Shown here: positions 1 through 63,264 of the stretch, piece by piece
How the letters are laid out: each line of letters starts with the position of its first letter
How positions within the stretch are numbered: position 1 is the stretch's first letter
Assembly: GCA_023150835.1 (NCBI GenBank)
Contig: JAKLKB010000046.1
Span: 1-63,264, forward strand
Reading direction: 5' to 3'
Source: Myxococcota bacterium
Lineage (GTDB): Bacteria; Myxococcota_C; UBA6777
Length of the DNA: 63,264 nt
The notes under the pieces: model-generated
Databases searched by the model: none
Seen by the model: only the letters and a program-made list of their open reading frames with translations
What the model was told of the DNA's origin: nothing
Translations under genes and position numbers: made by a program

Positions 1-249
1 TCCTTCAGTATGCAAACCGCACGCGTCCTCAATCGCGCCTCGGGTGGAACGGTCTATGACGCCGGACTCAGCCTCTCCCAAAGTTGGCGCAACGCACAAG
101 TCCTCTGCAAAGTCGACTACCTCTGCGACAAGATCACCACCCAAGTCCAACGCTATTGCCGAACCTATCGACCCCATCCCCACTGCGCAAACTACAGAGC
201 CCGAAAAGTCTCCCTCGATGGACACACCGTCTTTGTGTGCCGACGCTAA
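1..249 (+). CDS. C-terminal end of an unknown Cys-rich protein (5' truncated by window edge)
   Basis: The frame is open from the first base of the window to a TAA at 247-249, giving 82 visible residues. The tail is basic and contains five Cys residues (for example in LCKVDYLCDK and at the C-terminal VFVCRR), which may form disulfides in an exported protein. The frame follows the codon habits of the neighbouring genes, including AAG before an Ile ATC codon. It converges with the minus-strand gene that ends at 268, leaving 18 bp between them. I do not recognise the family, and because the start lies outside the window neither function nor location can be assigned. Confidence 0.55.
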   Translation, partial: SFSMQTARVLNRASGGTVYDAGLSLSQSWRNAQVLCKVDYLCDKITTQVQRYCRTYRPHPHCANYRARKVSLDGHTVFVCRR

Positions 250-267
250 GCTTCCCTTCGCACCGCA

Positions 268-1842
268 CTATTCTGCTTCGACCCGATAGACAAAGCGGCC
301 CGTTTCTGCAAACAAGGCGACTTTTTGTAGCTCTTTTTGGGTGCCTTTGGCCAAATAAAAACACAGCTCGATTTTTTGGGCGCGTACGATCTCGTCTTGC
401 GAGAAAAAGTCTCCACTTGCCCGCAACAACAGCGTCTCTCCCTGAACGCGAACATCGAGCAGTTCGGGGATGATCACTTTGTAATAATTCATGTCCGAGA
501 CGGACTCTCCCCCCCAATTCACGGAAGGGGCGCGCAAAAGAACAAGGAACAACACCAACGCCAACAACACAGACCCGCCCAGTCCCGCGCCCAAAAGCAG
601 GCGCATCGGCAAGGCTTGGTTGGCCTTCGACGAGGCTTTGGACTTGGCGGGTGGGGGATCTTTTTCTTTGCTTGGAAACTTCGGTTTTTCAGGCGCGGAA
701 GAGACGATCTTGGGCATCGGGCCTTTGGCGGCGTTGGGGGCGGGGGGAGTGTTTGAGGGTTTGGTTGTGGGGGAGGCTGCGGCTGTTTTTGTGGCTTGAG
801 TGGCTGAGGGCTTTGGTGCAGGACGTTCGGTGGGTTGGGCAGCAGAGGACGGTGCGGGAGGAGTGGGTGGGGCATCTGGGATGCCTCCCATGACATCTTC
901 CAATTGCGCGTTGTATTCGCGAACAGAAGCAAGACGCTGCTCTGCGACAGCATTGGATATCTGGCTCATTTGTGCGGGGAATTCGAGCGCAAGCGACTTT
1001 CCCTTGGTCGCTTCGCGAAGCCAAACGAAGTACTCTTCGATCATGTCTTGTTGAACACCGGGGGCATCTTGAAACACATCCCAAAGTTCGGAAAGTCGAT
1101 AGGCCCCGATATCCCACAGGGATTCGAGTTCTTGATCGAGAAACATCTCCAGCTTTTCGGGATCGATGATGTCCTGCATTCGGGTTTCTTGGAGGCACTG
1201 GATCAAGACATCTTTGGTTTTTTGAAATCCGGGGGTGCTGCCTTTTGTCGTACCGCCCGTCTCTGTAACGGGTTCGCCGAGGATCACTCGCAAACTCGGA
1301 TAGGGCGGCGATTTGGTGAGCTGTACCAAGATCCCTCGCACAAAAGAGGGGCTGGTCTTGGCTGCACTCGCCAACGGCTGCTCTAACGAAGCGATATCCA
1401 ACATGCCCGAACGAAACCCCTCTGCAAGGGTCTTTTGGATCATCGCATCCAAGGCCGAAGGCGCAAGCGCACCACCGATCGGCGAAGACATCAGCTTTTC
1501 TTTGAGCCACCTCGCGGAGGCTTGCCGTTGGCTTTCTTCTACCCGCTTTTGAAGTTGGCTGGGGACGGGCCAACGCAAATAAAGCTGCCAGATGACTGCG
1601 TCACTTTCCAAAGGAGAAAAGGCCGAGCGCAGTTGGACAGACGAGAGTTCAGGATAAGATAACAACAAAAACAACCAGATCGGTTCCATATTGAGTTGCT
1701 CGCCCTGAAAGATCTCTGCATGGTATTGTTGGAGACAAGGGATCATCTTGGCTTGTTCGACCACAACGCCCAAGCTACCGCTCTCACAGATATCCAAGAT
1801 CGAGCGACCGATCTCTTCTCGCATCTGTATGTACTGATCCAT
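268..1842 (-). CDS. Unknown protein with Pro/Ala-rich linker and one membrane segment
   Basis: About 524 residues from an ATG at 1842, preceded by GAGAAAGGG about 11 nt upstream; an in-frame start at 1953 is possible but less likely. The first ~340 residues look helical and soluble with no motif I recognise. Residues ~345-425 are rich in Pro, Ala, Thr and Lys, as in several other proteins here. A single hydrophobic segment (core LGGSVLLALVLFLVLL, ~435-455) follows, and the last ~80 residues look like a small beta domain. With the N-terminus inside, the last domain would be periplasmic; this topology is inferred. The gene is divergent from the PLP enzyme at 1998, and the 155-bp gap carries a promoter for that enzyme. 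Confidence 0.75.
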   Translation of the reverse strand: MDQYIQMREEIGRSILDICESGSLGVVVEQAKMIPCLQQYHAEIFQGEQLNMEPIWLFLLLSYPELSSVQLRSAFSPLESDAVIWQLYLRWPVPSQLQKRVEESQRQASARWLKEKLMSSPIGGALAPSALDAMIQKTLAEGFRSGMLDIASLEQPLASAAKTSPSFVRGILVQLTKSPPYPSLRVILGEPVTETGGTTKGSTPGFQKTKDVLIQCLQETRMQDIIDPEKLEMFLDQELESLWDIGAYRLSELWDVFQDAPGVQQDMIEEYFVWLREATKGKSLALEFPAQMSQISNAVAEQRLASVREYNAQLEDVMGGIPDAPPTPPAPSSAAQPTERPAPKPSATQATKTAAASPTTKPSNTPPAPNAAKGPMPKIVSSAPEKPKFPSKEKDPPPAKSKASSKANQALPMRLLLGAGLGGSVLLALVLFLVLLRAPSVNWGGESVSDMNYYKVIIPELLDVRVQGETLLLRASGDFFSQDEIVRAQKIELCFYLAKGTQKELQKVALFAETGRFVYRVEAE

Positions 1843-1919
1843 CCACCACAGCCCTTTCTCACCAAAAAAGACGCACCCGATCTTGAGCGCGAGGGCGATT
1901 ATTCGTGCGGATCGCCGCC

Positions 1920-1949
1920 TTGTCAAGCGATGCCTCTGTCCTCTACAAT
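1920..1949 (+). promoter_or_regulatory. Sigma-70-like promoter of the desulfhydrase-like gene
   Basis: TTGTCA at 1920-1925 and TACAAT at 1944-1949 are separated by 18 bp and lie about 50 bp upstream of the ATG at 1998. Both boxes are close to the bacterial housekeeping consensus. Assignment is by inspection only. Confidence 0.5.
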
Positions 1950-1997
1950 CCACCCACTCATGCGCCCATTCCGCCCCAAATCCACCAAGGAGTCCTC

Positions 1998-3038
1998 ATG
2001 CACGCATCTTCCGCCTACACCGCGCCCCAATGGGCCGCCGCCCTTTCATCCGTACCGAGCCACCGCCTTGATCTCGCGCAACTGCCCACTCCAATTGCAC
2101 GCTGGTCTCCTCCTGATATACCCGCTGCTTGGGAGATGTGGATCAAACGCGACGACTGCACAGGCATCACCCTGAGCGGAAACAAAGTCCGCAAACTCGA
2201 ATTCTTGCTTGCAGAAGCTCAACAACAATCTTGCGATATCGTCCTAAGCTGCGGAGGATTGCAATCCAACCATTGTCGGGCCACAGCCGTTGCCGCCCGT
2301 CAATGCGGGATGGACAGCCTGCTGTTTTTGCGTACACCTTCGCCCGAAGCGCCGTTGCCTTGGACGGGAAACCTCTTGATGGATCGCCTTGTTGGCGCAC
2401 AGATCCAACGCATCACCCCCGCACAATACCGCCAACGCACCGCTCTGATGGAAGAAGCCGCCCAACACCTTCGCCAGATCGGGCGGCGACCCTACATCAT
2501 CCCCGAAGGAGGCTCCAACGCCCTCGGTAGTTGGGGATACATCGAAGCCATCCGCGAGATGGCTACGCAACTGGCCCAAAGCGGCCAATCCATCGACGAT
2601 CTGGTCTTTGCTTGCGGAAGCGGCGGTACTGCCGCAGGGATCTGCGCAGCCATCGCTCTGTCAGGTCTGCCGATCCGCCCCCATGCGGTCAACGTCTGCG
2701 ATGATGCCGCCTACTTTTACAACCACATCAACGCCATCCTTCGCCTCTGGGGGATCTCCAAACCCGCCGAAACGCTTCTTGATATCATCGACGGCTACGT
2801 CGGCCTTGGCTACGCCGTATCGAGCGAACAAGAACTTTTCTATCTCCAACAAACCGCCGCTCATACGGGTATCTTTCTCGATCCTGTGTACACTGGAAAA
2901 GCCCTCTACGCTCTCTCCAAAACCCTCACCCAAACGCCCGAACGCTTCAGCGGAAAACGTATCCTCTTTTGGCATACAGGCGGTCTGTTCGGACTCTACG
3001 ACAAATCCGAACAACTCTCCGCCCTCTTCCCCGCCTGA
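1998..3038 (+). CDS. D-cysteine desulfhydrase / ACC deaminase-like PLP enzyme
   Basis: 346 residues from the ATG at 1998, with AAGGA 7 nt upstream. The protein belongs to the fold-type II PLP enzymes of the DcyD/ACC-deaminase family. Visible motifs are SGNKVRKLEF near the N-terminus, whose first Lys is the expected PLP-binding residue, SNHCR in the cofactor pocket, the phosphate-binding loop GSGGTAAG, and the C-terminal WHTGGLFGLY. Length matches the family. The likely reaction is breakdown of D-cysteine to pyruvate, sulfide and ammonia; ACC deaminase or another D-amino-acid lyase activity cannot be excluded because the residues that separate these subgroups were not compared. It is cytosolic and monocistronic, and is followed by a repeat-filled gap. 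Confidence 0.85.
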   Translation: MHASSAYTAPQWAAALSSVPSHRLDLAQLPTPIARWSPPDIPAAWEMWIKRDDCTGITLSGNKVRKLEFLLAEAQQQSCDIVLSCGGLQSNHCRATAVAARQCGMDSLLFLRTPSPEAPLPWTGNLLMDRLVGAQIQRITPAQYRQRTALMEEAAQHLRQIGRRPYIIPEGGSNALGSWGYIEAIREMATQLAQSGQSIDDLVFACGSGGTAAGICAAIALSGLPIRPHAVNVCDDAAYFYNHINAILRLWGISKPAETLLDIIDGYVGLGYAVSSEQELFYLQQTAAHTGIFLDPVYTGKALYALSKTLTQTPERFSGKRILFWHTGGLFGLYDKSEQLSALFPA

Positions 3039-3271
3039 TCGCCCCGAAAGAAAAGTCCGCACAGCAACATCTCACACGAAATCCGCCCATTGTGTACAAA
3101 GAAGATGTCGGGGCAGCCCTCGTTTCGGTAGGCGTAGAACCACGCATCGAAATAAGGCTCATGTTGTGTTTTGAGGTCTTTTTCGAAAAACGTGGTATCA
3201 TCGGGCTTCATGGCTTGTTTGCCCTTGACATGAGAGGTCTCAGAGGAACGTCTCGCGACATGACAGTTGAA

Positions 3272-3318
3272 GAAAACAACGAAAACTCTCGGGGGAAAAC
3301 AACGAAAACTCTCGGGGG
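3272..3318. repeat. 23-bp direct duplication
   Basis: A unit beginning GAAAACAACGAAAACTCTC occurs twice back to back immediately upstream of the 136-bp tandem repeat. It is not part of an obvious gene. Confidence 0.7.
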
Positions 3319-3588
3319 TTCGTTCAAAACAGATAGCGATGAAGAGGTCACCGACGCAACAGAGATCGGGCAGGCACACCTACCTGCCCCTACGAAACAC
3401 CGTGTGATTTCCAACACGTAGGGGCAACCATGTGTGGTTGCCCTGTGGTTGGGGTTCGTTCAAAACAGATGGCGATGAAGAGAGGTCACCGACGCAACAG
3501 AGCGAGGGCAGGCACGGGGGCCTGCCCCTACGAAACACCGTGTGATTTCCAACACGTAGGGGCAACCATGTGTGGTTGCCCTCGCTGA
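3317..3588. repeat. 136-bp tandem repeat, two copies with internal hairpins
   Basis: Copies start at 3317 and 3453, both with GGTTCGTTCAAAACAGAT. Each contains the inverted segments CCTGCCCCTACGAAACACC and CACGTAGGGGCAACCATG, so a unit can fold into paired hairpins. The copies differ by a few substitutions and small indels. The GTAGGGGCA core is shared with the dispersed repeats elsewhere in the window, suggesting a related family. Confidence 0.8.
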
Positions 3589-3693
3589 GAAGTGTTGCCT
3601 CTTGATACCTCTCTTATGGCGTTGGTTTGAACGGACCCACTCGAGCAAAAACGTCGCTCATGAGGTACCTTAGAAGACCTCAAAACACAACAT

Positions 3694-3729
3694 GTGTTTT
3701 CCGTGTTTTCCGTGTTTTCCGTGCTTTCC
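3694..3729. repeat. 9-bp microrepeat, four copies
   Basis: GTGTTTTCC occurs three times in tandem, followed by GTGCTTTCC. No gene covers it. Confidence 0.75.
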
Positions 3730-3909
3730 GTGGACTCTTCTTTTCGATATCCTCTGCGTGATGCCCGCGTTTTGTACCCATGTAAGAGGGGCCATCTGTG
3801 GCTTCACCTAACGCCTATGGGGGCTGCCCTCTGTGGCTGCTCAACTACAGGGCTTTTACAACGGATCGCATCGACCCTTCGTGTACACATGACGAGCGCG
3901 AAACGTATG

Positions 3910-6027
3910 CTAAGGAGGCCCCAAAGAAGAACGAGAAGATGGGCGAGAAGATGGGGAGGAGGAGGAGGCCGAAGGGTGGGCATCAATCCCTTTCTCGGCG
4001 AGACGAAGGCGCAGGATGGCTTCTTCACCGATCATGCCGATGCGACGGAGAGATCTCAACGCATAATGTGCGATCTTGGGCTGATTTTGTACCAACGCGA
4101 TGCGATAAATGGCCGTCCAAGGCTTCGGCCAATAGGGATTCCACGAAGCAGCGATCTCCAAAGCCTCCATCGCACGGCCCATATCGCCACGAATCATCTC
4201 CAACACGCCCAAAAGATAAGCTACTCCGGGATGCCACGGAACCTTTTTGGCGATCAGCCGAAGGCGTTTTAGGTGTTTTTGTGCGATCGGACACAAAGCC
4301 GAAGAACACCGCAGATGCGCGGAGTAAGGACCAAGCCGTTGATCATGCAACCACAGCTTAGCTACGATCACATCCGCAAGATCTCCGCCTGACGGCTGTT
4401 TGCGTAAGGCGTGAAGCTCTGATTGCAACGTTTCACGCGGGGCTTTGAGCAGGACCGACAGATCATAAAAAGAGCGTAAATGCTCGTATCCTTGGCCTTT
4501 GAAGAGAGAAGGCTCTTGCGCTCGCCGAACATAAAACGCCCATCGCAGGCTCATGTACAATGGTCTCCATCCGGTATGTTCCGCCAGATGCGCCAACAAG
4601 GCTGTATTGACTTGGTTGCGCAAACTCAACAGGACCATCTCGCAGCGATGTTTGTGACAATAAGCGTCCCATGTTTGGGGCGACAGCAGCGCTTCTTTGT
4701 AAGCTTGAGACCACGCCCAAAAACCGGGAGTAAGGGGGTTTCCGTCATAAGCGACTTGCACATATCGATGCGAACGAAAAGAGATATACCCCGCCGTGTA
4801 AAGATCCGCAAACAACCGCACTCGCAGCCCTTTGTGACGCTCCAAGATATCCAAAGCTTCGACAGGTTCGCTCTCCATCGTCGGTGACAAACCCCACTGT
4901 GGGCCGTTGCTCCATGCCTGTTGCCCCAAGATAGCCACAAAGACAGCAAATCCAACCACGACCAAGCGTCGAAGGATAGGGCGTTTTAGCAAAGAAAGCT
5001 GTGCTGCCAACAAGGGTCCCAAGATCAAAAAAGACAACCCCACAAAACGCAGATTGGAAAAGGTCAACAGCGCTCCGAGCGCCATGCACAACAACCACTG
5101 GCTTCGGCGGCGTCGCTCAGGCAAAAACCATGTCGCCCCCAACAAAAACAGAACCCCCAACAAAAAGTTGGCATACGGACTCGTCACCGAAAAAGCCTCC
5201 CATTCGGGAGCCACCCACGGATCGGGGCGACTGGATATCTCGCGTTGAAACGTCCATAACACCGACCACAAACGCCATCCGTAGGGATTGATGCACACCG
5301 CAACGGGCAAGACAGGCAACACCCACCACCAAGCACGCCACTGCGCGGCATACGCCGCAAACGCTGGATCGCGGGTGCGATACCACCACGGAACCCACAA
5401 GGCCCACACGCCGACCGCCCCAAGCAGCGCTCCCCCCACCGTAAAACTACCATGAACGTTGGCCCACAACACAAACAGCAACAAGACGGCCCATAAGTGC
5501 CATCGTTTGGGCGGGATCGTGAGCAGCCAAAACAACACCAGAACAAACAGATTCCCCAGCGTGTGCGGGCGCACGCTCATCCGCACCACCAAGACGGAAT
5601 AAGCCCCCATCCCAAACACCAACGCCGTGACCCATCGATCAGCCCCCAGACGATGCGCGATCGAAAAGAACAGCACGCACCACAAAAAAATCCACCCCCC
5701 CCGCAAGATCCCTGCCCCTTGATGCCCAAAGATCTCCCAGAACCACCGCAACCCCATCCCAAAGAGCCACTCTTTGTCCAAAAACACGCTTCCTTCGGGC
5801 GTCGTAAACACAAAGGGGTTCTTTCCTCCCAATGAACCCAAGCCCAGTTCCCACAAACGCTCACCTTTTGCGAGAAAAAACCAATAGTCCATCGTTGCGG
5901 GTGCTGTAAAGGTACATGGGATCAAAGGAAAAAACGCCAAAAGGATCAGCCACCACCAACTCGAAAAAGCATCGCGTTGTCTCTCGCTTGCGGATGTAAA
6001 CTCCGACACCGACGGATCACGCATCAT
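3910..6027 (-). CDS. Polytopic membrane protein, GT-C-like, with helical-repeat C-terminus
   Basis: 705 residues from ATG at 6027 (a second ATG follows at once), with AAGAAGGGGG just upstream. The first ~420 residues contain about ten hydrophobic segments. Just after the first lies MDYWFFLAKGERLWE and then KNPFVFTTPEGSVFLDKEW, a pattern I associate with bacterial GT-C-like integral membrane proteins. The C-terminal third is soluble and helical, possibly TPR-like, ending in a Ser/Arg-rich tail. The start overlaps the end of the glycosyltransferase gene by 11 bp, so translation is probably coupled. Together with that transferase it may act in polyprenyl-linked sugar transfer at the inner membrane; this is inference from context. 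No catalytic residue can be named with confidence. Confidence 0.8.
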   Translation of the reverse strand: MMRDPSVSEFTSASERQRDAFSSWWWLILLAFFPLIPCTFTAPATMDYWFFLAKGERLWELGLGSLGGKNPFVFTTPEGSVFLDKEWLFGMGLRWFWEIFGHQGAGILRGGWIFLWCVLFFSIAHRLGADRWVTALVFGMGAYSVLVVRMSVRPHTLGNLFVLVLFWLLTIPPKRWHLWAVLLLFVLWANVHGSFTVGGALLGAVGVWALWVPWWYRTRDPAFAAYAAQWRAWWWVLPVLPVAVCINPYGWRLWSVLWTFQREISSRPDPWVAPEWEAFSVTSPYANFLLGVLFLLGATWFLPERRRRSQWLLCMALGALLTFSNLRFVGLSFLILGPLLAAQLSLLKRPILRRLVVVGFAVFVAILGQQAWSNGPQWGLSPTMESEPVEALDILERHKGLRVRLFADLYTAGYISFRSHRYVQVAYDGNPLTPGFWAWSQAYKEALLSPQTWDAYCHKHRCEMVLLSLRNQVNTALLAHLAEHTGWRPLYMSLRWAFYVRRAQEPSLFKGQGYEHLRSFYDLSVLLKAPRETLQSELHALRKQPSGGDLADVIVAKLWLHDQRLGPYSAHLRCSSALCPIAQKHLKRLRLIAKKVPWHPGVAYLLGVLEMIRGDMGRAMEALEIAASWNPYWPKPWTAIYRIALVQNQPKIAHYALRSLRRIGMIGEEAILRLRLAEKGIDAHPSASSSSPSSRPSSRSSLGPP

Positions 6028-6844
6028 TTGCCCCCTTCTTGTTTTGTTCACCCTCAAACAGATAAGGAGCGATCTCTTCGAGCGGCGCACGCAAACGCCG
6101 CGCATAATCCAAGCGGATCGCAACAAGATCGCGCTGGACACGAAAGAAATCACGCCCTGCCAGCTTTGAACCGCGTACATCCTCCCAAACATACAGAGGA
6201 AACTCGATCACAGCCTGCTCAAGCGGTGGTAAACCAAGTCGCTCCCCCAAGGCTTTTCGCCGCAACAACAGCTCGACGTCAAAGATCCAACGCGACAAAA
6301 ACGGCTGCGCAAACAACGTATGCAGCCATGGCGTCACACGAAACAGCTTGGCCCCACACTGTGTATCGTACACCGACAAATCCAACAGGAGCGAAGCCAC
6401 CATCGCAAAGCAACGGCCTAGATAATGGCGCATGGCTTGGCGACGGATATCTCGCCCCAACATCAACGCCCGCGCTGCCGTCACGATCTCGTAATTTGGC
6501 GAAGTCTTGAGCAGATCGTAGAGCGAAGCGATCTCTGTTAAGGGAGTCGCCAGATCAGCATCCCAAAAGCCCACCACTTCGGGTTTTTTTGCCAAGGCAT
6601 ACAAGATCCCTGCACGAACAGCCCCCCCCTTGCCTTGATTGTTCTCCAGATCCAACACCTCGCAACGGCCCGCAGGGGCTTGCGCTTCCATCGATCGCAA
6701 CACCCCCAACGTCTCATCCCGACTCCCATCGTTCACAAACAACAACGAAACGCCCTTTGTTTGCGCCAAGTAAGACAAGAAGGCATCCACGTTCAGGCGC
6801 TTTTCTTCGTTGTAGCAAGGAACCACCACGATGATCGCATCCAT
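6017..6844 (-). CDS. Family 2 glycosyltransferase, dolichyl/polyprenyl-phosphate sugar synthase type
   Basis: 275 residues from ATG at 6844, one base after the stop of the upstream lipoprotein gene. The GT-A fold is clear: VVVPCYNEEKRL at the N-terminus, FVNDGSRDET in the nucleotide-binding strand, and the metal-binding DAD of WDADLATP. The later QCGAKLFR motif is typical of the DPM1/dolichyl-phosphate glucosyltransferase branch. There is no transmembrane anchor. The probable reaction is transfer of glucose or mannose from a nucleotide sugar to a polyprenyl phosphate on the cytosolic face of the inner membrane, with the membrane protein encoded next as a possible user. Sugar and acceptor cannot be determined from sequence. 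Confidence 0.88.
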   Translation of the reverse strand: MDAIIVVVPCYNEEKRLNVDAFLSYLAQTKGVSLLFVNDGSRDETLGVLRSMEAQAPAGRCEVLDLENNQGKGGAVRAGILYALAKKPEVVGFWDADLATPLTEIASLYDLLKTSPNYEIVTAARALMLGRDIRRQAMRHYLGRCFAMVASLLLDLSVYDTQCGAKLFRVTPWLHTLFAQPFLSRWIFDVELLLRRKALGERLGLPPLEQAVIEFPLYVWEDVRGSKLAGRDFFRVQRDLVAIRLDYARRLRAPLEEIAPYLFEGEQNKKGANDA

Positions 6845-6845
6845 G

Positions 6846-9800
6846 CTATTTGCACAGTCCCGCTTGGCAAGTCCACGTCGCGGTGGCATCGAGCGCAGTA
6901 CAGGTCGCGTTGCTGGTGCAGGTTGGACGACAAACGTTTCCTCCCGCCACATCGCAAGCTTCGGTATTCGGAGAGATGATCTTGGTACAATCCACAGCAA
7001 AAGCCCCTGTACAACTGGGGTTTTGCACGTTGAGTTTCAACACAGATGTTTTTTGGATCTGCGTACAAGCAGGTGGATCATTGCAGCGTTGGACGAAAAC
7101 ATCGACAGTGCGGGGGAAACGGAAACCTGTTAGATCGACCGTCACTTGCATCGTCGTGGCCGAGGTGACGGTCCCGGGCAGTGTCACCTTGTTGTCAAAC
7201 ACCACAAAGTCTCCTGTCACAAAGTTGCTTCCCGTGATCTGCAAGTTTTGAAACGCATTGCCTCGAAATGCAAAGGGCGGCGACATCAACGTCGCAACAG
7301 GCGGAGGTGGCGGATTGATCGTAAAGATCAGCTTGTTGCTCATCTCTCCTGTGGGATTGCGCACTTCAAAGCTGTAGGCCCCTGCGGGAAGGCCGACGAT
7401 ATCGAACTTTCCGCGAACGTAGGTTGTGGAGTTGAACGCTGGCGTATAACGCGAAGAGATATCGACACCTTGGGGGTTTTTGATGATCACCACCGAAGCT
7501 GGCGATGAGCTAAACAGCGATCCATACACATACAAACTGGCGATCTCGTTCGCACTTCCCGCCGTAATGCTTGCGGGAGATAAGTAATCTGCAGTCGGCG
7601 GAGGCACAGGTTCGAGGATCAGCGGGTATTTGTTGCTGATGCGTGTACCGTTGCGCACTTCGACAGCATACGATCCAGCGGCCAACGCCGTCGCATCAAA
7701 ACCAAGCAGACGGAGCTCAGAGGTCGTCACGTACTGCGTCGTGGCAGCTTTTCCGTCCACATAGACCACCGAAGTCAAAATAAAGTCCGAGCCTTTCACG
7801 ATCATATCTGGCAAGACACGACCCCGCTGATGGACGTTTTTCTCGATGCTTGTGAGGGTAGGCACAATAGACGAGATCACCGAGAACTTGAGTACAGGGG
7901 TTTCTTTTCCGTTGCCGTTGACGATCTTGATACCGATATCGCCCAAGGAGGCGCTCGCAAAGTCATAAAGATTCTTGGTTTTGATCTCTTCTTTGGACAC
8001 AAACGTCGAGTCCACCTTGACATTGTTGATGAACAAGCTGTGGTTGCTCGTAAAGTCGCGCCCTTTGAAGATCAGATCCACCTTGTCTCGAAGACGCGCA
8101 AACGGCGGACTCACCGAAAAGATCGTCGGGCTTGGCGCATCTCCAACAAGGAAAGAGATCGTTGCGCTGCGCGTATCACAAGCGTTGGCAACCCAAAGCG
8201 GGTACGTCCCGGGCGTAAAGCCCGATAAATCGAGGTTTGCCGTAAGATCATAGCAATAGGGGTTCGTCCCTGTGGACGCATCACATGTCGTGGACATGAG
8301 TTTGCCGTTGAGATACACCGCAGCAGCGGTCGTAAACGTACCCGAAGGCGAACTCGAAGGATACACTTCGATCGCAACAGCCGTATCTGCGCGACCTGTT
8401 GCCGGTCGGATGTAGTTGATCACAGGAGTCACGATGGTATTGCTCACCGTGAAATTCGCCTTTGCCGACTGTGCGCTCGGTCCGTTGTGGACGATCAAAT
8501 CAAATGTGCCTGTCGCAAGATCGCCTTTTTTGACGGTCAAACAAAGGCGGCGGTCACTTTCGTACTTGACGGGGTTGGTGGGGTCGGTCTGTCGGTAAGT
8601 TTTGGTTCCGATGGTGACGTAGGTGGTTTTTGTAAAGTTGATCCCATCGATGCAAACGAGCTGATCGCAAGTCGTGCCGGTTCCTGACGGAGAGACCGAC
8701 GAGACCGACGGCTGGCGGTAAGAGATCGTCACCTTAAACGGCGCAGAGGACTTTCCGTTGTTGTTGACGATCACGGCGTCTTGATCGCCTTGTTGCCACT
8801 TGGAAGTATCCGTCAAGTCGATATCGAGTGTCATCGCCGCGCTGCTAAACTGCCATGTCAACTTGCCGTAGGGACCGCCTGCTTGGGTGATCTCGATATT
8901 TCCGATCTTGATCTTGGAACCTGCGGAACCGCCCACAGCTTGCTCAAAGTTCTCTCCGAACACGCGAGCGCCTTCGACTTTTTCACCCAGATACCAGTTA
9001 AAGGGCAGGATGCGTTCCAGTTTGGGCGGGGAGTCTGCGCCCGAAAAGGTCAAGTCGAGCTTCTCATCGGATTGTTGGCCGTCAGGGTTCCGCACAAACA
9101 CCTTGTAGTCGCCGAAAGGAAATTTTTTGTCGTCCGAAAGATCGAGCGCAGGCGAGGCTTGGAGGTTGGTACGTGCGACGCGCTTGGTCGGGATCTCGAC
9201 AGCAGTTTTGTCCGGTAATTCGAGGAAGATCTTCGCTCCCACTTCAAAGCTTTCACCGTAGATGTCGAGTGGACCGGGCTTTCTGTCGCGGACAAAGTTG
9301 GGAACCAACACCGTCACAACGGGCTTGGGCGGTCGTGGCCCGATGGTGATCGAAAAGTCGGGAGAGGACTTGTTTACGGTCGTATTGCGCACTTTCAAGA
9401 AGTGCTTGCCCGGGACTTCGCCTGCAAAGTCGATGGTGAACTCTAGCTCGGTGGTGCTTAGCACTTTGGCGGGTGGGTTGACGGGCCGCAGGTCAAAGCT
9501 GACTTCGATCTGGCCGTCGATAAAATAACGCCCCTTCATGCGAAAAGTGATCTTGGCATTTTCAAAGCCTTGGGGAGGATCGATCGAGACGATCTCGGGG
9601 GCTGGAACTTCTTTGACCTCGAAAGGAACTGCGGGTTTTGAAAAGCGGTTGTTGGGGTTTCGGACGAAGATATCCTTGGTTCCGGCGCTTTGCGTTCCAA
9701 GATCCAAAGTTGTTTTGAGTTCGTTGGCGCTGACAAACTGGGCAGGAAAGTATTGGTTTTGAATGCGAACTTCCGCACCTTGGACAAAATCAGCCCCTTT

Positions 9801-10634
9801 CAACGTCACTTCGACCTTGGAGCCTGCTAACCCTTCTTTGGGATCGATGCTCGTCAAAGACGGCGTTTTGTCGGCCCCTTCTTGGACGTTGACGGTCAAG
9901 GAGCTTGGATCGGATTCGAGCGCACGACGATCGATCACGACCAATTCGACGATGTAGCGGCCTTCTTTGTCGGGTGTAAAGGAGGGCTTCTCCGTCGCGT
10001 CGGCCTCCAACTGAGCCGTCGATCCTGTGGGGCGGGTGGCGATCCGCCAGCGAAAGGTCAACGGATCCCCGTCTGGATCGGAGCTTTTGGAGCCATCGAA
10101 GGTCACTTTTTGCATGGGTGGCACCAGCAGATCGTCTCCTGCGACGGCGGTAGGCTTGGCATTGGGTCCATCGATGACGTTGATCTTAACGTCGCGTGGA
10201 GCGGAGGTATTTTTTTCGTCGGACACGACCAAACGTACGGTGTATTCACCTGCGACATCGGGAGTAAACGCGGTTTGCCGTGCGTTGGGATCTGCGATCG
10301 CCGCTTTGCTTTTTTCGGGTTTGGCTTCAAGGGTCCATTTGAACGTCAGCAGATCGTTTTCGGGGTCGCTACTGCGGCGTGCGTCCAACTCGACCGGCTC
10401 GTTGGTGTTGGGAGAGCTTGGCGCAAAAAAGATCACAGCGGTGGGGGCTTGGTTTGGAGGGAGCGGTTTGCTGCATTTCTTTCCACGACAAACCAACGCT
10501 TCCGTTGTTTGATCGCAGTCTTCGGGGACATCGCAGATATCGCCCAACTTGCCTTTTGGGGCCGTACAAAAAGTCAAAGTCAAGGCCAACAGGCACAACC
10601 CAAGAAGGCGTGCAAGCCTTTGTTCTTGTCGCAT
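6846..10634 (-). CDS. Large surface lipoprotein with PKD and multiple IPT/TIG domains
   Basis: 1,262 residues from ATG at 10634, with GGGAGG 5 nt upstream. The N-terminus is a lipoprotein signal ending in the lipobox-like LTFC, followed by a short Cys-rich segment (ICDVPEDCDQ, VCRGKKCS). Two PKD-like domains follow (PTAVIFFAPSSPNTNEPVEL and PTAVAGDDLLVPPMQKVTFD), then a long series of roughly ten IPT/TIG immunoglobulin-like domains, recognisable from repeats of the type SIDPKEGLAGSKVEVTLKG. The last ~60 residues are again Cys-rich. Such proteins are usually anchored in the outer membrane and act as adhesins or structural spacers; no catalytic site is visible. It is the first gene of the operon with the glycosyltransferase, which may modify it or surface glycan. 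Confidence 0.88.
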   Translation of the reverse strand: MRQEQRLARLLGLCLLALTLTFCTAPKGKLGDICDVPEDCDQTTEALVCRGKKCSKPLPPNQAPTAVIFFAPSSPNTNEPVELDARRSSDPENDLLTFKWTLEAKPEKSKAAIADPNARQTAFTPDVAGEYTVRLVVSDEKNTSAPRDVKINVIDGPNAKPTAVAGDDLLVPPMQKVTFDGSKSSDPDGDPLTFRWRIATRPTGSTAQLEADATEKPSFTPDKEGRYIVELVVIDRRALESDPSSLTVNVQEGADKTPSLTSIDPKEGLAGSKVEVTLKGADFVQGAEVRIQNQYFPAQFVSANELKTTLDLGTQSAGTKDIFVRNPNNRFSKPAVPFEVKEVPAPEIVSIDPPQGFENAKITFRMKGRYFIDGQIEVSFDLRPVNPPAKVLSTTELEFTIDFAGEVPGKHFLKVRNTTVNKSSPDFSITIGPRPPKPVVTVLVPNFVRDRKPGPLDIYGESFEVGAKIFLELPDKTAVEIPTKRVARTNLQASPALDLSDDKKFPFGDYKVFVRNPDGQQSDEKLDLTFSGADSPPKLERILPFNWYLGEKVEGARVFGENFEQAVGGSAGSKIKIGNIEITQAGGPYGKLTWQFSSAAMTLDIDLTDTSKWQQGDQDAVIVNNNGKSSAPFKVTISYRQPSVSSVSPSGTGTTCDQLVCIDGINFTKTTYVTIGTKTYRQTDPTNPVKYESDRRLCLTVKKGDLATGTFDLIVHNGPSAQSAKANFTVSNTIVTPVINYIRPATGRADTAVAIEVYPSSSPSGTFTTAAAVYLNGKLMSTTCDASTGTNPYCYDLTANLDLSGFTPGTYPLWVANACDTRSATISFLVGDAPSPTIFSVSPPFARLRDKVDLIFKGRDFTSNHSLFINNVKVDSTFVSKEEIKTKNLYDFASASLGDIGIKIVNGNGKETPVLKFSVISSIVPTLTSIEKNVHQRGRVLPDMIVKGSDFILTSVVYVDGKAATTQYVTTSELRLLGFDATALAAGSYAVEVRNGTRISNKYPLILEPVPPPTADYLSPASITAGSANEIASLYVYGSLFSSSPASVVIIKNPQGVDISSRYTPAFNSTTYVRGKFDIVGLPAGAYSFEVRNPTGEMSNKLIFTINPPPPPVATLMSPPFAFRGNAFQNLQITGSNFVTGDFVVFDNKVTLPGTVTSATTMQVTVDLTGFRFPRTVDVFVQRCNDPPACTQIQKTSVLKLNVQNPSCTGAFAVDCTKIISPNTEACDVAGGNVCRPTCTSNATCTALDATATWTCQAGLCK

Positions 10635-11005
10635 AATTCCTCCCAACAGAAAAAACGATGGTGCGGGGTCAAAAACCATAAGATATCACCCAAACATGCC
10701 AAACAACGGTCATCGTGCGCTTTTACGCACGCTCCGTCAACGTGTAGACGCTTCGATCCCCCAAAAACAACCGCACTATACCACCTCCCAAAATTTTTCC
10801 AAGCCCTTGCTTGGCCGACTCTTTGCCGTCACATCTGTGGATAGCGCATGACACACCACTCCGCTTCCAACAAAAAAGCCTAGAAGCGGACACGGTCTCT
10901 CTGTTAGAATCCACACACAACGAAACGTCTCTCTTCGCGCCAAGGCTCCAGCGAACAGCACACAGCTTGAGATCGGCGCAACCTTACACAATAAGGGGCG
11001 AGTAA
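10635..11005. other. Divergent intergenic region
   Basis: 371 bp between two divergent genes. It must carry both promoters, but I could not fix boxes with confidence. No ORF with a ribosome binding site is present. Confidence 0.5.
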
Positions 11006-12106
11006 GTGAACAGATATCTCGGAACCATCGGCTTGTGGTTGATGTTTGGCGCTGTCTTGATCGGCGGGATCTTGAGGCCCGTCAGACAGGTCACACCGAA
11101 AGAAACGCAAAAGATCTTGCGTGTGGGCTTGGTGCTGTCGGTAGGTGGGCGAGGAGACCAGTCCTTCAATGACTCCGCCTACGAAGGTTTGATGGAAGCG
11201 CAACGCTTGTTTCGCGGTGTGCAAGTCCGATACTCCGAGCCTCGCGAAAATGCTGCAGCACGGCACGATATCGAAAACTTCGCCAAACAAGGCTTTGATC
11301 TGATCATCGGCGTCGGATTTTTGATGGCTCGTGCGGTCGAGGACATCGCGACCCAATACCCACGCCAACGCTTCGCGATCATCGATTCGGTGGTGCAGCG
11401 CCCCAACGTGGCCTCTTTGGTGTTCCAAGAACACGAAGGCTCCTATCTTGCGGGTATGTTGGCTGCGTTGGCCACCCAAACAGGCCGTGTCGCTTTTCTC
11501 GGCGGGATGGATGTTCCGCTGATCCGCAAGTTTGGGGCGGGCTTTCGCCAAGGAGTGTTGGACACTCGCCCCAACACCCCCGTGATGATCGGCTACGTCA
11601 GCGCCTCTCCCAAAGGCTTCCATGATCCCGATGGCGGCGAAAAGATCGCGACCACTTTTTTCGGCAAAGGAGCCGATATCATCTTCCACGCAGCCGGTTC
11701 TTCGGGGCATGGCGCGATCAAAGCCGCTCGAACATGGAACAAGCAGCAAACGAACCCGCTCAAAAAACGCTACATCATCGGGGTGGATGGCAATCAAGAT
11801 GCACTCGCTCCCGGCTCGGTCTTGACCTCGATGGTCAAGCGCGTCAACGTCGCAGTCTTCGAGATCGTCAAGCTGCTGTTGCTCCAACGCTTTGAGGGAC
11901 GAGTGTTCCGTTATGGCCTTGCAGAGGGCGGTGTGGATGTCACCGATGCGCGCTTTGCACGCGATCGCCTGCCCAAAGACTTTACGAGCCTTCTCCAAAA
12001 ACAGCGACTTGCGATCATCCAAGGCAAGATCCACGTCTCACCGACGTTTCCTGAGGCCAGCACTTCACAACCCACATTGATCCACAAACCCACCAAAACG
12101 CCCTAA
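11006..12106 (+). CDS. BMP family ABC transporter substrate-binding protein (purine nucleoside type)
   Basis: 366 residues from a GTG at 11006, with AAGGGGCG about 6 nt upstream. The Bmp/PnrA family is recognised from SVGGRGDQSFNDSAYEGL at the start of the mature domain, LIIGVGFLMARAVEDIA, EGSYLAGMLA, and the ligand-pocket segment KGADIIFHAAGSSGHG followed by YIIGVDGNQD. Characterised members bind purine nucleosides. The N-terminus (GLWLMFGAVLIGGIL) is one hydrophobic segment without a lipobox Cys, so the protein is either anchored by an uncleaved signal or secreted to the periplasm; many relatives are lipoproteins. The matching ATPase is encoded downstream after a repeat element, but no permease gene is in view. 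Confidence 0.88.
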   Translation: MNRYLGTIGLWLMFGAVLIGGILRPVRQVTPKETQKILRVGLVLSVGGRGDQSFNDSAYEGLMEAQRLFRGVQVRYSEPRENAAARHDIENFAKQGFDLIIGVGFLMARAVEDIATQYPRQRFAIIDSVVQRPNVASLVFQEHEGSYLAGMLAALATQTGRVAFLGGMDVPLIRKFGAGFRQGVLDTRPNTPVMIGYVSASPKGFHDPDGGEKIATTFFGKGADIIFHAAGSSGHGAIKAARTWNKQQTNPLKKRYIIGVDGNQDALAPGSVLTSMVKRVNVAVFEIVKLLLLQRFEGRVFRYGLAEGGVDVTDARFARDRLPKDFTSLLQKQRLAIIQGKIHVSPTFPEASTSQPTLIHKPTKTP

Positions 12107-12131
12107 CGATCAGATCATTCGACGGTAGGTA

Positions 12132-12296
12132 GGACTTACGCAGTGGGAGGGTGTTTGTGGGTTTCACCCCAAGCCCCACAAGGGAGCGCGGCTCTATGGA
12201 CCCCGTGTTTGGCGAAGAGTTCATCGGTTTCCAAAACAATCACTCTGTCGCTTGAAGTGTCACGAACACGGCTTTTTTTGGCCACTGCGTAAGTCC
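12132..12296 (+). repeat. 165-bp MITE-like element, repeat family R2 copy 1, with terminator-like stem
   Basis: The element is bounded by a perfect 15-bp inverted repeat, GGACTTACGCAGTGG at 12132-12146 and its complement at 12282-12296. Inside are the R2 core (TTTCACCCC...CCCCACAAGGGAGC) and an inverted pair CCGTGTT (12203-12209) / AACACGG (12265-12271) followed by seven T residues, which on the plus strand resembles an intrinsic terminator for the BMP gene. No target-site duplication is obvious. Three related copies lie at 32910, 60936 and 61599, but they lack the flanking inverted repeat. Confidence 0.75.
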
Positions 12297-12354
12297 GATG
12301 TAGAGGATGCAGCCAACACCTCACCACCGCCGATCACACAAAGGAGCGCTCCAG

Positions 12355-14118
12355 ATGCCCAACCCAAGCCTTCTCACCGAACAATCCCTATCTTCGGCGG
12401 CTTCGCTCCCTTCTTCTGTGTTGCTGGGACTTCATCAGATCACCTGCCGATTCCCCAACGGCTTCGTCGCCAACCAAGCCATCGACCTACACATTCAAAA
12501 AGGTAGTGTACACGCCCTTTTAGGGGAAAATGGCGCAGGAAAATCCACATTGATGAAGATCGCCTTCGGGATGCTTCAACCCACCCAAGGCTTCCTCTCA
12601 TGGAAAGGCCAGCCGATCACCTTTCGTTCTGCCGCCGATGCAAAAGCCTGTGGAATCGGTATGGTTCACCAACACTTTATGCTTGTTCCCACGCTGCGCG
12701 TCTGGGAAAATCTTGTCCTCGGACAAGAAACCTTCGCTTTCGGGTGGCTTACGCCGCAACGCGCTCGCCACAAGATCCAACAACTCGCCGCTCGCTACGG
12801 AATGGAGATCGATGTAGACGCCTACGCTGGCGACCTCTCTGTCGGCCAGCAACAACGCGTCGAGATCCTCAAAGCCCTCTACCGCGAGATCGATCTCTTG
12901 ATCCTTGACGAACCCACCGCAGTCCTCACCCCCCAAGAAATCGACACCTTGTTTGCCAGCCTCCGCCAACTCGTTTCAGACGGACTCACCATCCTTTTTA
13001 TCTCCCACAAACTCCGCGAAGTCCGCGCTCTCGCCAACACCGTCAGCATCTTACGACGTGGGCAAAAAGTGGACGAAGGCCCCATCGCCGAGATGGACGA
13101 CGAACGCATCACCCGCTCCATGATCGGTCGCCTCCCCTCCCCTCCCCAAAAAACACCGCGTACCACAACCCCCCCTGTCTTCGAGATCCGCGATATCTCC
13201 GTCCCAAGAACCCCCTCACAACAAGCGATCCGCGATCTGTCTTTGACCGTCCACGCAGGCGAGATCGTCGGTATCGCAGGCGTCGAAGGCAACGGTCAAC
13301 ACGAACTGATCGAGGCCATCGTCGGCTTACGCCCTCTCAGCGCAGGCTCCTTGCACCTCGCACCCTCCGACACTTCCGCATCCACATCACATCCTCCCCG
13401 TCTATCCGACACTTCCGCCCATAATCCCAATCCGCCCGACCTACCCGATACTTCCGCATCCACCTCACATCCTCCCCGCCCATCCGACACTTCCGCCACC
13501 CCTTCCGCACGATCTCTTCATCCGCCCTTCCATACGCTGTCTACAACACAGCGATTGGCCGCAGGCATGGCTTATGTCCCCGAAGATCGGCAACATCACG
13601 GCGTCGTTATGGATCACACGATCCAAGAAAATCTGCTGCTTGGAAGACAACACGAAGCCGCCTTTTTGCACCAAGGTTTTTGGCTCGCGCATGAATCCAT
13701 CCAACAACACACCCAAGCGCAGATCGCGCATTTTCAGATCCACCCGCCTGATCCATCGGCCATCCTGCGCAGCCTCTCTGGAGGCAACCAACAAAAAGTC
13801 TTGATGGCCCGCGAAACCACACGACCTGCGCACTTTTTCTTGATCGCCCACCCAACACGCGGTGTCGACGTCGGAGCCATCGAGATCATCCACGACGTCT
13901 TACTTCAACTCCGAGCAAAGGGAGCCGCGATCTTGCTGATCTCTTCTGAAATGCCCGAGCTGCTCGCACTTTGTGATCGCATCCTTGTCCTCTACAACGG
14001 CGCTTTCATGGGACTCCACCACGCCCATGAAACCAACGAACAAGCCCTTGGGCGACAAATGCTCGGTCTGCCACAAGAACCCACCCAAACATCCGCTGCG
14101 AACGATCCTCCGCGTTAG
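12355..14118 (+). CDS. Dual-domain ABC transporter ATPase, nucleoside/simple-sugar (BMP-linked) type
   Basis: 587 residues from ATG at 12355 with AAGGAG 9 nt upstream. Two nucleotide-binding domains are fused as in RbsA/NupA-type ATPases. Domain 1 has Walker A GENGAGKST (~57-65), signature LSVGQQQRVEI and Walker B LLILDEPTAVLTP. Domain 2 has the degenerate P-loop GVEGNGQ (~306-320), signature LSGGNQQKVLMARE (~473) and FLIAHPTRGVDVGA; a weak second P-loop is normal in this family. Residues ~338-385 of domain 2, before MAYVPEDRQHHGVVMD, hold a Ser/Thr/Pro-rich insertion of 13-residue repeats not expected there. It should energise import of the BMP ligand, but the two permeases are not adjacent. 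Confidence 0.9.
   Translation: MPNPSLLTEQSLSSAASLPSSVLLGLHQITCRFPNGFVANQAIDLHIQKGSVHALLGENGAGKSTLMKIAFGMLQPTQGFLSWKGQPITFRSAADAKACGIGMVHQHFMLVPTLRVWENLVLGQETFAFGWLTPQRARHKIQQLAARYGMEIDVDAYAGDLSVGQQQRVEILKALYREIDLLILDEPTAVLTPQEIDTLFASLRQLVSDGLTILFISHKLREVRALANTVSILRRGQKVDEGPIAEMDDERITRSMIGRLPSPPQKTPRTTTPPVFEIRDISVPRTPSQQAIRDLSLTVHAGEIVGIAGVEGNGQHELIEAIVGLRPLSAGSLHLAPSDTSASTSHPPRLSDTSAHNPNPPDLPDTSASTSHPPRPSDTSATPSARSLHPPFHTLSTTQRLAAGMAYVPEDRQHHGVVMDHTIQENLLLGRQHEAAFLHQGFWLAHESIQQHTQAQIAHFQIHPPDPSAILRSLSGGNQQKVLMARETTRPAHFFLIAHPTRGVDVGAIEIIHDVLLQLRAKGAAILLISSEMPELLALCDRILVLYNGAFMGLHHAHETNEQALGRQMLGLPQEPTQTSAANDPPR
13366..13510 (+). repeat. In-frame 39-bp minisatellite inside the ABC ATPase
   Basis: About 3.5 units of 13 codons, of the form SDTSASTSHPPRL, with two units nearly identical and one diverged. 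It encodes the insertion in nucleotide-binding domain 2. Confidence 0.85.
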
Positions 14119-14502
14119 CGCCCGTTGACAGGCACCCGCCGCCCACAAGAACTCCCCCACACGCCTCATACGATATCCAAAGTAATGTGTACACAAAGGA
14201 GAGTACGTAGACGCCCTATTCTTGAGCAGACACAGGGGTCTGCCCCTGCACCCTTAACGATCACACCACGGGCGGATCTCGTCCAACCTACAGGCTCCCT
14301 GCCATACAGCCGCGTCGACTTTCTTGCCAAGCCTAGATCACAGCGTTAGGTTTGCCGTGCTTGATCCCCAACGCTCTTCCAAGGCCCGCTGCGGTCCACT
14401 CGGACGGCCCAAACAACAGCCTCCAACCCCCAACACACCGCATCAAGGGATCGATCGATTTTAGATGTATTGCTTTTGGGAAAGGGACAAAAGGAGATTC
14501 CT
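14119..14502. other. Intergenic region with one R1 repeat
   Basis: 384 bp between the ATPase and dnaJ-like genes. Apart from the R1 repeat at 14168-14282 and the ribosome binding site AAGGAG at 14491-14496, nothing could be assigned. No clear heat-shock promoter was found. Confidence 0.5.
14168..14282. repeat. Dispersed ~116-bp repeat R1, copy 1
   Basis: Starts ATACGATATCC and ends CGGGCGGATCTCGT. Between these ends are a GGGTCTGCCCC stem and ACGATCACACCACGGGCGG. The ends form an imperfect inverted repeat, as in the other R1 copies at 33069, 33185, 36152 and 52511. It is MITE-like in size, with no coding capacity. Confidence 0.8.
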
Positions 14503-15504
14503 ATGTCAGAAAAAGACTTATATAAGATCCTTGGCGTTGCAAAAAACGCCAGCCAAGACGAAATAAAAACGGCCTACAAAAAGCTCGCCATGAAGTACCA
14601 CCCTGATCGCAATCCTGATGATCCCAAAGCCGCCGAAGAACGCTTTAAGGAGATCGCCGTAGCCCACGAAGTCCTCGGTGATGCCGATAAACGTAAGCTT
14701 TACGACGAATTTGGGACAGCAGCTTTGCGGGCTGGCTTTGACGCAGAAAAAGCCCGTGCATACCGTTGGGGCGGTCAAAGTAGTGGTTTTGGTGGAGCCG
14801 ATGCGGGGTTTGATATCGGCTCGCTGTTCGAGCAGTTCTTTGGTGGAGGGCGTGGCGCGAATCCTTTTGGTTCGATCTTTAGCGGCATGGGCGGCATGGG
14901 TGGTATGGGAAACGATCCGTTTGGAGGCCGCACACAAGGCCCCCGCCCGTCCGCAGGCGGCGATATAGAAGCCACCCTCGAACTTGATTTCACAGAAGCC
15001 CTCCAAGGCACCACACGCGAGATCCGCCATCCAAGCGGCACAGGAAACCTCAAAGTCAATATCCCTCCGGGCGTCAAAGAAGGCGGGCGGATCCGCCTGC
15101 GCGGAAAAGGCCAAGTCGGACGCAACGGCGGTCCTGCCGGCGATCTGCTCTTGCTCCCCAAGATCCGCAAACATCCGTTCTTTTCGCGAGAAGAAGACGA
15201 TATCTTTTTGGATCTCCCGATCACGTTGAAAGAAGCCTATCTTGGCGCACAGATCGAGATCCCCACCCCCGACGGCGGCACACTCCAACTCAAGATCCCA
15301 CCGAGCAGCCAAACAGGACAAAAGCTACGCTTGCGTGGAAAAGGCGTACCCAAGGGCAAAAACGACGGAGCAGGCGATCTCTTCGTGGTCCTCAAAGTGT
15401 TGGTCCCCAAAAAACAAGACGAGCGCCTCAAAGACTTGATCCTTGCGATAGATGACTTCTACGAAGGCGACCCTCGCGCAGAACTCCACAACCCCAAAGT
15501 CTAA
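14503..15504 (+). CDS. DnaJ/CbpA-like co-chaperone (type II, no zinc finger)
   Basis: 333 residues from ATG at 14503 with AAGGAG 6 nt upstream. The J domain (1-70) contains the HPD triad in [10 protein letters not shown], which stimulates DnaK ATPase activity. A Gly/Phe-rich linker (~85-150, with repeated [10 protein letters not shown]) follows, then two beta-sandwich client-binding domains ([46 protein letters not shown]). The CXXCXGXG zinc-finger repeats of classical DnaJ are absent, so this is a CbpA-type protein. It acts in the cytosol with an Hsp70 encoded elsewhere. All 14 Ile ATC codons in this gene are preceded by G or T. Confidence 0.93.
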
Positions 15505-15543
15505 TCGTCGCGCAACACCAGTCCCTGAGCGAAAAGAGCTCGC

Positions 15544-15657
15544 CTTCCCGCAGGCCCCCCACCCACCGTCGAAAATAGGCTATCGAAGACTTGCGCGATA
15601 AAAAGCGCTTCGATCTCGCTTCCCGCAGGCCCCCCACCCACCGTCGAAAATAGGCTA
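15544..15657. repeat. 39-bp direct repeat, two copies; second copy ends on the phenylalanine hydroxylase stop codon
   Basis: Identical 39-bp units at 15544-15582 and 15619-15657 start CTTCCCGCAGGCCCCCCAC and end AAATAGGCTA. The terminal CTA of the second unit is the TAG stop of the minus-strand gene at 15655. The repeats fill the 150-bp gap between two convergent genes. Confidence 0.85.
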
Positions 15658-16536
15658 CCCCTGCCAGCTTTCAAAAAATGCCCCCAATGTCTCGTACATC
15701 TGCTCAAAAGAATCCGCGCAGAAAAGCACAGGCTGATAGCGCGTGACGTCATAAGGAAGCGCCTGCATCTCTTCAAGCACAAAAGGCCGTAGTTCGGCTT
15801 TGGACATCGCCTCGATCTCGCCAGCCGAAGACAACAAACCCGCCCCGTACGCCTTGACCTCGGAGCCTTCACGCAACACGCCAAACTCGATCGTGTACCA
15901 ATACACACGCCCCAAACGTTCCAACGCTTCTTCGCCTTCGGTGCGTTGGGCTGCGGCTCCGATCAGCCGATTGAGATGCGCGAACTTGGGGCTTGCAAGC
16001 ATAGCGGCATGGCCGATCAGTTCGTGAACGACGTCTGGTTCGGGTGTGTACAGCGGCGTGGAGTGATGTCGGATGTACTGCGTGGAAAGAAATACACCGT
16101 CCCCCAGCGTAGCCAAAAAAACCTTAGGAAGAACCAATCCGCCTACAGGTTCAAGACGAAAACCACTTAACTTTTGAACTCGCGCAGAAACATCCTCAAG
16201 CTGAGGGATCGTCTCGTGTGGCAGATCGAGCAAAGCCCGATAACGCATATACTCGGAACATGCGTGCTTTTGGTGAGCAAGCTCGACGCTGCGCCAAACC
16301 TCCCGCCAAACCCCGTGTTCTTCGGGCGTATAAGGCGCATCAGGGACAGGTGTTCCGGGAACGTATTCCATCGCGATCTGCGCGATCACGTTGCGGCGTT
16401 TTCGATATTCGAGATCCCGAAACCCCGGATGATCAGGGTCTAATTGAACGATAGCTTGTCGACCTTCCATCACGATCGCCGAGTTGGCGGTGTTGGTGTT
16501 CGTATCCAAAACAGTAGAAGAAGACCTTTGCTCCAT
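15655..16536 (-). CDS. phhA: Phenylalanine 4-monooxygenase (aromatic amino acid hydroxylase)
   Basis: 293 residues from ATG at 16536, with GAGGTG 6 nt upstream. The protein is a monomer-type bacterial biopterin-dependent hydroxylase. The non-haem iron ligands are visible as the two His residues of HELIGH and the Glu of YWYTIEFGV, and the family motif STQYIRHHSTPLYTPEPDVV precedes the iron site. It converts phenylalanine to tyrosine with tetrahydrobiopterin and O2 in the cytosol. No regulatory ACT domain is present, as is usual for bacterial forms. It lies downstream of the PP2C gene on the same strand with a 122-bp gap, and its stop codon lies within a direct repeat. Confidence 0.93.
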   Translation of the reverse strand: MEQRSSSTVLDTNTNTANSAIVMEGRQAIVQLDPDHPGFRDLEYRKRRNVIAQIAMEYVPGTPVPDAPYTPEEHGVWREVWRSVELAHQKHACSEYMRYRALLDLPHETIPQLEDVSARVQKLSGFRLEPVGGLVLPKVFLATLGDGVFLSTQYIRHHSTPLYTPEPDVVHELIGHAAMLASPKFAHLNRLIGAAAQRTEGEEALERLGRVYWYTIEFGVLREGSEVKAYGAGLLSSAGEIEAMSKAELRPFVLEEMQALPYDVTRYQPVLFCADSFEQMYETLGAFFESWQG

Positions 16537-16658
16537 AAATCACCTCTGCCAAGTCGCCGCTGCTTCGGCTTGCTCAGGCACAATTGCCCCTTTCACAAGA
16601 GAAGACAGCGCGATCTCACGATCTTGCAACAATTTTAGAAAGTCCGCTCCGGTGGTCT

Positions 16659-18464
16659 TTAACGAGGCTTGTTGCCTCCTGTTTTGCGGCTGTTTGCGAT
16701 GGATTGGATGGTGTCACGCAAACGCCGCGTCAACACCCGCCATCGCGCCTCTTGGAACTTTTGAGCCATCACGGGATCTTGGCCCAAGAGGCCCAACAGG
16801 GCCTGCCCTTCGATCTCCACCAACGCCACGGCTTTTCGTACAATCGCCGTGCAATACGCTGGATCTTTCGACTCGATCTCCGACTCTCCAAGCGAATCCC
16901 CCGCAGACAACACCCAGATCGGCTCTTTGTCGCGAAACAATTCAATCTCCCCCTCGGAAAACAACCAGAGAGACGAAACCGCCGCACCTTGCGTCCACAA
17001 GATCTCTCCCGGGCGGCAACTCCGAACACGTCCGATCCCCGCCAGTTTGCGCAACTCTTGGTACGTCAACGCACCAAACAACGCACTATCCCCCAGTATC
17101 TGCAAGCAGCGTTCAGGTTCCGACGAAGGATCTGTCGCCTTGGCTTGTTGTGCAGGAACGCCTCGTTGTGGGCGCGTAGCCATCGGAGACGCCGTCCCCC
17201 CTGTCAAGGGAGGCATCTCCAGATCCGTGTGTGTATTTTCCAGAGCAAAGTCTTCGGCACCAAAATCCGCCAGAGTATGTTCCCCGCCGACACGCCCCTT
17301 TTGATCGGCAGGCGTGGGAGGATGCTCTTCCAGAGAAAAAGCCCGCGAAGGCTCTTGTGCGTAGCCGAAAGACGGCGAGCGCGTCGGTGGGTACGAAGCC
17401 GCAGGCGAACTAGACGGAGACGACCAGCTCAAGGGACCCGATGCAGAAGAAGGCGACGTAGTAGACAGCCGATTCGACGGACTCGAAACAGGCGAGGATG
17501 GCGCAGGCGAGGACGGCGACCAAGCCGAGGGACCCGACATTGAAGGAGGCGGAGGGCCTGATGGAGGTGGCGGCGGGGGGGGAGGGATTGCGCTCGAATT
17601 CGACGGTGAAGCGGGGCCTTTGATTCGTGGAAGCTCCCTTGTTTCTTCGACTTCACGCCGCTGTGGGGCTTTGGTTTCATACACGCGGCCTTCCGCCTCG
17701 CTATCGACCGCAAGCACGATCACCGTCACGTTATCGGCTCCCCCCGAACGATTGGCGTGATCCACCAAAGCATGCGCCAGATTGGCTTCGCCATGTTCTT
17801 GCATAAAATTCGGCAGTTCTCCCGGTCGCAAATAAGAATGCAACCCATCACTGCATAGAAGAAAGCGATCCCCGGGTTGGAGATCCACAAAAAACAGTTC
17901 TGGTTTCAGGCGATCGGCCATCCCCAAAGCCCGCGTGATCACGTTTTTCTGTGGCGAATTCGCCATCTCCTCACGCGAGATCATCCCCATCTTGTATTGT
18001 TCCACAACGAGCGAGTGATCTTCGGTCAATGGGTATTCGATACCACCCCGCAACAAATAACAACGACTGTCTCCAACGTGCGCAACCAGCGCAAAATCAC
18101 GCAAAACGGCCATCGCGCAAAGGGTGGTTCCCATTCGGAAATTTCCACCCCGCATCTTCGATTCGGAGTAAAGACCGTACGAGATATCCTGTAAAGCTTG
18201 TTCCATAAATATTCGCACATCTTGGCGATACCCCGGGAATTCATAAATCCCCCGCGTGAACAGATCACGGCGTGCAAGCATCTTTTCTTTCAATCCATCC
18301 AACGACGAACGGCTCGCCACATCCCCCGCATCATGCCCACCCATCCCGTCAGCCACAGCATACAAACCGATGGAAGGCTCGATTACATAGGAATCTTCGT
18401 TATGTTTGCGACGCATTCCTACGTCTGTGTGCGCCCACACATGCAATCTTTGCGATCCTGACAT
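16659..18464 (-). CDS. PP2C-type Ser/Thr phosphatase fused to a cyclic-nucleotide-binding domain
   Basis: 601 residues from ATG at 18464, preceded by GAGGAG. Residues ~5-255 form a PPM/PP2C phosphatase with RRKHNEDSY, VADGMGGHDAGD (metal-binding Asp), GTTL, VGDSR, LTEDHS, CSDGL and GADNVTVIVL all intact. A long Pro/Ser-rich linker (~275-460) includes an uninterrupted run of eight Pro. Residues ~475-575 match a cyclic-nucleotide-binding/Crp-type beta roll (LWLFSEGEIELFRDKEPIWV, GDSLGESE). It probably dephosphorylates Ser/Thr sites, with activity or location tuned by a small ligand; the phosphate-cassette Arg of classical cAMP sites is not evident, so ligand binding is uncertain. It is divergent from the TetR gene. 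Confidence 0.9.
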   Translation of the reverse strand: MSGSQRLHVWAHTDVGMRRKHNEDSYVIEPSIGLYAVADGMGGHDAGDVASRSSLDGLKEKMLARRDLFTRGIYEFPGYRQDVRIFMEQALQDISYGLYSESKMRGGNFRMGTTLCAMAVLRDFALVAHVGDSRCYLLRGGIEYPLTEDHSLVVEQYKMGMISREEMANSPQKNVITRALGMADRLKPELFFVDLQPGDRFLLCSDGLHSYLRPGELPNFMQEHGEANLAHALVDHANRSGGADNVTVIVLAVDSEAEGRVYETKAPQRREVEETRELPRIKGPASPSNSSAIPPPPPPPPSGPPPPSMSGPSAWSPSSPAPSSPVSSPSNRLSTTSPSSASGPLSWSSPSSSPAASYPPTRSPSFGYAQEPSRAFSLEEHPPTPADQKGRVGGEHTLADFGAEDFALENTHTDLEMPPLTGGTASPMATRPQRGVPAQQAKATDPSSEPERCLQILGDSALFGALTYQELRKLAGIGRVRSCRPGEILWTQGAAVSSLWLFSEGEIELFRDKEPIWVLSAGDSLGESEIESKDPAYCTAIVRKAVALVEIEGQALLGLLGQDPVMAQKFQEARWRVLTRRLRDTIQSIANSRKTGGNKPR

Positions 18465-19134
18465 CCTGTGCTGCTCCTCTGCGACTTTTCGATGACGCCC
18501 TCAACGAAGAAAGAACCACGCGACCTTGCCCATCGCAGCGCTCTGACCTTTCTCGCGGCCATCCTACTACGCCCCCCGCACGCACGCAAACCCTTTCTGC
18601 AAACGATCGCCCTTTCCTTGAGAATCCTCCACCCCAGTCCTCCCCCACACCTCGCACCACACAGATCCCCACCACGCCACCACACCACCAAACAGTTCTC
18701 TTGCGATCTGTCGCCCGCAAAAGCAGGCAACACGCAGCTTCCACCGATTCGCTCCAAAAGCAACACAGGTTTTTGCCGCAGCAGCAAACCACCAAACAGG
18801 TGTCAAAGAAAAGATGTTTGCATTTTATGAAAAGGCATGACAATTTCTCTCGTCACGGATCCTCTGGGTTGCTAGGTTGCTTTGGAGCGGTGGGCTTTCT
18901 TCGCGTATGCAAAGAAGCACAGCTTCACTATCGCAAAAACACCCATCGGGCAAAGGCCCCGATATGTCGGCCACAACGCTTTTTCATCACACGCCCAAAC
19001 CAATGCTCCTCCCAAGTTTCCGATCCGACAGGGGGTTACAGAACGTTCATTTGTGCCAACGACACACAGCCCACCTCTGCTGGACGCGACGTGGGACGTT
19101 TCGTGTGCGGACGCACAACAAGAGGAGATCAAGC
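18465..19134. other. Divergent intergenic region without a supported gene
   Basis: 670 bp between the PP2C and TetR genes. Several overlapping ORFs exist on both strands, but none has a convincing start site or protein family. The region presumably holds both promoters and any TetR operator; I see no obvious palindromic operator. Confidence 0.5.
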
Positions 19135-19785
19135 ATGGCCCGCAGAAAAGGCCGTTCATTTACCCAAACAGACGTCATCCAAGCCGCCCTCTCCTCCTTG
19201 CAGGAAGCAGGAGAAGAAGGACTCGGCGTCAAACACGTCGCACAAAAACTCGGCATCAAGCCACCTTCTCTATACAACCATGTCAACGGATGCCGAGATA
19301 TCCGACGCCTCGTTGCCATCGAAGGCTGGAGAGCCCTGTATTCGCAACTTCATCCTCACGAACACAACCCCTCCCCTCTTTTCCTCGCCTCTCGCATCCG
19401 AGACTTCGCCAAACAACACGCCCCCCTCTTTGCTGTCATGGGTACAACCCCCCTCTCTTCCGATGATCCTGACTACCATTCCCTCCACACTGCTCACCAG
19501 CACTTCTTCTCACGCTGGTTTCAACACCATCACCACTACACCTCCGAAGAAAGCGAACAGGCGGCCACACTCTTGCGCTCTTTTGTCCACGGATTTTGCT
19601 TAATGCAACACTTTGGGCACCATTCCGCCCATGACACCGCGTTTGACCACGCGCTCACCAAACTCTTCCCCACACACTCCTCTTCTCCACACACCCAGCG
19701 CCATCGCACTCCGCTTCCTTCGACGATGACACAGATCCAAGCCCACCACCCCTCTGACCCTCCCACCGAAGAGCCTCTCCGCTAA
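19135..19785 (+). CDS. TetR family transcriptional regulator (WHG-type C-terminal domain)
   Basis: 216 residues from ATG at 19135, with AGAGGAGA 6 nt upstream. The N-terminal helix-turn-helix is typical (TQTDVIQAALSSLQEAGEEG, VKHVAQKLGIKPPSLYNHV, ending in the recognition-helix pattern SLYNHV). The C-terminal domain contains SFVHGFCLMQH, as in the WHG-type ligand-binding domains (TetR_C_33-like). The tail is rich in Ser, Pro, Thr and His. It should bind DNA as a dimer and be released by a small ligand. No transporter or enzyme target is adjacent on the same strand, so its regulon is unknown; autoregulation through the long upstream gap is a natural guess. Confidence 0.88.
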   Translation: MARRKGRSFTQTDVIQAALSSLQEAGEEGLGVKHVAQKLGIKPPSLYNHVNGCRDIRRLVAIEGWRALYSQLHPHEHNPSPLFLASRIRDFAKQHAPLFAVMGTTPLSSDDPDYHSLHTAHQHFFSRWFQHHHHYTSEESEQAATLLRSFVHGFCLMQHFGHHSAHDTAFDHALTKLFPTHSSSPHTQRHRTPLPSTMTQIQAHHPSDPPTEEPLR

Positions 19786-19786
19786 A

Positions 19787-19932
19787 AGACCGATATCGGC
19801 GGAGCAGCCGCCTCACGCAAAGACCGATATCGGCGGAGCAGCCGCCTCACGCAAAGACCGATATCGGCGGAGCAGCCGCCTCACGCAAAGACCGATATCG
19901 GCGGAGCAGCCTCACGCAAAGGCCGACATCGG
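19787..19932. repeat. 34-bp tandem repeat, four units plus a truncated fifth
   Basis: Units begin AGACCGATATCGG at 19787, 19821, 19855 and 19889, followed by a shortened copy from 19920. Each unit has the perfect palindrome CCGATATCGG and the stem GGCGG-AGCAG-CCGCC. The last copy lies inside the 3' end of the minus-strand hemW gene and encodes its terminal MSAFA and stop. There are no spacers, so this is not a CRISPR array. Confidence 0.9.
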
Positions 19933-21111
19933 AGGGCAAGCGACCTGCTTGGATAGATCAGGCAGTTTCTTCGATAAAAATTTCACGATCTCATCCAAGA
20001 TCTCGGCTCCACGAGGCGAAAGAGACCATCGCCTCGGCTCCAAAAACAAATAACCCGCCTGACACAAAGGCTCCAAAGCAGCCCCCAACAACTCCCCAAG
20101 ATCCAATCCGTAACGCTGCGTCAACAGCGACGGATCAAACCCTTCACGAATGCGTAGCCCACTCAACAACGCCTCCACCACGGCATCTTCGGCACTTCGG
20201 GCCTCCCAAGGTGCTTCTTCGGGATGGCTCAAGTATTTGGGCAGATTGCGCGGGTTGGCCCGCCGCCGCCCAAAGCTCGGACTGCCCAAGAAACCATGCG
20301 CCCCCGGACCCACGCCAAGATAATCGTAGCCCTGCCATGTGTGGAGGTTGTGCAAACAGATCTGCCCTTCTCGGCAAAAGTTAGAGATCTCATACCAGAT
20401 CATCCCCGATTCATCGAGGATATCTCGCGTCAAACGGTACATCTCAAAGCGTTGCTCGTCGTCTGGCAAACAAAGCTCTCCGCGCTGAACCGACCGTGTC
20501 ATCGGGGTTCCGGGTTCCAAGATCAACTCGTACAACGAAAGGTGATCGGGTCCCCAAGCCAACACAGACGACAGCTCCGCAGCCCAATCTTCTTGCGTCA
20601 AACCCGGGCGCCCCCAGATCAGATCAAGATTGATCCTCGTAAACCCCGCCTCTCGGGCGATATCGAAACAACGCCGCGCTCCTTGCACGTTATGATTGCG
20701 GCCCAACATCGCCAATGCCCGTGCATCGAGCGATTGGACTCCGATCGACAACCGATTTACCCCGAGCGCTCGATAAGCCAAGGCTTTTTCCAACGTCAGC
20801 GTCTCTGGATTGACCTCGACGGTGATCTCGATCGCCTCGTGCCATGGCAGAGAACCGCGCACGCGCTCCAAGATCGCCGCCATCTCTTCAGGCCGCAACA
20901 ACGACGGTGTCCCGCCACCAAAAAAGATCGTATGCAAAAGACGCCCCGCAAACAACGGAGCCATCGCATCGATCTCTGCATGAAGCGCACGCAAATAAGG
21001 CGAAAAACTACCTTCCCGCTCTCCCAGCGGCATCGTAAAAAAATCGCAATAATGACAACGTTGTAAGCAAAATGGGACATGAAGATAGAGCCCGAAAGGT
21101 AAAGAAGACAC
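19912..21111 (-). CDS. hemW: HemW radical SAM heme chaperone (HemN-like)
   Basis: 399 residues from a GTG at 21111. The radical SAM CX3CX2C cluster is PFCLQRCHYCDF near residue 15; IFFGGGTPSLL, EVNPETLT, LGVNRLSIGVQS and LHTWQGYDYLGVGPGAHG are typical of HemW rather than HemN. HemW inserts heme into membrane respiratory enzymes, and HemW-type proteins lack coproporphyrinogen oxidase activity; older annotations call them oxygen-independent coproporphyrinogen oxidase. It sits in the cytosol or at the inner membrane. The start lies one base after the stop of the upstream zinc-ribbon protein, so the two are co-transcribed. The last five codons come from a 34-bp tandem repeat. Confidence 0.92.
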   Translation of the reverse strand: MSSLPFGLYLHVPFCLQRCHYCDFFTMPLGEREGSFSPYLRALHAEIDAMAPLFAGRLLHTIFFGGGTPSLLRPEEMAAILERVRGSLPWHEAIEITVEVNPETLTLEKALAYRALGVNRLSIGVQSLDARALAMLGRNHNVQGARRCFDIAREAGFTRINLDLIWGRPGLTQEDWAAELSSVLAWGPDHLSLYELILEPGTPMTRSVQRGELCLPDDEQRFEMYRLTRDILDESGMIWYEISNFCREGQICLHNLHTWQGYDYLGVGPGAHGFLGSPSFGRRRANPRNLPKYLSHPEEAPWEARSAEDAVVEALLSGLRIREGFDPSLLTQRYGLDLGELLGAALEPLCQAGYLFLEPRRWSLSPRGAEILDEIVKFLSKKLPDLSKQVACPPMSAFA

Positions 21112-21112
21112 G

Positions 21113-23623
21113 TCAATTCCTTGCAGGACCTGTAAGCGGCCAAAGCGTGATCTGTGGATAACCTTGATGAAGAATTAACAAATGACGCGGATGTTGCAGG
21201 ATCTTGCATGGAGCCCCGCCCACATGAAAACGCTCCGCCTCTGCGCCGCGCTGAAGATCAATCAAACTCAGCGTCCCATCCCCGCAATTCGCAACCAGCA
21301 CTTGATTGCGAGAAAGTAGCGCCATATCCATCGGCATTTTTCCCACGGGGACTTGTACGATGCCCGACAAGTTGCTGCGATCCCAAAGAGAAAACATCGC
21401 TTCTTGGGCGTGCAAGACCGCAAGCCCCGAAGCTGTCGCCAAAAGCATCGTCCCCACTGAGGGCAACGTGCATTCCGCGATCGGTTGCCCCCCCGGGAAA
21501 CGATAGGACACAACTCGGAACCCCCCTTCCAAAAGGGCGTACAGTCGGTCCACTTGAACTTCTAAGGACGCGATCGGCTGGTGGCAATGAATGCGTTGCC
21601 AAGGTTGCGCCTCACTCCCCTCGTCGATACGCCACGAGGCGAGCGGCTCGGCACTCCACGCAGCCTCTGGCATCCCTCCCATCAGTGGGGCTTCTTCGGT
21701 CGTCGAAGGCAACGGCGTAGACGAAGAAGCCGGTGAATCCGCAAACAAAAACCCAGACATCTGTGTGGGTTCTTCGTCTTCCACGATCATCGGATAGCGT
21801 GCGGCTTCGGGGGGTGGGGCAGCCCCAAAGGGGGACGAAAAACTTGAGGCAGGAGCAGCGGGGCTGTTCGAAGGTTCCGCAAAGAAAGGCTTTTCTCCTT
21901 GGGAGTGGCCGAGCGGAGCCATCTGCGTGGGTTCTTCGTCTTCGACGATGGGAGGCGGATAAACGCGAGGGGAGGCTTGTGCTGCATCTTGCGGCAGAGA
22001 AAAAGCACTCGGCTGCCCAATACCCGCGCCTTGGGGAGAGCTACCTCCGAACCCTGTAGGAGGGCGTGGAGGCGGAGGGGTCGAAGAAGGACGTGGGATC
22101 GGCGTAAACATACCTTGAGAACCCGACGCAGGCGGCTGTTGTGGGATGAACGGAGATCCGTGCTGAACAGATTCACCCCGATAAATACCGATTCCCTCGA
22201 CTTGTTCGAGTGGAGAAGCCACCCGCCCGCTTTCTTGTCTTGCATTGCCTTCTTGACGAGGCAAGGGAAGTGTCCCCATCTGCCCGCTACTTGCTTGGCG
22301 AGCAGGTGGCTTGACACGCGGATGTTCACTGCTTTGCGAAGAGATGCGCGAGGGTTCGCTGCTTTGCAAAGGGATGTGCGGCTGCTCTGTGCTTGACGGG
22401 CGGATGCGTGGCTGTTCGCTGCTTTGCGAAGGCGTACGCGGCTGCGGCTCATCACTCGGGCGACGAATCGGCGGGTATTCGTTGCTTTGCGAACGGATCG
22501 GCGGATATTCGTTGCTTTGCGAACGGATCGGCGGATATTCGTTGCTTTGCGAACGGATACGCGGGTGCTCATCACTCGGGCGACGAATCGGCGGATATTC
22601 ATTGCTTTGCGAGCGAAGTGGGTGTTCTGTGTTGGAGGAACGGATGCGCGGCTGTTCGCTGCTTTGCGAGGAGAGACGTGGTGGCTCGCTGCTCGACGGG
22701 CGGATGCGCGGCTGTTCGCTGCTTTGCGAGGAGAGACGTAGTGGCTCGCTGCTCGACGGGCGGATGCGCGGCTGTTCGCTGCTTTGCGAAGAGAGACGTG
22801 GTGGCTCGCTGCTTGGGGGCGCGACGCGAACAGGGATGCCGGAACGGGCTTGTTCGTTGGAAGGGGCGGGCCGTTGGGCATCTTGGCGTGGCTTTTCTGG
22901 CGGAGGTTTGGGTTCAAAAGGAGAGGAGTTGCTTTGCGAAGAGGGCGGTGGCTTGGGCAAAGGCAAGGTTCCGGGTGAATGGCGAGGGTCTTGTGTTTCG
23001 GAGGGTTGTCCGCGTTCTTCAAGCAAACGCCCGAGTTCGCGCAAGCGTTTTTGGACCAGCGGGTAACGTTCGTTGAGTTGGAGGACTTGTTGGTAGATCT
23101 CGATGGCGCGTTCGATCTCGCCGCGTGATGCGGCTTGTTCGGCCTCACGCCCGAGACGCGCAGCAAGGATCAGATCAGCATGAGAAGGCCGTTGTTCCGA
23201 GCGACCTGTTGGAGAGATCTGTTCTTCGAGACGTGGGGTTTTTTCGGGGTCAAAGTGTTGGATCAAAGCCACGATATGCCGCGCCTCCATCCAGCGCCCG
23301 CGCTCTTGATGAAGAACGGGAGCGTCCTCGCGGATCAGATTTTTATCGAGCAAGATCCGCAAGTGTTCGATGCGATGGATAGGATAATTTTTCCCGAAAA
23401 GATGCAACACGGCAGCAGTTTCGCTGCCGTCGTGGGCCATCTTTTTGAGCAGCGTCTCCAATTCGGGGCGGATGCTCATCGGCTCAAGAGCAGGGTCCAA
23501 CATGTGCGCGGGCGGGCGCATAACCGAGCCACCCTCGTCGCTGTTTCGAAACGACGTGCCACATTGTTTGCAGACACGCGCATCATCAGAGTTGAGGGTT
23601 GAACAGGAAGGGCAACGGCGCAT
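21113..23623 (-). CDS. Zinc-ribbon protein with long Ser/Pro repeat region and propeller-like C-terminus
   Basis: 836 residues from ATG at 23623; the ribosome binding site is weak. The N-terminus is a zinc ribbon, CPSC...CKQC. Residues ~45-125 form a small helical domain, and ~145-200 look like one or two TPR helices (EIERAIEIYQQVLQLNERYP). Residues ~230-480 are a repetitive Ser/Glu/Pro/Arg-rich stretch (units such as SSQSSEQPRI and RSQSNEYPPI). The last ~170 residues (RLYALLEGGFRVVSYRFPGG, LVANCGDGTLSLIDLQRG) resemble beta-propeller blades. No enzymatic motif is visible. A scaffold or sensor role is possible, but the link to hemW downstream is unexplained. Confidence 0.78.
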   Translation of the reverse strand: MRRCPSCSTLNSDDARVCKQCGTSFRNSDEGGSVMRPPAHMLDPALEPMSIRPELETLLKKMAHDGSETAAVLHLFGKNYPIHRIEHLRILLDKNLIREDAPVLHQERGRWMEARHIVALIQHFDPEKTPRLEEQISPTGRSEQRPSHADLILAARLGREAEQAASRGEIERAIEIYQQVLQLNERYPLVQKRLRELGRLLEERGQPSETQDPRHSPGTLPLPKPPPSSQSNSSPFEPKPPPEKPRQDAQRPAPSNEQARSGIPVRVAPPSSEPPRLSSQSSEQPRIRPSSSEPLRLSSQSSEQPRIRPSSSEPPRLSSQSSEQPRIRSSNTEHPLRSQSNEYPPIRRPSDEHPRIRSQSNEYPPIRSQSNEYPPIRSQSNEYPPIRRPSDEPQPRTPSQSSEQPRIRPSSTEQPHIPLQSSEPSRISSQSSEHPRVKPPARQASSGQMGTLPLPRQEGNARQESGRVASPLEQVEGIGIYRGESVQHGSPFIPQQPPASGSQGMFTPIPRPSSTPPPPRPPTGFGGSSPQGAGIGQPSAFSLPQDAAQASPRVYPPPIVEDEEPTQMAPLGHSQGEKPFFAEPSNSPAAPASSFSSPFGAAPPPEAARYPMIVEDEEPTQMSGFLFADSPASSSTPLPSTTEEAPLMGGMPEAAWSAEPLASWRIDEGSEAQPWQRIHCHQPIASLEVQVDRLYALLEGGFRVVSYRFPGGQPIAECTLPSVGTMLLATASGLAVLHAQEAMFSLWDRSNLSGIVQVPVGKMPMDMALLSRNQVLVANCGDGTLSLIDLQRGAEAERFHVGGAPCKILQHPRHLLILHQGYPQITLWPLTGPARN
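22322..22830. repeat. In-frame 30/60-bp repeats inside the zinc-ribbon protein gene
   Basis: The coding strand has repeated 30-bp units (RSQSNEYPPI) in the middle and 60-bp units (a pair of SSQSSEQPRI-type decapeptides) at both sides. Several units are nearly identical at the nucleotide level, which argues for recent expansion. Confidence 0.85.
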
Positions 23624-23828
23624 ACCAGATCTCGCTTTGTCGTGAGAGAAATACCGAAGGGTTTACCGTGCGCACCCAAAGGCTTGCGGGGTAGGTGCGC
23701 TCCGCAAAGAGCAAGTTGTACCTTGACGCACAAAGGACATCACGTTTCTTTCGTTATCATCGAAGCGGCAAAAAAAGCAAGTTCCTCGCCGCGCCAATCC
23801 GGTCTCTGCTCAAAGAAAGGCTCCCCGC

Positions 23829-25856
23829 TTGACAACCTTGGAATCCACCCCGACCCATCACACCCTTCAACAAGCCTTTTTCTTTTTTGAACAAGCGCGC
23901 CTATGCAACCAAGAAAACACCGACACAACAACGCTTCAAGCCGTGCAGCATCGGTATCAGTCCATACGTCAATCTTTTCAACATTTCGCAGAATCTCTTT
24001 GCCGTAAACTTTCGGATATCCGAAGCGACTTACAGGTCTACGTGTCCTCTGCCCACGCGAACAAACTCCCCGAGTCTCTTTTTCTTTCGCTCACCCGCAA
24101 CCACCAAGAACCGACCGAAGACGCTCAACTCTATCTCTTGTTGCACGAAGAGGGTGCGGAGATCGGCTTTGGTTTTGGATTGCGTGGAAAACGCCGTACT
24201 GTCGGAAAGATCGAGCAGCGCTTTTTTGAGACACTTCAACGCTTCCATCGAAAAGCCGAGCGTTATCTGTATGCGCTGTTGCACCACGCTTATCGGCTTT
24301 GGCCCGCTCCTCAACAGTCCTCCCATGCCCCTTCGCTCTCCCTCGCGGAGTGGCAAAAGACGGGTGGGGTGGTGGTGCGCCTACTCAACCGCGAGGTTTT
24401 TTTGCGGGATCTGTCGGCTGCCGAGGGGTTGGTCTTACAAGTCTTTGGCGAACTCATCGGGCTGTACGGCTTTTTGGATCGCACCTATACAAACATCCCT
24501 TATATCCGACCGTTGGGTCATGGCCTGCTCGATGAACAAGACGCCTCGTTCGCAGACGACGATCTCACCGCACAGCAAGTCGCCCTCCATGATCTCGCTT
24601 TAGAATTTGTACACTATGCCGCCCAAGAAGGCTTTGCCCTGCCCGTGGAGATGGCTCGCACCTACATCCTGTCTTTGCAAACGAAGCCTTTTGTGATCTT
24701 GTCAGGTGTGGCAGGGACGGGAAAAAGTCAACTCGCGCAGCTTTTTGCGCGTTTTCTGACCGAAGATGCCGAAGCCTTCGAGAGCAATCCTCACGTCGCG
24801 CTACTGCCAGTACGCCCAGACTGGCTCGATCCACAAGCGCTGCTTGGATACGAAGACCGACTCACACACTCCTACTACGTCACACCTTTTTTACGGATGC
24901 TCTTGCGCGCCCAACACGACAAAGAAAATCCTTATTTCGTGATCCTTGATGAACTGAATCTTGCGCGTACAGAGTACTATCTCTCCGATATCCTCTCTCT
25001 GCTCGAAAGCCGACGCTACGGAGAAGATGGACAGATCCTTGAGCAAACGCCCCTTTTCTTACACAATCAAGCCGACCCTTATCCGATCGAAGATGCTCAC
25101 GCAGGGCTGCTTTCCATCCCGGGAACGCTACCTCTGCCCCAAAATCTTTATCTGATCGGCACCCTTAACCTCGACGAAACCACCCATCGATTAAGCCCCA
25201 AAGTGCTCGATCGCGCCCAGATGATCGAACTCGAACCCACCACGCCTTCTTTGTTTTTGCAATGGATCACCCAACGGCGTCCTGCTCCGCTGACCCGTTC
25301 CCCAAGCTGGATTGCTCGTTTGCGAGCGGCCTTTACAAGGGAGTCTCGCTACAGCGCCCCCATCCCTCCCTCCCAATGGCAGATCCCCCCTGAACTGCTG
25401 GCTCAACTCGCGGGGATGTTGGATACGCTGTTTGCCCTTTTTGGTCGGGCGGGTTTCGGGTTCGGGCTTCGTACGGTCCAAGAAGGGCTGCTCTTTGCCG
25501 AACACACCTGCCGCATGGTCGGCACAGACCACGTCCGCTTGGCTTGGATCGTCGAGCGGATCCTACTGCAAAAATTCTTGCCACGGCTTCACGGTCCCCG
25601 CTATCCCCTCGAAGACTTACTCGTACGGCTTTTGTTGCTTTGTTGGGAACACTGGACCGCCCCCACCGCCCGAGAGTGCTTGTTGCACCAAGAGATCGAA
25701 CCTGACGCACTTGCACAACACCAAGCCCACGCTCTCCAACGCGAACCGCTCAAAAGCCCATCACTTCCCGCACCCACGATGCCCGCTGCCGCACGCAAGA
25801 TCGCACGCATGATCCAAAAGCTACAGCAAGACGCCTACGTAGACTTTCATGCTTAA
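23829..25856 (+). CDS. McrB-like AAA+ NTPase (solitary)
   Basis: 675 residues from a TTG at 23829 with AAGAAAGG 8 nt upstream; no nearby ATG is available. The N-terminal part (~60-125, LYLLLHEEGAEIGFGFG) resembles the MrcB-type N-terminal domain. The AAA+ core has Walker A GVAGTGKSQ (~294), Walker B VILDELNLARTEYYLSDIL (~371) and a sensor segment LIGTLNLDETTHRLSPKVLDRA (~441), the arrangement found in McrB and related dynein-like NTPases. Classical McrB partners with the nuclease McrC to cut modified DNA. No McrC or other nuclease is adjacent: upstream is a divergent scaffold gene and downstream a convergent TPR gene 5 bp away. A role outside restriction, or a distant partner, is possible. 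Confidence 0.85.
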   Translation: MTTLESTPTHHTLQQAFFFFEQARLCNQENTDTTTLQAVQHRYQSIRQSFQHFAESLCRKLSDIRSDLQVYVSSAHANKLPESLFLSLTRNHQEPTEDAQLYLLLHEEGAEIGFGFGLRGKRRTVGKIEQRFFETLQRFHRKAERYLYALLHHAYRLWPAPQQSSHAPSLSLAEWQKTGGVVVRLLNREVFLRDLSAAEGLVLQVFGELIGLYGFLDRTYTNIPYIRPLGHGLLDEQDASFADDDLTAQQVALHDLALEFVHYAAQEGFALPVEMARTYILSLQTKPFVILSGVAGTGKSQLAQLFARFLTEDAEAFESNPHVALLPVRPDWLDPQALLGYEDRLTHSYYVTPFLRMLLRAQHDKENPYFVILDELNLARTEYYLSDILSLLESRRYGEDGQILEQTPLFLHNQADPYPIEDAHAGLLSIPGTLPLPQNLYLIGTLNLDETTHRLSPKVLDRAQMIELEPTTPSLFLQWITQRRPAPLTRSPSWIARLRAAFTRESRYSAPIPPSQWQIPPELLAQLAGMLDTLFALFGRAGFGFGLRTVQEGLLFAEHTCRMVGTDHVRLAWIVERILLQKFLPRLHGPRYPLEDLLVRLLLLCWEHWTAPTARECLLHQEIEPDALAQHQAHALQREPLKSPSLPAPTMPAAARKIARMIQKLQQDAYVDFHA

Positions 25857-25861
25857 AGACT

Positions 25862-28693
25862 TTATGACTGACTTTTGTCTGACTTTTTCTCTTGGAGTCC
25901 ATCGATCGCATCATCCAGAAAGGACAACAATTCGTCGCTGCTTGGAAACGTCTCATGGAAAGACATCTTGTTGGCTCCAAAGCTGTCCAAAAGGCTACTT
26001 CCTCCCCAAGGATCGGCTTCCTCAGTCGGCTTGGAGAGAGCGGGTTCGTCGATCTTTTTGAGCGGCAAGGCGGCTTGATCTTTGGGGGGTGTGGAGTGGT
26101 TGTCTTTGTTTGCGCTGTTTTGTGCAGGAGTGCTCGTTGGAGCCACCGAGACCATCGGCTTTTGGGCAACAGCAGGTGCTTGTGAAGACAAAGACGGCGA
26201 TGGCAACGGCATCTTTTTGTTTTTGGGCGTGGTTTGGATCGCACTGGTTGGGACATCAAGCTCTCCGAAGAGGTCATCGAGCGCCGCAGGAACGGGTGTT
26301 TTTGGCGAAGACGATGACGGAGAGAACTTGGGTGCTGCAACCGTAGAATTCGATGCGATGGGGACTTGGTGTTGTGCAAGAGAGAGAGCTTCTTCGGCCT
26401 GTTTTTGGTGAGCGATCTCTTCGGATTCAGAAGCCATCAAGGGCTTCTCTGGTTGAGAAAGCACAACGGAAAGACGGGGAACTTTTTGCTTGGAGAGGGC
26501 TTGGTAGGTCGCCCACATCGCGTCTTTGTCGTGGATATCGGTCAAGGTTCCAGCCGCCCATTCTTTTTGAGCTTGGGGAGGGAGCGCAAGGGGCAAAGAG
26601 GCCTCGTCGATAGGGACTTCAAAGAGCGGCTTATCGGTGCTGTCTTTGGGCGGGACAGCAAACAGAGCGGCATCGGCATTTTCTGCTGGCACAGAAGTGT
26701 CTTTGGATGCATTGTGTTGAAAGGAAGGAAGATCAAAAAAGGAGGGGGTGATAAACGAAGTCGGTTCGATGCTCGCGATCAGCACCGAAGGTTCCGCCGT
26801 GAGCGGATAGGTCTCGTCTGCAAAAAGATCCTTTTCCTCTGTGTTTGCGAAAAAGTCACTGGGTTCATCCAATGCAGCCGCCTGATCAAGGACGCTTTGA
26901 TTTCGCCGCACAGCATCCTCGGGAGAAAGAACCTTTAATGCTCCGGCAGATCGGGTATCAGGGAACAATTCGTCGGATCTGCGAGGGGCTGCGTTGTTGG
27001 ATTTTGTGGACGTTGTGCCGAGAGCGGATGTTGTGCCGAGAGCGGATGTTGCGTCGAGAGCGGATGTTGCGTCGAGAGCGGATGTTGTATCGAGAGCGGA
27101 TGTTGTATCGAGAGCGGATGTTGCGTCGAGAGCGGATGTTGCGTCGAGAGCGGATGTTGCGGGTACGATGTTGTCCACTCCCTGCAAGGCCGTTGTATCG
27201 ACAGCGAGCATCTCCATCGAAGAGGAAGAGGGCGCAGAAGGCAGAGGATCAGCAAGATGCGCGAGATCAAAAGCATCGGCGAGAGCGTCGGAAAAGGCTT
27301 CGCGAGCGTGTTTTTGCGCATACCCCAGCGAAAGCTCGCCCGAAGGCTGCACGCTCTCATCAAGTTCAAAGGCTTCTTGTGAAACTTCGCCCGCTTGTAC
27401 TTGCTGGATCAAGCGCAGAGCATCTTCGACAACAGACAGATCAGGATCGATCAAAAGCAAAGCCGTGAGTTGCTCTTCGGCTTCTTTATAGCGTTGCTGC
27501 GCGATCAGAGACGTCGCGAATTGATGCGCACACAAAGCGAACTTGTGGTGGAGATCTGCGTTGGACGCCGAAGGTTCGGTGTTTTTGGATGCCTTCAAGA
27601 GATCTCCAAAGATCGACAACGCCTCACGAAATTCGCGTTTGGCAAACAGCGCCTCAGCAAGCGCACGCAACAACGGCGGAGCATCCGCCCGAATTGCTAG
27701 GGCTTGCCGCAACGGCAAGATCGCTCCTGTTGGATCGCCTGCTTCCATCCGATCCAACGCTTTTTCCAACAAAGGCAACTCGGGATGTGCGGAAAGATCT
27801 TGCTCGATGCGCTGGAACCATGCCGCGATCCAGTCGTGGTGTTGTAGACGCAAAACCCGCGCAAAAGCCCCACGAGCTCGAACAATTCGACGCGCAGCCA
27901 AAGCTGCTGTCCCCAAATGAACCCACGCATTCACCCAATAGGGGTTGGTACCCACAGCGCGATTTAAGTAGCGGATCGCGACTTCAGGGCGCCCTGCTTG
28001 AAAAAAAGCCAAGCCTGTATCGTGTTGCAACGGCGCGACGTGCATATATTCGTTGGCCATCGGCTCCAAACGGCGCACACGCACTTGGGGATCTTCGATC
28101 TGCGAGGCTTCTTCAAGGATACGGCCAACCTCCGCATGTTCCTTGATCTGCGCGACATCGCGCCGCGCATACAAAAGCGCCACTTGCCGCTCTGACAAAG
28201 AAGGATCCGCATCACGCAGCAGACGCAGCGCAACATCGGCCTCATCAAGCTGAAAGGACTGCAACGCCAGTTCGGCCCATCGTGCCGCCAAAAAGCCGCA
28301 CTTGGGATGGCGCTGACACAACTCACGCAAGCCTTTCAACCGATCGGGACCCGCCGAAGGAAGGCGCATCCACAGCGCATAAGCACGCGGAGTCAAGCTC
28401 TCGCTTTGCAAAGAAAGCGCAAGCAACAACAAGTCGTGATGGCGTCGCTGTTGTCGCTCAGACATCTGCTCATACAAATTCAAGGCACGCGCAACGTGAT
28501 CGCGCAACAACGCGATCTGAATGAAACCCACCATGACGCTTTCTGCGTTGGGTGTCACTTCGCCTGCTTTCACAAAAGCGGCTTCTGCTTCTTCGAGTTC
28601 CCCTCGTGACAACGCGTCTTGCCCAATCTCCACCCACGCCTGCATCCCGTGACGTGGTTGGAACCACTTCTTGATCACATCTAGTAAACCCAT
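25862..28693 (-). CDS. TPR-rich protein with low-complexity C-terminal half
   Basis: 943 residues from ATG at 28693 with GAGGG about 5 nt upstream (a GTG at 28753 would add 20 residues). The N-terminal ~440 residues are TPR or TPR-like helical hairpins (GELEEAEAAFVKAGEVTPNA, GRPEVAIRYLNRAVGTNPYW, QRYKEAEEQLTALLLIDPDL). The rest is acidic, Ser/Pro-rich and probably disordered, and includes eight copies of a TSALDA/T hexapeptide (DNA 27012-27163). There is no signal peptide or membrane segment. TPR proteins usually assemble complexes; the partner is unknown. The last stretch (SSDELLSFLDDAIDGLQEKK) could be a short binding helix. Confidence 0.8.
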   Translation of the reverse strand: MGLLDVIKKWFQPRHGMQAWVEIGQDALSRGELEEAEAAFVKAGEVTPNAESVMVGFIQIALLRDHVARALNLYEQMSERQQRRHHDLLLLALSLQSESLTPRAYALWMRLPSAGPDRLKGLRELCQRHPKCGFLAARWAELALQSFQLDEADVALRLLRDADPSLSERQVALLYARRDVAQIKEHAEVGRILEEASQIEDPQVRVRRLEPMANEYMHVAPLQHDTGLAFFQAGRPEVAIRYLNRAVGTNPYWVNAWVHLGTAALAARRIVRARGAFARVLRLQHHDWIAAWFQRIEQDLSAHPELPLLEKALDRMEAGDPTGAILPLRQALAIRADAPPLLRALAEALFAKREFREALSIFGDLLKASKNTEPSASNADLHHKFALCAHQFATSLIAQQRYKEAEEQLTALLLIDPDLSVVEDALRLIQQVQAGEVSQEAFELDESVQPSGELSLGYAQKHAREAFSDALADAFDLAHLADPLPSAPSSSSMEMLAVDTTALQGVDNIVPATSALDATSALDATSALDTTSALDTTSALDATSALDATSALGTTSALGTTSTKSNNAAPRRSDELFPDTRSAGALKVLSPEDAVRRNQSVLDQAAALDEPSDFFANTEEKDLFADETYPLTAEPSVLIASIEPTSFITPSFFDLPSFQHNASKDTSVPAENADAALFAVPPKDSTDKPLFEVPIDEASLPLALPPQAQKEWAAGTLTDIHDKDAMWATYQALSKQKVPRLSVVLSQPEKPLMASESEEIAHQKQAEEALSLAQHQVPIASNSTVAAPKFSPSSSSPKTPVPAALDDLFGELDVPTSAIQTTPKNKKMPLPSPSLSSQAPAVAQKPMVSVAPTSTPAQNSANKDNHSTPPKDQAALPLKKIDEPALSKPTEEADPWGGSSLLDSFGANKMSFHETFPSSDELLSFLDDAIDGLQEKKSDKSQS
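27012..27163. repeat. In-frame 18-bp minisatellite in the TPR protein gene
   Basis: Eight tandem copies of an 18-bp unit (plus strand GAGAGCGGATGTTGCGTC and close variants) encode the hexapeptides TSALDA, TSALDT and TSALGT. Copies are nearly identical at the DNA level. Confidence 0.92.
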
Positions 28694-29058
28694 CGCGCCC
28701 TCGCTTCCGGCATCTTGGCGTATATCCTTGTTGCTTGTTGTCTCGGTTCCCACGCAAACCCCACTCTATAACACACCTCGCACAACTTTGACAGCCCAAG
28801 ACACAAACACACCACAAATCCCCCTCCCCACCGACTACACTTCCGCCCAATACCACCTCCTCCGTCGCCTCGCCCTTCCGACCACCACCTCCTTGATCAC
28901 GAAACGCAACTTCTTCTTTTCGCTTGCCGATATTCTTTGCGCCATACACAAGACCCCACACGCTCCTGCGATCTTTGCTCTTGATCTCGTTGGGGTCTCT
29001 CTTTTATACTCTCAAAAATCAAACGGTTCCCATCCACCCAAAGCCCAAGGAGGCGACC
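28694..29058. other. Divergent intergenic region
   Basis: 365 bp between the TPR gene and the transglutaminase-like gene. It carries the promoter listed at 28981-29010. Nothing else could be assigned. Confidence 0.5.
28981..29010 (+). promoter_or_regulatory. Sigma-70-like promoter of the EF-hand/transglutaminase-like gene
   Basis: TTGATC at 28981-28986 and TATACT at 29005-29010 are spaced by 18 bp and lie about 50 bp upstream of the ATG at 29059. Confidence 0.5.
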
Positions 29059-31329
29059 ATGTCCGATAAACTGACCATCCGTGACTCCAGCATCGCTCGT
29101 GCTTATGAAGCCCTCAACCGCAACCAAATCAACAAAGAAGACGCCCAAAAACTGATCGATGCTGCCAAAGACAACGGCAGCATTAGCTCCACCGAAAAAG
29201 AAGAACTCAACTGGATCCTCTACAAACACCAAGACAACTTTAGCGCAGATGCACGCGCTCATCTCGCCCAATCTTTGGGCCTCTCCGCAAACAACGGTCG
29301 CATCGCTCTCCCTTCTCTTTACCTTCGCGACTCAGGCCTGCGCCAAGAACTTTCCAAAGCCCTTGCCGACAACAACATCAGCAAAAGTGACGTCACCGCA
29401 CTCCTCAATTCGGCCCGTGATGGCGGAAAGATCACCACCTCCGAGCGTGGCGAGCTTCTGACGATCCTCAATCGATTGGGCGAAAAATTCGATGGAGACG
29501 CACGTTCGGCCCTCGCACAATCCCTTGGTGTGACGCTCCCCGAACCCACCCCCGGCCCCGGCCCGACTCCCGGCCCCAATCCCCAAACCCCTCCCAAAAA
29601 TGTATCTTCGCTCGTCGGGAACCCCCGCGAGATCAACAATCTCAATGAATTCGCCGACAAGTTTCGCGCCAAGCTCGAATCCGTCAAGTCTGATCTCGTC
29701 GGTCATCCCGGCCTCACCGACGATCAAAAAGCCGATCGAATGTTTGAGTTCTTCAAGCCTTACGGCGAACAATTCCACCAATTGTCCGAAAATGCAGGCG
29801 CAGAAAAAACCCGCACCGCGATGACCGCTGTCGAAGCTCAACTGAAAGAAGTCGGTTTTGGTTCTGTCCTCAACAAAGACGATGACAAAGACGGCATGAC
29901 TATGGCCCGCGAGATTATGCGCGGCACCGATCCCAAGCGCTTCTCCGCTGTCGCTGACAGCGTGAGCTGGACCACCACCTACTGGCCGATGGCTGGCAAC
30001 GGACGCGGTACAGACGGCGATGTATCGAGTAACCTGTGGGCCAAAGGCGGCGCACTTGACAAACTCGATGTCCTCAACCGCGAACGCGGCAACGACACAG
30101 GCGCAAAAGCCCTTGATTTTGAACGCAAACCCGCTCTCAACTGGTTGATCGGCAGCAAAGACACGGGACACTACATCCCCGACTCTGATCTCAGCGAAAC
30201 CAACGCAGAACGCACCACAGGCGTGGATTTCGATGGCGATGGCCGCATCACCGACGGCGTCAAAGCCGACTTCCTCGACGGCCAAGGCAACTTTGCTGCG
30301 ATCTCCAGCCGCGATCAACTCGTCCCCAAACTTGACGGCCAAACCCTCAAGCGTCAAATGGTCACAGAAAACGGCCAAAACACCGTCAAATACTTCCGCT
30401 CCAATGGTGCAGAAGTGACGGGTGCAGATCGCGCTCGTGTCGTCCTGACCAACCCCAACGCAGACGGAAAAGCCGAAAAAACCATGGATGTCGGCTGGTG
30501 GGGCTCTTGCGACAAAGTCGCCCTTGCAGGCATCCTCTTTGAAGCCCCCGTCAAAGAATCCGTCGTCGTGGATGGCGTGACCTTCACCAAACAAGATATG
30601 CTCGGCCTCTTGACGGTGATCGCAGACAGCCAAGCCAAAGGAAACGACTTTGTGGGCAACCGCTACGACAACCGCCCCGATATCCTCGTGACCAAAGACG
30701 GCAAGCAACTCTCTGGCAAGCTCATGACCGACGGCATCGAGTTTGAAACCAACGGGATGTGGCGCTGGAGCGGCGATTACACCGTCCTCAACAGCGTGGA
30801 CAAAGAGATCAAATTCCAAGACTACGCCACAGGCGAGATCAAAACCTTCCCCGCTGATCAAATCAAACACCTCGCCCGCGAAGACAAAGCCGATATGAGC
30901 GCAGGCGAATTCAACAAAACCATCATGGATTGGCTGCAATCGGGCCGTTCCGCTGCGATGGACCGCGATGCTGGCGACCACGTTTGGAACTACAACTTCT
31001 GGAAAGCTGAACGCGCCGAAGTCAGCAAGCCTTGGAACGTCAGCAATGCCGCTGAGCTTCGCGGATTCAACGGCGAAGTTAAAAATCCCGACAACGTCAA
31101 ATTCTACGAAACCGACGTGTACTTCGGCGAATCCAACTACCCCCGCACCTACCGCTACTGGGTCGAAACCGACACCGCAGGCAAAGAGATCAACAGCGGT
31201 TGGAACGGTGAAAACCCTGACTTCCTCTGGCGTCCCACCGGCTTCAACAACTGGAGCGGCCCCAACACACGCAACCCCTTCGTCAAACCCGAACTCGTCA
31301 AAGAAATCTACAACAAATTCTTTGAGTGA
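29059..31329 (+). CDS. Transglutaminase-elicitor-like protein with duplicated N-terminal helical module and EF-hand-like loops
   Basis: 756 residues from ATG at 29059, with AAGGAGG upstream. Residues ~9-75 and ~90-157 are two copies of a helical module, each ending DARxxLAQSLGL/V. A Pro/Gly-rich hinge follows (~160-185). Two acidic loops look like calcium-binding EF-hand loops: NKDDDKDGMT (~274) and DFDGDGRITDG (~390). The C-terminal half contains GWWGSCDKVALAG (Cys ~484) and later GDHVWNYNFWKAE, which I read as a match to transglutaminase-elicitor-type Cys proteases/acyltransferases. That match is from memory of the family pattern and needs a profile search; the catalytic His and Asp are not assigned. 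No signal peptide is visible. Confidence 0.7.
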   Translation: MSDKLTIRDSSIARAYEALNRNQINKEDAQKLIDAAKDNGSISSTEKEELNWILYKHQDNFSADARAHLAQSLGLSANNGRIALPSLYLRDSGLRQELSKALADNNISKSDVTALLNSARDGGKITTSERGELLTILNRLGEKFDGDARSALAQSLGVTLPEPTPGPGPTPGPNPQTPPKNVSSLVGNPREINNLNEFADKFRAKLESVKSDLVGHPGLTDDQKADRMFEFFKPYGEQFHQLSENAGAEKTRTAMTAVEAQLKEVGFGSVLNKDDDKDGMTMAREIMRGTDPKRFSAVADSVSWTTTYWPMAGNGRGTDGDVSSNLWAKGGALDKLDVLNRERGNDTGAKALDFERKPALNWLIGSKDTGHYIPDSDLSETNAERTTGVDFDGDGRITDGVKADFLDGQGNFAAISSRDQLVPKLDGQTLKRQMVTENGQNTVKYFRSNGAEVTGADRARVVLTNPNADGKAEKTMDVGWWGSCDKVALAGILFEAPVKESVVVDGVTFTKQDMLGLLTVIADSQAKGNDFVGNRYDNRPDILVTKDGKQLSGKLMTDGIEFETNGMWRWSGDYTVLNSVDKEIKFQDYATGEIKTFPADQIKHLAREDKADMSAGEFNKTIMDWLQSGRSAAMDRDAGDHVWNYNFWKAERAEVSKPWNVSNAAELRGFNGEVKNPDNVKFYETDVYFGESNYPRTYRYWVETDTAGKEINSGWNGENPDFLWRPTGFNNWSGPNTRNPFVKPELVKEIYNKFFE

Positions 31330-31549
31330 TCCTCGCCTCTCCAAACTGATCTCCCCCTCTTTCCGCTGCCTTCATCCTCCCCCCCCTCATCTGCCACGAA
31401 CGCTTTTGCGTCCACACGATCTCGATTTGTGCAGCAGAGCGACTCGCCCACCGGTCGGGCCTCTTTACCACAAACGCTTTTGCGATCACGCAATCCCTTC
31501 TTCACCGCTTTCCCAAGCGCTCCACATCGCGAGCTGCAAGGAGGCTTTC

Positions 31550-32854
31550 TTGCACAGCAACTCCGTCAGCAATTTTTATCTCCAAGAAGTCCTCGCCAAA
31601 AAAGAAGAGCACACCCCATCCCCCATCCCCATCCGCATCACGGGCATGGGTCCTTTTAAGCGCGTGGTGGTTCCGCCCAACGTCTACGTCGTTCACACCC
31701 GCCAAGGCTACGAAAAGCCCCTTCACATCGGGCTGGGCATCTCCTTTCGCTACAATCCCTACAAAGACGCTTTTCTGGTGATCCCCGCCACACTTCAAAC
31801 CATCCTAATCAACGCCCGAAGCATCTGCCGCGAACGCCAAGGGATCCTCGTCCAAGCCTACGTCCAATGGATCATCGACGATATCGAAACGGCTTATCGA
31901 CGACTCGACTTCTCCAACCCCGAAGATCCGACCGCGACCGTCCGCGAACAACTGCGCGAACAAGCCGAAGCCACCATCAAAGACAAAGTCAGCACCATGA
32001 GCATCGATGAAGTCCTCTCCGACAAAGGCTCGATCATGCTTGAGATGACTCACCGCCTGCGCGAAGTGGCCGAAGGTTCGGGCTCTGGACTCGGTCTCAA
32101 GATCGTCACCGTACAGATCAAAGAAGCCGTCATCAGTTCGGGGCGTCTTTGGGAAAATCTCCAGCAGCCCTTTCGTGCAGAAAAAGAACAGGCCGCCCGC
32201 CTCGCTGATATCGAACGCGAACGTGTGCTTGCCCTCCAAGAACAACAAAACCAAACCGCCACCGAAAAAGCCCTGATCGCCACCCAAGAAGAACTTGCTC
32301 AGCTTCGATCCACCCAAGAAGCCGATGCCTTCGACCGCGAACTACGCGAAGAAGAGCGACGACAACAAGCACGCCTTGAAAGCGAACAGCGCCGCATCAC
32401 CCTCGAACACCAGATCCAACAAGAACGCGAAGAAACCGAACTCGCCGCCGAGATCGCACAAATCGAACGCAAGATCCGCCGTTACCAAGAACAACAAACC
32501 GAGATCACCGCACAGATCGCTCACCAAAAGATCGCCCACCCACTCCAAGAACTCCTCACCCAACACAGCGAAGAACTCCGCACCTTCCAAGCGCACGCCG
32601 AAGACAAGCGCGAAACCTTACGGCTCCAACAAGCCCGTCTCTTGCGCGAGATCGAAAACTTGATCAGCCAAGAACGCCTCCAAGAACGCCTGATCGAACA
32701 ACTCCCCACCATCGCCCAACATCTCCCCTCCCCCGAACACCTCGAACAGATCCAGATCAGCGGCCCAAACGACAGCCCCACCGCTCTTGCCCCGTTCTTT
32801 GCGCTACTTTCCAAACTGCGCGACCTGCTCAACCCTCCCGCCTCACCGTCCTGA
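31550..32854 (+). CDS. SPFH/Band 7 (flotillin-like) protein with long coiled coil
   Basis: 434 residues from a TTG at 31550, chosen because AAGGAGG lies 5 nt upstream and no ATG fits. Residues ~20-210 form an SPFH domain (FKRVVVPPNVYVVHTRQG, YVQWIIDDIETAYRRLDF, VSTMSIDEVLSDKGSIMLEM, GLGLKIVTVQIKEAVIS). Residues ~215-400 are a charged coiled coil rich in Glu, Arg and Gln. No clear N-terminal membrane anchor is present, so it may associate peripherally with membranes, as some flotillins do. Such proteins organise membrane microdomains as large oligomers. It follows the transglutaminase-like gene on the same strand after 220 bp. Confidence 0.87.
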   Translation: MHSNSVSNFYLQEVLAKKEEHTPSPIPIRITGMGPFKRVVVPPNVYVVHTRQGYEKPLHIGLGISFRYNPYKDAFLVIPATLQTILINARSICRERQGILVQAYVQWIIDDIETAYRRLDFSNPEDPTATVREQLREQAEATIKDKVSTMSIDEVLSDKGSIMLEMTHRLREVAEGSGSGLGLKIVTVQIKEAVISSGRLWENLQQPFRAEKEQAARLADIERERVLALQEQQNQTATEKALIATQEELAQLRSTQEADAFDRELREEERRQQARLESEQRRITLEHQIQQEREETELAAEIAQIERKIRRYQEQQTEITAQIAHQKIAHPLQELLTQHSEELRTFQAHAEDKRETLRLQQARLLREIENLISQERLQERLIEQLPTIAQHLPSPEHLEQIQISGPNDSPTALAPFFALLSKLRDLLNPPASPS

Positions 32855-32909
32855 TCGCTCTCCGTTCGCACCATGCCAACGAGCAGGTTGTGTGGGACTT
32901 TTGTGCTTG

Positions 32910-33030
32910 TGGGGTTTCACCCCACACCCCACAAGGGAGCAAAGCCCCCTTGACCCCGTGTTGGCAGAACGAGCATTCGTTTTTCAAACCTGCGACGACT
33001 CCGCTTGACAAAGCGCGAACACGGCTTTTT
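32910..33030 (+). terminator. Repeat R2 copy 2, terminator-like
   Basis: Begins with the hairpin TGGGGTTTCACCCCA (32910-32924) and contains CCGTGTT (32956-32962) paired with AACACGG (33018-33024), followed by CTTTTT. It lies just downstream of the SPFH gene on the same strand. Intrinsic terminator function is inferred; the long loop makes efficiency uncertain. Confidence 0.55.
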
Positions 33031-33068
33031 CAATCCACCGCATCACTTTTTTCTTTTTCTATCGGATA

Positions 33069-33299
33069 ATACGATATCCGAGTGAAGTGTACACGGAGGG
33101 TCGTGCGGAGACGCCCGATTATCGGGCAGCCACAGGGGGCTGCCCCTACATTTTTACGATCACACTATGGGCGGATTTCGTATAATACGATATCCGGAAG
33201 AAGCGTACACAAAGCATCATTCGGAGACGCCCGATTATCGGGCAGCCACAGGGGGCTGCCCCTACATTTTTACGATCACACTATGGGCGGATTTCGTAT
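33069..33299. repeat. Dispersed ~116-bp repeat R1, two tandem copies
   Basis: Copies at 33069-33184 and 33185-33299 both run from ATACGATATCCG to GGGCGGATTTCGTATA and share an identical central GGGCAGCCACAGGGGGCTGC stem. The copies differ mainly in the ~30 bp after the left end. The head-to-tail arrangement without spacing suggests tandem duplication or repeated insertion. Confidence 0.88.
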
Positions 33300-33309
33300 A
33301 AGTCCCGCT

Positions 33310-34551
33310 CTATTTGGTTTTCTTAGAGTCTTCCAAAAATTCAAACGTGCGTCCAAGAGAAGCCTGAACGAAAAAGCCCAGCACCAGATCAGCGGTCTTC
33401 ACTTCGGCGATCATACGCCCATCCATCCCAAGCATAAGCAGCCACGCCATCGCCTTTTCCAACGGAACCCCCGGCAACATATGGCCACCTTGACGAAAAG
33501 ACCACAGCAGCGTGGGATGCTTGCAACGCTTGGGATAGAACAAGATATCGATGCCTCCCGCCTTTTCGGTTTCAGGCGGGCGTATCCCCGTGAAAGGCCC
33601 CTCTTTGCGCACCACACAGCCGTTGTGTTCGGCCCAGTATGCCAAGGTCTCGCGTGTAGGAACAAACACTTGCTTTTTGCCGCTACGTCGGCCTGCTGAT
33701 GGGATCAGCGCGTCTTTCTCGCCATGAACCAACAGAACAGGAAGCGGCGATCCGACGGGCTTTTGCGCAAGCCGCTCTGCCGAGATCGCGCCTGAGATCG
33801 CCACAACACCCCCAAAGGGCTGCTTTTCAAGCGCAGCAACGGACATCACCATCGCTGCACCGTTCGAATGTCCTGCCCAAAAAACCATCTTTGGATCGAT
33901 CTGGTAAGTCTTGCAAAGGAGACTGACCAACCCCCGTAACCACGGGCGTTGCTGCGGTATCCCCAACGCCTTTGTTGTCTCAGGGCGGCTTCCGTCATTC
34001 CACAAACGACGCACCATGTCCTCCCCGCTCCCTGCGCTTGGAAACACCACCAACCATCCCAACTCTTGGGCTTTTGGATAAAAGGACTGCGCCAACCAGC
34101 GCTCATAGATCCGCCCCGTAAAACCCGCTCCATGCAAAAACATAACAAGGCCCGTCGGACGCGACATCCGCCTTCTTTCGGGCAGGAACAGACGATACGA
34201 AGACGTGTGGCCTTCCGCCGAAAACACTTGATCTTGGATCGTCCCCCAGCTCGTGCGCATCGGCTTTTCAAGCATCGCTTGATCCCGAACAGCGTAGTGC
34301 AACAGCCCCAGATGAACGACCCCAACCAGCACAAGCCCCCACAAAACCCCCGTCCCCCCAAGCACAAGGCGTCGCCAAAGCAAACGCGCAGGATACCAGC
34401 CTCGAAAAGCTCCGATCCACGGACACCCCAGCGCCATCATCCCCAGCACGACCCAGCCCCACGCTGCACGCAAAAAGATCAGCTCCTTGATCCCCCATCC
34501 CACACTCACCAGCCCCACCACACCGCACAAACCCAACACCACATGCCGCAT
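33310..34551 (-). CDS. LpqC/polyhydroxybutyrate-depolymerase-like esterase with N-terminal membrane domain
   Basis: 413 residues from ATG at 34551 with GGAGAGGAG upstream. Three hydrophobic segments occupy ~1-90. The rest is an alpha/beta hydrolase of the CE1/LpqC family: VMFLHGAGFTGRIY (oxyanion region), the nucleophile elbow GHSNGAAM, the acid in HGEKDALIP and the His in GGHMLPG, completing a Ser-Asp-His triad. The hydrolase domain would be on the periplasmic side if the N-terminus is cytoplasmic with three passes. The substrate is an ester, possibly a polyester or feruloyl-type compound; this cannot be decided. It is followed by R1 repeats at its 3' end and lies 48 bp after the OM barrel gene. 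Confidence 0.85.
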   Translation of the reverse strand: MRHVVLGLCGVVGLVSVGWGIKELIFLRAAWGWVVLGMMALGCPWIGAFRGWYPARLLWRRLVLGGTGVLWGLVLVGVVHLGLLHYAVRDQAMLEKPMRTSWGTIQDQVFSAEGHTSSYRLFLPERRRMSRPTGLVMFLHGAGFTGRIYERWLAQSFYPKAQELGWLVVFPSAGSGEDMVRRLWNDGSRPETTKALGIPQQRPWLRGLVSLLCKTYQIDPKMVFWAGHSNGAAMVMSVAALEKQPFGGVVAISGAISAERLAQKPVGSPLPVLLVHGEKDALIPSAGRRSGKKQVFVPTRETLAYWAEHNGCVVRKEGPFTGIRPPETEKAGGIDILFYPKRCKHPTLLWSFRQGGHMLPGVPLEKAMAWLLMLGMDGRMIAEVKTADLVLGFFVQASLGRTFEFLEDSKKTK

Positions 34552-34599
34552 CGATTTCTCCTCTCCTAGGAGTTGTACGAAAGCCGATCGGATAAGAAG

Positions 34600-35598
34600 T
34601 TAGAAGAATGCTTGCAAAGAAAAAGCGAGATGGCGGTTGTTGGATTCGTAATTGAGCGCAAGCTGCTGACGAAACGCGATCTGCGCGCCAAACTGGGCGT
34701 ATTGCACCCCGACACCCGCCGACAAAAAGTGCCGTATGCGTTTTTCCGTCTCGTTGAGACCGACAAAGTCGCGTACTTGATCGAGCTGGTATCCAAGACG
34801 GATCGAAACAACATTGAGGATGGTGTATTCGGCCCCAGCGCGCAGTTCGTGTCCCACTTCTCCCCCGCCCTTGGATTGAAAGTCGATCACCCAATCTACC
34901 GCAAGCTGGAACGGCATCTTGTGGCCGATCGCGATCCCGATGGCCATCGATATCGGCGTTTCTCCTGTTTCGTTGTAGATCAAGTTGTAGCCCACCACCG
35001 ACATCGAAAGCCAACTGGTGGTCTGCCACGTCACCCCCACATCCAACGTCAGCGTGTTGATCGGCGCAAAAAAAGGTCGGTTGAGGTAGAGATATTTGAG
35101 GGTGGCTCCAAACACCAACGTCTCTTGCCAAGCTGCCGCAACCCCAAGGCGAGCGATGTGTCCGTCGATGGTTCGGAGCTTTCCGTCGTCTTGGCGTGGT
35201 GACATATAGTACGAATACGACGCTCCCCCTGCGACCATCGGATTACTTTTGCTGTCGATGATCCCGATGTTAAACACGCGATTGTCTGCGGCGGGATGAA
35301 AGAAAAACGTACCTTCCAACACATACGACTTGCGCCGACGCCAAGCCCCCGCAGGGTTGATAAACAAGGCTTCCGTACCATCCGCCAAGGCAACCCCTGC
35401 GTTTCCCATCCCCATCGGGCGCGTACCAAAGTAATCCGGAGCAGGCGTCAACGGCATCGAGCCCGTCAGTTCAACCCCCGAAGCCCCGACCCACGCGCTT
35501 CCGCTCAACCACCACAAAACCCCAACGCAACACGCGGCGAGACGACCCCACCCCACCAAGCCACACAAAGACGATGTCGGCCATTTCAACGTACTCAC
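34600..35598 (-). CDS. Outer-membrane beta-barrel protein (PorV/PorQ-like)
   Basis: 332 residues from a GTG at 35598 that overlaps the deformylase stop codon by 4 bp (GTGA), so translation is likely coupled. A signal peptide covers ~1-40. The mature part starts with RPMGMGNAGVALADGTEALFINPAGA, the typical opening of PorV/PorQ and FadL-like barrels. Alternating hydrophobic strands follow, and the last residues LAFSLQAFF end in Phe, the BAM recognition signature. It probably forms a small barrel in the outer membrane. Whether it is a porin or a secretion component is unknown. Confidence 0.82.
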   Translation of the reverse strand: MSTLKWPTSSLCGLVGWGRLAACCVGVLWWLSGSAWVGASGVELTGSMPLTPAPDYFGTRPMGMGNAGVALADGTEALFINPAGAWRRRKSYVLEGTFFFHPAADNRVFNIGIIDSKSNPMVAGGASYSYYMSPRQDDGKLRTIDGHIARLGVAAAWQETLVFGATLKYLYLNRPFFAPINTLTLDVGVTWQTTSWLSMSVVGYNLIYNETGETPISMAIGIAIGHKMPFQLAVDWVIDFQSKGGGEVGHELRAGAEYTILNVVSIRLGYQLDQVRDFVGLNETEKRIRHFLSAGVGVQYAQFGAQIAFRQQLALNYESNNRHLAFSLQAFF

Positions 35599-36131
35599 TC
35601 CTCACCCAAACGACGGTGCAGATCCGTTCCACCATAGCGTTTTTTCATTTTCCGTTTGGCGAGACCCTGACGCAAACGACTCAACTTGTCAAGAAAGAGC
35701 ACGCCGTTGAGATGATCGACTTCGTGCTGGACAACGATCGCCAAAAAACCATCCGTTTCGATCCGAATCGGCGCACCATGCCGATCCTGCGCTTCAAAAC
35801 GGATGGCTTCATAACGCTCGACCGGTTCGTAGATATCTGGAAAAGACAAGCAGCCTTCTTCGCCTACAACACGCCCCCCAAGAAATGCCGTAATCGTGGG
35901 ATTCACAAGCTCCAAAAGCTCGGAACCACGGTCCTCTCGGCTTGGATCCACCACGATCACGCGCTGCGTCGAGGCGACCTGATTGGCCGCCAAACCCGCC
36001 CCGTTCGCGGCGTACATCGTTTCTGCCATATCGTCCAACAGTCGATGAAGCTCCCGATCAAATTGCGTCACTTCTCGACAACGCTCTCGCAAGATCGTGT
36101 GCGGGTACAACATAATGTCCAAAATAGCCAT
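35595..36131 (-). CDS. def: Peptide deformylase
   Basis: 178 residues from ATG at 36131 with GAGG 7 nt upstream. All three signature motifs are present: GAGLAANQV, EGCLSFP (metal-ligand Cys) and QHEVDH (HExxH metal site). The enzyme removes the formyl group from the N-terminal Met of nascent proteins, using Fe2+ in the cytosol at the ribosome exit. The C-terminal extension (KLSRLRQGLAKRKMKKRYGG) is basic, as in type 1 enzymes. The usual partner fmt is not adjacent; instead the gene is followed by an OM protein through a 4-bp overlap. Confidence 0.96.
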   Translation of the reverse strand: MAILDIMLYPHTILRERCREVTQFDRELHRLLDDMAETMYAANGAGLAANQVASTQRVIVVDPSREDRGSELLELVNPTITAFLGGRVVGEEGCLSFPDIYEPVERYEAIRFEAQDRHGAPIRIETDGFLAIVVQHEVDHLNGVLFLDKLSRLRQGLAKRKMKKRYGGTDLHRRLGEE

Positions 36132-36151
36132 ACTTTTTCCTCGTTCTACTC

Positions 36152-36267
36152 ATACGATATCCGAGAGATCGCGATGTCGATGCGATCCGCTGTAAATGCC
36201 CTGTTCTTGGGCAGCCCTCTGTGGCTGCTCTGACGTTTTGCGATCACACTACGGGCGGATTTCGTAT
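36152..36267. repeat. Dispersed ~116-bp repeat R1, copy 4
   Basis: Starts ATACGATATCCGAG and ends GGGCGGATTTCGTAT. The centre has TTCTTGGGCAGCCCTCTGTG and ACGATCACACT-type sequence shared with the other copies. It lies between the deformylase start and the PATAN gene end. Confidence 0.85.
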
Positions 36268-36372
36268 GACATGTGTTGGATGGGTTACGTGGGGCGCTCC
36301 CCCAAAATAGCCGTGGCGGCTCGTTGCGGCCACGTGGATCGTGTGGCGCATCGCCATCCTCCGACGCATCGC

Positions 36373-38289
36373 TCAAACAGAAAGTCCGTCACGATAAAGC
36401 CCCCGCAGTCCGGGGTCGCCCAAGACATCATAAGCTTCTTGAAGAACAGTCTGTATCTCGTCGAGCTGCGCCTTAAGCTTGTCACGCAGCAACATCGGGA
36501 TCTGCTCAGGCGCGTATTGCGCTCGCGTTTGTTGGTAGGCGCGGCGGATATCTAATTCGTTGGCGTTGGGATCAAGACCCAAGATCTGAAAATAATCGGC
36601 GGTCATCACCCGTTGGTATTGTTGCTGGATATCGTGTTGGAGCTTTTGCATCTCCTCGGGAGATCGGGGAGATTCGGTGGTACGGTTTTCTGCTTGGGGT
36701 TCGTAGGTGGCTCCCAAGCCTTGTTGAAAAGCGCCCATCGAGCGCAGGGTCATGGTCGCTTTGATGTTCTGTGTGCGCCGAGCCGACGAAGGTTGGCGGG
36801 TTGCTGCACTCGGGTGAGGCGCTCGCGCCCTTGAAGCATCCGCCGAGGTCGAACCCTCGTCGACTTGAAACAGACTTTCGGGCTTTCGGGCCTGTGGGAG
36901 ACTGGGGGCCGCAACCGTCGCAGGTCGGGCAACAGGAACACGAGGCTGGTTGCCGCTCCTCCCGGGAGAAACCCGAGGAACCGTCGCACTAATGCTCGGA
37001 GGACGACGCGGAAGGATCGATGGGGACGCAGGGATCGTCGATGCGTTTCCCGAAGAGGGATCGATCTTCACATTCAAAAAGCCATCGCTTCCCGGTGTAT
37101 CCGCCATCGTCACATGACCGAGCACCATCAGCGCGTAGATCAACGCATGCAACACCACCCCTTCGATACGCAGATCTTGTTGGAGCTGCAACAGCGAATG
37201 TTTGCCATCGACGTGTTGGATGATCTTTTTTTCCAAGATGTTGAGCGGAAGCTGCCCATCCGCGAGACGGTTGGAGAACCATTGCGGGATGCGCTCGACG
37301 GAGCCAAGCAGCGAGAGCAAGCGACGGGCGCTGTAGCCGCTGCGAATACCTTGAAGCAAAAGCGGCGGGATCTCTAGCTTAAAAGGAGCGGCAGGAAGAT
37401 CTTCTGCCCCCGGGATAAAGCAAAACGTCCCCTCGACCCACGAGAACGAACTCATCACCACCTGCTCAACATAACGGCGATTGACACGCAAGATACTGGC
37501 CCGATCGATCAATCCAAGCTCGTAAAGCTTTTCGCCCGGACGGGCTTTTTGAAAGATCAACCGATGTTCGACGATCTCGTCGGGTGATTTTTTGAGGATG
37601 CCTTCTTTTTGAAGAACACGCTCAAAGTTTTGTAGCGGAACGTTCGACTCTGCGGCCAAGATCACCCCTTGATTCATCCAGATACGACGGGTTTCTTGGC
37701 CCAAACTCAGCAACATCTTGCCGGAGGCTTTTCGCAACAACAAGATCGAGAACAAACGAGCGACATCCAACTGAGCGAGCTGGCCTTTCCATTCGCGGTT
37801 GCGTTGGAGGCTGCTGCTTCCGCGTGTTCCTGTGGTGCCCAAACTCGGCGAAGAGCTTGGCGAATCCGAGGCAAGACCTGCGATATCGTTTTCAGCAGAA
37901 GGCGCATGCAGTGTCGGATCAGGGGTCGGCGTTTGTTTCAGGTGTTCGCGAAGACGTTGAAAGATCGCACGTGCGATCTGGTCGGGTGCAAGGCGACCAT
38001 CAAACACGATATCTTCGGGGCGCAACACATCCAACGAGCCGTCCTGCAAGACCGCACATAAGACTTGTGAAAGCTGCCCGCTCGCCACATAACGGCGATA
38101 AAAATCAGCCCCCTCGCCCTCGGTTGCGATCACCAAAGCCACGGGTTTGACGACCCCAAAGAGCTTGACGGCCTCGCGAGCGCGTGACGTCCGAAACACA
38201 TTCACGCCCAACTGATTGAGCGATTGCTCCAACATCCCGACGCGCTGCACATGCCCATCCAAGATCAATATGGTTTGCTGTGTTGGCAT
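36373..38289 (-). CDS. DUF4388 (PATAN) protein with receiver-like N-terminus and J-like C-terminus
   Basis: 638 residues from ATG at 38289, with GAGG 5 nt upstream. Residues ~1-110 (ILILDGHVQRVGMLEQSLNQLGV) resemble a response-regulator receiver fold, with no evident phosphoacceptor. Residues ~165-300 match DUF4388/PATAN (LDVARLFSILLLRKASGKMLLSLGQETRRIWMNQG). A Pro/Ser/Arg-rich linker leads to a C-terminal J-like domain (DYFQILGLDPNANELDIRRAYQQTRAQY) in which the HPD triad is missing. Proteins with this plan are common in Myxococcota and are thought to be regulatory. Cytosolic. It is the downstream neighbour of priA on the same strand. Confidence 0.83.
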   Translation of the reverse strand: MPTQQTILILDGHVQRVGMLEQSLNQLGVNVFRTSRAREAVKLFGVVKPVALVIATEGEGADFYRRYVASGQLSQVLCAVLQDGSLDVLRPEDIVFDGRLAPDQIARAIFQRLREHLKQTPTPDPTLHAPSAENDIAGLASDSPSSSPSLGTTGTRGSSSLQRNREWKGQLAQLDVARLFSILLLRKASGKMLLSLGQETRRIWMNQGVILAAESNVPLQNFERVLQKEGILKKSPDEIVEHRLIFQKARPGEKLYELGLIDRASILRVNRRYVEQVVMSSFSWVEGTFCFIPGAEDLPAAPFKLEIPPLLLQGIRSGYSARRLLSLLGSVERIPQWFSNRLADGQLPLNILEKKIIQHVDGKHSLLQLQQDLRIEGVVLHALIYALMVLGHVTMADTPGSDGFLNVKIDPSSGNASTIPASPSILPRRPPSISATVPRVSPGRSGNQPRVPVARPATVAAPSLPQARKPESLFQVDEGSTSADASRARAPHPSAATRQPSSARRTQNIKATMTLRSMGAFQQGLGATYEPQAENRTTESPRSPEEMQKLQHDIQQQYQRVMTADYFQILGLDPNANELDIRRAYQQTRAQYAPEQIPMLLRDKLKAQLDEIQTVLQEAYDVLGDPGLRGLYRDGLSV

Positions 38290-38408
38290 AAAAACCTCGA
38301 TCGTTGCGCGAAAACCGAATGAAGCAAAAACAGCGGCAGCTCGATCGATTGACAATCAAAAAAGCTGCCGAACACACCAACGCCCTCGACAGCGCGAGGA
38401 CGCGGCCA

Positions 38409-40946
38409 TCATAACACTTGCACAGGATCAGTATCAATCAAGATCTTGACTTCCGTTCGTGGCAACTCCGCCAAGATCTCCCTCACCAAGGCCCACGTCA
38501 ACGTATGCAGCAGCCGACGCTCTGGGGCTTTCAGCAACAATTGCCAACGAAAACGGTTTTTGATCCGCTCCAACGCAGCAGGAGCAGGCCCAAGCAATTC
38601 CACACGTGGAAACTGCCCCGTTTTCAGTTGTTGTCGCAAGGCTTGCCCCACTTCACAAGCGATCTCTTCGGTCTCTTGGGCAGAAGTCCCCTCGAAGCGT
38701 ACCCCTACCAAAAATCCATACGGCGGATAACCTGCTTCGCGGCGAAATGGTACTTCGCATTGATAGAAGCCTTGATAATCCTGCTGTAGCGCATAAAAAA
38801 GACTCGGATGTTCGGGATTAAACGTCTGGATCAAGACACGCCCGGGGATGCTTCCCCGCCCTGCACGCCCTGCGACTTGCACCAAAAGCTGAAACGTCCG
38901 CTCTGCGCTGCGAAAATCCGGCATACTCAAACCTTGATCCGCAAGCAACACCCCCACCAACGTGACGCCGGGAAAGTCGTGGCCTTTGGCGATCATCTGT
39001 GTGCCGATCAAGATATCGATCTGACGGTGGCCAAAACGCTCGACGAGATCTTCCAAGGTTCCCTTGCGGCTGGTCGTATCCCGATCCATCCGATCAATCC
39101 GCGCACTCGGCAACAGATGTTGCAAAAGCTCTTGGACTTTTTCGGTTCCCCATCCCGTGTTTTCCAGATGGCGATGACCACAAGACGGACAATGCGTCGG
39201 GTAACGCTCGGCATATCCGCAATAATGGCACAGCAAAACGGATTGCGCCCGATGGTGCGTCAAGTTGATCGAACAATGCTTGCAACGAAAGGTGATCCCG
39301 CAGTTTGGACACAGGATGGTCGTGTGGTAGCCTCGGCGATTCAAAAAAAGAATGCTCTGATCGCCCTTTGCGAGGTTTTCAGTCAACGCCTCCAACAACG
39401 CTGGCGAGATCATCCCACCGAGACGTTCGGGGGTTTTGCGCAGATCGATCACTTCGACCGAAGGCATCGGACGATCCAAGATCCGCTTGGGCATCGAAAG
39501 ATAGCCCCATCGGCCAAGATGCGCATTTGCATAACTCTCCAACGCAGGCGTGGCAGAACCCAAGATCACTGTCGCATGGCAAAGCTTGGCGCGCATCAAA
39601 GCCAAACTACGGGCATGATAGGGAAAGCGACCCTCTTGTTTGTACGACGTTTCTTGTTCTTCATCGACGATTACCATCCCGAGATCCCGAAACGGCGCAA
39701 AGATCGCCGAGCGCGCCCCGATCACCAACGGCACTTCGCCGCGCTTGATCCGCCACCATTGATCATAGCGCTCTTGTTCGTTGAGTCCGCTATGCAACAC
39801 CGTGAGCTGATCTCCCAAGCGCCTGCGAAAATGGCCCACAAACTGCGGCGTCAGCGAGATCTCAGGAACCAAGACGATGGCTTGGCGATCTTGCGCCATC
39901 ACGCGCTCGATCAATTGCAGATACACCTCGGTCTTACCGCTCCCTGTGACCCCATGCAACAAAAAGGGCTGAAAGATCCGCTTTTCGATCCCGGGAACAA
40001 CGGCCTCAAAGACCTTTTGCTGATCTGCGGTCGGGGGAAAAGGTTTGGTGGCTTGTGGAACAGGCGAAAAAAAAGGGTCACTTGATACTTCGATATCCAC
40101 CAAGTCGATCAGCCCCTTTTTGAGCATCTGTCGCAAGGTATCACGGATATCCATGTCGCCCATCAATGCACGCAATTGCGCAAGTGTGATCGGCCCGTAT
40201 TCGCGTATCGCCTCCCAGATCTCGGCCTGACGTGGAGCGCGCTGCAACAGCAACTCACGCCGCGCCAACGACATCTCCTCGACCACTCGATACATCCGCT
40301 GCGTTCGGCCCTTGACACGCGGAACGGTCACCCCTTCTTGGATCAACAAAAAGCCATCCCGTACCAGTTCGCGCAGGTGATGGGCTTTTCCACCTTTGAT
40401 GCGTTCCAATAACGCGGCGCGTGGGATGACTTCTCCCGGCAAGATCGCCGCAAGCAACCGACCTCTCGGCCCACGCAAGATGCCTCCGCTTCGGGCGATC
40501 TCCCCTGTCTGCGAAAGATACACCGATTGTTTGCCTTCGACATTGATCCCCGCAGGCAGCGCCCCTCGGATCACCTCGCCTATCGGATAGAACAGATAAT
40601 CCGCTGCAAACTCAAACAAATTCAGCGTGGTTTCATCAAACAAAGGCTCCTCGTCCAAGACATCTTCGATCTCGCGCAGCCGCTGCTCGACCCCCTCAGG
40701 CGGCTTGGAATAACGCAAAAAATAGCCCGTGATCAGGCGCTGCCCCACAGGGGCCAATACGCGCACCCCCGTTTTGACCCGCTCGATCAGCGCTTCAGGG
40801 ACGATGTAATGGTACGTGTCGTATATCGGCAAATCCAACGCGATCTCGCCTGTATGTTCGGCCTCTTTGGGCTGCGTGTCGCGCTGTACAGGCTTGGGCG
40901 ATATCGGATCCAGTCCGAGATCTTGAAACAGACTCTCTTGCTTCAC
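38409..40946 (-). CDS. priA: Primosomal protein N' (PriA helicase)
   Basis: About 845 residues from a GTG at 40946 (GGGGTG upstream). The 3' DNA-binding domain is at the N-terminus (DLPIYDTYHYIVP, GQRLITGYFL). The superfamily 2 helicase core has GVTGSGKTEVYLQ, VPEISLTPQ, LHSGLNEQERYDQWWRIKRG, GARSAIFAPF and GSATPALES. Eight zinc-ligand Cys lie in CPNCGITFRCKHC...CHYCGYAERYPTHCPSCGH. Motif II reads VIVDEEQETSYKQ, so the usual DEEH is DEEQ. PriA restarts stalled replication forks. The gene is complete; it lies between a PATAN protein gene and a LolA-like gene. Confidence 0.96.
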   Translation of the reverse strand: MKQESLFQDLGLDPISPKPVQRDTQPKEAEHTGEIALDLPIYDTYHYIVPEALIERVKTGVRVLAPVGQRLITGYFLRYSKPPEGVEQRLREIEDVLDEEPLFDETTLNLFEFAADYLFYPIGEVIRGALPAGINVEGKQSVYLSQTGEIARSGGILRGPRGRLLAAILPGEVIPRAALLERIKGGKAHHLRELVRDGFLLIQEGVTVPRVKGRTQRMYRVVEEMSLARRELLLQRAPRQAEIWEAIREYGPITLAQLRALMGDMDIRDTLRQMLKKGLIDLVDIEVSSDPFFSPVPQATKPFPPTADQQKVFEAVVPGIEKRIFQPFLLHGVTGSGKTEVYLQLIERVMAQDRQAIVLVPEISLTPQFVGHFRRRLGDQLTVLHSGLNEQERYDQWWRIKRGEVPLVIGARSAIFAPFRDLGMVIVDEEQETSYKQEGRFPYHARSLALMRAKLCHATVILGSATPALESYANAHLGRWGYLSMPKRILDRPMPSVEVIDLRKTPERLGGMISPALLEALTENLAKGDQSILFLNRRGYHTTILCPNCGITFRCKHCSINLTHHRAQSVLLCHYCGYAERYPTHCPSCGHRHLENTGWGTEKVQELLQHLLPSARIDRMDRDTTSRKGTLEDLVERFGHRQIDILIGTQMIAKGHDFPGVTLVGVLLADQGLSMPDFRSAERTFQLLVQVAGRAGRGSIPGRVLIQTFNPEHPSLFYALQQDYQGFYQCEVPFRREAGYPPYGFLVGVRFEGTSAQETEEIACEVGQALRQQLKTGQFPRVELLGPAPAALERIKNRFRWQLLLKAPERRLLHTLTWALVREILAELPRTEVKILIDTDPVQVL

Positions 40947-41069
40947 ATCACACCCCACAGCGCAAGATCCGGATCGCCGACGCTCGCCACGATCCACTCC
41001 GATCGAAAACCTGTGTTCACACCACATCCATCGGTGGCTTTGTCAGTTTGGAAAATGTTTGACGAGTGT

Positions 41070-41849
41070 TTAGGGGACTTGTTGAAAGGAATTTTGGGGA
41101 ACGGAACCGACCTTGACACGGTACGCAAGCATCCGCTGAAAAAGACGGCCTGAGCGATAGATCTCGATACGACCGGGAAAGAGATAACCCCGACCATCTC
41201 GATGGTAATCCAAAAACCGGATATCCAACGCCCCACCTCCTGTCGTCTGCCCCAAAAAACGCACAGGATAAGCGTGTGCCTTGTCGATCCAAAGCTGGTT
41301 GGGTTTGCGATTGTTAAAGGATGCCCCCAAAACCACCACAGGACGGCCACCAAACCACGCAAGGCTCATCCGCAAAGGCTCGTTGTAGTCGCTTTCGGGA
41401 TCGAAACGCTTCGAACCGTCGTAGCGCACCCCCAAAGAACGCAAGATCCCTTCGGCACTCCCCCACGATGAATCATCCCCACCCATCGCAAAAAAATCAA
41501 ATCGAGGATTGGGTTTGCGTGCTTGATTCTTGGCTTGGCCGCCTTGCTCCCAAGACAAGTGTTCTTGGTTTCTCCACACCTCGATGCGATGGGCTTTCTT
41601 GTCTTTATGGAGTTCAAAACGGATCTGGCCGGGAGTTCTCAACAACAACACGGCTTCTTCTCGTTGGATCGCCCCATTTTTGGGGGTTTCGACGATCATC
41701 CACACGCGGATCTGGCGCATCGAAGAGCGCACAGAAACCATCTTGCGCAGATAATGCCGAGGCGGAAGAAGATACGCCTCCACGCCTCCAAGCCACCCCA
41801 TGAGGCACAAAAAAACACCCACACCGCACCCGTTGCGAAGATGGCGCAT
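41070..41849 (-). CDS. LolA-like exported protein (outer-membrane lipoprotein-sorting fold)
   Basis: 259 residues from ATG at 41849, with AAGGAG 8 nt upstream. A signal peptide covers ~1-27 (GVGVFLCLMGWLGGVEA). The rest is predicted beta-rich (IRVWMIVETPKNG, EAVLLLRTPGQIRFEL, YPVRFLGQTTGGGALDIRFLDY), the pattern of the LolA/LolB-like half-barrel. It lacks a lipobox. It might carry lipoproteins or bind a hydrophobic ligand in the periplasm. It is the third gene in an apparent unit with SCP-2 and AMACR, which also handle lipids, so a lipid role is plausible; the family call is tentative. Confidence 0.65.
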   Translation of the reverse strand: MRHLRNGCGVGVFLCLMGWLGGVEAYLLPPRHYLRKMVSVRSSMRQIRVWMIVETPKNGAIQREEAVLLLRTPGQIRFELHKDKKAHRIEVWRNQEHLSWEQGGQAKNQARKPNPRFDFFAMGGDDSSWGSAEGILRSLGVRYDGSKRFDPESDYNEPLRMSLAWFGGRPVVVLGASFNNRKPNQLWIDKAHAYPVRFLGQTTGGGALDIRFLDYHRDGRGYLFPGRIEIYRSGRLFQRMLAYRVKVGSVPQNSFQQVP

Positions 41850-41877
41850 CGTTCGACTCCTTACAGCCTCGTGAGGC

Positions 41878-43065
41878 TCAACGTACAAGCAGCAAAGCGC
41901 CCGATCGCACAAGAGCATCCATCTCTTCGAGCGTCAGGCCCGCCTCAGACAAGATCGATCCGCCATCCTGCCCTAAGGTCGGAGCAGGACGAAGCTCCAC
42001 AGCCTTTTGGCTGTTGAGGCGCACAGGGCTGCGGGGTAGGACAAACTCCCCTTCGGTCGGATGTTCGTGCGAAAGAAAAGCGCCCCGCGCTTGCCAATGC
42101 GGATCATGCGCCAGTTCATCTACTGAAAGGACGGGTTCAACGCAGACATCGTGTTCTTCTAAAAATGAAACCCACGCATCTCTCGGCTTTTGTGCAAAGG
42201 TCTCGCGAAGTGTTTCCCGCACACGCGCTCCCGCTTCGCCCTGTTCGAGCGCTTCGTGGGCAAGCTGTGGAAGCCCAAGCAGATGCACGAGCTTGACCCA
42301 AAACTTGGGTTCCAACGCACCAACGGCCAAGTGGCGGCCATCTTGACACGCATACACGCCATAACACGGCACGCCACCACGCAGAAAATTTTCTGCGGGT
42401 TCCTCGACAAGCCCAGCCGCCCGTTGGCCTAGCTCCATCACCAAAAACGACAGCAACGACTCACTCATCGAGATATCGCAAAAACTGCCGACCCCTGTGC
42501 GTTCGCGTTGGTACAAGGCCGCCAACACCGAAGCCAGCCCCACCATGCTGCCACCTGCGATATCGCCTATCTGCACACCCACCATCGGAATCGAGCCTTC
42601 CGCGTTGCGTTGAAGATCCAAAACGCCCGAACGTGCGATGTAGTTGAGATCATGCCCTGCGCGATGGGCCAACGGTCCGTCTTGGCCGTAGCCCGTGATC
42701 GCACAGTAGATCAAGCGAGGATGGATCTGGCGCAAGCGATCATAGCCAAGCCCCATCCGCTCCATCACACCGGGGCGAAAGCTTTCGACAAGGATATCTG
42801 CTTGCGCAACCAATCGCAAAAAAACCTCGGTGGCATCGGAATGTTTGAGATCCAAAGCCAACGACCGCTTGTTGCGATTGAGTGCAGCGAAGATACCGCT
42901 CATCTGTTGGCGGATCGGCGGATACCATCGCGCATAATCGCCTCCTTCGGGCGCTTCGATCTTGATGATCTCAGCCCCAAGGTCGGCAAGCCAAAGAGTA
43001 CACAAGGGTCCGGGAAGAAGGCGCGTCAGATCAAGGACACGAAGTCCTGCGAGTGGGAGAGACAT
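41878..43065 (-). CDS. CoA-transferase family III protein, alpha-methylacyl-CoA racemase-like
   Basis: 395 residues from ATG at 43065, chosen because MSLPLAGLRVLDL is the standard N-terminus of the family; a TTG at 43101 would overlap the SCP-2 gene. CaiB/BaiF motifs are clear: LTRLLPGPLCTLWLADLGAEIIKIE, NRNKRSLALDL, ESFRPGVMERMGLGYDRL and GHDLNYIARSG. The conserved catalytic Asp region IGDIAGGSMVGLASVLAALY is present. AMACR enzymes interconvert 2R/2S methyl-branched acyl-CoAs, whereas others transfer CoA. The adjacent SCP-2 gene supports a fatty-acyl or sterol-like substrate. Cytosolic. Confidence 0.9.
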   Translation of the reverse strand: MSLPLAGLRVLDLTRLLPGPLCTLWLADLGAEIIKIEAPEGGDYARWYPPIRQQMSGIFAALNRNKRSLALDLKHSDATEVFLRLVAQADILVESFRPGVMERMGLGYDRLRQIHPRLIYCAITGYGQDGPLAHRAGHDLNYIARSGVLDLQRNAEGSIPMVGVQIGDIAGGSMVGLASVLAALYQRERTGVGSFCDISMSESLLSFLVMELGQRAAGLVEEPAENFLRGGVPCYGVYACQDGRHLAVGALEPKFWVKLVHLLGLPQLAHEALEQGEAGARVRETLRETFAQKPRDAWVSFLEEHDVCVEPVLSVDELAHDPHWQARGAFLSHEHPTEGEFVLPRSPVRLNSQKAVELRPAPTLGQDGGSILSEAGLTLEEMDALVRSGALLLVR

Positions 43066-43093
43066 GGTGGTTTGCGTGGTTTCGGTGGGTAGA

Positions 43094-43411
43094 TTAAGCA
43101 AGGATCTTTTGCAGCTTGAGCGCTTGTCCCATATTTCCAGAGACTTTGAGTTTGCCGGTCATAAACAACATTTGAGCGTTGGCTTTCTTGGTGGTCATCG
43201 CCACAAAGTTTTCAGCGGAGACTTGCACTTTGCAGGTTGCGTCTTCTGCCAAACCTTCCATCACTTGGCCTTTGCCGCCTTCGATACGGATCGTCCATGA
43301 TCCGCCCTCTTCACCCAGTTCGAAGGTGTAGATCGCGCTAAAGTCACCGAGATCCATGCCTTCGTTAAAACGTGATTGGATGTGATCGAAGGTTGCTTTC
43401 ACGTCACTCAT
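43094..43411 (-). CDS. SCP-2 sterol-transfer family protein
   Basis: 105 residues from ATG at 43411, with AAGGAGA upstream. The single SCP-2 domain is recognised from YTFELGEEGGSWTIRIEGGKG, ATCKVQVSAENFVAMTTKKANAQ and MLFMTGKLKVSGNMGQALKL. Stand-alone SCP-2 proteins bind acyl-CoAs or other hydrophobic ligands in the cytosol. It lies 28 bp upstream of the racemase gene on the same strand, so the two probably form an operon for branched or long-chain acyl-CoA handling. Confidence 0.93.
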   Translation of the reverse strand: MSDVKATFDHIQSRFNEGMDLGDFSAIYTFELGEEGGSWTIRIEGGKGQVMEGLAEDATCKVQVSAENFVAMTTKKANAQMLFMTGKLKVSGNMGQALKLQKILA

Positions 43412-43565
43412 AATTCTTGTCTCCTTGCAACATACGTTATGCTTTGAACATCTCGCCTAGACGGGCAAATGCACCCTCGGCGCAAAGGTCAACGGTTGTT
43501 AGCAGATCCAACGCAACCTGTCAACAAGACCCTCCGCAGATCGACTCGTTGTGTGAAAAGCTCTG

Positions 43566-43994
43566 CTACGGCCTTGCAGGACCGGGTTGGCTGGGATGAG
43601 TCACGATACCGATGCGCTGAAACCCCACACCTGTCGCGACATCCATGATCTCCACCACGCGCCGATGTTCGACTTGCGCATCCGCATCGATCGCGACTTG
43701 TGCTTCGGGCGATTTTTTGAAGGCGTCCAAAAGCGCTGCACGAAGGGCATCGATCCCAAGACGCTTCCCTTCAAAAATCACGGTGGCTCCGCCCTCTTCT
43801 TTGGGGATCTCGATGGTCAAGCGCTTGTCTTGGAGTGATCCGCTATGTTGGGCTTTGGGGCGTTGGATCGAGATCCCGGGCGCAGACACAAAGGTCGTCG
43901 TGATCAAAAAGAACAGCAACAATTGAAAGATCACGTCGATCAATGGCGTCATATCGAGTTCGGGGATCGCACGCCTTGGTCGTCGAAAGTTCAT
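43566..43994 (-). CDS. ExbD/TolR family biopolymer transporter
   Basis: 142 residues from ATG at 43994, which overlaps the ExbB-like stop by 4 bp (ATGA). One transmembrane helix holds the essential proton-path Asp: DMTPLIDVIFQLLLFFLITT. The periplasmic part (IEIPKEEGGATVIFEGKRLG, AIDADAQVEHRRVVEIMDVA) is a typical ExbD/TolR fold. With ExbB it forms a proton-driven motor of the TonB, Tol-Pal or Agl-Glt type. No TonB, TolA or gliding gene is adjacent. Confidence 0.92.
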   Translation of the reverse strand: MNFRRPRRAIPELDMTPLIDVIFQLLLFFLITTTFVSAPGISIQRPKAQHSGSLQDKRLTIEIPKEEGGATVIFEGKRLGIDALRAALLDAFKKSPEAQVAIDADAQVEHRRVVEIMDVATGVGFQRIGIVTHPSQPGPARP

Positions 43995-44707
43995 CGGCCC
44001 TCCGACCCGATTTCAGATCGCGCTGCCGATGAAACAGCCGCGTCCACCGCGACTTCCCGCGACTTTGTGGATTCAACGGATCTTGCGGTCTCGCCTTCCA
44101 GTTGTTGAAGCGTATTGTCCATCAATAGGCTGATATCGCTTTGCAGATCCAACAACAGCCGATCCACCCGCGCCAACAAAAACCGATACCCCACATACGC
44201 AGGGATCGCCACGATCAAGCCTGCCGCTGTCGTCAACAACGCAACCCACACACCTCCCGCCACAAGGCGCGGATCGCCTACCCCCCCCAATTCCACACGT
44301 TGAAACGCCACGATCATCCCCAACACCGTCCCCAACAACCCCAACAACGGCTCCAAACTCGCCACCATCCCAAGCGAGCCGATCCCGCGCTCCATAAAAA
44401 AGGCCTCGCGCTGGCCCGCCTCCTGCAAAGCATCTTTCAACGCTTCACGATCCCGCGAAGCCTCCAACTGCGAAAACATCACCCACGCCAAACGCGCCAA
44501 CGCGCTGCTTTCTCGCTGGCACAACACTCGCGCTTCGCTCCATTGCTTCAAGCGGATCAACTGCAACAACTGCCGCAACAGCATCGGCGGGTTGATCTTG
44601 TGCCGTTGCAACGCCCACATCCGCTCCAAAAAAATCGACAAACCCACCGCCGATCCCAAAAGGATCGCGTACATCACCCACCCGCCCTTTTCAAACAAGC
44701 TGATCAT
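43991..44707 (-). CDS. ExbB/TolQ/MotA family proton channel protein
   Basis: 238 residues from ATG at 44707, which overlaps the preceding gene by 4 bp (ATGA). Three hydrophobic segments are visible: WVMYAILLGSAVGLSIFLE, LEPLLGLLGTVLGMIVAF and VALLTTAAGLIVAIPAYVGY, with the family motif GLLGTVLGMI and the conserved GLIVAIPA. It forms the ring subunit around the ExbD dimer in the inner membrane. The chain J-like/HTH - ExbB - ExbD is joined by 4-bp overlaps, indicating one mRNA. Confidence 0.92.
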   Translation of the reverse strand: MISLFEKGGWVMYAILLGSAVGLSIFLERMWALQRHKINPPMLLRQLLQLIRLKQWSEARVLCQRESSALARLAWVMFSQLEASRDREALKDALQEAGQREAFFMERGIGSLGMVASLEPLLGLLGTVLGMIVAFQRVELGGVGDPRLVAGGVWVALLTTAAGLIVAIPAYVGYRFLLARVDRLLLDLQSDISLLMDNTLQQLEGETARSVESTKSREVAVDAAVSSAARSEIGSEGR

Positions 44708-45813
44708 CCGTGCGATACTCCTTCTTGTGTTCGCCAACCCCAATAGGAAGCCAAGTAGTCAATCAACACTTTTCGGACCTCCACATCGATCGCACGTGCG
44801 TACGCCGTCAATGCAGCACGCACTTGACGGCTCGATCCCAACATCGCGTAGTGTTCGGCTTCTAAAGCCGCAAGATAGTCCTTTGAAACGCCGCAATGCT
44901 GGGCCACATCTTCCAAAGATATCGAGCGTTCTTCGCGGATCTGCCGCAATCTCTGTCCCGAAAAAGGTCCGTTCCATAGGCTCGGAGCCTCTTCGATTTG
45001 TACCTGCTCGCTTGGCCTCGTCTCTGTTTCTATCGACGCACTCAGCCCAACATCCGCTTTGCTCGATGTGCTCAACCCGAATCCCGCTCTCGTTGATGCT
45101 GTCGGCCTAAACTCCAAATTCATCGGCGCGCTTGGTTTGGCGTTTTTATTCGTCGGTCCGCTTGGCTTGGCATCCGTGTTCCCTGTGGCGTTCGTGGGTC
45201 CGCTCGGCTTGGCATCCGTGTTCCCTGTGGCGTTCGTGGGTCCGCTCGGCTTGGCATCCGTGTTCCTCGAAGCACCCGACATTGGAACAACCAGCCGAAG
45301 ATCTTGTGTTTGTGGCCGCAAGGATAGAAACGCCTCTTTCGCCTGCGGCTTCTCGGCTGCTTTTGGATGCCTGACTTGTTCATTCCGCTGTCCCTGCGTG
45401 CTTTGTGAAGACGGATCTTGGCGTTCTTTGAAGGAGCGCTCCAATTCTTCTGCTGCGGGGGACTCCGCTTCGGCGGAAAACAAACGCGGCGAAGAGCGCG
45501 GATCGCCTCCCTCTCTCTCCTCCAACAACCGAGCCGCTTCAGGGGATACAGAAAAAGGCGTGAGATCGGGAAACGAGGGCTGGCTTCGCGGCGCATCGTC
45601 CACAAAGGTCTCGTTCGCAGAGGTGCGCAAACGTTGATAGGCTTCCTGTAACATCAGCAAAAAGCGTCGGCGATCTTCGACACGCAACAATCCATAACTC
45701 GCCAACCCACCGATGCTATAGCGCCGCATCAAGCAACGGTACGCTTCCTCAACGTCCGCCCAATTCGCCTGCGCATCCAACTCCAACAAGCGCAGATCTT
45801 GGATCCGTGTCAT
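44704..45813 (-). CDS. J-like and RodZ-type helix-turn-helix protein
   Basis: 369 residues from ATG at 45813, with AAGGAG 7 nt upstream. The first ~75 residues resemble a J domain (DLRLLELDAQANWADVEEAYRCL and FLLMLQEAYQRL), but the HPD triad is absent. The middle (~80-280) is a charged, Pro/Ser-rich linker with 14-residue repeats (TNATGNTDAKPSGP). Residues ~285-350 form an HTH_25/RodZ-like domain (LRQIREERSISLEDVAQHCGVSKDYLAALE). There is no membrane segment. It overlaps exbB by 4 bp and could tie the motor genes to a polarity or cytoskeletal system; the role is unknown. Confidence 0.8.
   Translation of the reverse strand: MTRIQDLRLLELDAQANWADVEEAYRCLMRRYSIGGLASYGLLRVEDRRRFLLMLQEAYQRLRTSANETFVDDAPRSQPSFPDLTPFSVSPEAARLLEEREGGDPRSSPRLFSAEAESPAAEELERSFKERQDPSSQSTQGQRNEQVRHPKAAEKPQAKEAFLSLRPQTQDLRLVVPMSGASRNTDAKPSGPTNATGNTDAKPSGPTNATGNTDAKPSGPTNKNAKPSAPMNLEFRPTASTRAGFGLSTSSKADVGLSASIETETRPSEQVQIEEAPSLWNGPFSGQRLRQIREERSISLEDVAQHCGVSKDYLAALEAEHYAMLGSSRQVRAALTAYARAIDVEVRKVLIDYLASYWGWRTQEGVSHG
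45158..45266. repeat. In-frame 42-bp minisatellite in the J-like/HTH gene
   Basis: About 2.6 copies of a 42-bp unit (plus strand contains GGCTTGGCATCCGTGTTCCC), encoding TNATGNTDAKPSGP. Adjacent copies are identical or nearly so. Confidence 0.88.
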
Positions 45814-45887
45814 CAAAAACTCCTTTCCCGAAAGAACACCATCTGTCGCCCGAAAGCGCGATCAAAATTCCTTTTGTCTTCGGTGAT

Positions 45888-46796
45888 TCAGCCCGAACTG
45901 TTCGGTGGTTGCGAGTCTGGGGGTAAAGAAGGATCGTCGTCTGCGGACAACAAACCCAAGAGATGCTCCGTCACACCACGCATCTGTTGCACCCAGCGCG
46001 AGTCGGGAAACTCAAATACAAATGGGCGCCTTGAAGCCGACGTCATCGACAACCGCTCATCGTATTCCAAACTCCCCAATGGAACCGTTCGCAAGCCAAA
46101 AAAACGCCGGATGACCGGCGCGATCTCTCGCTCAATGTGGCTATCCGCGATCTGTGAGATGCCATTGACCAAGCAATACACGGGCTTTTTGCGCAACGCA
46201 CGACGAAGTGTATGCGCACGCGGTGGATCTTGCGCACGCAAGGCCGTCAACCACGGCATCGGTAGCCAACCTTGCGATGGAGGCGCGCTTGTTAAGCTCC
46301 CTTGCATCTTCCACAAACACAAACGGCGCAAAAAGAAATAATCCCTCTCCATCCCTTGAAAACTCGGAGACGATACCAAGATCCCCACATCTGCTTGATC
46401 AAATAAGCGCGTCTGCCACGCTCCTGCTCCTGAACCTACATCCCACAACGTGATATCCGCATCCAGCGCACCCAATGACACAGAAAATCGCTCCGCCTGC
46501 GAAGCATCCGAAAGATCCCGTAGATCTTGATACACACCCGCGATCAATCCGAGATCTTTAACCCCCGTCGGCAACACCACATCCCGCGCTTCTTGTTCGC
46601 CTGACAGCACATGTCCCAAAGAGTATTGAGGATCTTCCAAACCAAAAAAAGTATGCAAGTTCGCTCCATTGAGGTCGGCGTCCACCAACACCACACGCAG
46701 CCCCAACTCCGCGATCAAGATCCCCAACTGCACCGCGATCAGGCTCTTTCCAGTACCACCTTTTCCACCGCCAATGGCGACACTCATCGAACACAC
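45888..46796 (-). CDS. MinD/ParA-like ATPase (FlhG type)
   Basis: 302 residues from a GTG at 46796 (GGGAG ~11 nt upstream); an ATG at 46787 is an alternative. The deviant Walker A GGGKGGTGKS, VVLVDADLNGANLH and the switch region DITLWDVGSGAGAW identify a MinD/ParA superfamily ATPase, closest in pattern to the FlhG/MinD-like group. Such proteins dimerise on ATP and position cellular machines. The C-terminal ~30 residues are Pro/Ser-rich, with no obvious amphipathic membrane-targeting helix. It lies 74 bp upstream of the J-like/HTH-ExbB-ExbD unit, so it may position that motor; this is inference. Confidence 0.85.
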   Translation of the reverse strand: MCSMSVAIGGGKGGTGKSLIAVQLGILIAELGLRVVLVDADLNGANLHTFFGLEDPQYSLGHVLSGEQEARDVVLPTGVKDLGLIAGVYQDLRDLSDASQAERFSVSLGALDADITLWDVGSGAGAWQTRLFDQADVGILVSSPSFQGMERDYFFLRRLCLWKMQGSLTSAPPSQGWLPMPWLTALRAQDPPRAHTLRRALRKKPVYCLVNGISQIADSHIEREIAPVIRRFFGLRTVPLGSLEYDERLSMTSASRRPFVFEFPDSRWVQQMRGVTEHLLGLLSADDDPSLPPDSQPPNSSG

Positions 46797-46837
46797 GCGT
46801 CGATTCTCCCTTATCCATCGGCCTTTTCGGCGATCGA

Positions 46838-48358
46838 TTATTCTCTGTGACTCCGCAAATCCTCTCGCGATCCTGCCATTTCTTCAAACAAACACGATAC
46901 CGCCTCCGCATCCCCCGACAACCACGTCCGCAGATCCAACCACAGACAACCTCGCTCCAACAACCCGATTATCGGGATCGTTCGTGTACGCAAAGCGGCC
47001 TCAAACAAGGACACCGAATGCACCGCACTCCCCAAACACAAACGAGCTGTCGGCAACGTCAACGCAGGCAAAGATCCCCCCCCAACACGCGCCTCCGCTT
47101 TCTCCCACGACAAGGACCAACCCCCTCGTTTGAGCGCAGCACGCCATCTTTGTACCCAGAACTCTGCTTGTTCGTATAACGCTTCGGCATCTGTGGATAA
47201 TGCGGATAATACAGGGATATCGCGCCACGCAATATCGTCCCCGTACGCATAAACCTGCACTGTAGCTTCCAACGCCGCGAGTGTCAACTTGTCCACGCGC
47301 AAAGCCCGCGCAATCGGCAGCTTTGCAGCTTTCTTGATCCAAGACGCCTTGCCTGTGATCACTCCACACTGCGGCCCCCCAAACAGCTTGTCTCCACTCC
47401 ATGTCACAACATCCGCACCTGCCCGATGCAACGCTCGCACCGACCAACCACGCTCTCCCCAATGCGCGGGCGGCTCCATTAACATCCCACTCCCTTGATC
47501 CACCATCACCGAAACTCCCCGCCGATGCCCCAATCCCACCAACGCCTCGGCCTCCACTTCCTTCACAAATCCTTCGATCACAAAGTTGCTGCGGTGGACT
47601 TTCAACAACAATCCTGTCTCCTCGCTGATCGCTTGCTCGTAATCCCGTAAGTGCGTGCGGTTGGTAGTCCCGACTTCACGCAAACGCACCCCCGCCACTT
47701 CCATCACCTCGGGCATCCGAAAAGAACCACCGATCTCCACCATCTCCCCTCGTGACAAGATCACCTCACGCCCCGCTGACATCGCTTGCAACATCAGCAT
47801 CACCGCCGCCGCATTGTTGTTCACCACCAACGCCGCTTCTGCCCCAGTCACTGCACACAACGCCGACTCCAACAACGATTGCCTTGAACCCCGCTCTCTT
47901 CGCTGCAAATCAAACTCCAAGTTGGTATACGTACCCGCCAACTCTTGCAGCCGCTCACACGCCAAACGCCCCAACGGAGCGCGGCCAAGATTCGTATGCA
48001 ACACCACACCCGTCGCGTTGATCACCCGAACCAAACGAGGCCGCTCCCGCTCTTCCAACTTCTCTCTCGCCCTCTCTTCCCATCTCTCCGAATCCACCGC
48101 CCAAACCTCGACCTCCTCCCCTGCCTTCAATCGCCCCCGCCTATCCGCCAACAACTCCCTTAACGCCTCGCTCACCCAAGTTCTCGGATAATCCGACAAC
48201 AAACGCTGTATCCCCTCTTGCTCCAACAATCTCCCCAATTGCGGCAGCCCCGCCAACAAACGATGCCTCTCCTGATCCGCACTCACCGTTTGCTCGGCCT
48301 CTGCTTGAACCTCCAAACCCGTTATTTGCCTCTCAAACACACCTTTTTGTTGTGTCAC
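46838..48358 (-). CDS. selA: L-seryl-tRNA(Sec) selenium transferase
   Basis: About 506 residues from a GTG at 48358, with GGGAG 7 nt upstream (a TTG at 48364 is also in frame). SelA hallmarks are present: INATGVVLHTNLGRAPL, YTNLEFDLQRRERGSR, VVNNNAAAVMLML, GTTNRTHLRDY, VDQGSGM and the PLP-Lys motif SGDKLFGGPQCGVI. The enzyme converts Ser-tRNA(Sec) to Sec-tRNA(Sec) with selenophosphate. Length is slightly above the usual ~460. selB, selC and selD are not in the window, so Sec use must depend on genes elsewhere. Its 3' end is 41 bp from the MinD-like gene. Confidence 0.93.
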   Translation of the reverse strand: MTQQKGVFERQITGLEVQAEAEQTVSADQERHRLLAGLPQLGRLLEQEGIQRLLSDYPRTWVSEALRELLADRRGRLKAGEEVEVWAVDSERWEERAREKLEERERPRLVRVINATGVVLHTNLGRAPLGRLACERLQELAGTYTNLEFDLQRRERGSRQSLLESALCAVTGAEAALVVNNNAAAVMLMLQAMSAGREVILSRGEMVEIGGSFRMPEVMEVAGVRLREVGTTNRTHLRDYEQAISEETGLLLKVHRSNFVIEGFVKEVEAEALVGLGHRRGVSVMVDQGSGMLMEPPAHWGERGWSVRALHRAGADVVTWSGDKLFGGPQCGVITGKASWIKKAAKLPIARALRVDKLTLAALEATVQVYAYGDDIAWRDIPVLSALSTDAEALYEQAEFWVQRWRAALKRGGWSLSWEKAEARVGGGSLPALTLPTARLCLGSAVHSVSLFEAALRTRTIPIIGLLERGCLWLDLRTWLSGDAEAVSCLFEEMAGSREDLRSHRE

Positions 48359-48448
48359 GCACAAACTCCCACACTTGTATAAATCGCTGTTTTGTCATAC
48401 GTTTCTATCAATCACGACCTCGTTCTACCCCTGTTTTCTTCGAGTACC

Positions 48449-48478
48449 TTGCTTGTCCAAAGCAACCTCTGTTAAGAT
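48449..48478 (+). promoter_or_regulatory. Sigma-70-like promoter of the pseudokinase-PP2C gene
   Basis: TTGCTT at 48449-48454 and TAAGAT at 48473-48478 with an 18-bp spacer, about 40 bp upstream of the ATG at 48521. Confidence 0.45.
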
Positions 48479-48520
48479 ACCGCGAACTTTACGCCTTGTC
48501 AGGAAAGGTAGAGGAAGCGG

Positions 48521-51493
48521 ATGACAAAAAAAGATAACTCGAATCCTCCTGCAACTGCCGCAACAAGCAGCAGTTTCTTCTCAGATATCGCGCAGGATCT
48601 GCAAACCCAAGTCGAAGGTCTGCAGGAACCTTCGACCGAAAACACAGGCACTTCATCCTCCTTCGCCCTTCAATCGGAGAACAGCGGCAAGATCTCTCCT
48701 CTTTCCCACGCTGCCTCCAACCAAAGCAGCGATCTCTTTGACGCGCAATCCAACAATCCCCCCGAATCTAGCCTCTATCGAGATCCCGCACGCACAGCAG
48801 CGATCGCCAACGGCCAACACCAAGAAAGCACCCCCTTGCCCTCTGTCCCCGCCATCCTACACGCCGAAGGTCTCGATCAACCCGATCCCGGCGCAACGAT
48901 CATCGAGATGGCCGCCATCGATCTCGACCTGCTCAAGCAGCTCCATCAAGCCCAACAACAAAACGCCCTCCCCCCCAGCGAATCGCGTCACCCTGACGAA
49001 GAAGCCCCTGTCCTCTTGCATTCCGTCGACCTCAACGCCGAAGACGATCCACCCCTCCTCCTTGAAAACCCCACAGCTCCGCCCTCTTCGCCTTCTTCCA
49101 AACTTCCCCCTCCACCCGCCCTCTCAACGCTTTCCTCTCGCGCCCACGCACTCGAACAACAAGCCGTCCCCTCGAACCTCCACACCACCAAATCAAACGA
49201 TGGCTTGTCCCTTGTCTCCGATATCTCTGGCGACAAGTCTTCGAGTCAAGAACAAGATCCCGATGACGAAGGCGACGAAGCTGGCAAAACCCTCATGATG
49301 GGAGCGATCGACGAAGCCACCGCTGCAAAGATCCTTGCCGCCCAAGACAAACACATCGCATCCCTCCAACAAACCGCCGAAGAAGAAACCCTCGACACCC
49401 ACTCCGGCGATCACCACGAAGCCCTCACCCAAGACGGACTCCCTGCCGTCGAAAATCCTGAGTTCGAACTCGGCGTAGGCGACGAGATCTCGATCGAGAT
49501 CGACCTCGACAACGACAGCCCCGCCCTGCCAACTCCACCTCCCAGCATCCCACGTGGCATCATCCCTCCGCCTCCCCCCAGCACCCCCCGCAACGCCCCA
49601 CCACCCGATCTCGACCTACCCCTCGCTCCCCCAAGCGCCCCCCACATCGAACCCCCGCCTCCACCCGATGCCGCCGGTCGTGTCGTCGTCCAAAAGAAAG
49701 CCAGCGCCTCGGTGCTTCGGCAAAATCCCGTCAAATGCCCACAATGCAACCACCTCTCCCGCGATCCGATCTGGTGCGACAACTGTGGCGCGTCGCTACA
49801 AAAGCCCGAACAACCGCCATTTACGTCATCCAAACCCGGTCGCGTCGTTCAGGCCAACAACCAAAACTATCTGCTGCAACGCGATGTCTCTCGATCCAAC
49901 GACCGCGTGATCTGGGAAGCCTCCCTCCAAGGCGAAGAAAATCCCGCGCCCTACATCGTCGAAGAACTCTCTCCCCTGCGTTTTCGATCTGGATACCAAC
50001 AACTACCCGATCTTTCTAAAACCTGCATCCATCGTCCTTTTGCAATCGAAGAACACGAAGACCGCGTCTTTCTGTTTTCTTCACCACTCCCCGGCTACCG
50101 CTTGTCCCGCGCTTTTGAAGAACGACGTGTCTTCTCTTTCTCCGAGATGCGGCACATCCTCAACCACATCGCTCAAGCCATCCAAACCATCCACCAACAC
50201 AACTTGCTTTTCCTCCAATTGGATGCTCGCCAGATCTGGCTGCGCGATGAACGCGATCCCCGTATCCTCGGCCTTGAACGCCTCTACAACGAAAAAGTCC
50301 CCCTCCACCTTCGCCCTCGCCGTGAAGGTTATTCTGCCCCCGAGATCTATCAAGCTCAACCCACTCTCGGCCCTCACACCGATATCTTTGCGCTCGGTGC
50401 TCTTCTTCATTACATGGTCAGCCTCGCCCGACCCTTCAATCACCTTGACACCGCCAAAGTCGATATCCCTTCCCCTCGCGTCCATAACCTCACCTTCCCA
50501 ATGGGACTGGATCATGTGATCTTGCGCGCCCTCCATCCCAAGATCCCCCGACGCTACAAAGATGTCGAATCCTTCTTACGCGAATTCAACCGCGCCATCG
50601 ACGAATTAGAAGAACGCGAAAAACAGCCGAACCTCCGCCTTCAACTCGCAGTCGGCCACGATATCCACATCGGCGTCAGCAAAGGCAACCGTAACCCCGT
50701 CAACCAAGATGCTCTGTTTTGGCGATACGACCGCAATCGCGGAAAAGGACTCTTTCTTGTGGCCGATGGGGTCAGCCATTGCAACTACGGCTCTGGCGAT
50801 CGCGCCTCCTCTCTCGTGATCCAAGCCGCCCGCAAACGCTGGGATACCTTGCTCAAACAACCCATCATGGAAGAGAACACCACCCCCGAACAACGCCGCC
50901 AGATCATCCAATCGATCTTTGACGCCGCAAATGTCGCGATCTGCGCAGAGATCAACCAACGCTACGAACGCATCGACGGCTATGTCGAAGACGTCATGGG
51001 TTCGACCTGCGTGGCTTGCTTCCTTGACGGCTCCCACATGACGCTCGCCAACCTCGGCGATTCACGCGGCTACCTCAAAACCGAACACTACATCGAACAG
51101 ATCACCGTCGATCACGACTACAAAACCGCCCAAATGCAGATCAAACAAGATATGCGTGCCCTGCAAAAACTCACGGGCGGAAGCCTGATCACCCGCTGCG
51201 TCGGCTCATTTCGCAAAGATGAAAAAATGAAGCTGCTACCGCGTGATCTCGAACCTGACTTCTTTGAACTGCGCCTACGCACAGACGATATCATCGTCAT
51301 CTGCTCGGATGGACTCAGCGATTACGCCGGTGCCAACGAAGAAGAATCTCGATACGCCATCGCCAAACTTCTACAAGCCTATCCTGACCCCTTGAGTGCT
51401 TGCTTCTGGCTCATCGCCCTCGCCAACCAAAATGGCGGCGGCGACAACATCTCTGTGATCGAGATCAAAGTCATCGGACCCACACAATCCTAG
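48521..51493 (+). CDS. Zinc-ribbon / pseudokinase / PP2C phosphatase fusion
   Basis: 990 residues from ATG at 48521, with GAGGAAG upstream. Residues ~1-400 are low-complexity, acidic and Pro-rich. A zinc ribbon (CPQCNHLSRDPIWCDNCG) lies at ~405-425. Residues ~440-690 have the outline of a protein kinase C-lobe (HILNHIAQAIQTIHQHNLLFLQLDARQIWL, REGYSAPEIYQAQPTLGPHTDIFALGALLHYMV), but the HRD and DFG motifs are replaced by FLQLDA and ILGLER, so it should be inactive. Residues ~705-985 form a PP2C phosphatase (GNRNPVNQDALFW, LVADGVSHCNYGSGDRAS, MGSTCVACFL, LGDSRGYL, ICSDGLSDYAG, GGGDNISVIEI). It is followed 53 bp later by an FHA gene, a plausible phospho-signalling partner. Confidence 0.88.
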   Translation: MTKKDNSNPPATAATSSSFFSDIAQDLQTQVEGLQEPSTENTGTSSSFALQSENSGKISPLSHAASNQSSDLFDAQSNNPPESSLYRDPARTAAIANGQHQESTPLPSVPAILHAEGLDQPDPGATIIEMAAIDLDLLKQLHQAQQQNALPPSESRHPDEEAPVLLHSVDLNAEDDPPLLLENPTAPPSSPSSKLPPPPALSTLSSRAHALEQQAVPSNLHTTKSNDGLSLVSDISGDKSSSQEQDPDDEGDEAGKTLMMGAIDEATAAKILAAQDKHIASLQQTAEEETLDTHSGDHHEALTQDGLPAVENPEFELGVGDEISIEIDLDNDSPALPTPPPSIPRGIIPPPPPSTPRNAPPPDLDLPLAPPSAPHIEPPPPPDAAGRVVVQKKASASVLRQNPVKCPQCNHLSRDPIWCDNCGASLQKPEQPPFTSSKPGRVVQANNQNYLLQRDVSRSNDRVIWEASLQGEENPAPYIVEELSPLRFRSGYQQLPDLSKTCIHRPFAIEEHEDRVFLFSSPLPGYRLSRAFEERRVFSFSEMRHILNHIAQAIQTIHQHNLLFLQLDARQIWLRDERDPRILGLERLYNEKVPLHLRPRREGYSAPEIYQAQPTLGPHTDIFALGALLHYMVSLARPFNHLDTAKVDIPSPRVHNLTFPMGLDHVILRALHPKIPRRYKDVESFLREFNRAIDELEEREKQPNLRLQLAVGHDIHIGVSKGNRNPVNQDALFWRYDRNRGKGLFLVADGVSHCNYGSGDRASSLVIQAARKRWDTLLKQPIMEENTTPEQRRQIIQSIFDAANVAICAEINQRYERIDGYVEDVMGSTCVACFLDGSHMTLANLGDSRGYLKTEHYIEQITVDHDYKTAQMQIKQDMRALQKLTGGSLITRCVGSFRKDEKMKLLPRDLEPDFFELRLRTDDIIVICSDGLSDYAGANEEESRYAIAKLLQAYPDPLSACFWLIALANQNGGGDNISVIEIKVIGPTQS

Positions 51494-51546
51494 CCATCGC
51501 ACGATCTACCCTTGGCGCTCTGCTCGATACAAGGAAGCTTAACTCC

Positions 51547-52317
51547 ATGATCATCTGCCCTGTCTGCGAAACTGAAAACGAAGCGCACGAACCCTTTTGC
51601 ATCCTCTGTGGTGCAAAACTACAGCCCTCTACCCCAAACGCCCTCCCCAACACGACCTCCTTTACCTCGGAGATCGAAACGGCTCTTGATGATCTCCTCC
51701 CTCTCCCCGATGATATCGGCGAACAACCCGCTTCGTCCCCACACACTCCGTCCCTGCGCCCCAACCCACTCCAAATCAGCCCCTCCCACACACCCAACTC
51801 CGGCACACCAACATTCTCCCCTCAGCGGCTCATGACCACACGCAGCCCCGAGATGCTACCCGTCACAAACACCGCTGTCATCGACGAAAACGATCAAGAC
51901 CTCAGCACACAACACTTCCGCTCCAAACCCGCCCCTACACCCAACCGTACCCCCGTCCTTCCCTCCTACAATACCGAAGTCCCTGCCCCCGGAACCCTCT
52001 GTCTGATCGTCTACTTCCAACGACGCCCCGCCCTCTATTTTCCCGTCATCTACGACGAGATCTTGATCGGGCGCACCGACCCCGCTTCCAACTCTTACCC
52101 CGATCTCGATCTCACTCCCTTCGATCCCGATCTCGCGATATCACGCAAACACACCTACGTCTACCGCGAGCAAGGCGCTTACTTTATCTACCCCATCAGC
52201 AACTCCGGTACCCAAGTCAACCAAGAAATGGTCGATATCGGTACAAAAAAACTCCTCAAAGAAGGCGACGTCGTGATCCTCTCTGGTCGCCTTGCCATCC
52301 GCTTCGCCCGCTCCTAA
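51547..52317 (+). CDS. Zinc-ribbon FHA-domain protein
   Basis: 256 residues from ATG at 51547, with AAGGAAG upstream. The N-terminus is a zinc ribbon (CPVCETENEAHEPFCILCG). A Pro/Ser/Thr-rich linker (~25-155) leads to a C-terminal FHA domain (~165-250) with the key residues IGRTD, SRKH (phosphothreonine pocket) and NSGTQVNQ. FHA domains bind phosphothreonine peptides. Threonines in the linker could be kinase substrates. The gene ends in two tandem TAA codons, and its last codons are duplicated twice downstream (69-bp repeat). It probably works with the phosphatase fusion encoded 53 bp upstream. Confidence 0.9.
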   Translation: MIICPVCETENEAHEPFCILCGAKLQPSTPNALPNTTSFTSEIETALDDLLPLPDDIGEQPASSPHTPSLRPNPLQISPSHTPNSGTPTFSPQRLMTTRSPEMLPVTNTAVIDENDQDLSTQHFRSKPAPTPNRTPVLPSYNTEVPAPGTLCLIVYFQRRPALYFPVIYDEILIGRTDPASNSYPDLDLTPFDPDLAISRKHTYVYREQGAYFIYPISNSGTQVNQEMVDIGTKKLLKEGDVVILSGRLAIRFARS

Positions 52318-52456
52318 TAAAGTCGCCTCGCCGCCCAGCACACCCACTCCGAAATCCACCTCGCCATCCGCTTCGCCCGCTCCTAATAAAGTCGCCTCAC
52401 CGCCCAGCACACCCACTCCGAAATCCACCTCGCCATCCGCTTTGCCCACTCCAAAA
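52295..52456. repeat. 69-bp tandem repeat spanning the 3' end of the FHA gene
   Basis: Units start at 52295, 52364 and 52433 with CCATCCGC(T)TCGCCC. The first unit covers the last codons and the double stop TAATAA; the second also carries TAATAA. In the next reading frame the array encodes a 23-residue Pro/Ser unit, PSASPAPNKVASPPSTPTPK plus STS, resembling the linkers of other proteins here. Confidence 0.88.
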
Positions 52457-52510
52457 CGGCCCACTTCCCGCCCGAAACGCCCCGATATCTCTGCTGGCCT
52501 TGCCCGTCTC

Positions 52511-52626
52511 ATACGATATCCGAGAGATGCACACAGCAAACGAGAGTGCGTAGATGCCCGATTCTTGGGCAGCCACACCTGTCTGCCCCGGCCTCTTTAC
52601 GATCACGCAACGCGCGGATCTCGTAT
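52511..52626. repeat. Dispersed ~116-bp repeat R1, copy 5, ending on the G1P dehydrogenase stop codon
   Basis: Starts ATACGATATCCGAGAG and ends CGCGGATCTCGTAT. The final T at 52626 is the first base of TCA, the complement of the TGA stop of the minus-strand gene at 52626. The centre has TTCTTGGGCAGCCACACCTG and ACGATCACGCA, as in other copies. Confidence 0.85.
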
Positions 52627-53987
52627 CACCCGACGCCATGCAAATCGCGCAAGATATCGTCTGCCCAAACGTCCAACAACCCCAGTTCTCCCGCAAGATG
52701 CAAGATGGTATACCGTGCGCGGATATCTTTGCAGTACACCACCGCACGCCGCGCACGTTCATCCGTCACACCGATCTCCCGAAATGTCACAGGACACCCC
52801 GCTGACAACAGCTCTTCGCGGATCGCCAACGCAGGGCGCAGCGTCGATTGAACATCCGCCAAGATCTCCGCCCATCCGCTCTTGAGCCGCGTCAGTCGCT
52901 CTCGCAACACCGCAGGCGTCGGAAACGCTTGCTTGGCATGCAACTCAACCGCCCCATACAGCGAGCCAAAACGCGTCCGTAGCACCTCTTCATAAGACGC
53001 CCACGATGGCAACGCTTTGACACGCTCCTCGATATCCCAAGACGACGGATCCAACGCGGCCAAACGCTCGTACATCGCGGCTGTCGTGATCGTCCCCACC
53101 CCCACTTGGCAGCCATGAAAGTCATGCCCTTCACCCCAAGCAAAGTGCGTCATATCGATGTAATGGCTGATCAGATGCTCCCCGCCGCTCGCTGGAGACG
53201 AAGAACCCGCCAAACTCATCGACATACCCGACAAACACAAACTCGCGCTTAAACGCCCCACCGCCTCGACATCTCGCAGCGGCAACTTCGATGCAACGCC
53301 TTCCAAAAGCGCCGATCCTGCCTCCACAAGCACCATCGCATCCGAAGAATAACCCGCGTCGTTGAGCCGATACCCCAACCGCCAATCCGCGTTGCTCACG
53401 GGCTTGGACAACAGATCTCCAAACCCCGAAGCGATCATCCGCGCTGGTGATCGCGCCATCACATCCAAATCCACCAAACAAGCCAACGGTGGATCACAAG
53501 GCTGCGTCGTCTTCACGCCCTCCGACAACAACGCCGCGATCCCCGAAGTGTAGCCATTCATCGACGGAGCCGTCGCCACCACCGCGTACGGTACCTTGGC
53601 TTGGTAGGCCGCCATCTTTACGATATCGTTGATCGTACCCGCACCCACCGCGATACACGCCACGATCTCCGCCGAAGCACGCAGATGATCTCGCAACACC
53701 CCCGCCTTCCGATCATCCGCCACAGGCACTTCCTCTCCCTCAGCAGCTTCGATCACATACAGCGCGTTTGATATCCCCGCTGCATCGAGGCTTGCGACGA
53801 CGGCCTCACCCGCGATCTTGTGCGTGATCGCATCCACGATCACCAACCAACAACCACGCGGCAAGATCCCTTCCAAATACCCCGCACTTCGGGGCAATAG
53901 CTCCTGCTCCAACACGCACACCTTGGTCTGCAACCGCTCCACAAAACCTCGCAACACAGGCTCCACATCGATCTTGATCCGCGACAA
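52626..53987 (-). CDS. sn-glycerol-1-phosphate dehydrogenase (EgsA/AraM type)
   Basis: 453 residues from a TTG at 53987 with GGGAGG 6 nt upstream. The Fe-ADH-like family motifs are VGAGTINDIVKMAA (NAD site), TAPSMNGYTS, ASGFGDLLSKP (metal-ligand Asp), SGGEHLISHY (His ligand) and DFHGCQVGVGT (His ligand). The enzyme reduces dihydroxyacetone phosphate to sn-glycerol-1-phosphate in the cytosol, the archaeal-type stereoisomer; bacterial AraM in Bacillus does the same. No other ether-lipid gene is nearby, so the use of the product is open. Length is somewhat longer than typical AraM (~390). Confidence 0.9.
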   Translation of the reverse strand: MSRIKIDVEPVLRGFVERLQTKVCVLEQELLPRSAGYLEGILPRGCWLVIVDAITHKIAGEAVVASLDAAGISNALYVIEAAEGEEVPVADDRKAGVLRDHLRASAEIVACIAVGAGTINDIVKMAAYQAKVPYAVVATAPSMNGYTSGIAALLSEGVKTTQPCDPPLACLVDLDVMARSPARMIASGFGDLLSKPVSNADWRLGYRLNDAGYSSDAMVLVEAGSALLEGVASKLPLRDVEAVGRLSASLCLSGMSMSLAGSSSPASGGEHLISHYIDMTHFAWGEGHDFHGCQVGVGTITTAAMYERLAALDPSSWDIEERVKALPSWASYEEVLRTRFGSLYGAVELHAKQAFPTPAVLRERLTRLKSGWAEILADVQSTLRPALAIREELLSAGCPVTFREIGVTDERARRAVVYCKDIRARYTILHLAGELGLLDVWADDILRDLHGVG

Positions 53988-54365
53988 CCAGCACCTCCCA
54001 TCTCAGCTTTTTTATCCACAAAAATAAAGATCACAAAAGAAATCAATGAGATAACGTTCTGGCTTTTACCTCACCCACAAAAAAAATACAACGGACGTGA
54101 ACCTTTTTTCCATACCCAGCGTACCTACGCGTGCTGAAATTTCCACCCGTGTTATCGTCTCTTGACATCGTCAAAAAACTTCACCCCTCTTTCCCTCTTG
54201 ACACCTTCAAAAGACATACACAACATCACCACCCAACTCTTTTTCGTCGGTAGGGAAACCTACCGAGATATCGCCCTTATCCATTCACTGCGACGTCCTG
54301 TCTCGTGGTTTCACCACGCAGGCCGAGCCCCAACCCTTGCTTGCGAGCGCACAGGAGAAAAAACG

Positions 54366-54479
54366 ATGAAATACGGTATGAACGCCCGCGTCCTTGGGAA
54401 TCCGGCCACCCTTGAACGCACACAACAAGACTGGGTCGGATGCGCGGTGAATACTCTTGATGCCCACAGTCATCCCTGA
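54366..54479 (+). CDS. Small ORF (37 aa) with a Shine-Dalgarno site
   Basis: Starts at ATG 54366 with CAGGAG 8 nt upstream and encodes MKYGMNARVLGNPATLERTQ and 17 further residues, ending at a TGA. No homologue is known to me. It could be a leader peptide of the transcript that ends at the terminator at 55111, or the first segment of a TGA-interrupted frame. It may also be chance: codon use is not as strongly biased as in neighbours. Confidence 0.3.
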   Translation: MKYGMNARVLGNPATLERTQQDWVGCAVNTLDAHSHP

Positions 54480-55110
54480 CCTGCGGTATCCGGCGAAGCT
54501 CCCCTCGCCACACACACCGCGCTTTTTGACTTCGCACTTTTGGGCTTGTCACTCTCAACCAACGTCGACCTGTGACCTTGACCAAAAGCCTCCTCGAACA
54601 CAAAGCGCCGCGCAACCCTGTTGCGCAACACTCCCTGCTCTTTGAAAACAAAACCTCTCGCGTCCGATCGAGTCTCGCTTGGTTCTCCCAAGCCTCGCTC
54701 TTTTACGCAGACGAAAATCGTGGATACCACGGCCTCTTTCAACTCTGAGCCCCCAAGCAACGCATTGATCGAGGTCACACCACACACGTGCGGCGATCTC
54801 TCAGGTGGGAGCGGTTGTGTGTGGTTCCCGGTGCCTTTCATACCACCTTGGCACCTTTGGGACGATAGCTTGCGCTCGCCCTCCTTCTTTGGGTGACCCT
54901 TGCTTCTTGCCTCCGCACCGTCTATCGCTTGGATCCCTGTCTTCTCTGCTCTCCAACACCCTCGTTGGCGTCCCTTTGAAGACGCTTCCTCATCTTTCCT
55001 TGGAAGCTCTTCGCACGACGAACAGCACCGCACAGCAGACAAGATCACACCCTCAGAGAAAAGAACTCCCCTCGATTGCCTACGCGAATGGTTTGAGCAA
55101 ACCCCTTCCT

Positions 55111-55146
55111 GCGGATACATGAAATGCCATGTATCCGCTTTTTTTT
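55111..55146 (+). terminator. Strong intrinsic terminator
   Basis: An 11-bp perfect stem, GCGGATACATG (55111-55121) and CATGTATCCGC (55128-55138), with a 6-nt loop, is followed by eight T residues. It is oriented on the plus strand, ~100 bp upstream of the ATG of the giant gene. It must end a transcript coming from the gene-poor region 54.0-55.1 kb, or act as an attenuator for the giant gene. Confidence 0.85.
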
Positions 55147-55246
55147 GCGCTCCGCTCACAACCTACACACTCCCTGTGCCGAACCTCCCGATCAGATGCG
55201 CTCACACGCCGCGATATCGAAACCACCCACAACTCACGGATGTCCC

Positions 55247-58200
55247 ATGCCTGACCTCCTCTTGTGGAAACAACTTCTCTCTCTTGATCTTGCTTCGCTT
55301 CCTGCTCCCCCCCCCCACACGCTCCACGCCCTTTTGCTCGCGCAAGCCGATCTACCCATCGAAAAGAAAACACCTTATCTTCAAACACTTGCACAATATT
55401 TCCCACACGCCCCCGCTTCTCTGCGCTCCGCCATCGCCATGTTCCTTGGTGGCTCACACGGCCCGATGGCATGGGCCTTTTGGCTCGATGCACTCGACCA
55501 AGCGGATGCAGATACTTTGCCTTTTCTCCTCCAAGCCTACCGTCAAAGCTGCGCCCATGATCCCGCACGATGGGTCCATGCGCTGTTTCACCCCGATCCT
55601 GCCATACGCCTCCAAGCCCTTTCCAAACGCCCCGAGGCCTTTCCCTCTCACTACGAGCTGTTGCTGTTTCCCGATCCCAACGCCCACGCCGCTTTGTGCG
55701 AACGCTTTCGACATCGCCCTCCCCAAGGCCCAGAGATCGCCACCCTGCTCCAGCTCCATCAAGCCCAAGCCATCGACGTATCCACCCTCCAACCTTGGCT
55801 ACACGAAGCGTTCCTCCGACCACAAAACGCCCTCGATCTACTCCACCACCTTCCCGCCCCCTCCACCCAAAGCACCTACCTCCCGCCTGATCCGGATGCC
55901 CTCTGGCATCACCTCGCCTCTTCTCCCCAACAGTCCGACCTTCTCGACGTCTTGCTTGCTCTGCTTTGGCCCGCTCCTTCTTCCCCCTCGCAAGCCTGCA
56001 CCGTCTTCCTTCGCTCCGCTTGCCTCGCGATCCAACAAAACAAACTCGCCCCATCACAGCATCTTCGCCTTGCCACCGCCCTTTTGCGCGTCGGCTCTCG
56101 TTCGACCCAATGGACCGAAGACGCCGCCCGCTTGCTCTTGAGCGCGATCCCTCGGCTCTTTGGAACACGCTATCTCTCCCTCTCTTTGCGCCAACAAGTA
56201 GCCCGCCAAATCCTCGATGATCGCCCTGCCGTCCGCCTCTTTGATCCACTCGCAGAATGGATCGACACCCCTCTTTGTCTTCGACCCGACGGACATTTCG
56301 ATCTGATCGTCATCGCAGGTCTGATGGGCCTTGATAAATCCAATCCCTTTCAACACCTGCTTTCTCATCTCTCCCCTCAAATCCTCTTTGACGCTGTCCT
56401 CCGACACCCCGAAGGCGCAGTACGGATGCTTCGCCTTCAGCCGCATAGTTCCGTCGATCGGCTCAGTTACGACGCCCTGCTCGGCCTCGTCCTTCAAAAA
56501 GCACACACCTCCCCTCAATTCGTGGCTTACGCTCTACTCCATCTCCCCAACAAGCCTCTCGCTCTCTTCTGCGAACAGATGGCCGAACAGCCCCCTGCCC
56601 TCGACCTTTTGCTCCCATACTTGACCCACGCCCTTGATCTCCTGTGCCTCCCTCCCTCCCGAAAAAACCGAAAGCTCCAGCATCTCGCGGCTGTCTTGGC
56701 CAAAACCCTTTCTCCACAACACGCACGCCCCCTGCTTTATGCTCTCGCTCAAACCGATCAAAACGCCCTTTCCATCGAGATCCTCGAACAGATATCCCGA
56801 CGCCTCCCTCCCGATCAACTCGCCCACAAGATCGCCCAACTCCCCCTGCGCTCCTTGCGTTCGATGCTCTCTCTGATCGATCAAGCCAGCGGCTTCTCTC
56901 TTGAAGCCGAAGAATCCGTCCTCCTCACTCTCCAACACCATCCCGATCCCTTCATCCAGACGTGGCTCCGTCAACAACAACGCCTCCGACTCGCTCAAGG
57001 CAGCGAGAGCCGACAACGCATCGAAGATACCCCTCGACCACTCCCCGAAGCCACGCTCCAACGCATCGCTCGCTGCGCAGATATCGATCTCGAAGACGCA
57101 CTCCGTCCTTGCTACGACTTCCCCACCAAAGGTCTTTGTCACGCACTTCAACGCCGAAAAAAACCCACCCCTGAAGTCGAAGTCCTTGCCGCCCTATTAA
57201 TTTGCCACGATCCGCTCCATCTCATCCTCGAACAATGGAAACGTTTTTCTGACGAATCTCCCGCCCTTTACGAGCAACTCGATCAACGGATGGCAACGCG
57301 CTGCTCCGATATGCGCGCCCTGCCCCTGTGTGGTCTTGTCTGGATGTATCGGTGGGAGCAACACCTTCACACCCTCGCACCTGCCCTACTCCGATCTCCC
57401 GAAGCCTTCGCCTCCTTTCTTCAACAAGGGCTTCAGATCCCCATCATGCCCTTGCGATGGCGCTTTTGGAAAGCAGCTTGTTTGCTTCTCAAAAAATGGC
57501 GATGGCACCCTCCCGCGCTTTTGCACCTCCTCTTCTCTGCCGAACTCGAACAACTCTTGCTCTCTGTGATCACTCTCGGCCACTCCGCCCCAAACACCGC
57601 TGCTACCCTCTTCTTCGACGAAACCCTTCAATCCATCGCCACCGATATCTTGCTCCTCCTTCACAAACTCCCCGCCGCACTGCCGACTGTGCGCTCTCTC
57701 CATAACCATCTCTTGCCTTTTCTTTCCAGCCTCCCCGAAAACCTCCGTACCACCGTACTCCTCTGGATGCGCGAACAAGACTTTTCTTTCCTCTCTCCCC
57801 CTGCTCTCCTCTCCCACACACACAACACGGAAAGCTTGCTCCACTCCATCCACCATCTCCACGCACCCGATGCCCTCGCACTCTATTGCCTCGAAGACTC
57901 GCCGCTCCTCGTTGAAGCCGCAGCCACCAAGCTCATCGGATACGGCGAATCCGGCTTACAACGCCTGCTCCCTCTGCTTTCTCTCTCCCACCAAAACACT
58001 CCCCCTGCGCAACTCCGCGTGCTGATCCGACTTGTCTCCTCATGGCCCGAAAGCCCCAGCCTTCGCGCACTTCGCGCCCAACTTCAACTAGCCCTCGACG
58101 CCATATCTTCCGACAACACCGCTCCTCATCCCTCCGTCTCTCCCAACGATCCCGTCCCCTACCAACCCTCCACACCGCCAAGCCTTCCCATCGAAGATCG

Positions 58201-60874
58201 CCTCCCCACGCTGCTCCCCGCACCCAACGCTCCTCAACGCTCCTCTTCAACCACCCCCCCCACCATCGAGATCCAACCCTGCTTTCTGCTTACGCTTGCC
58301 TTTCTTGAACGCGGAGAACGCTCGCTCTCTCGATATCTTCCCCTTCTTGCCCGCATCCCCGCGAACTCTCCCTCCCCGATCTCAAAACGCCCTTCACACC
58401 GACACATCCACATCCACCACCGAGCGCAAGAAACGCCGCTCTCTCCTCGCAACACTCCCGCGATGTGGTTGACAGAGAACGATTGGGAGCGACTTCTTCG
58501 TCTCGGGATATCCCAAGAGGAATGTGCGATCTGGTTTGCTACATCCGATCAATACCACGCTTACGCCCCCGCCATCCGCTCTCTCTTACAGCTACTTCCT
58601 GAAAACACCCTATCCACCGACACTCTCACACCATCCACACCACATACCCAAAACACCCTATCCACCGACACTCTCACACCATCCACACCACATACCCAAA
58701 ACGCCCTATCCACCGACACTCTCACACCATCCACACCACATACCCAAAACGCCCTATCCACCGACACTCTCACACCATACGCCCCCAAAACCCTATCCAC
58801 CGAGCGGATCGCGGCTCGCCTTGATGCGCTGGAGGGATTTCTTCTTTGCGGCCCTTCTCGCCTTGAAGAACTTCGTCTGCAAGCGGCAAAACGGCTTTTG
58901 CACTATGGCCGATGGCTTGGTTATCCTTTGTTGCTGCATACAACTCTTTACCAACAAAAAAGCAGCGAAGAACTACTTTCGATCTTGCGCCTTCTGCCCA
59001 TTTCTTTGATCGAAAGCACCGCTCACGGGCTTTTGATGAACCATGCCGACCCCTCGTTCGAGCAGATCTTTTTGAAAACGGTCTCCTTGCTTCCGCTGAC
59101 GCTCGAACAAAAAGAACGAATCGCTCGGCCTTTTTTGCAACACGCCCAACATGCCCTCACCCAAGAGCGTGCGCTGTCTTTGCATCGCCTACCCACCGAG
59201 CGCACCGAATCCATCCAAAAGCTTGCACGCCTCTGTGCTTGGGGAATCCGCCTTGGGCGGCAGATCTCAGGAAAAGTCTTTCGAATTCGTTTGATCGCAG
59301 GCCGTGATCTCGGATACACCCGCCTCGAAACACCGCGTATCTTCATCAATCCCCTTCCGCTGTTGCGCCAAGAACGCCACGCTGAGGAGATCGTCAAAGG
59401 TTTGATCTTGCACGAGTTGGGACATCACCTCTACCACGCTTCCCCCTCTTCTCGGGAGATCTGGAAACAAGCCCAACAAGAGGGCATTCAACCGCTGCTC
59501 AACCTTGTCGCCGATGAACACCTCGAACGAAACCTGCGCGCTAAAGAGCAAGAGTTCGGCCATTCCCTCCAATCTCTCGCTGCCTACGGGTTCCAACACA
59601 ACCAACGCGAGATCCGCGCCTTCTTTCTTCTCGATCAGCTAGGCCCCTCGGCATTGGAGACCCTGACACAATCTCCTCCCACAGCAGCCCGTATGCACGG
59701 GTGCATCCGCATCCACACAGGCGGGATCCTGCGCGAGGCTGAACGACGAGGGGCCAGCTTTTCTCGATTTATCCGCGCTTTGCGCATGGGACTTGGAAAC
59801 CGCTTCCGCGATCCCCTCGTTGCCAAAGCCCTCAACCTCTTCCACAAAGACTTCCGCCACCTCGATATGCAAGGACTCTATCAGATCGCCACCAAACTCC
59901 GCGATATCTTCTCTTACCAAACCCGCCTACTCGATGACCTCGACACCGAACATACCCTTGGTTGCGACCTGACCGAGATCTTTCGTGACAGCTACGGCCT
60001 CACCGACGAAGAACTCCAACGCGCCATCGAAGAAGAACTCTACCCACGCCCACACGCCCAACCCTCCGCCCTCGACGAGATCGAACGCCGAAATATCAAC
60101 CTCTCCAAAGATCTGCACTTTTCCCCCATCCACCACGTCCAACCGCTGCTCTACAGCGCCGAAGCCGCCCAACAATACGCTCAACAAGTCGCCCATGAAA
60201 GCCGCAATCTCCGACGCTACCTCCACCAGCTCGGACTCCACCTCCGTCCCCAAAAACGCCGCGTCCAAGGCCATCACATCGACACCCATGTCCTTCGTTC
60301 CGCGATCTTGCGCGGTGACCCACGCTTTCTCACCGCCCGACGGCTGACTCCACACAACCACCTTTTTCTTGGCGTCTTGATCGACTGCTCTGGCTCGATG
60401 AACGGCGACTCCCTCGAAAAAGCCAAAGCCTTCGCAAGTTTAATCGCCGAAGCCACCGTATCCATCGAAGGGATCGATGCACGCTTCTTCGGATTCAACG
60501 ACACCACACTCTTTGATGCTGGTGATGCCCGTCATTGCGCCATCCACGCACTACAAAGCGCAGGCGGAAACAATGACGCCGCAGCAATGCTCCATCTCGC
60601 CAAACTTGCCCTCGCAAGCAAACGAAAAGCCCGTATCCTCGTCATGATCAGCGACGGTAGCCCCACCGAATGCTCCGTCACCGCCTTGACCGCTCTGGTT
60701 CAACGCATCACCCAAAAAATGCACATTCTCTGCGCACAAGTCGCTGTCCGACCCCTTCCTTCCGCCTCTTTCCCCCACTACATCGAGCTGACCAACGATG
60801 ACATCGCTCTCTCCACCCATCGCTTCGGACAACTCATCGCACGCCTTGTCGCCCAAAGTCTCCGCCGTACCTGA
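55247..60874 (+). CDS. Giant helical-repeat / HExxH metalloprotease-like / VWA (MIDAS) protein
   Basis: 1,875 residues from ATG at 55247; the frame opens earlier but this ATG gives a natural start, although its SD is weak. Residues ~1-1000 are Leu-rich helical hairpins resembling HEAT-type repeats. Residues ~1120-1187 contain about four copies of a 16-residue repeat (NTLSTDTLTPSTPHTQ). A metalloprotease-like site HELGHH lies at ~1389-1394, with ADEHLERN ~30 residues later supplying a possible third ligand. The C-terminus is a von Willebrand A domain with an intact MIDAS (DCSGSM ~1713-1718) and ISDGSPTE. There is no signal peptide, so it is probably cytosolic. VWA proteins often work with MoxR-type AAA+ ATPases; none is adjacent. 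The function is unknown. Confidence 0.82.
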   Translation: MPDLLLWKQLLSLDLASLPAPPPHTLHALLLAQADLPIEKKTPYLQTLAQYFPHAPASLRSAIAMFLGGSHGPMAWAFWLDALDQADADTLPFLLQAYRQSCAHDPARWVHALFHPDPAIRLQALSKRPEAFPSHYELLLFPDPNAHAALCERFRHRPPQGPEIATLLQLHQAQAIDVSTLQPWLHEAFLRPQNALDLLHHLPAPSTQSTYLPPDPDALWHHLASSPQQSDLLDVLLALLWPAPSSPSQACTVFLRSACLAIQQNKLAPSQHLRLATALLRVGSRSTQWTEDAARLLLSAIPRLFGTRYLSLSLRQQVARQILDDRPAVRLFDPLAEWIDTPLCLRPDGHFDLIVIAGLMGLDKSNPFQHLLSHLSPQILFDAVLRHPEGAVRMLRLQPHSSVDRLSYDALLGLVLQKAHTSPQFVAYALLHLPNKPLALFCEQMAEQPPALDLLLPYLTHALDLLCLPPSRKNRKLQHLAAVLAKTLSPQHARPLLYALAQTDQNALSIEILEQISRRLPPDQLAHKIAQLPLRSLRSMLSLIDQASGFSLEAEESVLLTLQHHPDPFIQTWLRQQQRLRLAQGSESRQRIEDTPRPLPEATLQRIARCADIDLEDALRPCYDFPTKGLCHALQRRKKPTPEVEVLAALLICHDPLHLILEQWKRFSDESPALYEQLDQRMATRCSDMRALPLCGLVWMYRWEQHLHTLAPALLRSPEAFASFLQQGLQIPIMPLRWRFWKAACLLLKKWRWHPPALLHLLFSAELEQLLLSVITLGHSAPNTAATLFFDETLQSIATDILLLLHKLPAALPTVRSLHNHLLPFLSSLPENLRTTVLLWMREQDFSFLSPPALLSHTHNTESLLHSIHHLHAPDALALYCLEDSPLLVEAAATKLIGYGESGLQRLLPLLSLSHQNTPPAQLRVLIRLVSSWPESPSLRALRAQLQLALDAISSDNTAPHPSVSPNDPVPYQPSTPPSLPIEDRLPTLLPAPNAPQRSSSTTPPTIEIQPCFLLTLAFLERGERSLSRYLPLLARIPANSPSPISKRPSHRHIHIHHRAQETPLSPRNTPAMWLTENDWERLLRLGISQEECAIWFATSDQYHAYAPAIRSLLQLLPENTLSTDTLTPSTPHTQNTLSTDTLTPSTPHTQNALSTDTLTPSTPHTQNALSTDTLTPYAPKTLSTERIAARLDALEGFLLCGPSRLEELRLQAAKRLLHYGRWLGYPLLLHTTLYQQKSSEELLSILRLLPISLIESTAHGLLMNHADPSFEQIFLKTVSLLPLTLEQKERIARPFLQHAQHALTQERALSLHRLPTERTESIQKLARLCAWGIRLGRQISGKVFRIRLIAGRDLGYTRLETPRIFINPLPLLRQERHAEEIVKGLILHELGHHLYHASPSSREIWKQAQQEGIQPLLNLVADEHLERNLRAKEQEFGHSLQSLAAYGFQHNQREIRAFFLLDQLGPSALETLTQSPPTAARMHGCIRIHTGGILREAERRGASFSRFIRALRMGLGNRFRDPLVAKALNLFHKDFRHLDMQGLYQIATKLRDIFSYQTRLLDDLDTEHTLGCDLTEIFRDSYGLTDEELQRAIEEELYPRPHAQPSALDEIERRNINLSKDLHFSPIHHVQPLLYSAEAAQQYAQQVAHESRNLRRYLHQLGLHLRPQKRRVQGHHIDTHVLRSAILRGDPRFLTARRLTPHNHLFLGVLIDCSGSMNGDSLEKAKAFASLIAEATVSIEGIDARFFGFNDTTLFDAGDARHCAIHALQSAGGNNDAAAMLHLAKLALASKRKARILVMISDGSPTECSVTALTALVQRITQKMHILCAQVAVRPLPSASFPHYIELTNDDIALSTHRFGQLIARLVAQSLRRT
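58604..58808 (+). repeat. In-frame 48-bp minisatellite in the giant gene
   Basis: Units start at 58604, 58652, 58700 and 58748 and are nearly identical at the DNA level; the fourth is partly diverged. Each encodes NTLSTDTLTPSTPHTQ or a close variant. The block separates the helical body from the protease-like region. Confidence 0.92.
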
Positions 60875-60935
60875 TTCGTTTTTGTTTTGTTGGATGGTTT
60901 TGTGGGGCGCTGTGCGTTCGTGGTGTTTTGTTTTG

Positions 60936-61057
60936 TGGGGTGCTACCCCACGCCCCGCAAGGGACTGTCGCCCCTTGACCCCCGTGTTGGCGAAGAGATC
61001 GTTGTTTTCAACACAAACCATTGTGTCGCTTGAAAAGGTCGCGGACACGGGCTTTTT
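60936..61057 (+). terminator. Repeat R2 copy 3, terminator-like
   Basis: Starts with the hairpin TGGGGTGCTACCCCA (60936-60950). CCGTGTT (60982-60988) can pair with GACACGG (61044-61050, one G-U wobble), followed by GCTTTTT. It is the first repeat after the giant gene on the same strand. Confidence 0.5.
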
Positions 61058-61111
61058 AGAATAGGATAGAGGTTGTACGGAATCCGTCGGATATACGTCC
61101 GCATGATGTAG

Positions 61112-61131
61112 GGGCGGTTCGCGAACCGCCC
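61112..61131. repeat. 20-bp perfect palindrome
   Basis: GGGCGGTTCGCGAACCGCCC, preceded by ATGTAG. The GTAGGGGC start resembles the core of the R1 and 136-bp repeats. Confidence 0.8.
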
Positions 61132-61334
61132 GCATTGGCATAAGGTGAAGAAAATAGGATGGAATGTCATGGAGATACGGAGAGAGGAAGGGTTGAAAAG
61201 GTGGTTGTCTTCGCGTGACCTCACCCCCCCGACGCTTCGCGTCACCCCCCTCTCCACGCGGCTTACCATCCCCCACATTTTTTGCATGGACGAAGATGGC
61301 AACGAAACGATGGAATCCACAAGGTAGGGTGCAC

Positions 61335-61366
61335 ATGGCGGGATGGCGGGATGGCGGGATGGCGGG
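61335..61366. repeat. 8-bp microrepeat, four copies
   Basis: ATGGCGGG is repeated four times in tandem, followed by a diverged ATGGCGC. Confidence 0.8.
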
Positions 61367-61434
61367 ATGGCGCAAGCCCTGCCCCGACGAAAACAACGGA
61401 TGATGCGGTGGACGTGATACGATATGTGACCCGT

Positions 61435-61550
61435 CCCTGTAGGGGCAACCCTTGCGGTTTCCCGAACGACGGGCATTTGACGCAATATCCTGCGCCGCCC
61501 CTGTAGGGGCAGCCCCCCGTGGCTGCCCAATCGACGGTCATTTGACGCAA
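61435..61550. repeat. Two direct copies of a GTAGGGGCA-type repeat
   Basis: Two related segments at 61435-61483 and 61498-61550 each run from CCCTGTAGGGGCA to GGGCATTTGACGCAA or GGTCATTTGACGCAA. They resemble the central part of R1 and are followed by R2 copy 4. Confidence 0.7.
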
Positions 61551-61598
61551 ACAGACGGCCAAGCCTCACCACAAAACCCACACCATGCCTCGCGTTCG

Positions 61599-61690
61599 TG
61601 GGGTTTCACCCCACACCCCACAAGGGACTTTCGCCCCTTGACCCCCTATCGGCGAAACGAGCCATCCTTCTTCAAACCAACGGCTCTGTC
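61599..61690. repeat. Repeat R2 copy 4 (incomplete)
   Basis: TGGGGTTTCACCCCA at 61599-61613 and CCCCACAAGGGACTTTCGCC follow the R2 pattern, but the right arm ending in AACACGG is missing, so no terminator can form. Confidence 0.7.
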
Positions 61691-61879
61691 GCTTGCACAC
61701 TCAACACACACCTTACTTCGCCTTTCGGGACGGCTTCCGCTTCGGTCGCTTGCCGCTTCGCTTGCTGCGCTTCCTTTGCTTCTGCCTCCCGCGTCTTCGT
61801 TCGGCCACTTTACCTACCGCACTCTACGTAGACACCATGCTCGTTTTCGCCAAGGGTAAAAGGGTAAAAGGGACAAGGG

Positions 61880-63264
61880 TCAATACCTGAGAAGACGAAA
61901 GCCGAGGTTGCCGTCGCGAATCGTCGGCGCATCGCTGCTGCGAGACGCTGAGCGCACGAGCCCCGCGTGGCTGTTCCAACCACCACCTCGAGACACACGC
62001 AACGTACTACTACCGCTACGTAGTGGATCTTGCGTACCCAGTCCTTCATACGAGCCGTACACATCCATCGTCCACTCGTACACATTCCCCAACATATCCT
62101 TCAATCCCCACCCATTCGCGCTCTTTCCGCCCACCGGATGCGTTTTGCTGTCACTATTGCCACCATACCAAGCCACATCGTCTAGCTCCCCATGACGTGC
62201 CCCTGTGCTTCCCGCTCGTGCTGCATACTCCCACTCCGCTTCCGTCGGCAGTCGCCAACCCTTGCATCCAAAGATTCCCCTCTCCGTCTCTGTGCAAGCC
62301 GCCAATCCTTGCGCTTCCGACAGCTTCTCCGCAAACTCCCGCGCTTCGTGCCAACTCACCTGCTCCACAGGACAGTTGTCACCACACGACGAGAAATGCG
62401 ATGGATTCCTCCCCATCAATGCCTTGTACTGCCCTTGCGTCACTTCGCTCTCTAACATCCAGAATCCTTTGCTGATCGTGACACTTCGCTGTGGCGACTT
62501 ATTATCTGGAATTATATAATGCGACTTATTATCTGGACTTGTATCAAAAATGAACCCTCTTCTATATCCTTCCACAGGTTTTGACGAACTTAGGCTCGGC
62601 TCATTCTCTGAACTCCCCATCGTGAACGAACCCGCTGGAATCCAGCGCATCGCGAATGTCGCTCCCTTTACCCTAAAGCTATGACGCGCTCCTTCTGACG
62701 GCTTCGACAGCCTTTCCACAATGTTACAACCCTCTTTCTGTCCCAAGCGACATGCCCTGCGATACCACAGCAACGCCTCCGAGGACGAACGACCCTCCTC
62801 TGCTTTCCCTTTCTCCAAGGCTTTTAAGCCTTCATGCATTTGACAAGCTTCGGCATACTTGACCCCACACGCCGTTTTCAGCCAATACAACGCAAGCTGT
62901 TGCTCCTTTCCCACCTGCCCTTTTCCTCGCGCAAACCATGCCTCACCACGCGCTTTGCAGCCTTCCGCATATCCCTTCTCGCACGCCAACTTGTACCATC
63001 TATCCGCATCGCCCCACTTCGACGGCTCCGATTCCGCACCCTTGCACCACTTCAGCCCCATCTCCCAAGCCTTCGCACACCCTCCATCTTCTCCCAAGCT
63101 GCACGCCTTCGCATACCACTCGCTCGCTTTCCCCAACGACCGCCCTTCTTCTCTTTTCCCCCGCGCCATGTACCTCCTCACCATCCGACGTTTCCGCTCC
63201 AACGCCCGTTCCACTCTCTGTTGCTCTAGCCCCTCTCGAAGCGACTTCAACGCCCTTTCCAATC
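61880..63264 (-). CDS. Sel1-repeat and SUMF1/FGE-sulfatase domain protein (5' truncated)
   Basis: About 460 residues are visible; the frame runs off the window and the true start is not seen. Residues ~30-195 are Sel1-like repeats with paired Cys (EWYAKACSLGEDGGCAKAW, RWYKLACEKGYAEGCKARG, LWYRRACRLGQKEGCNIVE). Residues ~205-460 are a SUMF1/formylglycine-generating-enzyme fold: MRWIPAGSFTMGSSENE, GFWMLESEVTQGQYKALMG, WRLPTEAEWEYAARAG, GNVYEWTMDVY and the C-terminal GGGWNSHAGLVRSASR, GNLGFRLLRY. True FGE activity needs a pair of catalytic Cys that I cannot assign, so many such proteins are non-enzymatic. A 27-bp direct duplication lies in the domain (62494-62537). Confidence 0.88.
   Translation of the reverse strand, partial: LERALKSLREGLEQQRVERALERKRRMVRRYMARGKREEGRSLGKASEWYAKACSLGEDGGCAKAWEMGLKWCKGAESEPSKWGDADRWYKLACEKGYAEGCKARGEAWFARGKGQVGKEQQLALYWLKTACGVKYAEACQMHEGLKALEKGKAEEGRSSSEALLWYRRACRLGQKEGCNIVERLSKPSEGARHSFRVKGATFAMRWIPAGSFTMGSSENEPSLSSSKPVEGYRRGFIFDTSPDNKSHYIIPDNKSPQRSVTISKGFWMLESEVTQGQYKALMGRNPSHFSSCGDNCPVEQVSWHEAREFAEKLSEAQGLAACTETERGIFGCKGWRLPTEAEWEYAARAGSTGARHGELDDVAWYGGNSDSKTHPVGGKSANGWGLKDMLGNVYEWTMDVYGSYEGLGTQDPLRSGSSTLRVSRGGGWNSHAGLVRSASRSSDAPTIRDGNLGFRLLRY
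62494..62537. repeat. 27-bp period duplication inside the SUMF1-domain gene
   Basis: GCGACTTATTATCTGGA occurs at 62494-62510 and 62521-62537. The period is nine codons, and the encoded peptides repeat PDNKS in a loop of the SUMF1 domain. The segment is more AT-rich than its surroundings. Confidence 0.8.

Follow-up and report, generated by a model that had tools for sequence, protein, structure and literature searches.

A HEAT-fused, CobT-like HExxH-VWA protein paired with a CobS/MoxR-type ATPase: a probable two-component AAA+ motor-plus-protease machine in bacterial cells

The window analyzed here, a stretch of 63,264 nucleotides that forms contig C204 of a 7.56-Mb genome in 239 contigs (G000), encodes a HEAT-metallopeptidase-VWA protein of 1,875 residues (55247-60874, + strand). 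By three features that we tested, the protein groups with those CobT-like HExxH-VWA proteins that partner CobS/MoxR ATPases: a C-terminal VWA domain with a MIDAS, a homologous HExxH with an E/D helix, and a paired CobS/MoxR-type AAA protein. Its family is a HEAT-fused cellular variant of the published pair of MoxR and metallopeptidase-VWA proteins. The protein is probably the VWA/peptidase half of a two-component AAA+ motor-plus-protease machine in which cleavage would be gated by ATP, most likely of a kind that has so far been described, without a HEAT scaffold, mainly in phages.

An ORF scan of the window leaves the frame open over 1,916 codons (55124-60874, + strand), of which 1,875 run uninterrupted from 55247. 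The later start is the better call because the orthologues begin there, with MPDLLLW of the window aligning at the 55247 ATG with MSDIVLWQ, MQDILCWQ and VNDIRLWQ. An earlier note on this DNA, made from the letters and their open reading frames, had described the 1,875-residue frame and its HELGHH, ADEH and DCSGSM motifs; the frame is intact with a start backed by orthologues, and the motifs lie at residues 1389-1394, 1422-1425 and 1713-1718 in this numbering. As a single sequence, the protein gave little or nothing in NCBIfam and PADLOC scans and only CobT, at an E of 0.1, among solved structures. The HMM searches that the same note had proposed as a check returned VWA and CobT_C below threshold, with no HEAT and no peptidase match for the window protein in Pfam. 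The models of the DUF2201/COG3864 metallopeptidase-VWA proteins (PF13203/PF09967) gave no Pfam match at E up to 1.

With the C-terminal 607 residues of the window protein as query, orthologues were found in all four relatives from the window genome's family, at 48–98% identity. Alongside the long form (subfamily A, ~1,600–2,000 aa), a second, shorter subfamily (B, ~1,150–1,650 aa) is also present in the window genome and in G001 and G004. Profile searches detected the protein in 5 out of 5 genomes of the small phylum to which the window genome belongs, in 17 out of 377 Myxococcota genomes and in 4 out of 294 genomes of the Planctomycetota, the phylum of a Phycisphaeraceae bin. Named records among the matches listed come from Polyangiaceae, Sandaracinus, Myxococcales, "Deltaproteobacteria" and Phycisphaeraceae MAGs, and the family spans at least the groups named. 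Part of the Planctomycetota spread may be due to bin contamination. In one of these Planctomycetota genomes (L177, G750:C1146) the AAA protein is 100% identical to its counterpart in a Sandaracinus MAG (L104), and this case is probably contamination of the bin.

Identity to the window protein over the core is 43–51% among members and 33% for the most distant one. Against the sister species, residues 1319-1875 are 99% identical, and DNA identity to the sister locus (L026) rises from ~90% in the flanks to 99.6–100% in most 250-bp bins between 59250 and 61000, where dS falls eightfold, from 0.33 to 0.04, within a single gene. The pattern suggests recent recombination in a tract limited to the peptidase and VWA domains. 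Since the core sits in the recombined tract, its low dN/dS against the sister was not used as evidence, and the case for conservation rests on distant homologues.

The N-terminal body of HEAT/ARM-type helical repeats (approximately residues 1-1040, 55247-58366, + strand) is visible only via orthologues, and the ~1,000 residues of HEAT-like helices proposed from the sequence beforehand proved correct. Pfam HEAT_2 matches 16 of the 21 orthologous subfamily A N-termini (best 5e-11) and matches subfamily B members strongly (2e-29, 4e-64), while the N-terminal profile of subfamily A matches designed alphaRep/HEAT chains of the PDB at 7e-21. Between the subfamilies the repeats align weakly (95 columns, E 6e-5). 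The body drifts fast, with 18–27% identity to the window protein among subfamily A members, and its dN/dS against the sister species is 0.25. The repeat hinge pointed out earlier is also real: at 58602-58778 (+ strand) a 48-bp unit encoding 16 aa in frame is repeated 3.7 times in tandem with 99% matches. Because the sister orthologue lacks the array, it is a recent, lineage-specific minisatellite expansion outside the family's shared anatomy. A second helical stretch (residues 1181-1318, 58787-59200, + strand) leads from the hinge to the peptidase domain, as placed by position and orthologue alignment.

The putative metallopeptidase domain covers residues 1319-1568 (59201-59950, + strand). Its HELGHH motif (59411-59428) holds the predicted zinc ligands His1389 and His1393 and the predicted catalytic Glu1390; when 33 members are aligned, 31 have H1389 and E1390 and 32 have H1393. 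Further downstream, the Glu-helix motif NLVADEHLER (residues 1419-1428, 59501-59530) lies on the helix at positions 97-115 of the domain model, where E1424 and R1428 occur in 33/33 and D1423 and E1427 in 32/33. HExxH and the downstream Glu (D-E-x-x-E-R) are found together in 31 members, so that loss of the second His or the Glu, which the earlier note had said would speak against its zinc site, is rare among homologues and is seen in none of the orthologues. The sixth HELGHH position varies in the same alignment (H/Q/L/Y), as expected of a non-ligand position. Judged from the alignment, the HExxH and Glu motifs are not chance, and Glu1424 (or Glu1427) is a candidate third zinc ligand. The substrate-recruiting, regulated protease suggested earlier would then be a fair reading of the motifs.

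Because VWA domains filled the PDB list of the full core, the peptidase domain was modeled and searched as a separate piece. AlphaFold2 modeled residues 1319-1568 with a pLDDT of 90.8 and a pTM of 0.87, in the order helix, three strands, HExxH helix, helix, Glu helix; the gluzincin feature of an HExxH with a third-ligand Glu on the following helix is thus present in sequence and predicted secondary structure. The upper PDB list consists almost wholly of zinc peptidases, with the minigluzincins (abylysin, selecase and jannalysin) nearest, followed by Wss1, M1 aminopeptidases and M48 ZMPSTE24. The match to minigluzincins is weak (Foldseek probability 0.99, E 0.08; VIA Z 6.1–6.2 with 103–104 residues against selecase, a Z at which chance resemblance occurs). 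From this model we read the domain as gluzincin-like, and the structure prediction that had been proposed as a check points, weakly, to the minigluzincin type of zinc peptidase. Minigluzincins and Wss1/SprT share with the model the helix, the three-stranded sheet, the HExxH helix and the Glu helix, but they are small stand-alone enzymes with a weak fold match and no sequence-level match to the window domain.

The AlphaFold model of the 557-residue core has a pLDDT of 80. When its C-terminal part was searched with Foldseek, NorD of NorQD (9qhd) came first at 5e-7 and the Rea1/MDN1 MIDAS domains next, placing these nearest to the VWA domain (residues 1704-1875, 60356-60871, + strand). VIA-align gave Z 22.1 against Rea1-MIDAS (rmsd 2.0, 194 residues), a VWA fold with insertions like that of the window protein, and Z 18.0 against NorD (rmsd 4.7, 216 residues). 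The Rea1/midasin MIDAS domain docks on an AAA ring, and its binding point on the substrate is an acidic residue; in Rea1, unlike here, AAA and MIDAS share one chain, which serves eukaryotic ribosome assembly. On these models the VWA part is nearest to the class that docks into AAA rings (NorD, Rea1/midasin). The aligned NorD span (352-638 / 357-645) includes the finger, residues 403-448 just ahead of the MIDAS strand (PMC13036017). A strand-helix-strand extension ahead of the VWA core of the window protein (residues 1665-1703, 60239-60355, + strand) holds this position; it belongs to the low-confidence part of the model, has the motif G..LD..L...DPRIL..R in common with CobT-like proteins, and is a candidate NorD-type finger that would enter the AAA pore. 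The MIDAS, described earlier as intact, is so in its first motif, DCSGSM (60383-60400, + strand), whose Asp, Ser and Ser occur in 33/33, but it is non-canonical in the loop GGNND (residues 1773-1777, 60563-60577, + strand): the usual Thr, seen as GGT in the CobT-like proteins of phages and Geobacter, is replaced family-wide by NND after the glycines (GGxNND), in 32/32 members with letters there.

An all-against-all comparison of neighbors found a single conserved gene, of ~370 aa, with AAA_5 as its best Pfam match and a CobS-like phage family annotated "porphyrin biosynthesis" as its best PHROG; a second conserved neighbor was sought around the family loci and none was found. Since antisense frames exceed real genes in GC-rich loci when the longest frame is called, adjacency, defined as within ~1.5 kb and with the contig-end cases L106 and L109 counted, was re-tested by tblastn. 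The neighbor survey proposed at the outset thereby revealed a CobS/MoxR-type AAA gene next to the VWA protein in 23 out of 31 loci, from both subfamilies (L025, L027-L030, L032, L033, L095, L096, L101-L111, L113, L115, L116). It is not adjacent at the window, L026, L031, L097-L100 and L112. The statement in the earlier note that no MoxR-type ATPase adjoins is therefore true of the window locus, but not of most loci, and the window genome does encode the AAA protein on another contig (G000:C73:2339-3451, 72% identical to that of G004). Other unlinked copies lie at G001:C260, G430:C31, G289:C114, G302:C81 and G393:C83, and in G064 the AAA gene is ~15 kb away. At one locus (L101, G314:C36, 5709-17140) two HEAT-peptidase-VWA genes flank a single AAA gene, and one motor may serve two adaptors there.

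Co-occurrence extends beyond adjacency. The AAA gene was detected in 18 of the 377 Myxococcota genomes and all 17 that have the VWA protein are among them; the AAA gene without the VWA protein was seen in 1 out of 360 genomes (G367), at a contig edge. The distance matrices of the two proteins correlate with r 0.91 overall and 0.80 within subfamily A (0 of 5,000 permutations), kinship not being removed from these values. In a genome examined afterwards (G603), each subfamily has one copy, each copy adjoins an AAA gene and the motifs are intact, so the prediction of pairing held. A stand-alone regulated protease that needs no AAA motor could be argued from the window locus, where the AAA gene is absent, but is very improbable given that all 17 Myxococcota genomes with the protein have the AAA gene, unlinked cases included.

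Pairs of this general type are known from viruses. In jumbo phages (group 2.2), a MoxR protein and a metallopeptidase-VWA protein form a pair for which a role in virion assembly with processing has been proposed (Iyer et al., 2021; PMC7824862), though viral CobT has also been argued to be mis-annotated as a peptidase, with cobalt chelation favored instead (PMC8651126). A distant match of the window family, the 572-aa protein of Trichlorobacter (L046), carries PF06213 CobT (1e-15) and CobT_C, with the motifs HESAH ... NILEDIRIE ... DRSGSM. The window-family profile (A2) and that of the L046 family (A3), the Geobacter-type CobT-like HExxH-VWA proteins, align from end to end of the core over 445 columns (E 3.3e-18, probability 99), with the HExxH, the Glu helix, the finger motif and the MIDAS in register. 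In BFVD, a whole-model Foldseek search matched phage CobT-like proteins at 1e-15, as well as the "Metallopeptidase" of cyanophage S-TIM5. The link to phages runs via profile and fold only, because tblastn of a phage collection with the window core gave no match. Like the window family, the CobT-like HExxH-VWA proteins of phages and Geobacterales have the HExxH domain N-terminal to the VWA and lie beside a MoxR/CobS-type AAA gene, whereas at ~550–750 aa they are without the HEAT body of 600–1,300 aa found here. Of the combination that the earlier note had flagged as unfamiliar, the peptidase-VWA part is known from phage CobT-like proteins, while the HEAT fusion is unusual; no paper on the HEAT-fused form was found in the literature searched.

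The pair also resembles systems that insert metals. NorQ/NorD, the nitric oxide reductase chaperone, likewise joins a MoxR-class AAA to a VWA partner (PMC9976466, PMC13036017), and NorD is the best PDB match of the window VWA region, with the finger region inside the aligned span. It differs in that no peptidase is described in its N-terminal domain, its target is cNOR and its gene pair lies in nor operons; no nor genes are conserved around the window-family pair, and by this test the window protein is not a NorD. CobS/CobT of the aerobic cobaltochelatase is again an AAA and VWA pair, and CobT chains are the sole matches below 1e-5 of the A2 profile against the PDB. CobN is required for cobalt chelation. 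It is absent from 7 out of 8 genomes tested, including the window's and two single-contig Myxococcota genomes with the pair, and for this lack a chelatase role was rejected; the peptidase motif of the window family, moreover, is intact, which sets it apart from CobS/CobT. A true CobT with an extra N-terminus draws on CobT_C and CobT chains being the sole sequence-level matches in Pfam and PDB beyond generic VWA, yet with CobN missing from those three genomes it is hardly credible; the classical CobT models give the window protein 12.6 bits (TIGR01651, cut-off 759) and no match (PF06213).

The main rival is a metal-insertion chaperone that cleaves no peptide: a metal bound at the HExxH/Glu site would be handed to a metalloenzyme by the VWA protein, powered by the AAA partner. 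NorQD (iron) and CobST with CobN (cobalt) are precedents, the closest characterized relatives, NorD (PMC13036017) and CobT, serve metal insertion, and the argument that viral CobT-like proteins are mis-annotated as peptidases (PMC8651126) points the same way. However, neither NorD nor classical CobT is known to rely on an HExxH for this purpose, no conserved metalloenzyme gene adjoins the pair, the scarcity of CobN counts here as well, and the general-base Glu, dispensable for a metal carrier, is no less conserved than the His. We therefore consider this explanation unlikely. The reading of the domain as a peptidase appears somewhat likely, because the conserved general-base Glu favors it, but the best-characterized relatives are metal chaperones.

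Losses of the site bear on a third role. L031 (9249-14207 in G004:C75), a paralogue and the near family's only HExxH loss, reads YKIGHY instead of HEIGHH, has K at the position of the conserved Asp (AKERVDR) and keeps the MIDAS intact; by its motifs it would be a natural catalytic-dead paralogue, and it lacks the AAA neighbor. It adjoins a hybrid histidine kinase with a V4R domain. A distant 833-aa protein of Obscuribacterales (L045) has lost the HExxH, retains an intact VWA/MIDAS and keeps its own distant AAA neighbor, so that an AAA pair can work without the peptidase. Both cases are consistent with an AAA-driven remodeling adaptor, in which HEAT, VWA and AAA do the work, the zinc site is vestigial or structural and the peptidase domain serves for binding. 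On the flip side, 31 out of 33 members retain all catalytic positions while the HEAT body drifts to 18–27% identity, and such an adaptor is quite improbable as an account of the family.

VMAP/bpMoxR ternary conflict systems combine MoxR and vWA proteins, some with HEAT or, rarely, metallopeptidase effectors (Kaur et al., 2020; PMC7159879). The window family differs in being two genes with no conserved VMAP or bpX third gene, and its AAA partner matches the bpMoxR model at an E of 0.002, below the cut-off.

For the motor-plus-protease machine that we favor, we infer a physical complex that could work as follows. The AAA_5 ATPase (C73:2339-3451) would form a hexameric ring, and the VWA domain with the finger N-terminal to it would plug this ring as in NorQD. 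ATP turnover could then twist the VWA against the remainder of the protein, a step carried by analogy because the N-terminal domain of NorD is not a peptidase. The HEAT body may hold a protein substrate or anchor the machine, and the MIDAS may bind a carboxylate offered by either the substrate or the partner. The gluzincin-type site just before the VWA would bind zinc and cut the protein presented to it, and cleavage would in this way be gated by ATP.

To our knowledge, known AAA+ proteases thread their substrate into a chamber (Clp, Lon, FtsH) and the MoxR-VWA class remodels without cutting. A conserved pair whose VWA adaptor carries an intact gluzincin site would, if true, be a third AAA+ layout. 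More speculatively, and with some doubt on our part, the family could represent a class of AAA+ proteases in cells: the peptidase, instead of forming a separate chamber, would share a chain with the VWA plug, a HEAT arm as long as 1,300 residues would capture the substrate, rotation of the ring rather than threading would present it, and L031, the paralogue with the dead peptidase, would have lost its tie to the motor. A conserved pair of the kind described above would also connect the poorly understood phage CobT-like "peptidases" to a family in cells whose partners are clear and which offers two subfamilies and a natural catalytic-dead paralogue, and the question of peptidase or metal chaperone thereby becomes directly testable.

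The window holds further genes of interest around this locus. Upstream, one chain (48521-51490) combines a zinc ribbon, a kinase-like C-lobe with degenerate HRD/DFG and a PP2C phosphatase, and is followed by a zinc-ribbon/FHA protein (~51400-52314); the two are probably a pseudokinase-phosphatase signaling pair. They were set aside as partners of the family since they are conserved next to the gene in the sister genome only. A compact run on the minus strand (43569-48364), also conserved in the sister genome, encodes ExbD/TolR, TolQ/ExbB, a RodZ-type HTH_25 protein, a MinD/ParA-like ATPase and SelA. Shortly downstream of the HEAT-metallopeptidase-VWA gene, at 61335-61372, lies an 8-bp tandem repeat, ATGGCGGG, in 4.8 copies.
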